Notes under the pieces: model-generated
What the model saw: only the letters and a program-made list of their open reading frames with translations
Told to the model about the DNA's origin: nothing
Databases searched by the model: none
Shown: positions 1 through 37,539 of the stretch, piece after piece
How positions within the stretch are numbered: the stretch's first letter is position 1
Layout of the letters: each line of letters starts with the position of its first letter
From: Synergistaceae bacterium
GTDB lineage: Bacteria > Synergistota > Synergistia > Synergistales > Aminobacteriaceae
NCBI GenBank assembly: GCA_017449415.1
Contig: JAFSJO010000112.1
Location: 1-37,539, forward strand
Direction: 5' to 3'
Length of the DNA: 37,539 nt
Translations under genes and position numbers: made by a program

Positions 1-198
1 CCGAGAGCTCGGACGAACTTTGCAAACTCCGTGTCGCTCATGCTGATGATGGGCTTGCGCAGGAGGTCGGTGGTGGGGAGAGAGTTTTCCCAGTTAATCG
101 TGGTGTATGGCTGGTAACGGACAGGCTCTGTCTCATAGACAATAAATTTCCTTGAAGATAAGTTCCAGACGAAAGAAAAACGCCAAAAAACCTGCATC
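1..198 (-). CDS. Partial unrecognised protein running off the left edge
   Basis: Reading leftward, an open frame starts after an in-frame TAA at 222-224 and stays open to base 1. The first ATG is at 196-198, which leaves 66 visible codons. The residues are aromatic-rich and look coding (for example VYETEPVRYQPYTTINWEN and PIISMSDTEFAKF). No clear ribosome binding site precedes the ATG, so the frame may instead be the remnant of a longer gene whose front was lost in the decayed AT-rich segment on its upstream side. I do not recognise the family. Confidence 0.4.
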
Positions 199-224
199 TG
201 TTGCGTGCTTCGAAATTTGATTTA

Positions 225-498
225 TGATCAACAAAATGTCTTACCTTTTATTTTTCCTATTTTTTCCCTTATTGGTTCATTGCCGTGAAAGTGCCCTTAT
301 CGCACCGGAATTTATATACACCAATCGTTAAGGTATAGCAAACTTTTTCTAACATTTTATTTGTTGTAATTTGTTTCTCTGTGGGATCATGTTTTCAAAG
401 ATAAATAAGTTGACTAAATGAGGGAAAAAAGAGGTCTAGACCCAGCAAATAAATCAAATTTATAATTTTTAAATTAATTTTATAAAATTTGATGATGA
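225..498. other. AT-rich spacer with no gene
   Basis: This stretch is much richer in A and T than the rest of the window and has stops in all frames. I see no convincing RNA gene, no terminator with a good stem, and no array. It lies between the edge gene and a gene fragment truncated by an insertion sequence, so it probably belongs to a decayed accessory segment. Confidence 0.5.
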
Positions 499-654
499 CA
501 TGGAAATTTTGATGATTTTGTAGCTGAAAATATAGGCGAAGAAACACAGCTTTCTCCCAATTCTATGGCGAGGAAGCAACATTTTTATTATTATATCTAT
601 AGAAAAATTTTTGCGAAAGATAAAATGTATCTAGATAGTGTCGTCAGAAAATAA
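499..654 (+). pseudogene. Probable 3' fragment of an unrecognised gene, cut by an IS
   Basis: After TGA TGA at 493-498 a frame stays open to TAA at 652-654. It reads like protein: FDDFVAENIGEETQLSPNS, then a basic and aromatic stretch KQHFYYYIYRKIFAKDK. No start codon or ribosome binding site lies at its head. The last codons run into sequence that looks like the terminal end of the neighbouring IS5-type element, just past a CTAG at 631-634. I infer a host-gene remnant interrupted by the insertion. A chance open frame is the alternative. Confidence 0.3.
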
Positions 655-1300
655 GAATTTGAAGTCAGAGAATCAGGCAGGCTATCTGTACTGATTCCAT
701 ATATGAGGAGGCCTTTTTAGCATATCTGGTTGCTATTCCTTGCCACCGCTTCAATTTCAAAAATGTATTCTCAATTTGATGCCAGTTTTCATATATTGCA
801 TGATTATATTCTCGTTGAATCTTCCGATTCCTCTTCGGCGGGATTACTGTTTCCATTTTCGCTTCTCTGACCTTTTCAATAACACCGTCGGTATCGTATC
901 CTCTGCCAGCCAAAAGATAATCAGCGTCAATTCCATTGATAAGTTCACCTGTCTTGGAACAGTCGGCAACGGTTCCATCAGTAATAATTGCTCGGACAGG
1001 CATTCCAAATGAATCTACAGCAAGGTGAAGCTTTGTGTTGAGCCCTCCTTTGTGCGACTCATCGTTTGGTGGCCTCACATTGCTCCTGCCGCATGGGGAT
1101 GGACTTTGATATACGAAGTATCTGTCATAAGCCATTCGAAATCAGGGTCTTGGACAAATAAATTAAACAGCATTTCCCATATTCCCTTATCACGCCAGCG
1201 ATAAAAACTCCTGTCGGTATTTTTCCAGTCCCCATATTCTGGGAGTAAATCTCTCCAAGGAGCACCAGTTATTAAAATCCAAATTATATGGCACTACCGA
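635..1300 (-). mobile_element. Truncated IS5-family (IS427-like) insertion sequence
   Basis: The element carries an IS427-like transposase on the minus strand. Its transposase-3' end is probably near 635, where GTGTCGTCAGAAAATAAG follows a CTAG; IS5-family elements commonly target YTAR tetranucleotides. No matching inverted copy of that end is visible between 1290 and 1386, and the transposase lacks its N-terminal region, so the 5' end of the element has been lost. The ABC transporter promoter begins immediately beyond. Confidence 0.65.
665..1293 (-). pseudogene. Degenerate IS5/IS427-type DDE transposase
   Basis: The first half (about 1293 to 1055) reads ITGAPWRDLLPEYGDWKN and then DPDFEWLMTDTSYIKVHPH, the DUF4096 and first-Asp region of IS427-type transposases. 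The second half, one base out of phase (ending at 665), reads KGGLNTKLHLAVDSFGMPVR and ends with LKRWQGIATRYAKK. IS427-type elements often use a frameshift at this junction. Three defects suggest inactivity: a TGA at 1075-1077 where the family usually has Gly; AGRGYD instead of ADRGYD, so the second catalytic Asp is Gly; and no N-terminal 40 or so residues before a TAG at 1294-1296. The glutamate of the IEN motif remains. Confidence 0.8.
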
Positions 1301-1319
1301 TAATTTGTTTCCCGTAGAT

Positions 1320-1349
1320 TTGCGCAATGTATTCAGTGTTTGCTATACT
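1320..1349 (+). promoter_or_regulatory. Putative sigma-70-type promoter of the ABC importer operon
   Basis: TTGCGC at 1320-1325 and TATACT at 1344-1349 are 18 bases apart. They lie 37 bases before the ATG at 1386, and a purine-rich GGGAGAGGGGAAAG ribosome binding site sits between. The promoter abuts the truncated insertion sequence. Confidence 0.5.
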
Positions 1350-1385
1350 TAGCGTGTTTGTTATAGGGAGAGGGGAAAGTGTTTT

Positions 1386-4352
1386 ATGACGAAAAAATTT
1401 TTAATTGCGGTCGTGTTGGCCTTGTTTGTGCTGGCGGACATAGGCGAGGGGTATGGTTATACTGACATTCAAGACTTGGCAGGCAAACAAATCGCTGTCG
1501 TAACAGGATCGACACACCCAGACATCACGCTGAAATTCATACCTACTGCAAAGCTCGTGTATTTCGACTCAATCCCCGATACTTTCACAGCACTCAGGGC
1601 GGGAAAAGTTGATGCTGTATGTACAGGCATTCCGATGGCAAAATTAGTCATGGCTGAAGATGACAGCATAGCTTTTCTGGGTGAACAGCTCACATATACG
1701 GAATGCGCGCCGATATTCACGAAAGCTGAAGCGGGTCAAAAACTCTGCGACGAGTTCAGCGAGTTTCTCAAAGCTCAGTGGGATAACGGAACGATCCATG
1801 AACTTGACTCGATATGGTTCGGCAGTGATGAGAGCAGGAAAGTCGTGAAGGATTATTCGAAGCTCCCGGCTCCTAACGGCACGCTCCGAATGGCCGCAGA
1901 TGTTTCAATAGCACCATGCACGTACGTTAAGGATAACGTGATTGTCGGCTATGATGTCGACTGCGCTGTGAGATTTTGCGAGGCTTACGGCTACGGGCTC
2001 GAAATTGTCCCGATGAACTTCAACGGAGTGATCCCTGCAGTTCAGACAGGCAAATGCGATTTCGGAATGGGCGGAATAACTCGCACCCCCGAGCGAGAAG
2101 AAAATGTCTTGTTCTCTTATCCCAACATCAAAACCGGAAATGCGTTCGTCGTGAGAAAATCTGACATAGCTACTAAAGCGAGCCTTCATGAACTCGAAGG
2201 GAAGAAAATCGGAGTTCAAGCAGGAACAAGAAGCCCCGAGGTAGCTAAGAAGTTCGTTCCGACCGCAAAACTTGTATATTACGACACGCCAGCTGATAAT
2301 CTCATCGCGCTCAGAATTGGGAAGATTGATGCTTCGTGTATGCCATACCCCACCGCAAGGCTTATGATGCATGATGGTGATGATATCGTTGCTCTAGGCG
2401 GGAAACTTACCAATACAAAAATCGCCTCAATCTTTTCCAAGACCGAAAAGGGCAAAAAACTCTGTAAAGAATACGAAGAGTTCCTTAAATCCTTGTGGGA
2501 CGACGGCACAATAAGCAAAATTGACTCTGTGTGGCTTGGCAGCGATGAGAGCAAGCGAGTTCTGAGAGATTATACTAAACTTCCAGCAACCAATGGAACT
2601 TTGAAAATGGCTGTTGACGCGTCATCAGCACCGTTCGTTTATGTAAAGAATAGTGCGATAGTCGGCTATGATATAGACATTGCTGTGAGGTTCTGCGAGG
2701 CCAAAGGTTATGCGCTGGAAGTTGTTCCTATGTCATTCGCTGCTGTTATTCCGGCGGTACATTCAGAGAAGTGTGATTTTTCATGCGGCATGACCTACAC
2801 CCCGGAACGTGCTGAGAGCGTGCTATTCTCGTCTACTCCCAACGCTGAAGTCGGAAGCGTGATGCTCGTAAAGAAATCGGACATGCAAGTTTCAAGTTCA
2901 GGGCAATACACGAAAATCCAAGACTTAGCTGGTAAGAAGATCGGAATTATTTTGGGAGCAAACCACGATATTTTCGTCGCTGAAAAAATCCCCGATGCCA
3001 AGATCGAATACTTCAATGATATCGGTGCTATAACGCTTGCTCTACAGACGGGCAAAATCGCTGCTTTCACAAACACTCTTCCTACAGCAATATACATGAC
3101 ACATGAGCATAAAGACATGTCTTATGTACCAGAACCGCTCGAAACTCCGTACACTTACTCGGCGTTTACTAATTCCGATAAAGGACATAAAGTTTGTGCT
3201 GAATATGCTGAGTTTGTAAAATCTTTGTGGGATAATGGAACTATTAAGCAGCTTGCGGAAAAATGGATCTACAGTGAAGACGAGCAACTCCGAACAACGG
3301 AGGACTACTCTAAACTTCCTGCAGACAATGGCACTCTCAGAATGGCAATAGACACAGGCCGTATGCCGTTCGCTTATGTCAAAGATAATAAGATTACGGG
3401 CTATGACATAGATATAGCAACAATGTTCTGCAAATCCAAAGGTTACGGGCTTGAAGTCCAATCTATGAATTTTGCAGGAATTTTAGGCTCAATCAAAACT
3501 GGAAAATGTGATTTAACCGGCAGCATAACGTGGACTGAAGAACGCGCTGAAACTATGTTGTTCTCGCCTGTCCCTAATGCAGAAACTCCAATAGTGCTGC
3601 TTGTAATGAAATCCACAGAGACCGAGACAAATACTTTCCTTGATGAACTGAAAGCCAGCTTTGAGCGTACGTTTATCCGTGAAGACAGGTGGAAGCTCTT
3701 TGCTGACGGGATAATCAGCACAATGATTATTACTGTATTGTCGATTGTATTTGGCACAATTCTGGGCTTCGTTGTGTATCTTTCATGCAGAGGCGGAAAC
3801 ATAATCGCTAACCTCACTACTCGTTTCTGCATATGGCTGATCCAGGGTATGCCTATGGTGGTGCTTTTGATGATCCTGTACTACATAGTATTCGGAAAAG
3901 TCGACATAGCAGGAATATGGGTGGCTGTGATTGCATTCTCGCTGACGTTTGGAGCAAGCGTCTACGGAATGATTCTATCTGGTGTGAACGCATTGGACAA
4001 AGGACAGCTCGAAGCAGCTTACGCATTGGGCTTCACTGACCGGCGAGCATTCTTCACGATTATACTTCCTCAGGCAGCACTGCACTTCATGCCGTCATAC
4101 AAGGCCACAGTTGTCGCGCTCATCAAGGCTACTGCGATTGTGGGCTACATTGCTGTGCAGGACTTGACGAAGATGGGCGACATAGTGAGGAGCAGAACGT
4201 ATGAAGCATTTTTCCCGCTGATAGCTGTTGCAGTGATATATTTTGTTCTTGCTGGAATGCTTAATGCCATTGTCAGAATTGTTCACAATCGGATCACGCC
4301 AGAAAAAAGGACGAGAAGAGATATATTAAGGGGGATTGATATCCATGATTAA
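1386..4352 (+). CDS. Polar amino-acid ABC importer: three fused substrate-binding units plus permease
   Basis: The protein has 988 residues. Residues 1-24 are a signal peptide. Three repeats follow, each made of a lobe-II-like half (LAGKQIAVVTG near 30, LEGKKIGVQAG near 270, LAGKKIGIILG near 514) and a lobe-I-like half (NGTLRMAAD near 164, NGTLKMAVD near 403, NGTLRMAID near 648, each with GYDxD and TPERxE-type motifs). Residues about 755-985 form a HisM/GlnP-type permease with the EAA loop GQLEAAYALGFTDRR. The fusion resembles GlnPQ-type importers, which carry tandem binding domains on the permease, but usual proteins run lobe I then lobe II. Here the chain starts with lobe II and ends with lobe I before the membrane part. 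It sits at the membrane with its binding units outside and overlaps its ATPase gene by 8 bases. The substrate is probably a polar amino acid; which one is not readable. Confidence 0.9.
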   Translation: MTKKFLIAVVLALFVLADIGEGYGYTDIQDLAGKQIAVVTGSTHPDITLKFIPTAKLVYFDSIPDTFTALRAGKVDAVCTGIPMAKLVMAEDDSIAFLGEQLTYTECAPIFTKAEAGQKLCDEFSEFLKAQWDNGTIHELDSIWFGSDESRKVVKDYSKLPAPNGTLRMAADVSIAPCTYVKDNVIVGYDVDCAVRFCEAYGYGLEIVPMNFNGVIPAVQTGKCDFGMGGITRTPEREENVLFSYPNIKTGNAFVVRKSDIATKASLHELEGKKIGVQAGTRSPEVAKKFVPTAKLVYYDTPADNLIALRIGKIDASCMPYPTARLMMHDGDDIVALGGKLTNTKIASIFSKTEKGKKLCKEYEEFLKSLWDDGTISKIDSVWLGSDESKRVLRDYTKLPATNGTLKMAVDASSAPFVYVKNSAIVGYDIDIAVRFCEAKGYALEVVPMSFAAVIPAVHSEKCDFSCGMTYTPERAESVLFSSTPNAEVGSVMLVKKSDMQVSSSGQYTKIQDLAGKKIGIILGANHDIFVAEKIPDAKIEYFNDIGAITLALQTGKIAAFTNTLPTAIYMTHEHKDMSYVPEPLETPYTYSAFTNSDKGHKVCAEYAEFVKSLWDNGTIKQLAEKWIYSEDEQLRTTEDYSKLPADNGTLRMAIDTGRMPFAYVKDNKITGYDIDIATMFCKSKGYGLEVQSMNFAGILGSIKTGKCDLTGSITWTEERAETMLFSPVPNAETPIVLLVMKSTETETNTFLDELKASFERTFIREDRWKLFADGIISTMIITVLSIVFGTILGFVVYLSCRGGNIIANLTTRFCIWLIQGMPMVVLLMILYYIVFGKVDIAGIWVAVIAFSLTFGASVYGMILSGVNALDKGQLEAAYALGFTDRRAFFTIILPQAALHFMPSYKATVVALIKATAIVGYIAVQDLTKMGDIVRSRTYEAFFPLIAVAVIYFVLAGMLNAIVRIVHNRITPEKRTRRDILRGIDIHD

Positions 4353-5418
4353 GTTGGAGCATGTCAAGAAAGTTTATCCGAACGTTACGCCGCTCTCAGA
4401 TGTCAGCACAGAGATCCATGACGGCGATGTAATATCCGTGATCGGGCCTTCCGGGACTGGCAAAAGCACGCTGTTACGCTGCATCAATCTTCTTGAACGT
4501 CCTGACGGTGGCCGAATATTTCTTGACAATGAAGAAATAACTTCACCAAAATGCAATGTCCCCAAGGTCAGACAGAAAATGGGAATGGTGTTTCAGTCGT
4601 TCAATTTGTTCGGGCATCTTACGGTTATCGAAAACATCATGCTCTCACCCGTGAAGCTGAAAGGAGTGAGCAGGCAATCAGCGTTCGATGAAGGAATGAA
4701 ACTTCTGCGTCAGGTCGGACTTGCCGACAAGATGCTGAATTATCCTCATGAGCTTTCGGGCGGCCAGAAGCAGAGAATAGCAATCGCCCGCGCGTTGGCA
4801 ATGAACCCAACTGTCATACTCTTTGACGAGCCTACAAGTGCGCTTGATCCTACAATGGTGGGTGAAGTTCAGGCCGTCATCAGGGACTTGGCAAAGATCG
4901 GGAAAACGATGATGATCGTAACGCACGAGATGAATTTTGCGCGTACTGTCAGCAACAGAGTTTTCTACATGGACGAAGGCGGAATTTACGAGGACGGAAG
5001 CCCCGAACAAATTTTCAGCTCACCGACGCGAGATAAGACACGAAGATTTATTCAAAGGCTCAAAGTTCTTGAAATCGAGATCAACGGCAGAGATTATGAT
5101 TTTCCCGCCGCCGTCGCGAGCATTGAGAATTACTGCAGGAAAAATCTTGTTGCTCATCGTACGTGCAACAGGCTTCAGCTTGCCTTTGAAGAGCTTGTGC
5201 AGCAGACATTGCTTCCAAGACTCGATGATCCTGACGTCAATGTCGTGATTGAGTATTCGGAGGAAAAGAACGAGGCCGCAATGAACGTTAATTGCAACCT
5301 GAAGAGCGTAAATCTTTTGGAGACGGCTGACGAACTCTCCCTAACTGTCTTGAAAGGCATTACGTCAAACATTGAGTATTCCGACGAAGACGGAATTATA
5401 AGACTGATCGTTTCATAA
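4345..5418 (+). CDS. Amino-acid ABC transporter ATPase with extra C-terminal domain
   Basis: This energises the fused importer just upstream. From ATG 4345 it has 357 residues. The ATG overlaps the end of the permease gene and lies 9 bases after AGGGGGA, which fits better than the in-frame TTG at 4336. Walker A GPSGTGKST is near residue 34, LSGGQKQR near 137, ILFDEPTSALDP near 158, then the H-loop IVTHEM, all typical of GlnQ/HisP. GlnQ proteins usually end near 245 residues. Here about 110 more follow. That tail includes LQLAFEELVQQ and ends in alternating hydrophobic strands, which recalls the N-box region of RsbW/SpoIIAB-type GHKL ATPases with the key Asn missing. The tail assignment is inference only. 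Confidence 0.92.
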   Translation: MIKLEHVKKVYPNVTPLSDVSTEIHDGDVISVIGPSGTGKSTLLRCINLLERPDGGRIFLDNEEITSPKCNVPKVRQKMGMVFQSFNLFGHLTVIENIMLSPVKLKGVSRQSAFDEGMKLLRQVGLADKMLNYPHELSGGQKQRIAIARALAMNPTVILFDEPTSALDPTMVGEVQAVIRDLAKIGKTMMIVTHEMNFARTVSNRVFYMDEGGIYEDGSPEQIFSSPTRDKTRRFIQRLKVLEIEINGRDYDFPAAVASIENYCRKNLVAHRTCNRLQLAFEELVQQTLLPRLDDPDVNVVIEYSEEKNEAAMNVNCNLKSVNLLETADELSLTVLKGITSNIEYSDEDGIIRLIVS

Positions 5419-5447
5419 AAACAAAAGGCCGCCTTGCTGGCGGTCTC
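5419..5447 (-). terminator. Rho-independent terminator behind tRNA-Ala; may also serve the ABC operon
   Basis: GGCCGCC (5429-5435) and GGCGGTC (5441-5447) form a seven-pair stem with one G-U pair and a TTGCT loop. On the minus strand the stem is followed by TTTTGTTTT, a good terminator for the protease/tRNA unit. On the plus strand it is followed by the weaker TCTTATATT, so it may also stop the ABC operon. Confidence 0.75.
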
Positions 5448-5479
5448 TTATATTCAAACGGCGTATGCCGATTACGCTC

Positions 5480-5555
5480 TGGTGGAGCTGAGGAGATTCG
5501 AACTCCCGGCCTCGACAATGCGAATGTCGCGCGCTCCCAACTGCGCTACAGCCCC
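5480..5555 (-). tRNA. tRNA-Ala (anticodon CGC)
   Basis: The 76-base cloverleaf is complete. The acceptor GGGGCTG pairs with CAGCTCC and includes the G3-U70 pair that identifies alanine tRNAs. The D arm is GCGC/GCGC with AGTTGGGA. The anticodon arm is CGACA-TTCGCAT-TGTCG with anticodon CGC, reading GCG codons. The T arm is GGGAG-TTCGAAT-CTCCT, the discriminator is A, and CCA is encoded at 5480-5482. It lies 27 bases downstream of the S8 protease stop on the same strand and may share its transcript. Confidence 0.96.
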
Positions 5556-5582
5556 ATTAACAAACTCAAAACAGGGCGTATT

Positions 5583-7133
5583 TTATTCCTTTCGGATATT
5601 TCTGTCAAGGAAAATTTTCCCACGCTTCACACACATGACAAGCGACGCAAAAATCCCGACGGCCAAAAATCCCGCGCCTGCGTTGCAGCCACCACCGCCG
5701 CCACCAGTTGAGAAGCTGTTGTTCTGGTAATAATCAAGATCCTCAACCCTCGACACCGTATAGTTGGCGTAGTCGTCGTATTCCGAAGCTGCAGGCTCGG
5801 CTGACAGATCCGCTGCGTTGTCTTTCATGTAGGTATTGGCACCAGAAAGACTGAACTTTTTCTCACCGGCGCTCGTCTCAACTTTCTCAGACCCGGACAC
5901 TGACGCAGTACTCCCTCCGAGTATCGCCTGCTTCAGCTGGTAAGCCGTTATATCAGAACTTATTGAGGCAAGCAACGCCGCCGCTCCAGATACAAAAGGA
6001 GCTGCCATTGATGTCCCTTGATCTTCTTTTAGTGCGACCTCGCTGGTTGTCCCGGTCTGAAGCCAAGTGCTCAAAATAGCAACGCCCGGCGCGGCAACAT
6101 CTGCTCCCTTATTGCTGAAGCTCGCCAAAGATCCGTCCTTGTTCAAAGCTCCTACCGTTATCATGTTATCGAGGCCCGCAAACGAAGCCGGATATACATA
6201 CTTACCCTCCGTGTTGGGCTGTCCGACAGTCTGCGCACTGTTACCAGCCGCGACAACCATCACAGCTTTATTCAGTTCGCTCAAATCTTTTAACGCCCTC
6301 CAAAAAGGATCTTTCACAAAATTGTCATGACCCGGCACAAGCTTTATGTATGTCTCGAGCGACATGTTGACGGCCTTGATATTCACGCCATTATTTAGAA
6401 GCCCTGTAACGTAGTTTATTCCCTTGATCACGTCCTTGACCGTGCCAGCTGGCTGTCCATTGCCATCAGTACCAGTCAGAACACGCACCGAAATTAACTG
6501 AACGTCCCAATTAACTCCGGCGATCCCTTTGCCGTTATTCCCGCGAGCTCCGATCACCCCGGCTACGTGTGTACCGTGCCCGTGAGTGTCCTTCAAATTC
6601 GTATCCGTTGAGTACGAGTATTCAGTGCTTACGTTGTCCAGATCCGGGTTAGAAGAGTCAATGCCTGTGTCGATAACAGCTACGTATATGTCGTGGCTCC
6701 CCGTGCTTGTGTCCCAGACCGCTGGCGCATCGATGTCAAACAGTCCCCATGTGTCAGTCGTGTTCACTTCGGGGTCATTGGGAGTCTTGGCCGCGTAAAC
6801 TTTATAATTGGGCGAAGCGGCGAGAACCTCGGGGTTACTCTTCAGCTCTTCGGCAAATTCTTGCGCGTCTCTCGTGTCTGAATGAATGACCGCGTAGATA
6901 CCGCTCCCCTTTGAAAGCTCGGGATACGTCTCCTTGACCCAAGCTCCCTCCGCCGCAGCGAACGAAGCAACACGAAGAGCTGACGAAGCGACACCGCCGC
7001 TCGAAGCCTCCGAGGGTCTCAGCACGACGATGACGTCGCCCTCCTCGTACTCTGAAGCCGAGGCCGAAAACGCCAGCGCAGCGGACAGCAACAAAGCAAA
7101 AACCAAAACGACTTTCCTACTCAAGTCCTTCAC
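5583..7133 (-). CDS. Exported subtilisin-like (S8) protease with Synergist-CTERM tail, copy 2
   Basis: The protein has 516 residues and a GTG start 10 bases behind the stop of its paralog, preceded by GGAAAGG. It has a signal peptide (about 1-27), an inhibitor-I9-like propeptide (about 30-115), and a catalytic domain with Asp155 (VIDTGID), His186 (HGHGTHVAG), Asn298 and Ser375 (GTSMAAPF). It ends with GGGGGGCNAGAGF, a hydrophobic helix and a basic KRGK-type tail. This matches the Synergist-CTERM sorting signal, so the mature protease is probably processed near the Gly/Cys motif and kept at the cell surface. Its natural substrate is unknown. With its neighbour it looks like a recent tandem duplication. 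Confidence 0.93.
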   Translation of the reverse strand: MKDLSRKVVLVFALLLSAALAFSASASEYEEGDVIVVLRPSEASSGGVASSALRVASFAAAEGAWVKETYPELSKGSGIYAVIHSDTRDAQEFAEELKSNPEVLAASPNYKVYAAKTPNDPEVNTTDTWGLFDIDAPAVWDTSTGSHDIYVAVIDTGIDSSNPDLDNVSTEYSYSTDTNLKDTHGHGTHVAGVIGARGNNGKGIAGVNWDVQLISVRVLTGTDGNGQPAGTVKDVIKGINYVTGLLNNGVNIKAVNMSLETYIKLVPGHDNFVKDPFWRALKDLSELNKAVMVVAAGNSAQTVGQPNTEGKYVYPASFAGLDNMITVGALNKDGSLASFSNKGADVAAPGVAILSTWLQTGTTSEVALKEDQGTSMAAPFVSGAAALLASISSDITAYQLKQAILGGSTASVSGSEKVETSAGEKKFSLSGANTYMKDNAADLSAEPAASEYDDYANYTVSRVEDLDYYQNNSFSTGGGGGGCNAGAGFLAVGIFASLVMCVKRGKIFLDRNIRKE

Positions 7134-7143
7134 GATCCTTTCC

Positions 7144-8712
7144 TTATATATTTATCTTTCTGCGCTTCACATACATGACGAATGGCGCAAAAATTCCGAC
7201 AGCAAAAAATCCTGATCCCGCGTTACAGCCGCCACCGCCACCACCTGAGGAACTGTCGCTGCCGCCGTCGCCATTCTTGTATTCTTCATAATAGCTGGGC
7301 TTCGATATCACTGCATGAGCGGTGTAGTCGCTGTATTCCGTGTTCGTGGGAGGGGTCGCAGGCATGAGCGTCGCATTACCCGCGTATGTCTTCTGATAAT
7401 CATAGGCATCAGAAAGGTTGAAGATGCTTTCGCCGGAGCTTGCCTCAACTTGTTCAGAGCTGGAGGCTCGACTCCCGCCGAGGATCGCTCGCTTCAACTG
7501 GTAAGCCGTAAGGTCAGGTTTGATTGACGCAAGCAACGCCGCCGCCCCTGAGACGAAAGGTGCCGCCATTGATGTACCGCTTATAGTGTGAAGAGATACC
7601 CCGTCGGCCTTGACGCAGCTCGTCCGAGATTGTAGGTAGGTGCTGAGAATGCTGACCCCCGGCGCAGCAATGTTCGCTCCTTTGTTGCTGAAATTCGCAA
7701 GCGAGCCATCACTGTTCAAAGCTCCGACCGTTATCATGTTGTCAATTCCCTCGAACGAAGCCGGATAAACATAATATCCAGCCCCGGGGATCATGTTCCC
7801 TTGCTTCTTCGTGGTCGGCTGTCCGACGGTCTGCGAGTAATTCCCGGCCGCGACGACTATCACAGCTTTATTCAACACGTCCAAATCTTTCAACGCCCGC
7901 CAAAAAGGATCCTTCACGAAGTTATCATGACTTGGCACGAGGCTTATATATGTCTCGAATGACATGTTGACGGCCTTGATATTCACGCCCTTGTTAGCGA
8001 TCAGATCCGTAACGTAGTTAATGCCATTGATAACGTCCGCGATCGTACCGCCGCCATTATCAGCAAGCGCACGCACCCCGATCAGCTGAACCCTCCAATT
8101 GACCCCCGCGACCCCTACGCCGTTGTTGCCGTAAGCTCCGATTATTCCGGCTACGTGCGTTCCGTGTCCGTGAGTGTCCGTCCCCGTCGAGTACGCGAAG
8201 TTTATGTTATCCGCGAGATCAGGATTAGAGTAATCAATGCCCGTGTCAATGACAGCTACGTATATGTTGCGGCTCCCGGTGCTCGTGTCCCATACGGAGG
8301 GCGCGTCAATCGAGAACAGCCCCCACGTGTCCGTAGCGTTCACTGTTGGCTCGGTGGGAGTTGTCGTCGCGTAGACCCTGTAGTTGGGAGAGGCGGCAAG
8401 GACTTCGGGATTATTCTTCAGCTCCTCGGCAAACTCTTTCGCGTCCCTCGTGTCTGAGTGAATGACCGTGTAGAGGCCGCTGCCAGACTCCGAAAGCTCA
8501 GGATACGTCTCTTTGACCCAAGCTCCCTCCGACGCGGCGAACGAAGCAGCTCGAAACGCCGACGAAGCTACAGTGCCGCCCGAAACTTCCGCAGGTCTCA
8601 GCACGACAATGACATCACCATCTTCATATTCAGAAGCTGAAGCCGAGAAACTCAGCGCGGCGGACATCATCAGAGTAAAGATCAAAATTATTTTTCTGTT
8701 CAAATTTTTCAC
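7144..8712 (-). CDS. Exported subtilisin-like (S8) protease with Synergist-CTERM tail, copy 1
   Basis: This 522-residue paralog is first in the two-gene unit and starts with GTG after GAGAGG. The signal peptide and propeptide are nearly the same as in the downstream copy. The catalytic residues are Asp156 (VIDTGID), His183 (HGHGTHVAG) and the Ser of GTSMAAPF. Compared with the other copy it has a shorter loop between the Asp and His strands and a longer insert (KKQGNMIPGAGYY) after the oxyanion Asn region, so substrate preference may have diverged. The end is GGGGGGCNAGSGFFAVG, a membrane helix, then KRRK. The C-terminal linkers before the Gly run differ clearly while the catalytic cores are close. 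Confidence 0.93.
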   Translation of the reverse strand: MKNLNRKIILIFTLMMSAALSFSASASEYEDGDVIVVLRPAEVSGGTVASSAFRAASFAASEGAWVKETYPELSESGSGLYTVIHSDTRDAKEFAEELKNNPEVLAASPNYRVYATTTPTEPTVNATDTWGLFSIDAPSVWDTSTGSRNIYVAVIDTGIDYSNPDLADNINFAYSTGTDTHGHGTHVAGIIGAYGNNGVGVAGVNWRVQLIGVRALADNGGGTIADVINGINYVTDLIANKGVNIKAVNMSFETYISLVPSHDNFVKDPFWRALKDLDVLNKAVIVVAAGNYSQTVGQPTTKKQGNMIPGAGYYVYPASFEGIDNMITVGALNSDGSLANFSNKGANIAAPGVSILSTYLQSRTSCVKADGVSLHTISGTSMAAPFVSGAAALLASIKPDLTAYQLKRAILGGSRASSSEQVEASSGESIFNLSDAYDYQKTYAGNATLMPATPPTNTEYSDYTAHAVISKPSYYEEYKNGDGGSDSSSGGGGGGCNAGSGFFAVGIFAPFVMYVKRRKINI

Positions 8713-8744
8713 AGCCCTCTCCTTATTCGTTTTGATACGCTGAA

Positions 8745-8750
8745 ATTATA
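8745..8750 (-). promoter_or_regulatory. -10-like TATAAT for the protease pair
   Basis: A perfect TATAAT on the minus strand lies 32 bases before the GTG of the first protease. I cannot point to a convincing -35 hexamer at the usual distance, so the call rests on the -10 alone. Confidence 0.35.
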
Positions 8751-8821
8751 TAACACGCGCTTGAATTTTTTGTGAATTTCTTGCCCAGTGTCTAGATTAA
8801 ATTACCGTAATGAATATCGTG

Positions 8822-8827
8822 TATAAT
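8822..8827 (+). promoter_or_regulatory. -10-like TGTATAAT before the Zn-ribbon gene
   Basis: TATAAT at 8822-8827 is preceded directly by TG and lies 45 bases before the GTG at 8873. Its position downstream of the ATG at 8810 argues that the protein starts at the GTG. The -35 is not clear. Confidence 0.4.
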
Positions 8828-8872
8828 ACTTACGCTTGGAAAATTTTTTTTATTCTCAGGGAGGGGAAATTT

Positions 8873-9289
8873 GTGGGCTTATTCAAGTGCAGATTATGCG
8901 GACGAGTTTACAGTACTGACGCTATGTCAACGAGGAAAAATCTTTGCTGCGAATGTTTCATGCGGCTTGAAGACATGTACGCCGTCTCGGGCATTCATGA
9001 TTATATAAGAGATTACGGGCTGTCGGAAGACTTCGACAAGGAAGAACTCGCGCGCAAGCTCAAAATGAACCCCCGAAGTATTCAGCTTCTCTACGAGATG
9101 GGATTTTTCGATAGAGATATTCAAGTCTACAGCCACGAGGACAAAGAGAGGCGCAGAGCTTTATCCGAAGATCTCCTGCGTGAAATCGAAATACTCAAAC
9201 GAGCGCAACACCCCGAGCCGGAAATAAAAATTACGCCGAAAAAAATCTCGTATGGCGGGCGAGCTTACCGACGACGGAGAAGATTTTGA
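8873..9289 (+). CDS. Small Zn-ribbon / helix-turn-helix-like protein
   Basis: The protein has 138 residues from GTG 8873, chosen because GGGAGGGG ends 6 bases before it; an in-frame ATG at 8810 lies upstream of a likely -10 box. The N-terminus has CRLCG and then LCCECF, a probable zinc ribbon (Cys near residues 6, 9, 26-29). A helical segment follows, LARKLKMNPRSIQLLYEMG, resembling a winged-helix or MerR-like motif. It ends in a basic run RRRRR. The layout recalls YvyF-type flagellar-operon proteins (Zn ribbon plus DNA-binding-like helices), but there are no flagellar genes nearby, so this is a weak analogy. A regulatory or nucleic-acid-binding role is inference. Confidence 0.7.
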   Translation: MGLFKCRLCGRVYSTDAMSTRKNLCCECFMRLEDMYAVSGIHDYIRDYGLSEDFDKEELARKLKMNPRSIQLLYEMGFFDRDIQVYSHEDKERRRALSEDLLREIEILKRAQHPEPEIKITPKKISYGGRAYRRRRRF

Positions 9290-9416
9290 CCTCGCCGGGT
9301 CGTGGGTTACGAAGTTCAAAAAATTTTTCGACCTTTCAAACAGCGAAGCTCGTAAAATCTCGTCGATTTATTTTTGGCGATTGCGACATGGCAGCTCACG
9401 AGGTCTGAGAAATTTC

Positions 9417-9444
9417 GGGATTTTTGTAGTTGCAAATGTAGTTG
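9417..9444 (-). repeat. 28-bp dispersed repeat, copy A
   Basis: These 28 bases are identical, on the opposite strand, to 34393-34420. The word contains CAACTAC twice, spaced by ATTTG. A TCAGACCTC word occurs close by on the same strand as the repeat at both sites, but on opposite sides of it. The copy sits between the Zn-ribbon gene and the ligase terminator. Confidence 0.75.
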
Positions 9445-9445
9445 T

Positions 9446-9478
9446 AAAAAAACAGCTCTCGCCATTCACGAAAGCTGT
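9446..9478 (-). terminator. Terminator of the acyl-CoA ligase pair
   Basis: On the minus strand ACAGCTTTCG and CGAGAGCTGT form a ten-pair stem (one G-U) with the seven-base loop TGAATGG, followed by six T residues (9446-9451). It lies about 30 bases after the stop of the second ligase. Confidence 0.85.
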
Positions 9479-9509
9479 CTAAGCTGTATTATATCACAAA
9501 CTTTCAAAG

Positions 9510-10997
9510 TTAGGAATTTTTAGCCCTCTCACGAAGAACTCTTCTCAAAATTTTTCCGGTCGCCGAGACAGGAAACTCCGTCACAAATTCAACGCTCCTC
9601 GGGACTTTGAAGTGAGCCATCTTGGCCTTCGCAAATTTTACGATGTCGCGCTCCGTCGCTTGTGAGCCGTCTTCGAGCTGTATGTACGCCTTGGGGATCT
9701 CGCCGTTAATGTCATGATGAACGCCAACGACGACAGCCCCGCGAACTCCGGGATACTCGCACAGAACTTTCTCGACCTCCTGAGGGTAAACGTTGAAGCC
9801 TCCCACTATGATGATGTCCGTAACGCGGTCAAGGATACTCACGTAGCCATCGTCATCAAAGCGAACGTAATCGCCCGTGTTGAAGAAGCCTTCGCTGTCA
9901 AATCTCTCGGCTGTGATCTCAGGCGCATGAAGATAGCCCGGCGTGATTGACGGCCCTTTAGCCCACAAAACGCCCTCGCGCTCGCCCTTGGGAAGCTCTT
10001 CGCCGTCGCGTGTCTTCAATTTATATTCGTAGCCCGGAATGATTGGCCCTGAAGTCCCCGGGTGCTGAGTTTCGCAGTCGTGGTTCATGCACAAGACCGG
10101 CGATGTCTCCGTCAAGCCGTAACCCTCCATAACGTCGCGACCCAAAAGGTTCAGAGCTTGCTTGTGAACGTTGGGGCTTAACCTGTCTCCGCCCGTGCAG
10201 ATGACGCTCTGACGCGCAAGGACTTCGGGCTTCAGCTTCCCTTTCTCGACCGACATAAGCAAGAACGAGAGCATAGCCGGGACAATATACATAACGCTCG
10301 TGGGAGCTTCGACTATCGCGCGGATTGACTGCTGAGGTGGCAAGAACGACGGAACAATCGCTATCTTCGCACCTATCGACAGCGGCAACATTGTCGCGCA
10401 CGTGTAGCCGAATGAATGAAAATTCGGCAGCACCGTCAAGAACACGTCATGCTCGTTCAGCGGGTAGACGGTCTCTTTAGTGGCTTCGCAGTTGCTGATC
10501 AGATTTCCATGTGTGAGCGGCACGGCCTTGGGGTTGCCTGATGTTCCCGAGGTCGAGAAGATCACGGCGTAGTCCTCCGGCTCGGGCGGTTGAGTCTTCC
10601 CCGTGAAAGGCTTCAATGTTCTGTCGCTGATGCTGGCGGTGATACACGGCCATAAATTTTCAAGCTCAGGTAGCTCATGCTCGGAGATCACGGCGAAAGG
10701 CTTTATCAAATCCAACGTCCCTTTGAGGGATATCGACCCGGCTTTCTCGTTGAGGGGGCAGAAAATCCCGCCGAGCTTCCAAACCGCCAACGACAGCGCG
10801 GGGATCAGCGGAGAGTTCTTCAACATTACAACGAGCCTTTGACCTCGCGAAAATCCGGCGGCTTTCAAGACGCTTTCGCAGTTGTCGATGATTTCGAGGA
10901 AGTCCCTGCCCGTGTTCCACTCGCCGTTAAACCAAAAACTTTTCTTATCATAACGGGCTTGAAGTTTCGGGATTATGATGTTTTCAAGTCTGTCCAT
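9510..10997 (-). CDS. AMP-forming acyl-CoA synthetase/ligase, second of tandem pair
   Basis: The protein has 495 residues. It is a member of the adenylate-forming family that activates a carboxylic acid to an acyl-AMP and then to a CoA (or carrier) thioester. The motifs run in order: P-loop-like STSGTSGNPKAVPLTHGN, YGLTETSP, NTGDYVRFDDDGY, the hinge ILDRVTDIIIVGGFNVYPQEVE, and the catalytic-lysine motif SATGKILRR close to the end. The size and the GGFNVYP motif suit medium/long-chain or aryl acid ligases. Its ATG overlaps the stop of the upstream paralog by one base (TAATG), so the two are co-translated. The substrate cannot be read. Confidence 0.9.
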   Translation of the reverse strand: MDRLENIIIPKLQARYDKKSFWFNGEWNTGRDFLEIIDNCESVLKAAGFSRGQRLVVMLKNSPLIPALSLAVWKLGGIFCPLNEKAGSISLKGTLDLIKPFAVISEHELPELENLWPCITASISDRTLKPFTGKTQPPEPEDYAVIFSTSGTSGNPKAVPLTHGNLISNCEATKETVYPLNEHDVFLTVLPNFHSFGYTCATMLPLSIGAKIAIVPSFLPPQQSIRAIVEAPTSVMYIVPAMLSFLLMSVEKGKLKPEVLARQSVICTGGDRLSPNVHKQALNLLGRDVMEGYGLTETSPVLCMNHDCETQHPGTSGPIIPGYEYKLKTRDGEELPKGEREGVLWAKGPSITPGYLHAPEITAERFDSEGFFNTGDYVRFDDDGYVSILDRVTDIIIVGGFNVYPQEVEKVLCEYPGVRGAVVVGVHHDINGEIPKAYIQLEDGSQATERDIVKFAKAKMAHFKVPRSVEFVTEFPVSATGKILRRVLRERAKNS

Positions 10998-12493
10998 TAC
11001 TTTTTCTCACGCTCTTTCTGACGCAGCACGCGCCTCAAAATTTTCCCGGTCGCTGACAGCGGCAACGAGTCGACGAACTCGATACTCCGCGGGACTTTAT
11101 AGTGGGAGAGTCTCGCCTTGCAGAAATTCACAAGCTCCCTCTCGCTGACTTCCGCGTCCTTGTTGCGAACGATGAAGGCCTTCGGAACTTCGCCGCTGAT
11201 GTCGTTCGGCATTCCCACGACGACGGGGGTAGCGACTGCGGGGTGTTCGGCCAAGATCGCTTCGACCTCCTGCGGATAGACGTTGAAGCCCCCGACGATG
11301 ATAATGTCAGTAACGCGGTCGAGAATTTTAATGTAACCGTCTTCGTCGATCTGAACGTAGTCGCCCGTGTTGAACCAGCCATCTTGAAATCTCTCGTGAT
11401 TAAGTTCATCAGCGTGATAGTAGCCGGGAGTTACTGACGGCCCTTTGCACCACAACACGCCCTCGCCGGGCATCGGTAGGATCTCGCCGCTCTCGCTCCT
11501 AAGCTGAAGCTCAAACCGTGGAAGAGCCGGGCCGACAGTTCCGAGTTTCCTCACTGCCGGGGTCGGATTGACCGAAAGGACAGGCGAACACTCCGTGATC
11601 CCGTAGCCCTCAATGACCGGGACTCCGAACGCCGCCGTAACTCTGTCGTCCATCTTGATGTTGTACTTGTCTCCGCCGGCTATCAAAATTTTTATGCCCG
11701 TCAGCTTCTTGCCCTGACGTTCGAGCATTGACACAGCGAAGCCCATCATCGTGGGAACGAGCAGCAGTACGTCGGGCTTGGCCTCCTCGATCGCTTTGAG
11801 GGTGTTCGACGGCGGCATGAAGCTCGTTACGAGGACTTGCGAAGCTCCCAGCACGAACGGCAGCACGCAGCAGACAGTGAAGCCGAACGCATGGAAATTC
11901 GGGAGGACGTTCAACAAAGAATTTTCCGGCGTTAAGTCAACGAGAGTTTCAAGACAGGCTTTGACGTTGTCCAAAATATTTTCGTGGGTCAGCGGCACGG
12001 CCTTGGGGTCTCCTGTCGTCCCGGACGTTGAGAATATCACGGCTAATGTCTTGTCGAAGTCGTCCGCCGGAGCTGTCTCGCCCGTCAGATTTTCATTCCC
12101 CGTGATCCTCTCGAAGTTGAACCTCGCGCAATGCCAGCCGGAATTTTTTAGTGCGTCCTCGAGTTCCTGCTTCACGCCCTCCGACAACGCGACCGCGAAA
12201 GGCTTCAACAGGCCAAGAGTCTTTATCAGCGATATCTCGCCCGTCTTCTCATTCAACGGACAATACACGCCACCGAGCCGCCACACCGCGAGCATCAGAG
12301 CCAGCGACATCGGACTATTGGGAACCAGCACGGCGAGTTTCTGACCAGCCGAGAAGCCCGAAGCCCTCAGAACGTCCGTGCAACGGTCAGCAAGCTCCCC
12401 GAACTCACGAGCCGTCCACCATCTTCCATTAAACCAACAGCAATTCTTATCAGGTCGCGAGCTTATGTAATCATCGAATACCTTGTCGAGCAT
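10997..12493 (-). CDS. AMP-forming acyl-CoA synthetase/ligase, first of tandem pair
   Basis: The protein has 498 residues, starting at ATG 12493 after a strong AGGGAGGT about 12 bases upstream. It carries the same ordered motifs as its downstream paralog: STSGTTGDPKAVPLTHEN, YGITECSP, NTGDYVQIDEDGY, ILDRVTDIIIVGGFNVYPQ and SATGKILRRVLR. The two are clearly duplicated yet well diverged in the N-terminal acid-binding half (ILDNVKACLETLVDLTPEN versus the other copy), which suggests different acids or a two-subunit arrangement rather than simple dosage. It is divergent from the PFOR gene, which makes acetyl-CoA, so a link with organic-acid or amino-acid fermentation is possible but inferred. Confidence 0.9.
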   Translation of the reverse strand: MLDKVFDDYISSRPDKNCCWFNGRWWTAREFGELADRCTDVLRASGFSAGQKLAVLVPNSPMSLALMLAVWRLGGVYCPLNEKTGEISLIKTLGLLKPFAVALSEGVKQELEDALKNSGWHCARFNFERITGNENLTGETAPADDFDKTLAVIFSTSGTTGDPKAVPLTHENILDNVKACLETLVDLTPENSLLNVLPNFHAFGFTVCCVLPFVLGASQVLVTSFMPPSNTLKAIEEAKPDVLLLVPTMMGFAVSMLERQGKKLTGIKILIAGGDKYNIKMDDRVTAAFGVPVIEGYGITECSPVLSVNPTPAVRKLGTVGPALPRFELQLRSESGEILPMPGEGVLWCKGPSVTPGYYHADELNHERFQDGWFNTGDYVQIDEDGYIKILDRVTDIIIVGGFNVYPQEVEAILAEHPAVATPVVVGMPNDISGEVPKAFIVRNKDAEVSERELVNFCKARLSHYKVPRSIEFVDSLPLSATGKILRRVLRQKEREKK

Positions 12494-12540
12494 GAAAAAT
12501 TTTTACCTCCCTGACGATATCAAAAATTTTGTTTATTTTA

Positions 12541-12570
12541 TTGTATTCTACGAGATTTTTGTAGTAGAAT
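12541..12570 (+). promoter_or_regulatory. Putative PFOR promoter with flanking inverted repeat
   Basis: TTGTAT at 12541-12546 and TAGAAT at 12565-12570 are 18 bases apart, 57 bases before the PFOR start. The inverted repeat ATTCTAC / GTAGAAT overlaps both hexamers and could be an operator. Its interior shares GATTTTTGTAGT with the 28-bp dispersed repeat. Confidence 0.45.
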
Positions 12571-12627
12571 AGGCGAAACACTGATTTTTAATTATTTTTT
12601 ATTTTTATGAGGGAGGGTTTTTCTTTC

Positions 12628-15600
12628 ATGGCATTCAAAAGAAATTGGAAGACCATGGACGGCAACGAAGCAGTCGCCCATGTCGCGTACGCCTTTTCCG
12701 AGATGGCTACGATTTACCCGATCACGCCTTCTTCGCCTATGCCCGAGCATATTGACGAGTGGGCAGCACACGGACGCAAAAATATTTTCGGGCACACCGT
12801 CAAGGTAACTGAAATGCAGTCCGAAGCAGGAGCAGCAGGAGCCTGCCACGGAGCGTTGTCAGCCGGAGCCTTGGCCAGCACCTACACAGCCTCGCAGGGA
12901 CTTCTTCTCATGATCCCCAACATGTACAAGATCGCGGGCGAATTGCTTCCCGGCGTCTTCCATGTTACAGCGAGAGCTATCGCCATGCACGCGCTTTCAA
13001 TCTTCGGAGATCACAGCGACGTTATGTCAACGAGAATGACCGGCTTCACGATGATCGCGGGCGGTTCCGTTCAGGAAGCTCACGACATGGCCGCAGTCGC
13101 TCACCTTACGGCGATTAAATCGAGCGTTCCCGTATTGAACTTCTTCGACGGTTTCAGAACTTCACACGAAATTCAGAAAGTTGACGCTTTCGACTATGCT
13201 GACCTCGCGAAACTCGTTGACTATGACGCTATCGCGGCGTTCAGAGATCGCTCAATGAGACCCGAGAAGCCTTACACGAAGGGCACAGCTCAGAACCCGG
13301 ATATCTTCTTCCAGGCCAAGGAAGCTGCTCAGCCGTTCGTTGACGCGGTGCCGGACATCGTCGCTAAATATATGAAGGACATCAAGGGCATCTGCGGACG
13401 CGAATATCACCCGTTCAACTACTACGGTGCGCCGGACGCTGACAGGGTCATCATCGCCATGGGCTCAGTGTGCCAGGCAATCGAAGAGACGGTTGACTAC
13501 CTCAACGCACGCGGCGAAAAGGTCGGAGTTGTTGAAGTTCACCTCTACAGACCGTTCTCACCGAAATATTTCTTCAGAGCATTGCCCGCAACCGTTAAGG
13601 CCGTCGCAGTCCTTGACAGAGTTAAGGAAGTCGGCGCACTCGGTGGCCCGCTTTACGAAGATGTCTGCTCACTGTTCGTTGGCAACGACAAAGCCCCGAA
13701 GATCGTTGGCGGACGCTACGGCCTCGGCTCAAAAGACACGACCCCGAGCGACATCAAGGCAACGTTCGACAATCTGAAATTATTCGAGCCTCGCAACAAC
13801 TTCACACTCGGAATTATCGACGACGTGAACGACAGCTCACTGATCCCCGACGAACACATCAACGCCGCCGCGGAAGGGACAGTCTGCTGCAAATTCTGGG
13901 GTCTTGGCTCTGACGGTACCGTCGGCGCAAACAAGAACTCAATCAAGATCATCGGCGACCACACTGACATGTACGCGCAGGGCTATTTCGATTATGACTC
14001 GAAGAAGTCCGGCGGTATCACGATGTCGCACCTTCGTTTCGGCAAATCGCCGATTAAGTCAACATATCTCATTGACCACGCCGACTTCATCGCCTGCCAC
14101 AAACAGGAATACGTCAATCAGTATGATCTTCTTCAGGGCATGAAAGAGGGCGGAACGTTCCTGCTCAACACTCAGTGGATGACCCTGGAAGCGTTGGAGG
14201 AGCATCTTCCCGCAAGCCTGAAGCGCAAGCTCGCCAACCTCAACTGCAAATTCTACGTCATCAACGCTGTTGACGAAGCTCAGAAACTCGGCTTAGGTTC
14301 GAGAACAAATACGATCATGCAGTCAGCGTTCTTCAAGCTCGCGAACGTCATTCCGATCGACGACGCAGTGAAATTCATGAAGGAAGCTATCGTGAAGTCG
14401 TACGGGCGCAAGGGCGAGAAAGTCGTCAACATGAACTACGCCGCCGTTGATGCCGGACTTGCGGGGATCGTTGAGATCAAAGTCCCCGAGTCATGGAAGA
14501 CCGCCGAGGACGTGAAGAAAGTCAAGCCCGGTATGCCGTCAGAAGTTCCGGAGTTCATCAGCTACCAGGTCGAGACGATCAACGCTCAGAAAGGCAACAC
14601 GCTCCCGTCAAGCGCATTCGTGAACGGCTACGAGGATGGCCACTTCCCGGCAGGCACAGCGAAGTATGAGAAGCGCGGAGTTGCTGTCATGGTCCCTGAG
14701 TGGAACAGCGCGAAGTGTATCCAGTGCAACCAGTGTTCAATGGTTTGCCCGCACGCCGCCATTCGTCCGTTCTTGCTCAACGCTGACGAGCAGGCCGCTG
14801 CCCCGGCGAACTTCGGAGCTGTTGATGTTAAGGCACCGAAGCTCAAAGAGAAAGGCTACAAATATAAGATGCAGGTTGACACGCTCGACTGCCTTGGGTG
14901 CGGAAACTGCGCCGATATCTGCCCGGTCAAAGCTCTCGAAATGAAGCCGACAGCTTCACAGACCGATCAGATCGACAACTGGACATTCGCAGTCGAGGAA
15001 GTTGCGGACAAGACCGACGCGGGCGACAAGTTCACCGTACAGGGTTCGCAGTTCCAGAGACCGTTATTCGAGTTCAGCGGAGCTTGCGCGGGTTGCGGCG
15101 AAACTCCTTACGCGAAGTTGATCACACAGCTTTTCGGCTCACGAATGATCATCGCCAACGCCACCGGCTGTTCGTCAATTTGGGGCGGCTCGGCTCCGTC
15201 GATGCCTTACACGGTTGACGCGAACGGACACGGCCCGGCTTGGGGCAACTCGTTATTCGAGGACGCGGCTGAGTACGGCATGGGCATGAAACTTTCGGTC
15301 AATGTCATGGTCAACTACCTCACGACAGCGGCTGAGAATTTAATCAAGATGGACGAGATCCCGGCCGAGGACAAGGCAGTATTGCAGGGCTGGCTTGATG
15401 CTCACCTTGACGGCGAGGCTTCAGTGGCGGCTGCGGCGAAGGTCGAAGAGCTGCTTGAAAAAGTCTTCTGCGGCTGTGGCTGCGAGGAGCACAAACACGC
15501 GACACTCAGCGACGCGGCGATGAAAGAGTTCTGCACGATCTGCCAGTATCATGACTACCTCGTCAAGAAATCCGTATGGATCATCGGCGGCGACGGCTGG

Positions 15601-16239
15601 GGCTACGATATCGGCTACGGCGGACTTGATCACGTACTCGGCAGCGGCGAAGATGTGAACGTCCTCGTCCTTGACACGGAAGTTTACTCCAACACCGGCG
15701 GTCAGTCATCGAAGTCAACTCCGACGGCGGCAATCGCTCAGTTCGCGGCAAGCGGCAAGAGAACCCGCAAGAAGGATCTCGGACGCATGGCCATGACTTA
15801 CGGGACTGTCTACGTTGCTCAGGTCGGCATGGGAGCTGACAAGAACCAGCTTATGAAGGCTCTCAAAGAGGCTGAGGCTCACAAAGGCCCGTCGTTAATC
15901 ATCGCTTACGCGCCTTGCATCAACCACGGCATCAGAGCCGGAATGGGCAAGACTCAGGAGCGCACGAAACTCGCAGTCGAGGCCGGCTACTGGCATCTGT
16001 ACCGCTACAACCCGGATCTCATTGCGGAGGGCAAGAACCCGTTCATTCTCGACAGCAAAGCCCCGAAGAGCGACTACAAAGAGTTCCTGCTCGGCGAAGT
16101 CCGCTACTCGTCGCTGAAGCTCGGGTTCCCGGATATCGCTGACGCGCTGTTTGACAAGAACGCCGCCGAGGCGAAAGAGCGTTACGAGACCTACAAGGCT
16201 CTCTCAGAGATGGCCGCGATGCCTGTCGAAGCGAAGTAA
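12628..16239 (+). CDS. nifJ: Pyruvate:ferredoxin (flavodoxin) oxidoreductase
   Basis: The protein has 1203 residues from ATG 12628. A preceding in-frame ATG at 12607 overlaps the GAGGGAGGG ribosome binding site and is unlikely to be used. The enzyme splits pyruvate with CoA into acetyl-CoA and CO2 and passes electrons to ferredoxin. All domains are in one chain: YPITPSSPM near residue 30, the EAGAAGACHGAL region of the first domain, two 4Fe-4S motifs CIQCNQCSMVCP (near 697) and CLGCGNCADICP (near 755), CAGCGET near the third cluster, then the thiamine-diphosphate fold with GDGWGYDIGYGG and TEVYSNTGGQSSKSTPT (near 1018). Length and order match homodimeric bacterial PFOR. It is monocistronic, with its own terminator. 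Confidence 0.97.
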   Translation: MAFKRNWKTMDGNEAVAHVAYAFSEMATIYPITPSSPMPEHIDEWAAHGRKNIFGHTVKVTEMQSEAGAAGACHGALSAGALASTYTASQGLLLMIPNMYKIAGELLPGVFHVTARAIAMHALSIFGDHSDVMSTRMTGFTMIAGGSVQEAHDMAAVAHLTAIKSSVPVLNFFDGFRTSHEIQKVDAFDYADLAKLVDYDAIAAFRDRSMRPEKPYTKGTAQNPDIFFQAKEAAQPFVDAVPDIVAKYMKDIKGICGREYHPFNYYGAPDADRVIIAMGSVCQAIEETVDYLNARGEKVGVVEVHLYRPFSPKYFFRALPATVKAVAVLDRVKEVGALGGPLYEDVCSLFVGNDKAPKIVGGRYGLGSKDTTPSDIKATFDNLKLFEPRNNFTLGIIDDVNDSSLIPDEHINAAAEGTVCCKFWGLGSDGTVGANKNSIKIIGDHTDMYAQGYFDYDSKKSGGITMSHLRFGKSPIKSTYLIDHADFIACHKQEYVNQYDLLQGMKEGGTFLLNTQWMTLEALEEHLPASLKRKLANLNCKFYVINAVDEAQKLGLGSRTNTIMQSAFFKLANVIPIDDAVKFMKEAIVKSYGRKGEKVVNMNYAAVDAGLAGIVEIKVPESWKTAEDVKKVKPGMPSEVPEFISYQVETINAQKGNTLPSSAFVNGYEDGHFPAGTAKYEKRGVAVMVPEWNSAKCIQCNQCSMVCPHAAIRPFLLNADEQAAAPANFGAVDVKAPKLKEKGYKYKMQVDTLDCLGCGNCADICPVKALEMKPTASQTDQIDNWTFAVEEVADKTDAGDKFTVQGSQFQRPLFEFSGACAGCGETPYAKLITQLFGSRMIIANATGCSSIWGGSAPSMPYTVDANGHGPAWGNSLFEDAAEYGMGMKLSVNVMVNYLTTAAENLIKMDEIPAEDKAVLQGWLDAHLDGEASVAAAAKVEELLEKVFCGCGCEEHKHATLSDAAMKEFCTICQYHDYLVKKSVWIIGGDGWGYDIGYGGLDHVLGSGEDVNVLVLDTEVYSNTGGQSSKSTPTAAIAQFAASGKRTRKKDLGRMAMTYGTVYVAQVGMGADKNQLMKALKEAEAHKGPSLIIAYAPCINHGIRAGMGKTQERTKLAVEAGYWHLYRYNPDLIAEGKNPFILDSKAPKSDYKEFLLGEVRYSSLKLGFPDIADALFDKNAAEAKERYETYKALSEMAAMPVEAK

Positions 16240-16249
16240 TTTATTCAGG

Positions 16250-16276
16250 TAGGAGTTAGGAGTGAGGAGGTAGGAA
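16250..16276. repeat. TTAGGAG-type short intergenic repeat
   Basis: This purine-rich stretch contains TAGGAG, TTAGGAG, GTGAGGAGG and TAGGAAG in a row. Similar words recur at the ends of other genes in the window (19652-19680, 32862-32876, 36416-36470). It lies between the PFOR stop and its terminator. Confidence 0.45.
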
Positions 16277-16315
16277 GTTTCCGAAGCCGTCGCTCCCAAC
16301 GAGATAGAAATTTTC

Positions 16316-16346
16316 AGCCGGGTGTTTGATGAAATGCCCGGCTTTT
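16316..16346 (+). terminator. Terminator of the PFOR gene
   Basis: AGCCGGG (16316-16322) pairs with CCCGGCT (16337-16343) around a 14-base loop and is followed by TTTT. A TATAAT (16351-16356), probably for the pseudopilin genes, comes directly after it. Confidence 0.75.
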
Positions 16347-16386
16347 GCTATATAATTGAAGAAATTCACTTCGAGGAGGGTTCATT

Positions 16387-16962
16387 ATGACGAAAAATTT
16401 CAGACACAGAGGCTTCACCCTGATCGAGCTGCTTATTGTCGTGGCTGTTCTCGGTCTCTTGTCGGGCGCGATGATGCTGTCGGGGGTCGGCATGTTGTCC
16501 TCGTCTGACGCTACGAAGATATTCAGCGACATGTCGAACGTCAAGGAAGCTATGTTGGCGTGGTACATCAATAATTACGACAGAGTCAGAAAGGACGGCG
16601 ACGAGTTCAAAATCTATTACAGGAGCAACGGCGACAAGAAGGACATGAACGGATTTTTCGGCGAAAGCGAGGGAGCCAAGGAGATCATAAAATATCTTGA
16701 CACTAGCAACTCAGTGAAGCTTGCAAATAAAAACAAAACCAAAAACGAAGAATATTACATATTGAGATCCGTAGAGAAAGGCAAGACGTGGTATGTCGCT
16801 TATTATGTCGGCAAGGCACTCCCCGCCCTCAAAGAGAAGCTCGAAGCTCGCGCGCATGGCCTCGGACTGTTCGGGACTGATGACCTCAACGGCGACAGCC
16901 GACTCACGGAATATTACAAGGGACATAATTACGTAAATCTTCTCGTAACATCACTGGAATAA
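16387..16962 (+). CDS. Type IV pilin-like (pseudopilin) protein, first of pair
   Basis: The protein has 191 residues with an ATG after GAGGAGGG. The N-terminus is a type III signal: a short basic leader ending RHRG, then FTLIELLIVVAVLGLLSGA, with the Glu at position 5 of the mature chain. Prepilin peptidase should cut after the Gly and methylate the Phe. The rest is a lysine-rich soluble domain. A likely -10 (TATAAT, 16351-16356) precedes it. No peptidase or assembly ATPase gene is in the window, so whether it builds a pilus or a secretion pseudopilus cannot be told. It begins a group with the next pseudopilin and possibly argH. Confidence 0.85.
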   Translation: MTKNFRHRGFTLIELLIVVAVLGLLSGAMMLSGVGMLSSSDATKIFSDMSNVKEAMLAWYINNYDRVRKDGDEFKIYYRSNGDKKDMNGFFGESEGAKEIIKYLDTSNSVKLANKNKTKNEEYYILRSVEKGKTWYVAYYVGKALPALKEKLEARAHGLGLFGTDDLNGDSRLTEYYKGHNYVNLLVTSLE

Positions 16963-16981
16963 CTTCAAAGGAGAGATTTCT

Positions 16982-17614
16982 ATGAAAAAATTTTCAATGC
17001 GCAAGGGCTTCACTCTCGTAGAGTTGACGATAATATTCGCTGTGATCAGCGTGTTGGCGGCCGCGATGATGCTGTCGAGTACGGAGGCAGTTACCACCGC
17101 GAAAGCGGCGAAAATCATAAGCGACATGAATTTGATCAAGCGAGCCACAATGTCGTGGTATATGGAAAATCGCAAGCTGTTGAAATTCGCCGGCGGCACC
17201 AGTGGATATAAAGTTAATGGCAACACAGAGCTTCATGAGTATCTCAAAGAAAATTCAGACGAACTGAAAGATTATTTCAGCGGCAACGCGTTAGCCATAA
17301 ATACAGGAGTCGGCGATTATAAAGACACGAAGAACAACAACAAATATTACGCGCCATTAGGTGGCTACGCCGTGTACATGGGCAAGAGCAACACCGTCTG
17401 TTACGTTGTCTATAAAATTTCTGAGAACAACAAAGCCTCAGAAGAAACGAGACTGAAAGAGAAATTGCAGGCCAAGGCCAAGCAAGCCGGGCTGATATCG
17501 TATAAGTATGCAGGCGGCCTCAAATCGACCGCTACGGAATACAACGGCGTAGATGCGAATGTCTTTATGGAAGTCTTCAAGCTCGATGAGTACGCCGGCG
17601 ATAAGGCTCAATAA
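16982..17614 (+). CDS. Type IV pilin-like (pseudopilin) protein, second of pair
   Basis: The protein has 210 residues and starts 19 bases after the first pseudopilin, behind AAGGAGAG. The leader MKKFSMRKG is followed by FTLVELTIIFAVISVLAAA, with Glu5 conserved. Both proteins share MMLS, a DM-rich helix (IFSDMSNVKEAMLAWYINN against IISDMNLIKRATMSWYMEN) and a late KxLQAKA or KLEARA motif, so they are paralogs from a duplication. Position-specific differences in the distal domain suggest different roles, such as major and minor subunits, but that is inference. Confidence 0.85.
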   Translation: MKKFSMRKGFTLVELTIIFAVISVLAAAMMLSSTEAVTTAKAAKIISDMNLIKRATMSWYMENRKLLKFAGGTSGYKVNGNTELHEYLKENSDELKDYFSGNALAINTGVGDYKDTKNNNKYYAPLGGYAVYMGKSNTVCYVVYKISENNKASEETRLKEKLQAKAKQAGLISYKYAGGLKSTATEYNGVDANVFMEVFKLDEYAGDKAQ

Positions 17615-17646
17615 CACACAACACGAAAAGGAGAAATATTTTCACA

Positions 17647-19005
17647 ATGTGGAAGGGAAGATTTAAGCAGGATATGTCGGCCATCGTCAAAGATTTCACT
17701 CAATCCCTTGACATAGATTGGCGAATGGCGGAATGCGACATACAGGGTAGCTTGGCTCACGTGAAGATGTTGGGCGCGGCGGGCTTGCTGAAAGCTGACG
17801 AGGCTGAAAAAATTGAGCTTGGCCTCCGAAAAGTTCTCGAAGAGATCAAGGCCGGAAAATTCACACCATCGAAAGATTTAGAAGACGTTCACATGAATAT
17901 CGAAGCTCGGCTCACGGAGATCGAACCGCTCGGCGCGAAGCTCCACACGGCACGCAGCCGCAATGATCAAGTCGCGACCACGACGAGATTATATCTGCGT
18001 GAGAGATTAAAAGTTCTCGCGGGTGAGTTGAAAGAGCTGTTGAAAATTCTCGTCGACAACGCACAGCGACACGTCAGCGTGATCATTCCGGGCTACACTC
18101 ACATGCAGCAGGCTCAACCTGTCTCGATGGGGCATTACTGGCTCGCGTGGTTCGAGGCGTTCTATCGCGATCATGAGCGGCTGGAGTTCGCTTTGAAGTC
18201 TCTTAATGAGTGTCCGCTCGGCGCAGGAGCTTTGGCAGGTTCGACGCTTCCGGTTGACCGCGAGATGACCTCGGAGCTTTTGGGCTTCGACTGTCCGACG
18301 CGCAACAGTCTCGACACAGTGGCAAATCGCGATTACATGACGGACTATCACTACTTCGCGAGTGTCTTAATGATCCACGTGTCGCGGCTCTGCAACGATC
18401 TCATAACATGGAACACTCAGGAATTTGCGTTCATCGTCCTGCCTGATGAATTTTGCACCGGGTCGAGCATGATGCCGCAAAAGAAAAATCCCGACGTTCT
18501 CGAACTCGCTCGCGGAAAGACAGGCCAAGTGATCGGGAATTTAATCGACCTCCTCGTAACCCTAAAAGGCTTGCCGATGACGTACGACCGCGATTTACAG
18601 GAAGACAAGCGCGGACTTTGGAACAGCCTCGACACTGTCGAAAGCGTCGTAACGATCCTCACGGCTCTGCTTGCGAAAGTTGATGTTGATGAGAAGCTCG
18701 CTCTCGCGGGTCTTGAAAAAGGCTACTCACTCGCCACTGACATCGCCGAGTATTTGGTGCTGAAAGGAGTTCCGTTCCGTGAAGCTCATTTGAAGGTCGG
18801 GAAGCTGACTGGCTGGTGTATCGAGAACAATTTAGCTTTCGGCGATCTGACTTTATCTCAATGGAAAGAACATATCCCGGAGGCTGACGAGGATGTCATG
18901 AAAATCCTTTCGCCGCGCGACAGCGTGAACAGACGAAACACTTACGGCGGCACGGGCTTTGCTCAGGTTGAAAGGCAGATAGAGGACGCGAGGAAGAAAT
19001 TATAA
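17647..19005 (+). CDS. argH: Argininosuccinate lyase
   Basis: The protein has 452 residues. It splits argininosuccinate into arginine and fumarate, the last step of arginine synthesis, in the cytoplasm. The N-terminus MWKGRFKQDM matches the family start, and AAGGAGAAA precedes it. Conserved blocks are TARSRNDQVATTTRLYLRE, the GYTHMQQAQPVSMGH region, and the mobile catalytic loop GSSMMPQKKNPDVLE (Ser near 273). Length is normal for the family (about 450-460). The usual partner argG is not in the window. The gene lies behind two pseudopilins and is joined directly, with no gap, to a MntA/HepT pair. Confidence 0.97.
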   Translation: MWKGRFKQDMSAIVKDFTQSLDIDWRMAECDIQGSLAHVKMLGAAGLLKADEAEKIELGLRKVLEEIKAGKFTPSKDLEDVHMNIEARLTEIEPLGAKLHTARSRNDQVATTTRLYLRERLKVLAGELKELLKILVDNAQRHVSVIIPGYTHMQQAQPVSMGHYWLAWFEAFYRDHERLEFALKSLNECPLGAGALAGSTLPVDREMTSELLGFDCPTRNSLDTVANRDYMTDYHYFASVLMIHVSRLCNDLITWNTQEFAFIVLPDEFCTGSSMMPQKKNPDVLELARGKTGQVIGNLIDLLVTLKGLPMTYDRDLQEDKRGLWNSLDTVESVVTILTALLAKVDVDEKLALAGLEKGYSLATDIAEYLVLKGVPFREAHLKVGKLTGWCIENNLAFGDLTLSQWKEHIPEADEDVMKILSPRDSVNRRNTYGGTGFAQVERQIEDARKKL

Positions 19006-19302
19006 ATGCCGTTTACCATCAGCGAGATAGAAGAAAAAGTAATTCCCGTTGCCAAGTTGTATGGAGTAGCGCGAGTCAGCGTATTCGGCTCATATGCCAG
19101 AGGAGAAGCTGACGACGCAAGTGACGTCGATATCCTCATTCATAAGGGCAATTTGAATGGCCTCATTGATTATTTTTCGTTTGTTCAAGAACTTGAGAAA
19201 ATTTTTGGCTGTCATGTCGATGTTGTTACGAGTGGGATAGATGACAAAAAATTTCTTGATAAAATCGAGCGCGAGGAGATTTTATTGTATGCCACTGAAT
19301 GA
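19006..19302 (+). CDS. mntA: MntA-type nucleotidyltransferase antitoxin
   Basis: The protein has 98 residues and its ATG directly follows the argH stop. It carries the minimal nucleotidyltransferase signature GS-X10-DXD: GSYARGEADDASDVD, with Gly28-Ser29 and Asp40/Asp42. It belongs to the MNT-domain partners of HepT proteins. In characterised MntA-HepT (type VII) systems, MntA adds AMP units to a Tyr of HepT and so neutralises it. The overlapping downstream gene encodes a HepT with the matching Tyr, which supports the assignment. Both signature halves are intact, so the enzyme is probably active. Confidence 0.87.
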   Translation: MPFTISEIEEKVIPVAKLYGVARVSVFGSYARGEADDASDVDILIHKGNLNGLIDYFSFVQELEKIFGCHVDVVTSGIDDKKFLDKIEREEILLYATE

Positions 19303-19636
19303 AAGAGACAGAACTGTTATCGAAAAAATCATAAAGTACTGTGATGACATTGACGCGCTGATGACTCAATATGGAAGAAGTTACCAAAGATATGTTACCG
19401 ACATTTCGTTTCAATATTCCTGCGGAATGTGTTTGATACAGATTGGAGAGCTTGCAGGGCGCGTGTCAGAAGAGACAACTGTTCGCAATTCACACATAGC
19501 GTGGCGCGCAATAAAGGCTATGAGAAATATACACGCTCACGACTACAACAACATAGATTATTCTATCGTATGGGCTTCCCTCGAAGAGGACATACCAGCA
19601 CTGAAACAGGCTTTGTTGGAAATTCTGGCTGTGTAG
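19289..19636 (+). CDS. hepT: HepT-type toxin (HEPN ribonuclease)
   Basis: The protein has 115 residues from ATG 19289, chosen over an in-frame start at 19241 because GAGGAG lies 11 bases before it and the family starts here; it overlaps mntA by 14 bases. The HEPN active-site motif R-X4-H-X-Y is intact: Arg79, His84 and Tyr86 in RNIHAHDY. In studied pairs HepT is an RNase whose Tyr is AMPylated by MntA. The helical body with CGMCLIQIGELAGRVS is typical of the family. Standing behind argH, the pair could gain stable low-level expression from a housekeeping operon. Confidence 0.87.
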   Translation: MPLNERDRTVIEKIIKYCDDIDALMTQYGRSYQRYVTDISFQYSCGMCLIQIGELAGRVSEETTVRNSHIAWRAIKAMRNIHAHDYNNIDYSIVWASLEEDIPALKQALLEILAV

Positions 19637-19651
19637 CAATCACAACAGAAA

Positions 19652-19680
19652 ATTAGGAGTGAGAAGCTAACCTCTCACCC
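19652..19680. repeat. Short inverted repeat of the TTAGGAG family
   Basis: TTAGGAGTGAGAAGC is followed by an imperfect inverted copy CCTCTCACCCCTC (core GTGAGA/TCTCAC). It fills the gap between two convergent genes and could act as a weak bidirectional terminator, although it lacks a T run. Confidence 0.45.
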
Positions 19681-19688
19681 CTCAATCC

Positions 19689-20513
19689 TTAAAATAATCT
19701 CTCGACCTTGTATTTGCTCTCCAGTTCCTTGGATTTTTCCTGCAACGCTTCCTGAGTTTTCTGCTCCCTAAGCTCTTCGACTATATGCGCCTTAACTTGC
19801 TCAAAGGGCATCGCGCTTTCGGGGATATGTTCACCGAGTTTGATTATGTGCCAGCCGAATTGCGACTTGACAGGCTCGGACACGTCCCCCGGCTCTTTGA
19901 GGTCGAAAGCCGCCTTTTCAAATTCCGGCACCATTACGCCTTTCGGGAACTCGCCCAAATCTCCGCCATTGGCCGCGCTGCCCGGGTCAGTTGAAAATTC
20001 TTTCGCGACAACATCAAAAGATTTCCCGGCTTTAAGCTCCGCTTGAACTTTCGCGAGGCTCTCATCGTCGCTGACAAGAATATGACTTGCGCGGACTCTT
20101 TCGGGCTGTGTGAATAATTTTGTGTTCTCGTCATAAAATTTCTTCGCCTCTTCGTCCGTGATCGCAAGATCCTTTATAACCTCGCGCATTGCCGCCTGAG
20201 CCAGCATCGTCCTTTTCAAGTTCGCGAGTGTCTCTTGAAACTCCGTTGTCTGGTCGAGCTTGGCTTCCTCAGCGTAGAGCGCGTAGAGCCTCATTGAGAT
20301 CACGTCATCAACGATCATCTTCTTGCCTTGCTCCGATCCGTAGAGCATCACGGCCTGCTGTCCGAAAGGCTTTATAAATTCGAGAACTTCGCTCTCTGTG
20401 ATGTCATGACTGCCGACGCGAGCGAGAACCTTATCAGCCTCAGCCTCAGCCCCGAACGCCAGCGACGCGAACAGAAACGTAACAATCAAAGCCGCCGAAA
20501 ATTTCTTTGCCAT
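19689..20513 (-). CDS. Exported parvulin-type peptidyl-prolyl isomerase (PrsA/SurA-like)
   Basis: The protein has 274 residues, with an ATG after AGGAGGAG. Residues 1-22 or so form a signal peptide ending AFGAEA. A SurA-N-like helical region follows (about 30-135). The parvulin domain starts at RVRASHILVSDDE and includes FDVVAKEFSTDPGSAANGG, DLGEFPKGVMVPEFEKAAF and PVKSQFGWHIIKLGE, the full core. It should catalyse cis-trans isomerisation of prolyl bonds in exported proteins at the cell envelope. The C-terminal helix is charged. A lipobox Cys, seen in PrsA, is absent, so it is probably soluble in the periplasm. It is transcribed alone. Confidence 0.92.
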   Translation of the reverse strand: MAKKFSAALIVTFLFASLAFGAEAEADKVLARVGSHDITESEVLEFIKPFGQQAVMLYGSEQGKKMIVDDVISMRLYALYAEEAKLDQTTEFQETLANLKRTMLAQAAMREVIKDLAITDEEAKKFYDENTKLFTQPERVRASHILVSDDESLAKVQAELKAGKSFDVVAKEFSTDPGSAANGGDLGEFPKGVMVPEFEKAAFDLKEPGDVSEPVKSQFGWHIIKLGEHIPESAMPFEQVKAHIVEELREQKTQEALQEKSKELESKYKVERLF

Positions 20514-20597
20514 AGATACAAACTCCTCCTAAATGAAAACTGTTATAAAAGTGTATCACACGCGAAAATATAACGTATAATAACGCAAGAATTTTTT

Positions 20598-20888
20598 ATG
20601 GAGCTGATTTTTTTGCGTATAGTGAACACTCAGATTGTGCTTGGCCTTTCGATATGGATTTCGGGGTTTGCTTTCATGGTGATGGGGTGGCTCGTCGGTG
20701 AGCTGTCGGACAGGTGGGGCAAGCTCCCCGGGAAAATCTTGTATCGCATCGGCGCGGTGATCGTTGCGGTGCCCGTGATAGCTTTGCTCTGGAAGACTTC
20801 GGCGTGGCTCTACTTCAACCGCTTTCACATTGCGACATACATCAACAACACAATTCAATTTATAAGTGATGCTGTCAAAGTTCTCTAG
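20598..20888 (+). CDS. Small membrane protein overlapping the CPBP protease gene
   Basis: The protein has 96 residues that I do not recognise. It shows two strong membrane helices, about residues 12-34 (IVLGLSIWISGFAFMVMGW) and 50-70 (GAVIVAVPVIALLW), with a short charged loop SDRWGKLPGK between them. A TATAAT at 20576-20581 lies 16 bases before the ATG, and the ribosome binding site is weak. The end overlaps the start of the CPBP-family gene by about 20 bases, so the two are translationally coupled and may act together, for example as protease plus membrane partner. Low similarity to known families is likely. Confidence 0.7.
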   Translation: MELIFLRIVNTQIVLGLSIWISGFAFMVMGWLVGELSDRWGKLPGKILYRIGAVIVAVPVIALLWKTSAWLYFNRFHIATYINNTIQFISDAVKVL

Positions 20889-21417
20889 CGCGCTCGTCGG
20901 TCTGGCGGTCGCGTCGTTCATGCTCTACTTTCCGTACGAATGGTGCAAGCGTCGGCATGAGGACGAGAAAGCTTACGGGCTTGCGTGGTTTCTGACGAGG
21001 GAGTCGAAACGCGACGTTATAATCGCGCTGGCGGTTACGCTGATCCCGCTGACGTTCATAACCTTTCATTGGCCCGTCGAGTGGGGAGGCCGTGGCTTGA
21101 AGCACCCGTCATTCCTGAACGCTCTCGACTCTTTGGGCGGAGGGATAGCGGCGGCTTTCATCGAGGAAACTTTTTTCCGGGGCTGGCTGCAGACCTTAAC
21201 GGTCAGGAAGTTCGGAGTTTATGTCGGAATTTTCCTCGCGACCTTGCTATTCGCGTTGAGCCACTTAATCGTGTTGGCGGGGTGGCTGCGTGTTGCGACG
21301 TTTTTCCCCGGGCTTGTCATGGGAGTGTTGCGCCATCGCGGCGGCTCTGTGTTGCCGTCAATAATCTATCACGCCGTGTGCAATGTGTGGGCTGTGTGGC
21401 TCGCGCCGATACCGTAA
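20866..21417 (+). CDS. CPBP-family intramembrane glutamic endopeptidase, candidate Synergist-CTERM sorting enzyme
   Basis: The protein has 183 residues. The start is GTG 20866 or ATG 20869, and nothing decides between them. The three CPBP (Abi/Rce1) motifs are present in order: EETFFR (the EExxxR active site), FALSH (second motif) and YHAVCN (HxxxN). Several hydrophobic helices surround them, so it is an integral membrane protease. CPBP relatives process C-terminal sorting signals such as MYXO-CTERM, and dedicated relatives are known for other CTERM systems. The two Synergist-CTERM S8 proteases in the window make such a role plausible here, but it is inference; an immunity or prenyl-protein role remains possible. 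Confidence 0.87.
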   Translation: MMLSKFSSALVGLAVASFMLYFPYEWCKRRHEDEKAYGLAWFLTRESKRDVIIALAVTLIPLTFITFHWPVEWGGRGLKHPSFLNALDSLGGGIAAAFIEETFFRGWLQTLTVRKFGVYVGIFLATLLFALSHLIVLAGWLRVATFFPGLVMGVLRHRGGSVLPSIIYHAVCNVWAVWLAPIP

Positions 21418-21431
21418 TCTCGCGAGTGTGT

Positions 21432-21437
21432 TATAAT
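21432..21437 (+). promoter_or_regulatory. -10-like TATAAT before rpmH
   Basis: TATAAT lies 50 bases before the rpmH ATG, in an AT-rich gap. The -35 is not clear. A purine-rich AGAGAGGAG precedes the gene. Confidence 0.4.
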
Positions 21438-21487
21438 TCTTCGCGTTGTAATTTTTTAATCATGTAGAGAGGAGCATCTTCACTTAA

Positions 21488-21628
21488 ATGAAAAAGGGAA
21501 CTTATCAGCCCCATGTAATACCCAGAAGACGCAAGATAGGATTTTTAGCACGTTCGGCCTCGCCGTCGGGACGCAAGGTTCTTCGCAACAGAAGACGCAA
21601 GGGACGCAAGTACCTGACTCGTGTCTGA
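21488..21628 (+). CDS. rpmH: 50S ribosomal protein L34
   Basis: This gene is only 46 codons long. The translation starts [16 protein letters not shown] and ends [17 protein letters not shown], the L34 pattern of a YQP start, an Arg/Lys-rich body and the GRKVL-RRR-KGRK end. It is a structural part of the large ribosomal subunit. GAGAGGAG lies about 13 bases before the ATG. The stop overlaps the GTG start of rnpA, the usual neighbour. dnaA, which often precedes rpmH, is absent here. Confidence 0.95.
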
Positions 21629-21962
21629 TATAGTCAGGCTTCGGAAGACTTGGGAATTTGATTTGATATTCCGCACCGGTGTTCGTGTCAACGGCGATCT
21701 GGTGCGGTTGTTGTATCTCAGGAGCGGGGACTCGGACGAAATAAAATTCGGCTGCGCTGTCAGCAAACGGCTCGGAAAGGCTCACGTCAGGAGCCGGGGT
21801 CGGAGGATCTTGCGTGCGGCGTTCGGTCAATTTTCACAGAGGTTGCTCCCCGGCCTTCAGATCATTCTCAGCCTTCGAGAGAGAGGACTTGACTCAAAGA
21901 CGCAGGACATCACGAGGGATATTGAAAGACTATTCAGGCGCAAGAAACTATTCAAAGTGTAA
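21621..21962 (+). CDS. rnpA: Ribonuclease P protein component
   Basis: The protein has 113 residues from GTG 21621, overlapping rpmH by 8 bases. It binds the RNase P RNA and helps mature tRNA 5' ends. Family features are the [18 protein letters not shown] start, [18 protein letters not shown], and the helix RRILRAAF that stands for the RNR motif (commonly KRNRIKRLLRE). Length and place between rpmH and yidD are typical. The motif is diverged but keeps its basic character. Confidence 0.93.
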
Positions 21963-21964
21963 CC

Positions 21965-22192
21965 ATGCTTTCCCGTCTCGCAGTTATATTGATACGAGCT
22001 TACCAGATTTTTATCTCGCCTTATCTTGGCAGAAACTGCCGCTTCTATCCGACATGTTCAAGCTATGCCATTCAGGTTTATCAGGAGTGGGGATTTTGGC
22101 GCGGCTCGTGGCTGACGATGAAGCGGCTCGCGAAGTGCGGGGCATGGAACCCCGGAGGCTACGACCCTCCGCCAAAAAATAACAAGAGGTGA
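21965..22192 (+). CDS. yidD: Membrane protein insertion efficiency factor YidD
   Basis: The protein has 75 residues. The family core is complete: IRAYQIFISPYLGRNCRFYP, then TCSSYAIQVYQEWG, ending KCGAWNPGGYDPPP. Members are small, membrane-associated, basic proteins that help YidC-dependent insertion. It starts 2 bases after the rnpA stop and sits just before yidC, the usual order. Confidence 0.95.
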   Translation: MLSRLAVILIRAYQIFISPYLGRNCRFYPTCSSYAIQVYQEWGFWRGSWLTMKRLAKCGAWNPGGYDPPPKNNKR

Positions 22193-22202
22193 AAAGAAAA
22201 TC

Positions 22203-23033
22203 ATGTGGGAACAGGCAAAACATTTACTGCTCAGTCTGTTACAGCTCATTCACAACACGATAACCGGCATCGGGATCGGCAGCAACTTCGCGTGGGGGCT
22301 TGCGATAATCATTCTCACGCTGCTCGTACGCGCCGCCATGCACCCGCTGACGCAAAAACAAATGGTCAGTATGCAGAAGATGCAAAAGCTCCAGCCGATG
22401 CTGAAAGTATTGCAGGACAAGTACGGCGATGACAAAGACGCTCTCAACCGCGAGACGATGGCTCTTTACAAGGAAAATAAGGTCAACCCCGCGAGCGGCT
22501 GTCTTCCGTTGCTGATCCAGCTCCCGATCTTCATTTTGCTCTACGGAGTTCTCTATGACCTTACGAAGACAGAAGTTTTTACGAACGTTACGTTCTTGGG
22601 CGTGAACTTGGGCGGCAGTGTCCTAACGACCGTCGCGGACGCGCTCAACCTCGTTGACGAGGCCGGAGTCCGAATCCCTAACGAACAGCTGGGCTTCGTG
22701 ATGGTGTTCCTGTCGTCGTTCACGAACTTGAGCTTACTGTTCTCGAACATCGGCATGTGGATTTTCAATTTCATTCTGTTGATCGTGATAGCGTGGCTCA
22801 CGTGGTACCAGCAGCATATCTCCAGCGCGGGCAATCCCCAAATGGCCATGATGAGCTGGTTTATGCCGCTGTTCCTTACGTTCATATGCTTCGGACTGCC
22901 GGGCGGGGTGCTTCTATATTGGGGCGTGTCGTCGCTGATGGGCATCGTGCATCAGGTTCGAGTGTCGCGCAAGACGAGCGAGGAAATGAAGACAAAGCCG
23001 GCTCTGTATCAGGAGAAGCCTAAGAAACAATGA
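22203..23033 (+). CDS. yidC: Membrane protein insertase YidC (short form)
   Basis: The protein has 276 residues. It inserts membrane proteins alone or with the Sec translocon. The N-terminus lacks the large periplasmic domain of proteobacterial YidC, and the chain goes straight into the conserved membrane core: a first helix WGLAIIILTLLVRAAMHPL, the amphipathic loop KQMVSMQKMQKLQP, the helix NPASGCLPLLIQLPIFILL, and final helices with MMSWFMPLFLTFICFGLPGG. The Arg of VRAAMHPL matches the hydrophilic-groove residue. The tail is basic. GAGGTG precedes the ATG. Confidence 0.95.
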   Translation: MWEQAKHLLLSLLQLIHNTITGIGIGSNFAWGLAIIILTLLVRAAMHPLTQKQMVSMQKMQKLQPMLKVLQDKYGDDKDALNRETMALYKENKVNPASGCLPLLIQLPIFILLYGVLYDLTKTEVFTNVTFLGVNLGGSVLTTVADALNLVDEAGVRIPNEQLGFVMVFLSSFTNLSLLFSNIGMWIFNFILLIVIAWLTWYQQHISSAGNPQMAMMSWFMPLFLTFICFGLPGGVLLYWGVSSLMGIVHQVRVSRKTSEEMKTKPALYQEKPKKQ

Positions 23034-23039
23034 GGAGTG

Positions 23040-23828
23040 ATGTATAAGTTGGAAAAGAAAATAACTGTCGAGGCCGCAAGCCTTGATGAAGCGTTGCAAA
23101 ACGTCGCGAGCCAATGGGGGCTTCCTGTCGAGGAGCTTCGCGCTGAAGTCGTGAGCGAGGAGCGCAAGGGCTTCCTTGGGTTCGGCGGAAAAATTTTGAA
23201 GATCGAAGTTACGGCTATCGAGGAGGAGAAACCCAAACCCGAACGAGCCGAGAAGACTCAGGACAGCCGCAAGAGTTTATTAGCGTGCGGAGTTAATTTC
23301 GTCAACGAGACATTGAAGCTCATGGACTTCAAGGCCGAGGCCGTGATCTCCGAGACGAGCAAGAACACGCTGGACATTCAAGGCGAAGACGCTTCCGACT
23401 ACGTCGTAGGACGCTACGGGGACGCTCTGCGCGGCATGGAGTATCTTGTCAATCTCGCACTCCGTGACCCCAAGGCCGAGCCTAGGATCAAGATCGACAG
23501 TTGCGGATATCGTGAGCGCAGGACAAAGAGTCTTGAAAGGCTCGCGGAAGCTACTGCAAGGCAAGCTGTCAAGTATGGCCGCTCGGTGAGGCTCGAACCT
23601 ATGGCGAGCTGGGAGCGTTGGGTCATTCACACGACCTTGAAGGACAGGAACGACATCACGACCGAGTCAGTCGGTGAGCCGCCGTTCAGAAAAGTCGTCA
23701 TTATGCCGAAGTTCGACCCGGAGCGTGAGGGAGCAGCCGGCCCCGCAACCATGAGAATACGCGCAAGACGCGAGAGGACAGTCCGACCGTCTCACCCGCG
23801 TAGATCTTCGAGACGTTCCGACCGATAA
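23040..23828 (+). CDS. jag: Jag/KhpB-type RNA-binding protein
   Basis: The protein has 262 residues from ATG 23040. GTG 23037 and TTG 23049 are also possible; GGAG at 23034-23037 sits very close to the first two. Jag-N domain: ITVEAASLDEALQNVA and KGFLGFGGK (about 5-60). A KH domain follows (about 80-160). An R3H domain comes after it, with SVRLEPMASWERWVIHTTL and FRKVVIMP. The basic tail RRERTVRPSHPRRSSRR is unusual in length and probably adds RNA affinity. Jag partners YidC in this conserved block. mnmE, which often comes next, is missing. Confidence 0.93.
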   Translation: MYKLEKKITVEAASLDEALQNVASQWGLPVEELRAEVVSEERKGFLGFGGKILKIEVTAIEEEKPKPERAEKTQDSRKSLLACGVNFVNETLKLMDFKAEAVISETSKNTLDIQGEDASDYVVGRYGDALRGMEYLVNLALRDPKAEPRIKIDSCGYRERRTKSLERLAEATARQAVKYGRSVRLEPMASWERWVIHTTLKDRNDITTESVGEPPFRKVVIMPKFDPEREGAAGPATMRIRARRERTVRPSHPRRSSRRSDR

Positions 23829-23858
23829 CTCGCAAACCAACCTTGCAAAAATATTTTG

Positions 23859-23888
23859 ATGTCCGGGCTTAACGTCCGGGCATTTTTT
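23859..23888 (+). terminator. Terminator of the rpmH-jag operon
   Basis: ATGTCCGG (23859-23866) pairs with CCGGGCAT (23876-23883) through a nine-base loop and is followed by T6. One T-G pair is needed. It stands just before the rapZ ribosome binding site region. Confidence 0.75.
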
Positions 23889-23921
23889 ATGGTGCTACAA
23901 TATCGCCGGAGGGGAAATTTT

Positions 23922-24791
23922 ATGAAACAGTTTATAATCGTTACCGGCATGAGCGGAGCCGGGAAGACAATGACATTAAAAGTTCTCGAAGATTTCGGCT
24001 TCATTACGATCGACAACCTGCCGCCCGCGCTTCTGCCTCAGCTGTTCACTTTGATATCCGAACGTCCGGAGGCCGCGAAGAGCCGCGGAGTCGTCGCGAC
24101 CGTCGACATACGAAACGTCAGCAGAAATTTTGTGAAGGTCATCGACGATATCTCAGCAGCTTGGGAGGGTGTCGTGAAGGTCGTCTTCCTCACAGCTTCG
24201 GACGAAGAACTCTTGCGACGCTACGAACGCACGAGACGAGTTCACCCGCTGAGTCACGGACGCTCAACGCTCGAGGGCATCACGGCGGAGAGAGAGCTGT
24301 TGGCTCCCGTCCTCGATAGAGCCGACATCATAATAGACACTTCCATGATGGATCTTCATCAGCACCGCGAGCGATTGCTCAAAGAATTTTTCAACGGCAG
24401 CGAAGACGGCGGCATCTCGATATTAATCAGCTCATTCGGATACAAATACGGCGTTCCTCAGGACAGCAGCTTCGTCATGGACGTGCGGGGTCTTCCCAAT
24501 CCGTATTACGTTGACGAACTCAAAAACCTAACCGGCGAGGACAAGCCCGTCAAAGATTTCCTGTTGCAGTTCCCGGAGACCCACAAGTGTCTCGAACTTA
24601 CGAAAAATTTTTTGGATTTCTTTATCCCGCAGTTCCTTAACAACGTCCGAGGGCAGCTTCATATCTCAGTGGGCTGCACGGGAGGCCGTCATCGCTCAGT
24701 GGCTATGGCGGAGTGGCTCGGCGAGATTTACTCGAAAATTTACAGCGGTGTCTGCGTCATTCACAGAGACAAGGGGCACGGTCATCAATGA
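23922..24791 (+). CDS. rapZ: RNase adapter / nucleotide-binding protein RapZ
   Basis: The protein has 289 residues from ATG 23922, behind GGAGGGGAAA. The in-frame start 66 bases earlier would lie inside the preceding terminator. It has Walker A GMSGAGKT near residue 9, FLTASDEELLRRYERTRR-type motif B, and the C-terminal RNA/sugar-binding part with GCTGGRHRSV. In Escherichia coli RapZ controls GlmS by steering sRNA decay; outside that group its role is less settled. Its stop overlaps the start of yvcK (ATGA), the usual partner. Confidence 0.95.
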   Translation: MKQFIIVTGMSGAGKTMTLKVLEDFGFITIDNLPPALLPQLFTLISERPEAAKSRGVVATVDIRNVSRNFVKVIDDISAAWEGVVKVVFLTASDEELLRRYERTRRVHPLSHGRSTLEGITAERELLAPVLDRADIIIDTSMMDLHQHRERLLKEFFNGSEDGGISILISSFGYKYGVPQDSSFVMDVRGLPNPYYVDELKNLTGEDKPVKDFLLQFPETHKCLELTKNFLDFFIPQFLNNVRGQLHISVGCTGGRHRSVAMAEWLGEIYSKIYSGVCVIHRDKGHGHQ

Positions 24792-25876
24792 ATTTTGCGC
24801 TGGGAGTTTTAACGACGCTGTTGATTTTATTTCTGTTCGGGCGATTGAAATTCAAGTCCGGCAGGCCGGTGATCGAGCGTGCCATCACTCAGAGACTCTC
24901 GAACGGCCCTTATATCGTCGCGGTCGGAGGAGGTACGGGGCTGTCGACGCTGCTGCGCGGGATCAAGGCTTTCACGCGAAACATCACCGCCGTTGTCGCT
25001 GTAACTGACGAGGGCGGAAGCTCGGGACGTATCCGCAACGAGTGGGGCATGTTGCCGCCCGGCGATGTCCGAAACTGCATAGCGGCCTTGGCCGAGAACG
25101 ATAACGAACTGAAAAAAATTTTGGACTTTCGATTCGATCGTGGCGAACTCTCCGGGCACAGTCTCGGGAATTTATTGCTGCTCGCTGTAACGGAGATGAG
25201 CGGAGACTTCAGCACGGCCGTCGAGAAGATGAATCACTTGCTCTCGATCCGTGGGCGCGTCCTGCCCGTAACCACCGAGCCGATAACTCTCATGGGCAAG
25301 ACCAAAGGCGGCCTCGAAGTCAAAGGCGAGCTTTCGATCTCCGAACATGGCCACGAGCTTGACGAAGTTTGGATCGAACCAATGAACGCCCAGCCGCTGC
25401 CCGAAGTTCTGAGCGCGGTTGATGAAGCTGACGTGATACTCCTCGGCCCGGGGAGCTTATTCACGAGCGTGATCCCGAACTTGCTCCTGCCGGACTTCGC
25501 TGACAAGCTGAAAGACGCTCAAATCCCCAAAATTTACATATGCAACCTCATGACCCAACCCGACGAGACCCAAGGAATGAACATCGTACAGCACATCGAG
25601 TGGGTGAGTGTCGCGCTCGGCTGTCCTCCGGATTTCGTGATAGCGAACAGCGAGCCGATACCCGAAGACATCATCGAGGCTTACAAGGAGAAAGGCGCGT
25701 CCCCGCTGTATCTCGACTATCACCAAAGGGAAGCCATCAAAGACATGGGCTGTATATGCGTCGAAGCTCCGATTATGTCAGTGTTCGAGAGCGAGAAAGA
25801 GGGTCGAGTTATGCGTCATGACTCGCAGAAGTTGGCTTCGGTGATCTTCAGGCTGGTGAGGCGGCTTGACGAATGA
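24788..25876 (+). CDS. yvcK: YvcK/GlmR (CofD-like) protein
   Basis: The protein has 362 residues from ATG 24788, which overlaps the rapZ stop. A hydrophobic N-terminal helix (FALGVLTTLLILFLFG) probably anchors it to the membrane; it is followed by IVAVGGGTGLSTLLRGIK, the nucleotide-sugar-binding motif. LLGPGSLFTSVIPNLL and IYICNLMTQPDETQGMN are typical. YvcK/GlmR binds UDP-GlcNAc and helps direct carbon into cell-wall precursors in studied Firmicutes. whiA, common after yvcK elsewhere, is replaced here by citX. Confidence 0.95.
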   Translation: MNFALGVLTTLLILFLFGRLKFKSGRPVIERAITQRLSNGPYIVAVGGGTGLSTLLRGIKAFTRNITAVVAVTDEGGSSGRIRNEWGMLPPGDVRNCIAALAENDNELKKILDFRFDRGELSGHSLGNLLLLAVTEMSGDFSTAVEKMNHLLSIRGRVLPVTTEPITLMGKTKGGLEVKGELSISEHGHELDEVWIEPMNAQPLPEVLSAVDEADVILLGPGSLFTSVIPNLLLPDFADKLKDAQIPKIYICNLMTQPDETQGMNIVQHIEWVSVALGCPPDFVIANSEPIPEDIIEAYKEKGASPLYLDYHQREAIKDMGCICVEAPIMSVFESEKEGRVMRHDSQKLASVIFRLVRRLDE

Positions 25877-26406
25877 CAGGCAACGAAATTAATTTGGCTC
25901 AGATGCTGGCGCGACGTGAGAAGAGAGCCTGCGAACAGAAAAATTTTTTGGAAAGATATAACTCGCCGCTCGTGTCGTTCACTCTCAACATTCCCGGCCC
26001 CGTGAAGACCAACGAAGCTATACGCAGGGTCTTCGAGACCGGAAAAATTTTGATCTTCGAGAGCCTCGAAGCCGTTGGCGTGGTCATCAACGACTCGAGC
26101 GAGCTTCACGAGGATACAGGCGACGAGCTTTTATTGTCTGTGTCGGGCTCAAGCCCCGAGACCCTGAAAGAGATCGCCGTCAAGATCGAAAACGAAAACA
26201 AATTCGGGCGGCTGTTCGACATCGACGTTATCGACGCTGACGGTAAGAAATTATCTCGCGGAGAGTTTCGGAAGTGTCTTATCTGTGGCAAGCAAGCTCA
26301 GGAGTGCGCACGATCCCGGGCTCATTCAGTCGAGGAGATGCAGCAGGCCGTCGAGAGATTGCTTGTTACAGCTTCCAGAACGGAAAATATATCCGCAAGT
26401 GCGTAA
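25873..26406 (+). CDS. citX: Citrate lyase holo-ACP synthase (CitX) without other cit genes
   Basis: The protein has 177 residues, starting by ATGA overlap with yvcK. CitX transfers the 2'-(5''-triphosphoribosyl)-3'-dephospho-CoA prosthetic group to the CitD acyl carrier of citrate lyase. Diagnostic blocks are MLARREKRACEQKNFL, LVSFTLNIPGPVK, FGRLFDIDVIDADGK and RKCLICGKQAQECARSRAHS. All look intact. No citC, citD, citE, citF or citG lies in the window, so it must serve a complex encoded elsewhere or have another target. Its end overlaps the convergent exported-protein gene by 41 bases. Confidence 0.9.
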   Translation: MTGNEINLAQMLARREKRACEQKNFLERYNSPLVSFTLNIPGPVKTNEAIRRVFETGKILIFESLEAVGVVINDSSELHEDTGDELLLSVSGSSPETLKEIAVKIENENKFGRLFDIDVIDADGKKLSRGEFRKCLICGKQAQECARSRAHSVEEMQQAVERLLVTASRTENISASA

Positions 26407-27394
26407 CGTCCCTCAGCGCATCGTCAACACGCCCGGAGGTCGCCGGAAGCCTCTCCCACTCGCCGCCATCACGCCGACATAATATTAAAGATTTTCGCCC
26501 GTACTGGCTCCACACGTCAGGCAGCTTGTCGCCTAGCTGAGTTCCCGGGACAAAAGAATTTTTGAACAGCGGCTCACGTCCCTCCAAGTCCGGCATGTCC
26601 GGGAGCGGTGAGACTATCAGCCACTGCGTCAGCAGCCACGCATTTATCATCTCTTTCGATATCAGGGCATGTTTCAGCGGCATGATCTGTATCCCGCCAA
26701 TGTCGCCGCGCTTTGAGGTCGATATGTCAATAACTCCCGAATGAGACGCACGAAGCCTCCCGACGCTCTGAAATTTCGTTCCCTCGAAGCGTCCGATCCC
26801 CGAGACTTTACGAACAACCCGCGCTATGACTTTCGAGCCTCCGACCCCGTGAGCTATGACGCGGCCGCCGGGTCTGTTCTCAATGTCGAGCATGAAGATT
26901 TTGGGATTTTCCGGGAGCCTCGTCCTTATGATCAAGATATCGCCGTCCTTTGGAGTGTCGGACAGCGGAGCTTCAACCCCGTCATGCTCTATCGCTACCC
27001 TCGACCCCGTGAGCGGAGCAAAGCCCCCGAATATCCCCGTCCCAGCGGGCGCGTCAATCGCGAAGAAAGCACCAGCCACCGCCGCCGGCGCAATCGTTAC
27101 AGACGGAACGAGGCTAATGATCCGGCCTCTGCCCTCCTCGACGTTCAACAGAATATGAATGGCGTTGACGGCTGTCGCGCAGACGGTTGAAGGTTCGCTC
27201 CATTTGCTCGCGGTGTAGGCGGGCCAGTTCGTCTTTGAGGGTGTCATGATGACCTTTCCAAGCGAAACTCTCTCGCCGCCGGGCAACGTCGCAGTTACCT
27301 CGGAATTTTCGGCGCACGGTACTCGAAGCTCAATGAAGTCCTCGGCGCACGCGCATGACGCGAACATCAACAGAAAGATTAAAATTTTCTTCAT
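26366..27394 (-). CDS. Exported protein of unknown function
   Basis: The protein has 342 residues, starting by ATGA overlap with coaD. The signal peptide is LIFLLMFASCACAEDF: signal peptidase I could cut after ACA, or the FASC could be a poor lipobox. The mature part is rich in beta-strand-like segments, with many Gly and Val residues (GRIISLVPSVTIAPAAVAG, GRVIAHGVGGSKVIARVV), and has no catalytic motif I can name. It ends with YFPFWKL. It is the last gene of the long minus-strand operon and is probably envelope-located. I do not recognise the family; a Synergistota-specific one is likely. Confidence 0.75.
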   Translation of the reverse strand: MKKILIFLLMFASCACAEDFIELRVPCAENSEVTATLPGGERVSLGKVIMTPSKTNWPAYTASKWSEPSTVCATAVNAIHILLNVEEGRGRIISLVPSVTIAPAAVAGAFFAIDAPAGTGIFGGFAPLTGSRVAIEHDGVEAPLSDTPKDGDILIIRTRLPENPKIFMLDIENRPGGRVIAHGVGGSKVIARVVRKVSGIGRFEGTKFQSVGRLRASHSGVIDISTSKRGDIGGIQIMPLKHALISKEMINAWLLTQWLIVSPLPDMPDLEGREPLFKNSFVPGTQLGDKLPDVWSQYGRKSLILCRRDGGEWERLPATSGRVDDALRDVTHLRIYFPFWKL

Positions 27395-27873
27395 TGTCTG
27401 TAACGCTCCCGCAGCTTATCGAACACGACAGGCGGCACAACGTCCCGGACTGTCCCTCCGAAATGAAAGACTTCACGAACGCTTGAGCTTGAAACATACG
27501 AATACTTCGGATCCGTTACGATAAAGAAAGTTTCGATCTCGGGAGCAAGCTGCCTGTTCATCAAGGCCATTTGAAATTCGTACTCGAAATCCGACATTGC
27601 CCGAAGTCCGCGGATTATGACGCTCGCACCCTGTTGCTTGACGTAATCGACGAGGAGCCCGTTGAAGCTGTCGACTGTGATGTTGCTGACGTGGCTCAGA
27701 GACTTTCGTGCCATTTCACAGCGTTCCGAGACCGAGAAAGCCGCGCTCTTGCGTTCGTTGACGAGGACGCTGACGACAACCTCATCGAAGATCGCCGCCG
27801 CTCGTTCAGCTATATAGATGTGCCCGTTGGTTATCGGATCGAATGACCCGGGATATACAGCTCTGACTTTCAT
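27391..27873 (-). CDS. coaD: Phosphopantetheine adenylyltransferase
   Basis: The protein has 160 residues. It makes dephospho-CoA from 4'-phosphopantetheine and ATP, the penultimate step of CoA synthesis. It has the nucleotidyltransferase motif YPGSFDPITNGH at the N-terminus, VIIRGLRAMSDFEYE in the middle, and the closing SSSSVREV, which replaces the usual ISSTxVR. Length is normal. ATGA overlaps join it to MATE upstream and to the exported-protein gene downstream, so these genes are translationally chained. In many genomes coaD follows rsmD, and only the MATE gene separates them here. Confidence 0.96.
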   Translation of the reverse strand: MKVRAVYPGSFDPITNGHIYIAERAAAIFDEVVVSVLVNERKSAAFSVSERCEMARKSLSHVSNITVDSFNGLLVDYVKQQGASVIIRGLRAMSDFEYEFQMALMNRQLAPEIETFFIVTDPKYSYVSSSSVREVFHFGGTVRDVVPPVVFDKLRERYRQ

Positions 27874-29213
27874 TGAGATTTCTTCCTCATCACAAAAATT
27901 TTTGGCTCATAAACGATCTTGCCATACATCAACACCGTCTGAAGCAGCGACAGAAGCTCCGCCATCGGCAACGCCCACACGAGGCCGTAAAGTCCCATGA
28001 AGTGATTCATGATGAAGAGCAGCGGCACGTAAAGCACGCACTGACGGCAGAAGCTCAACACGAACGAAGCCTTCGCCGCCCCCATAGCCTGCAATGCGTT
28101 CACGAAGATGAAGAAGATCGTGAAGAAGACGCTGCTTGTGAGCTTCATTCTCAGGAAGTCAACGGCGTAAGCGAAAGCCTCCGGGTTAATCAGGAACACT
28201 CGGACGATGCTATTCGTGAACAGATAGCACATCGCGACCATGAAGAGGCTCACCGACACCGCGACTTTCAAAGAATACTTCAATATGCCCCTGTACCTGT
28301 CCCAATCTTTCGCGCCGACACAGAAGCCGAGCAAAGGCTGAACGCCCTGCCCGCAGCCCATAGCTATGATCCCGGCTATGTGTTCGATCTTCATTGAGAC
28401 ACCCGCCGCCGCGACGGCCATATCTCCGTAAGCTGACATCAAGGAGTTCATTATCATCTGCGAGATGCTCATCAGACACGGATCAAGAGCCGCGGGGATC
28501 CCTATCACGAACACGCCCAAAGCTATCCCGCCTTGAAGTCTGAATTTCTTTATGTTGATGCTCAACGACGACTGACCGGCGAGAAAATATCCAATGTAAT
28601 ACGCCGCGCCTATCACCGTCCCCAACAACGTAGCCACCGCCGCGCCTGTTATTCCCATCTTCATGTATATAATCATTATGGGGTCGAGGATTATATTCAC
28701 GACGTTGCCGATTATCTGACCGTTCATAGCGATCGAAGCTTTGTTCTGCGCCCTCATGATGCCCGAACACGCCATGCTGAAAAGCACGAACGGAGCCGAA
28801 GCCATCACGATAGAAAGATACGCGTACGTCGGCAGGAATGTATTCACGCTCGCGCCAATCGCGATTATGATCTTGCGAATGAACAACATGAATACGAACG
28901 TCATCAGCACGCCCACGGCGATACTTGCCCATATGCAGAACGAAGCTATGCTGTCGGCGCGTTCCTTGTTGCCGGCTCCGAGCGCTCGCGATATGCACGA
29001 CATGCCGCCCGCCATGAAGATTATTCCCATCGTTATCAGCATCATGAACACGGGAAAGGCTAACGACACCGCCGCAATCTGATACGGGTCATTGGTCTGA
29101 GCAATAAAAAAAGTGTCGGCCAAGTTGTAGATCAGGATCATTATCTCGACTATGATGGCCGGAATTATATTTGAAATTACCTGTCTATGTATCGATTTCG
29201 CTTCTGCGTTCAA
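27870..29213 (-). CDS. MATE-family multidrug/metabolite efflux protein
   Basis: The protein has 447 residues in twelve hydrophobic segments. The MatE repeats are clear: the first with LADTFFIAQTND and MGIIFMAGGMSCISRALGAG, the second with GCGQGVQPLLGFCVGAKDW. MATE proteins use Na+ or H+ gradients to expel drugs or metabolites. The start is TTG at 29213, 9 bases after AAGGA, and overlaps the end of rsmD by 29 bases. Substrate and ion cannot be read. Its insertion between rsmD and coaD, normally adjacent, is unusual. Confidence 0.92.
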   Translation of the reverse strand: MNAEAKSIHRQVISNIIPAIIVEIMILIYNLADTFFIAQTNDPYQIAAVSLAFPVFMMLITMGIIFMAGGMSCISRALGAGNKERADSIASFCIWASIAVGVLMTFVFMLFIRKIIIAIGASVNTFLPTYAYLSIVMASAPFVLFSMACSGIMRAQNKASIAMNGQIIGNVVNIILDPIMIIYMKMGITGAAVATLLGTVIGAAYYIGYFLAGQSSLSINIKKFRLQGGIALGVFVIGIPAALDPCLMSISQMIMNSLMSAYGDMAVAAAGVSMKIEHIAGIIAMGCGQGVQPLLGFCVGAKDWDRYRGILKYSLKVAVSVSLFMVAMCYLFTNSIVRVFLINPEAFAYAVDFLRMKLTSSVFFTIFFIFVNALQAMGAAKASFVLSFCRQCVLYVPLLFIMNHFMGLYGLVWALPMAELLSLLQTVLMYGKIVYEPKIFVMRKKSQ

Positions 29214-29700
29214 AATAATCGTCCTTTCGTCTTAGGAATGTCAAGCACGTCTCGCCGTAGTCTCTTTGCGAAACGATTTCAAAATTATTTTTGGGAGTTA
29301 AAGGCTCGCGCCGCGAGTGTTCAATGACAAAGACGCAATCATCAGGGTCAAAAATTTTTTCGAGGTTCGGGACTTCAAAAATCTCATCGCACCAGCCACA
29401 GCTATACGGAGGGTCGGCGAAGATGATGTTGAACTTCATTTCGCGCTTCACGAGCCACGAGACAGCCCGCCGAACTTCGAGCGAGAGTATCAAAGACCCG
29501 GGCGAAAAATTTTTTATGGAGTCGGCTCGCGCCTTGACACTCTCGACGAAGACACACGACCCCGCGCCCCGTTCGAGAGCTTCAAGTCCGACGCGCCCGG
29601 TCCCGGCGAAGAGATCGAGAAACCTCGCGCCGCTGATGTCCCCGAGAATGTTGAACAGAGCCGACAGCACGCGCCCCGAGGTCGGCCTTACGTCTTTCAT
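29185..29700 (-). CDS. rsmD: 16S rRNA (guanine-966-N2)-methyltransferase
   Basis: The protein has 171 residues. It methylates G966 of 16S rRNA using S-adenosylmethionine. It has RPTSGRVLSALFNIL at the start, SAM motif FLDLFAGTGRVGLEALERG, and the catalytic DPPY in IIFADPPYSCGW. The N-terminus is about 15 residues shorter than usual (the MRIIAG-type strand is missing). The ATG overlaps, by ATGA, the stop of an open frame that continues trmB past its TAG, so that frame's translation would feed rsmD. Confidence 0.94.
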   Translation of the reverse strand: MKDVRPTSGRVLSALFNILGDISGARFLDLFAGTGRVGLEALERGAGSCVFVESVKARADSIKNFSPGSLILSLEVRRAVSWLVKREMKFNIIFADPPYSCGWCDEIFEVPNLEKIFDPDDCVFVIEHSRREPLTPKNNFEIVSQRDYGETCLTFLRRKDDYFERRSEIDT

Positions 29701-29933
29701 TGTTGCGAGAGCTTCATAGCCGCGTCATTGAGAGCCGAACGCACCGCCGGAGTCAGAAACGCGCTCGAAGTTTTATCAAGCCGGATCAAAAATCCTTCAT
29801 CGCGAGGAGATATGTTGATGTAGAATTTCTGCTCAAACTCGTCGTCGCTGGTCAGAGCTTCGAGCAAAAATTTCTCGCCGTCCGTGAAATTTCTTCCAAA
29901 CCGCCAAAAAGATTTCTTCGCCTCGTCCTTGCC
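29697..29933 (-). pseudogene. 78-codon in-frame continuation of trmB behind its TAG
   Basis: Directly after the trmB TAG (29934-29936), the same frame runs 78 sense codons to TGA 29697-29699, which overlaps the rsmD ATG. It reads as good protein: KKSFWRFGRNFTDGEKFLLE, FEQKFYINISPRDEGFLIRL, SSAFLTPAVRSALNDA. No plausible start codon with a ribosome binding site lies near its head; the first in-frame ATG is at residue 73. Some TrmB proteins, such as that of Aquifex, carry a long C-terminal region. I infer the distal end of an extended TrmB, split by an amber codon through mutation or read by suppression. An independent gene with a rare start is less likely. Confidence 0.65.
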
Positions 29934-30626
29934 CTAAAGATTTTTCAAGCTCGCAACGTCATCGGGCGTTACGTTATGATTTATTTTTATGTGCATGTCC
30001 TGAGAAGTTCTCCGTGTAACTGTGAATTTTTTTGTCTTTGTGAATGTCAGCCGAAAAATATTTTTGCCCTGAGCCAGCCACTTGCGCTCGTACTTGGTCG
30101 TGATGCCGCGAGCCGGGTTGACCTCGAAGCTCTCCGCGTTCAAAGCCTCATGGAGGCCAAGAACTTTCCAGACCTCGTTGGAATAGTCTTCATCGTCCGA
30201 GACCATCTCGAAGACCCCGCCGAGCTTCAAGACAGCCGCAAGACCGTCAGCGAAGTCCCGAGCCGTAACTCGTCTGTGAGCGTTGCCATTGCCGGGCCAC
30301 GGACACGGGAATTGCATTATGATTTTCTCGAGCGTCTCGTCGGCGAACAGCTCACGAAGCATATAACGAGCGTCGGTGTTGATGATCCTCAGGTTGCTGA
30401 GACCTCCGGCGCGCCGCGCACATCGAAGGACGCATGACTGAGAGATTTCGATCCCGTACAAAAAAATTTCGGGCTTGGCCTCAGCGTATTGCACTGTAAA
30501 TTCGCCGTTGCCAAAGCCGATTTCGAGTTGCGTGTGAAGCCTGACGGGGAGAGGCTGACCGCTCTCGGGCTTTATGATGATGCCGTATTGCGGCCGAGCC
30601 TGCGTCGTGGCTGTCAGAAAGTCCAT
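29934..30626 (-). CDS. trmB: tRNA (guanine-46-N7)-methyltransferase, ended by in-frame TAG
   Basis: The protein has 230 residues to the TAG. TrmB adds the m7G46 methyl group to tRNAs. SAM motif I is QLEIGFGNGEFTVQYA, then GIEISQSCVLRC. The family block FPDPWPK appears as FPCPWPGNGNAHRR, so a conserved Asp is Cys. Its ATG overlaps the phosphohexomutase gene by 13 bases. The frame continues well beyond the stop, so the mature enzyme could be longer or the gene could be decaying. Both the changed motif and the TAG argue for looking at relatives before calling it functional. Confidence 0.88.
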   Translation of the reverse strand: MDFLTATTQARPQYGIIIKPESGQPLPVRLHTQLEIGFGNGEFTVQYAEAKPEIFLYGIEISQSCVLRCARRAGGLSNLRIINTDARYMLRELFADETLEKIIMQFPCPWPGNGNAHRRVTARDFADGLAAVLKLGGVFEMVSDDEDYSNEVWKVLGLHEALNAESFEVNPARGITTKYERKWLAQGKNIFRLTFTKTKKFTVTRRTSQDMHIKINHNVTPDDVASLKNL

Positions 30627-31996
30627 TTGAAGTCCGGCAATCCTTCCTCGGTCAGAATATTTTTAACGTCGCTCATGATCCTTTCGAGAGCCTCCTGCGT
30701 CTTGCCTTCACATCGAACGACCATGACAGGCTGAGTGTTGGAAGCTCGTATCAAGCCCCAGCCGTCCGGGTATAAGATCCTCACGCCGTCGATGACACTG
30801 CAGTTATATTTAGCCTGAACTTTCTCCTTAATCCTCTCGGCGATCTGAAACTTCACGTCATCGTCGCAGGGGATCCGGATCTCTTCGGTCGATGGATAGA
30901 TCGGCACGCCGCGCATCAGACGCGACAGAGGCTCTTTGAACTTCGACATTATCCGCAGGACTCGCCCGGCCGCGTAGAACGCGTCATCATGTCCAAAAAA
31001 TTCATCAGCGAAGAACATATGACCCGAATACTCGCCCGCGAACAAAGCTCCGATCTCGCGCATCTTGGCCTTGATGAGCGAGTGCCCGGACTTCCAATAC
31101 AAGACCTTTCCACCGAACTTCTCAGCCAACTCCGGCAGCACGAGGCTGCATTTCGGTTCGACAATCACGTCCGCGCCTTTGTGAGTTGCCAAGATCTCTT
31201 TCCAATACAATGTCATGAGCCTGTCGCCGAAGATCACTTCGCCCTCATCGTCAACGACTCCGACCCTGTCAGCGTCCCCATCGAATGCAAAGCCGACATC
31301 AGCCCTCAAAGCTCTCACTCGCTCGATTAAAGTCTGAAGATTTTCGCGCTTCTGAGGGTCAGGGTGATGGTTTGGGAAATGTCCGTCTGGCTCGTCGAAC
31401 AGCGACACACATTCACAGCCCAGAGCCTCGAAATATTTTCGAGCCGTAACGCCCGCCGCGCCGTTGCCGGAGTCGCAGACTATCTTAAATTTTTTCGAGA
31501 ATGGAAGCGTGAACTTCGACACGAGCATCTTTATATAGTCGCCGTTAATGTCGACGTGGGTCAGCTTGCCCGAGCCTCTCTCAAAATTTCCCGACTCGGC
31601 GATGAGCCTGATATTCTGAACATCGTCGCCCCACAGCGTGCCATGGCCGTAACATAACTTCATTCCGTTCATCTCGGGGGGATTGTGCGAGCCTGTAACC
31701 ATGATCCCGCCGCTGAGATTGAATTTTATCAAGCTCCAATAGAGCATCGGAGTTGTAACGAGTCCAACGTCGATAACGTCGAAGCCCGCCGACATGATAC
31801 CCGCGATCACAGCGTCTTTTATTCGCGGTGTCGAGAGCCTCGCGTCGCCTCCGACAGCCACAGCCCCCAAGACTTCAACGCGCTTCAGCCACGTCGCGTA
31901 AGCCTGCCCGATCAGCTTGACGGTCTCGTCAGTGAGTTCTTGATCGGCGTTGCCGCGTATGTCGTATTCTCTAAAAATATTTTTTGGTATTGTCAT
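30614..31996 (-). CDS. Phosphomannomutase/phosphoglucomutase (ManB/AlgC-type)
   Basis: The protein has 460 residues. It is an alpha-D-phosphohexomutase that interconverts hexose 1- and 6-phosphates for surface polysaccharide precursors. The active phosphoserine is Ser103 in VTGSHNP. The metal loop is DGDADRVGV, the sugar loop EYSGHMFF, and the phosphate-binding site RASNTQPVMVVRCEG at the C-terminus. GEYSG-type sugar loops occur in enzymes with dual mannose/glucose activity. It starts 1 base after the binding-protein stop and leads into trmB. All motifs are intact and length is normal. Confidence 0.94.
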   Translation of the reverse strand: MTIPKNIFREYDIRGNADQELTDETVKLIGQAYATWLKRVEVLGAVAVGGDARLSTPRIKDAVIAGIMSAGFDVIDVGLVTTPMLYWSLIKFNLSGGIMVTGSHNPPEMNGMKLCYGHGTLWGDDVQNIRLIAESGNFERGSGKLTHVDINGDYIKMLVSKFTLPFSKKFKIVCDSGNGAAGVTARKYFEALGCECVSLFDEPDGHFPNHHPDPQKRENLQTLIERVRALRADVGFAFDGDADRVGVVDDEGEVIFGDRLMTLYWKEILATHKGADVIVEPKCSLVLPELAEKFGGKVLYWKSGHSLIKAKMREIGALFAGEYSGHMFFADEFFGHDDAFYAAGRVLRIMSKFKEPLSRLMRGVPIYPSTEEIRIPCDDDVKFQIAERIKEKVQAKYNCSVIDGVRILYPDGWGLIRASNTQPVMVVRCEGKTQEALERIMSDVKNILTEEGLPDFKWTF

Positions 31997-31997
31997 T

Positions 31998-32837
31998 TTA
32001 CTTCTTTCCGATCAAGAAGACTTGATTCCAACCATAATAAGGCTTGGAGTAGATTACTCCCTCCGTGATGTCTGACTGATGGACTTCATGGCCGTCTTTG
32101 ATTGCTCCCAAGACCTCGATCCAGAAAATCGCGTCAACGCGTCCCGACTTCAGAGCTGACATTCTCGCGCCCGTCTCGATATTCACGAGGTTAATATTAA
32201 CGTGAAGCCGTCGGCCTATCTCAGCGAGCAGAGCAGTGTTGAACCCGGCGGGTGTCCCGTCTGCGGCAATGTAGTCGATCGGCGGCAGGTCTCCTGTAAC
32301 AGCTACGTTGATCGTCTCAGCGTCGTCGAATTTGTCGAATGTTATGACTGGCGGCTCTTTGTACGTGAGCGTAATGTAATCTCTGACGAGCAGAGCCAGC
32401 GCGCCGTTGTTCATTTCCGCGAGAGCTTCGTTGAAGCGTCTTTGAAGGTCAGCTTTCTCTTCCATGAAGCCGAATGAGAGCGCAATAGGCGTCGTCCCGA
32501 TCATGACGCCTCTCAGAACATACTCGGGGTTATTCCTGAGCATGTACTCGCCGGAGAACGCGGGAGCTAATATCACGTCGACCTCGCCTCTGTTGAGAGC
32601 CAACTGCATCGCCATGAATGAATCATAGAAACGGACGCGGAGATCAGAAGCCTTCACGCCGTCAGAAAACACTTCAGCCGTTATGAGAGCATTATGAATA
32701 TCTTCATTCGAGAACGCAACTTGATATTCTTCCTCCGAGGAGTTCGCTTTGCTCAAAATCCCTGCCATGGTCTCGGAATAAGCACAGCACGCAAGAGTTA
32801 AAACCAACATCAAAGCCAACGCGCAGATTTTTTTCAT
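31998..32837 (-). CDS. Periplasmic binding-type protein with lobes in reversed order
   Basis: The protein has 279 residues. The signal peptide is ICALALMLVLTLACCAYS (CCA with a possible lipobox-like Cys). The first half resembles lobe II of type-2 solute-binding proteins: VRFYDSFMAMQLALNRGEVD, then ALAEMNNGALALLVRDYI, which is normally the C-terminal helix. The second half resembles lobe I: INVAVTGDLPPIDYIAADGT, PAGFNTALLAEIGRRL, MSALKSGRVDAIFW and YSKPYYGWNQVFLIGK. Family members run the other way round. The same order occurs in the fused importer at the left of the window. No permease or ATPase gene stands next to it, so it may be a sensor or an orphan receptor. Confidence 0.85.
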   Translation of the reverse strand: MKKICALALMLVLTLACCAYSETMAGILSKANSSEEEYQVAFSNEDIHNALITAEVFSDGVKASDLRVRFYDSFMAMQLALNRGEVDVILAPAFSGEYMLRNNPEYVLRGVMIGTTPIALSFGFMEEKADLQRRFNEALAEMNNGALALLVRDYITLTYKEPPVITFDKFDDAETINVAVTGDLPPIDYIAADGTPAGFNTALLAEIGRRLHVNINLVNIETGARMSALKSGRVDAIFWIEVLGAIKDGHEVHQSDITEGVIYSKPYYGWNQVFLIGKK

Positions 32838-32890
32838 GATAATGATTTCTCCTTTATTTTAGGTTGGGAGTTAGGAAGATTTGATTTCAG

Positions 32891-34255
32891 TTACAGCACG
32901 TACAGCGAGATCCCGTAGATCGCCAACACAGCCACGACACCTTGGATCAGCGTCGCCATCGTCTGAGCCTTATACGCCGTGTTCAGATCCATGTCGGAGA
33001 ACTGCGTAACGACCCAGAAGTAAGAGTCATTGGCGTGCGACACGACCATAGCTCCGCTTCCGATTGCCAACGTGGCAAGCACAGCTCCCATAGGCGCACC
33101 AAGCCCCAGCGACGCAAGCATCGGCGCAATGATCTGAGCTGTCGTTACGATCGCGACCGTCGAAGAGCCTTGCGCAGTCTTCAAAGCCGCCGCAATGATG
33201 AACGGGAGGAAAATTCCGAAATTGTACGAGGACAGAGCTTCGCCGATGTAAGTCCCGACTCCGCTCGCCGAGATGACCGCGCCAAGTCCGCCGCCGGCCG
33301 CCGTGATCATGATGATGTTGGCTCCGTCTTTCACGCCCTCGCCGATCCAGCCGTTAGTTACTTCCTCGGTGAACGGAGCTAAGAAGAAGCAAAGCACCAC
33401 GCCGATCGAAAGAGCTATGACGGGGTTGCCTAAGAAGCTCGAGACCACGAAGAGCATGGACTCCTTGCCGCCGATCTTCGCCAACGTCGTCGGGTAGCTG
33501 ATGAACGAACTGACTCCGATAAGGATCAACGGAACCAAAATCGGAGCGAACGACTTGAAAGCCGAAGGCAGCTTTCCATACTTGGCCTTCAACTCTTCGT
33601 ACGACTCGCCGCTCTCGGCGTTATCATCGAACGGGACAGGGAGCTTCGGCCCGGCGATAAGCGCGTAAACGTAACCTGCGATGACCGAGATGATCGAGAC
33701 GACCATTCCCCACATTATGACCATGCCCAAATCTGCGCCAAGCTCATTAGCTGCGGCTATGGGGCCGGGGGTCGGAGGGACGAGCGTGTGTGTCGCGTAC
33801 AGACCTGTCGACAGAGCGATTGCCATCACAGAGAGGCGAATACCACTGCGACGCGCCAAGGACTTATTCAGCGACGAAAGGATTACGAACCCTGAATCGC
33901 AGAACACCGGGATCGACACGACCCAGCCTATAAGGCTCATAGCGAGCGCAGGACGCTTCTCACCAACGACCTTCAAAACGCTGTCAGCCATCGTGAAAGC
34001 CGCGCCGGACTTTTCGAGCATTGCGCCGATGATCGTACCGAGCAAAATCACGATACCGATCCCGCGACATGTCCCGCCGAAGCCGTTTAATATCGTGTCG
34101 AGGACTTTCGCCGGAGCCATTCCGACCGCAAGCCCCATCGCAAGCGCGACAGCGAACAGAGCCACGAACGGGTGAAACTTCATCTTGGAGATCAACAGCA
34201 CCATTAATATAATGGCCACGACCAGAATTACAACCAACATTGAACCCTGAACCAT
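32891..34255 (-). CDS. GntP-family gluconate/organic-acid permease
   Basis: The protein has 454 residues, starting at ATG 34255 about 9 bases after AAGGAGAG. A dozen or so membrane segments match the Gnt family of H+ symporters: FHPFVALFAVALAMGLAVG, GFGGTCRGIGIVILLGTIIG, LVPPTPGPIAAANELGADLG and HANDSYFWVVTQFSDMD are hallmarks. Known members carry gluconate, related sugar acids, glycerate or D-serine; the substrate here is unknown. It heads the leftward gene train, 53 bases ahead of the binding protein, with its own TATAAT upstream. No gluconate kinase or dehydratase gene is near. Confidence 0.92.
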   Translation of the reverse strand: MVQGSMLVVILVVAIILMVLLISKMKFHPFVALFAVALAMGLAVGMAPAKVLDTILNGFGGTCRGIGIVILLGTIIGAMLEKSGAAFTMADSVLKVVGEKRPALAMSLIGWVVSIPVFCDSGFVILSSLNKSLARRSGIRLSVMAIALSTGLYATHTLVPPTPGPIAAANELGADLGMVIMWGMVVSIISVIAGYVYALIAGPKLPVPFDDNAESGESYEELKAKYGKLPSAFKSFAPILVPLILIGVSSFISYPTTLAKIGGKESMLFVVSSFLGNPVIALSIGVVLCFFLAPFTEEVTNGWIGEGVKDGANIIMITAAGGGLGAVISASGVGTYIGEALSSYNFGIFLPFIIAAALKTAQGSSTVAIVTTAQIIAPMLASLGLGAPMGAVLATLAIGSGAMVVSHANDSYFWVVTQFSDMDLNTAYKAQTMATLIQGVVAVLAIYGISLYVL

Positions 34256-34306
34256 AAAGATATTCTCTCCTTATCTTTATTGAATTTTTAACACTGAACT
34301 TGTAAA

Positions 34307-34312
34307 ATTATA
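34307..34312 (-). promoter_or_regulatory. -10-like TATAAT of the permease operon
   Basis: TGTATAAT on the minus strand lies 51 bases before the permease start. It mirrors a TGTATAAT on the plus strand at 34339-34346, giving a compact divergent promoter region. Confidence 0.45.
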
Positions 34313-34317
34313 CATGA

Positions 34318-34346
34318 TTAGACTTTTTGCGGGGTGAGTGTATAAT
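34318..34346 (+). promoter_or_regulatory. Putative promoter of the sugar acetyltransferase gene
   Basis: TTAGAC at 34318-34323 and TATAAT at 34341-34346 are 17 bases apart. The leader to the ATG at 34474 is about 120 bases and contains a dispersed repeat. Confidence 0.45.
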
Positions 34347-34392
34347 ATGTTTGACGAGCAGGTCAGACCTCACGAGCGAGACTCGACTTTGT

Positions 34393-34420
34393 CAACTACA
34401 TTTGCAACTACAAAAATCCC
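34393..34420 (+). repeat. 28-bp dispersed repeat, copy B
   Basis: This is identical to copy A at 9417-9444 on the opposite strand. Here it sits in the 5' leader of the acetyltransferase gene, preceded by TCAGACCTCACGAGC, a word related to TCAGACCTCGTGAGC beside copy A. Confidence 0.75.
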
Positions 34421-34473
34421 AAAATTTTTCAAGCAATGCAACCTATCATAAAATTTTTCTGGAGGATAATCCA

Positions 34474-35064
34474 ATGACTTCTGAACGAGACAAGATGACC
34501 CGAGGAGAGTTGTATAACCCAAACGATCCCGAGCTTGTGGCACTGCGTCATAAAGCTCACCGGCTGTGTACGCAGTTCAATCAGACATTCGAGACCGACG
34601 AAGCTACGCGCTGTGCGATCCTGCGGGAGCTGTTGGCGGACTTCGACGAGAACGAAATTTATTTCCAAGGGCCAATATATTTCGACTACGGCGTGAATAC
34701 GTTCATCGGGAAAAATTTCTACGCCAACTTCAACACGACAATACTCGATGTATGCCCGGTTACGATTGGAAGCAACGTCATGTTAGGGACGGGAGTGTCG
34801 CTCCTCACGCCCGTTCACCCGCTGAGGTTCGAGGAGCGCAACGGACAAGTCGACGCTGACGGAAATTTCCAAATCCTTGAATACGCCAAGCCGATAGTGA
34901 TCGGGGACAACTGCTGGCTAGCCTCGAATGTTACGGTGGTCGGAGGCGTTACGATAGGCGCGGGGAGCGTCATAGGAGCCGGGAGCGTCGTTACTCGCGA
35001 CATACCCCCGAACACCTTCGCGGCTGGCAACCCCTGCAAGGTCATCAAAGAGATCAGGAATTAG
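34474..35064 (+). CDS. Maltose/galactoside O-acetyltransferase family protein
   Basis: The protein has 196 residues from ATG 34474, behind GGAGGATAAT; an in-frame upstream start at 34327 lacks a ribosome binding site. It transfers acetyl from acetyl-CoA to a sugar or related acceptor in the cytoplasm. The Maa/NodL/LacA layout is clear: helical start MTRGELYNPNDPELVALRHK, then YGVNTFIGKNFYANFNTTILD, the catalytic-His region LLTPVHPL, and left-handed hexapeptide repeats PIVIGDNCWLASNVTVVGGV and TIGAGSVIGAGSVVTRDIPP. Length matches LacA/Maa. It is transcribed alone. Confidence 0.93.
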   Translation: MTSERDKMTRGELYNPNDPELVALRHKAHRLCTQFNQTFETDEATRCAILRELLADFDENEIYFQGPIYFDYGVNTFIGKNFYANFNTTILDVCPVTIGSNVMLGTGVSLLTPVHPLRFEERNGQVDADGNFQILEYAKPIVIGDNCWLASNVTVVGGVTIGAGSVIGAGSVVTRDIPPNTFAAGNPCKVIKEIRN

Positions 35065-35143
35065 TCGTTTGTGAAGTGTGATAGAATAGGGGCAGTGGTG
35101 AGGGAGCTAACTAGACCCCTAAGTTTAGAATTTGCGCCGGTAC

Positions 35144-35278
35144 TTAGTTACCGAGCCTGTCCCAAAGTAGCAGGACAATTCTCAGAAACCAATAGACAGC
35201 AGCGACGAAGACATCAATCCTGGGGAGGAAAGAGCGTCGCTGTTTCTTTTTGGCGCGTTTAGCCTTTTTGTCAGCCAT
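35144..35278 (-). CDS. 44-residue basic single-pass membrane protein
   Basis: The frame starts at ATG 35276-35278, 9 bases after GAGG, and ends with TAA at 35144-35146. The first 15 residues are very basic (MADKKAKRAKKKQRR). A hydrophobic helix RIDVFVAAVYWFLRIVLLLW then ends in DRLGN. The charge pattern suggests the N-terminus stays in the cytoplasm or binds a nucleic acid or membrane surface. A promoter-like TTGCCG/TATAAT and a structured leader precede it. The frame stays open upstream to the ispG stop, so a longer product is formally possible. I do not recognise the family. Confidence 0.55.
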   Translation of the reverse strand: MADKKAKRAKKKQRRSFLPRIDVFVAAVYWFLRIVLLLWDRLGN

Positions 35279-35358
35279 GAAATTTCGCCTCAATTCCGCA
35301 GGGACGGCTCCCCGTCTGACCGATGAGCCCTGCTTCTCACCCGGGGCTCCCTCGTGAG
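35279..35358 (-). promoter_or_regulatory. GC-rich structured leader between ispG and the small protein
   Basis: Reading leftward, CTCAC pairs with GTGAG (GGG and CCC inside), then GCAGGG pairs with CCCTGC around an inner ACGG-GGAG-CCGT hairpin. A competing stem GAGCCC/GGGCTC uses bases of both, so the two foldings exclude each other. This looks like a leader with alternative structures or a cis-regulatory RNA. It matches no riboswitch class I know. Confidence 0.4.
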
Positions 35359-35362
35359 GACG

Positions 35363-35392
35363 ATTATATCATTCAGAAAAGAACTTCGGCAA
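35363..35392 (-). promoter_or_regulatory. Putative promoter overlapping the ispG stop codon
   Basis: On the minus strand TTGCCG (35387-35392) and TATAAT (35363-35368) are 18 bases apart. TATAAT directly follows the ispG TGA. Transcription would start near 35356, just before the first leader stem. Confidence 0.5.
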
Positions 35393-36409
35393 AACTTCCT
35401 CTAGCTCCTCGAATTTATATTCGCCGACCGACTGCCCCTCACGGAACAAGACAGCTCCGCCGGGCGTGCCTGCAATTCCGTATCTAGCGTGGCGAGCTTC
35501 CTTGGGGCCGTTGACCTCGCAACCCATCACAGCAACAGAGACACCGTCGGGGAGATTCTTTAACAGAGGCTCAACAACCTTCACGAGCTTCATCACGTCA
35601 GCGCGCCGCCGTCCGCATGTCGGACACGAAATCAAATTCACGCCCCGCGTTCGGAGTTCGAGAGCTTTCAATATCTCGTAGCCGACTCTTACTTCGCGCT
35701 CAGGTTCGTCGGTCAGTGAGACCCTCAGCGTGTCGCCGATGCCTTTCAACAGCAAGTTCGAGATACACGCCGTGCCTTTGACGATGCCGCCGTCGCCGGG
35801 TCCTGCCTCAGTCAGTCCAATGTGCATGGGGAAATCTGGATAGTGTCTTGCGATAAGCTCGTTGGCTCTGACGCACTCGGGGACGCTCGATGACTTGGCC
35901 GACAGGATCAAATTCTCGAAGCCCTGCCCGAGCAACAGCTCAGCTTGTTCACGCACCGCGATATAGAGAGCTTCCGCGCGGTCGCCTTTGGCCTCGTTGA
36001 GCTGGTTGAGAGATAGCGAGCCGCCGTTAGCTCCGATACGAATGACAACGCCAAGAGCTTTCGCCGTCGTGATGACATCGTTGAGCCTGTTCAGCGGCAT
36101 GTTGCCGGGGTTGATGCGGATTGCACGACAGCCGGCCTCCATTGCCAAGATCGCTAACGCCGGATCGAAATGAATGTCCGCCATGATCGTCAGCTTCGTG
36201 TTCGCGACCAAATATTTCAAGTCGGGCGCAAATTTCGAGTCAGGCAGAGCCGCCCTCGCCATCTCACAGCCGCAAGCCATGAGCCGTTCACACTGAGCCA
36301 AAATCTCTTCGTGCTTGTCGAGCGACACTTTCAACATGCTCTCGACACGTACAGGAGCGTCGCCGCCGATAGTCAAGCCGTTAATATTCACTTGTCTTTT
36401 GCTGTTCAT
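35369..36409 (-). CDS. ispG: 4-hydroxy-3-methylbut-2-enyl diphosphate synthase
   Basis: The protein has 346 residues. It converts MEcPP to HMBPP in the non-mevalonate isoprenoid pathway, using a 4Fe-4S cluster and ferredoxin or flavodoxin. It has MADIHFDPALA and IRINPGNM in the TIM barrel, GLTEAGPGDGGIVKGT, and the cluster Cys in ISCPTCGRRRADV plus VMGCEVNGPKEA. Length matches the bacterial short form. No good ribosome binding site precedes its ATG; a heptamer repeat tract lies in the 64-base gap after rseP. Its place behind rseP matches the common dxr-rseP-ispG order. Confidence 0.95.
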   Translation of the reverse strand: MNSKRQVNINGLTIGGDAPVRVESMLKVSLDKHEEILAQCERLMACGCEMARAALPDSKFAPDLKYLVANTKLTIMADIHFDPALAILAMEAGCRAIRINPGNMPLNRLNDVITTAKALGVVIRIGANGGSLSLNQLNEAKGDRAEALYIAVREQAELLLGQGFENLILSAKSSSVPECVRANELIARHYPDFPMHIGLTEAGPGDGGIVKGTACISNLLLKGIGDTLRVSLTDEPEREVRVGYEILKALELRTRGVNLISCPTCGRRRADVMKLVKVVEPLLKNLPDGVSVAVMGCEVNGPKEARHARYGIAGTPGGAVLFREGQSVGEYKFEELEEVLPKFFSE

Positions 36410-36415
36410 GTTTGC

Positions 36416-36470
36416 AGTGAGGGGTTAGGAGTTGAAATTCCTAATTCCTAATCCCTAATTCCTAATCCTT
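36416..36470. repeat. TTCCTAA heptamer tandem with inverted TTAGGAG copy
   Basis: TTCCTAA occurs at 36438-36444, 36445-36451 and 36459-36465, with TCCCTAA at 36452-36458. Upstream, GTTAGGAGTT is an inverted copy, so TTAGGA can pair with TCCTAA. On the transcribed strand the unit TTAGGAA resembles repeated Shine-Dalgarno-like words. Confidence 0.7.
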
Positions 36471-36473
36471 TCT

Positions 36474-37523
36474 CTAATGTGTGAAGAATAAATTGTAAAC
36501 GTCTTTGCAAGTAATCAAAATCATCAGCGAGATCAAGATCGCGAAGCCCGCCGTGTGTATCCAGCCCTCGACCCGGTCAGGGAGCCTGCGTCTGAATATC
36601 ATCTCCAACATCACGAAGAGCAGCCGTCCGCCGTCGAGCGCAGGTATCGGGAACAGGTTCATCACTCCCAAATTGAGCGCGATTATCGCAATGAACGTTA
36701 TGAAGTCCCAAAATCCCGAGCGGATCGCCTTGCCCGACATCGACGCTATCCCGACCGGCCCGGTTACGTCAGCCTCCTGCCGCTGCGTGATGAGTTCGTA
36801 AAAGCCGCGGATCATCATCTCCGTCATCTTGTACGTGTAGCCCAGCGAGCTTCTTATCGCCCTCACAGCTCCGTAGCGCGTGTACGCGGGGGCAACTCCG
36901 AGCATCGGCCGGCCGTATTCTTCGTTGTTGGGAATGTTGAGGGTAAAGCTCAGAAGCTCCGAGCCACGCTTGACCTCGATAGTTACGGGTTCGTTGTTGA
37001 GGCTCTTGCCCCGGATCTTCTCGGAAATCTCGCGCCACCTTAAAACTTTCTCGCCGTTGATTGTCTGAACTTCGTCGCCGACCTTCAAGCCCGCAAGCTC
37101 CGACGGAAAGCCCGGCATGATCTCGCCGATCTTCGTGCTGTCCATGTCGACGACACCCTGACCCCACAGGAACAGAGCCATCAGCAGCACCGCGAGGATC
37201 ACATTAAACAGCGAGCCGTTGAGCAAAATCAAAAATCTCTTCCAAGCCGCCTGCTCATTGAAGCCCTTGCCGGGGATAACCTCCTCGCCCTCGTCCTCCT
37301 CGTCCATGCCCGCGAGCCTGCAGAAGCCTCCGATCGGGAACAATCTCCACGACCACAGCATGTTCGTTTCTTTGTTGCGGTGTTGGAGGATCGCCGGCCC
37401 CATTCCAAACGCGAACTCGTGAACCTGAACGCCCAAAATTTTTGCGGTTATGTAGTGCCCGAACTCGTGAACGACTACACACACCGCTATGACTATCACG
37501 AAAGCTATTAAACTCGTCAGCAA
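36474..37523 (-). CDS. rseP: Site-2 membrane metalloprotease RseP (M50)
   Basis: The protein has 349 residues from TTG 37523, 10 bases after GGAGAG at the right edge, so the gene is complete. Zinc motif HEFGH is at residues 19-23 in the first helix. A single PDZ domain follows (VGDEVQTINGEKVLRWREI), then MNLFPIPALDGGRL in a later helix with the third metal ligand. It cuts transmembrane regulators such as anti-sigma factors inside the membrane. It has one PDZ where E. coli has two. dxr probably lies just outside the window. The stop is TAG. Confidence 0.95.
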   Translation of the reverse strand: MLTSLIAFVIVIAVCVVVHEFGHYITAKILGVQVHEFAFGMGPAILQHRNKETNMLWSWRLFPIGGFCRLAGMDEEDEGEEVIPGKGFNEQAAWKRFLILLNGSLFNVILAVLLMALFLWGQGVVDMDSTKIGEIMPGFPSELAGLKVGDEVQTINGEKVLRWREISEKIRGKSLNNEPVTIEVKRGSELLSFTLNIPNNEEYGRPMLGVAPAYTRYGAVRAIRSSLGYTYKMTEMMIRGFYELITQRQEADVTGPVGIASMSGKAIRSGFWDFITFIAIIALNLGVMNLFPIPALDGGRLLFVMLEMIFRRRLPDRVEGWIHTAGFAILISLMILITCKDVYNLFFTH

Positions 37524-37539
37524 AATATTTCGTCTCTCC

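Follow-up and report, generated by a model that had tools for sequence, protein, structure and literature searches.

Solute-binding proteins (SBPs) of the SBP_bac_3 family, such as GlnH, HisJ, and ArgT (PDB 1ggg, 1hpb, 1lst, and 4zv1), are single bilobed exported proteins in which the N-terminal part of lobe I is followed by lobe II and then by the C-terminal part of lobe I. In GlnPQ of Lactococcus lactis (PDB 6h30; PMC8025302), tandem SBP_bac_3 domains are fused N-terminal to a PAAT permease as two canonical units, (I-II)x2, and the length of the II-to-I interdomain linker in canonical GlnPQ differs between species (PMC8025302). Large ligand-binding folds rarely occur in nature in circularly permuted form, and a periplasmic binding protein that does, the type I SBP Tp0684/MglB-2 of Treponema pallidum, has the cluster B (sugar) fold and a cut that moves N-lobe strands only (PMC4990184). 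Our literature search for permuted type II SBPs returned only engineered biosensors and Tp0684, with no family described.

The window analyzed here, the whole stretch of 37,539 nucleotides from a Synergistaceae bacterium, carries at positions 31998 to 32837 a gene for a 279-residue protein that resembles GlnH, HisJ, and ArgT in that both of its halves are homologous to theirs and it is one exported protein, predicted to be bilobed. It differs from them in that the order of the halves is almost certainly circularly permuted and in that its subfamily has near-invariant R225 and F238-W239 residues in place of the T-x-x-R carboxylate motif. Tp0684/MglB-2, which shares with this protein a natural circular permutation, is the closest natural precedent that we found for a permuted type II SBP. 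The family described here differs from it in having the type II fold, a swap of whole lobes, and additional multi-copy and permease-fused forms; the sequence matches type II amino-acid SBPs and not the type I sugar-binding fold of the Tp0684 type. Of the solved sequences shown by PDB sequence searches, only the tandem 6h30 was collinear with the permuted order. Our overall reading, to which we assign a probability of about 0.62, is that the protein is a naturally circularly permuted type II SBP acting as an orphan supplier of a shared ABC importer. Its features are given below, where A1 denotes a profile of 14 relatives of the protein.

31998–32837, minus strand: permuted SBP_bac_3-like solute-binding protein, 279 residues (open reading frame; Pfam PF00497, E 1.2e-13; AlphaFold2 model; rotated profile comparison)
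32775–32837, minus strand: predicted signal peptide, approximately residues 1–21 (sequence; helix 2–16 in the model; AxA-type ends in relatives)
32367–32774, minus strand: lobe II plus the C-terminal helices of lobe I, the canonical second half, approximately residues 22–157 (A1 residues 56–154 on 4zv1 131–230; hhalign 45–137 on canonical 189–285)
32322–32366, minus strand: new linker from the old C-terminus to the old N-terminus, approximately residues 158–172 (normalized gap from lobe II to the N-terminal part of lobe I, 16)
32001–32321, minus strand: N-terminal part of lobe I, the canonical first half, ending in the hinge strand, approximately residues 173–279 (Pfam residues 176–237 on model positions 1–62; A1 residues 176–274 on 4zv1 11–104)
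32004–32036, minus strand: C-terminal strand, residues 268–278, equivalent to the canonical first hinge strand (strand 268–278 in the model; alignment to 4zv1 up to residue 104)

The gene has an ATG start preceded by an AGGAGA ribosome-binding site, and its product begins with a signal peptide, judged by inspection from an N-terminal hydrophobic helix and an AxA-type end, that the sequence suggests would be cleaved near AYS-E, after the serine. The Pfam match (51.4 bits against a cutoff of 26.4) covers only model positions 1 to 62 of 132, and this lobe I start falls in the second half of the protein. The A1 profile likewise aligns with the chain of 4zv1 as two stretches in reversed order. These matches agree, together with the coordinates, start, and signal peptide, with the initial annotation of an exported protein that places lobe II before lobe I; the full order is lobe II, the C-terminal part of lobe I, and then its N-terminal part. 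For a profile-level comparison, we used 12 canonical SBPs from Synergistota genomes, one of them from the same genome as the 279-residue protein. In its native order, the query-family profile aligned with this canonical profile as two separate reversed halves scoring 79.8 and 74.7. With the lobe I block placed first, the two profiles formed a single 213-column alignment with a score of 144.3 (E 5e-21), approximately the sum of the two native-order halves. The better-conserved sister permuted subfamily, L005 (contig C140), behaved in the same manner, with native-order scores of 200.3 and 136.1 and a rotated score of 328.7 (E 8e-50). The reversed lobe order, common to 163 full-length family ORFs, is far beyond chance.

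Structure prediction, which had been proposed as a check, supports the permutation. The AlphaFold2 model built from A1 is confident (pLDDT 84.1, pTM 0.81) and has the order of strands and helices expected for a bilobed type II periplasmic-binding-protein fold, but in Foldseek searches of the PDB it superposes poorly on binding-protein folds when the chains are followed in order (TM 0.28–0.45, rmsd 7–12 Å among the top 50). A canonical SBP from the same genome (L003), modeled in the same way with a similarly shallow alignment, gave mostly TM values of 0.7 to 0.93 and rmsd values of 1.8 to 3.3 Å, with a few lower TM values against differently closed structures. The poor in-order fit of the 279-residue protein is therefore not simply a product of the method. 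These values also bear on whether the topology is canonical after all and similar lobes were mis-assigned when the sequence was first read. Type II lobes are similar in fold, and the in-order Foldseek alignment spans nearly the whole chain; nevertheless, given the low TM values relative to the control and sequence matches that are lobe-specific and reversed in Pfam, 4zv1, and the profile rotation, we give this explanation next to no weight. Only slightly more credible, and still extremely unlikely, is that the gene is what truncation or frame disruption has left of a tandem SBP or SBP-permease fusion and does not encode a folded permuted protein. The lobe order does resemble that of an internal stretch of a tandem array, a kind of array also present in the same genome. 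Against a remnant stand the gene's own start, ribosome-binding site, and signal peptide, the confident model, and the 163 full-length ORFs of 230 to 350 residues with conserved positions. Comparison with a 69% identical copy gives a pN of 0.18 against a saturated pS of 0.80 (pN/pS 0.22), which indicates that the protein is under selection.

In GlnBP-type hinges, the first hinge strand runs into lobe II. The C-terminal strand of the 279-residue protein corresponds to this strand, which would place the new termini in a lobe II loop, directly after the first hinge strand. The old C-terminus would be joined to the old N-terminus by a linker of approximately 16 residues inside lobe I, and with the cut at this position, both hinge strands would remain covalent in the chain and Venus flytrap closure would be retained. 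Lobe II would then bear both chain ends, a role that falls to lobe I in canonical proteins.

The homologs are collinear with the 279-residue protein. We recovered the 163 full-length ORFs as a set that includes near-copies, and in a scan of genome contigs with query-family motifs all loci kept belonged to Synergistota, so the close relatives that the initial annotation had suggested seeking in this phylum do exist. Near-invariant among them are G182, D183, P185, P186, D188, R225, D235, F238, W239, S264, and Y267. A scan of named genomes returned Synergistaceae/Fretibacterium metagenome-assembled genomes, most of them from the gut of goats, deer, sheep, and reindeer. The A1 profile has 4 to 27 matches in every same-genus genome examined, as well as strong ones in genus g14 of the same family. 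In the rest of the phylum, the permuted query finds almost exclusively half-matches, which is what canonical proteins should give. An L005-type permuted SBP is also found in another genus of the family (L190, genome G009).

The same window contains a permuted array fused to a permease, followed by an adjoining ATPase gene:

1386–4352, plus strand: (lobe II-lobe I)x3-permease fusion, 988 residues, with the PAAT-type ABC permease last (lobe HMMs; BPD_transp_1 at residues 790–971)
4336–5418, plus strand: ABC ATPase adjoining the fusion (Pfam ABC_tran, E 1.1e-35)

Lobe HMM matches in the fusion lie at residues 27–144/164–258, 266–381/403–496, and 510–628/648–732, with lobe II first in each pair. 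The initial annotation had counted two independent genes of the same order; both are indeed permuted, the second being a run of three permuted units fused to a permease. We mapped the lobes of 17 SBP-permease fusion ORFs, two of them incomplete, with separate HMMs for lobe I and lobe II. Lobe II comes first in all 17, and in the complete ones lobe I is the last lobe ahead of the permease, giving the architecture (II-I)n-permease, where n ranges from 1 to 12. The linker from lobe II to lobe I is near-constant (16.8 ± 0.86 residues, n = 70), whereas that from lobe I to lobe II is variable (13.2 ± 5.0 residues, n = 53; Levene p 4e-20). The corresponding II-to-I gap in the single proteins is 15 to 18 residues, after normalization, in 11 of the 14 family members, and in canonical single proteins the gap from lobe I to lobe II is 5.6 ± 1.9 residues (n = 17). 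The constraint on linker length is thus the reverse of that in a canonical tandem such as GlnPQ, which argues that the permuted pair (II-I) is the folding domain. These linker statistics, the rotated profiles, the model with its canonical control, and the full-length collinear homologs strongly support the earlier proposal of a true circularly permuted family rather than truncation. The longest of the arrays, a 3249-residue protein (L176:3857–13606, genome G128), ends in an ABC permease after twelve permuted SBP units, and fusions with n of 2, 3, 5, 6, and 8 occur in other genomes.

A tandem SBP gene is the most likely source of the permuted topology. Across the SBD1-SBD2 junction of L. lactis GlnPQ (6h30), the alignment of a sister permuted SBP is unbroken, as such an origin would predict, and a tandem gene that lost its first lobe I and its last lobe II would be left as a permuted one. 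In a tree of 68 units, the query-type, L005-type, and array units each fall on one side of a branch (support for the arrays is weak, at 48), and the deep relations between the permuted groups have a support of 0, compatible with one origin or with several. We tentatively entertain, as something short of an even chance, the broader scenario that a single permutation of a type II binding protein in Synergistota turned lobe II into the anchoring lobe, after which free-standing permuted SBPs multiplied and head-to-tail (II-I)n chains of up to twelve domains came to be carried on one permease; this would be a modular multi-specificity importer not described before. A single-unit permuted SBP-permease fusion in a different family of the order (L200:1489–3027, genome G064) suggests either an older origin or transfer.

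The neighbors of the 279-residue protein's gene are two genes on the same strand:

32891–34255, minus strand: GntP-family permease (gntP), direct upstream neighbor (Pfam E 2.4e-100; adjacency to the SBP gene not conserved)
30614–31996, minus strand: phosphoglucomutase/phosphomannomutase (pgm), direct downstream neighbor (Pfam; the usual direct neighbor of gntP in sister genomes)

The earlier statement that no transporter gene is adjacent, from which it was suggested that the protein may sense or hand over ligands, does not hold, since gntP lies only 53 bp upstream; what is absent next door is an ABC permease or ATPase, both of which adjoin close paralogs. In most sister genomes of the same genus, gntP and pgm are adjacent without an SBP gene between them, and an SBP is present at 2 of 29 gntP loci. 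The gene is a relocated paralog, and its presence between gntP and pgm is a gain or loss within the genus. A terminator scan of the minus strand between gntP and the SBP gene found none, which is uninformative. Query-type paralogs are often found instead in operons that combine SpoIIE/HATPase and STAS partner-switching genes with two to four SBPs, an ABC permease, and an ABC ATPase, the last two directly downstream of the SBPs. One such operon, L173 on contig C122 (genome G000), comprises genes for a SpoIIE-HATPase, STAS proteins, three query-type SBPs, an ABC permease, and an ABC ATPase. The ATPase has a C-terminal extension of approximately 120 residues with a weak HATPase_c_2 match (E 0.027); we do not claim an anti-sigma HATPase domain on this extension, given that Pfam E value and a profile comparison with the SpoIIE HATPase that covered 31 columns at 1% probability.

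The Thr/Arg carboxylate motif (GMTITxER; T-x-x-R) is absent from the query family, which has FWxE/R with the near-invariant W239 instead, and the sister subfamily L005 retains the GMTITxER-type amino-acid motif. With this motif lost, the ligand is probably something other than a plain alpha-amino acid. We detected only four permeases of this type in the genome, against at least a dozen SBP genes, so a small number of permeases probably serves many SBPs. Given the permuted order, we modestly favor service to a shared ABC importer: the orphan SBP would capture such a ligand and deliver it to the importer, most plausibly a permease and ATPase of the C122 type beside its closest paralogs, the partner and the ligand class being our best guesses from these patterns.

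The main rival to a transport role is that query-type SBPs provide sensor input, signaling ligand to the SpoIIE/STAS partner-switching proteins. Contig C122 and many relatives encode a SpoIIE-HATPase with a Cache domain and STAS proteins together with two to four query-type SBPs in a row, and both the excess of SBP genes over permeases and the loss of the canonical amino-acid arginine motif would suit such a role. Yet the same operons carry the ABC permease and ATPase directly 3′ of the SBPs, the SpoIIE protein has a Cache sensor domain of its own, and the gene at 31998 to 32837 lies away from any signaling gene; we hold sensing to be unlikely, at roughly one chance in a handful. Much less probable is a partnership with the adjacent GntP permease, a secondary transporter for which the SBP would catch the ligand. 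The same strand and short spacing invite the idea, but GntP carriers belong to the secondary transporters and operate without binding proteins, and because gntP and pgm are mostly adjacent without an SBP, the position of the SBP gene next to gntP is no evidence of partnership. We rejected a functional link between the SBP and GntP on the survey of the 29 loci. Supply of a shared ABC importer remains our preferred role for the 279-residue protein.

Annotation pipelines score permuted SBPs as partial SBP matches, and the family is thus probably hidden in databases. The (II-I)n arrays are ready-made permuted scaffolds for biosensor design. In the genome studied here, permuted order is found on contigs C104 (the 279-residue protein and the fusion), C122 (three in a row), C33, C89, C140, and C127, and canonical-order SBPs on contigs C114, C49, and C56 (two). 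Because the same genomes encode both canonical and permuted versions of one fold, it is possible to compare directly how topology affects folding, closure, and docking. One canonical-order SBP-like protein, L003:1363–2181 on contig C49, is structurally closest to cyclohexadienyl dehydratases, with 47% identity to 5jos, and may be an enzyme instead of a binding protein.
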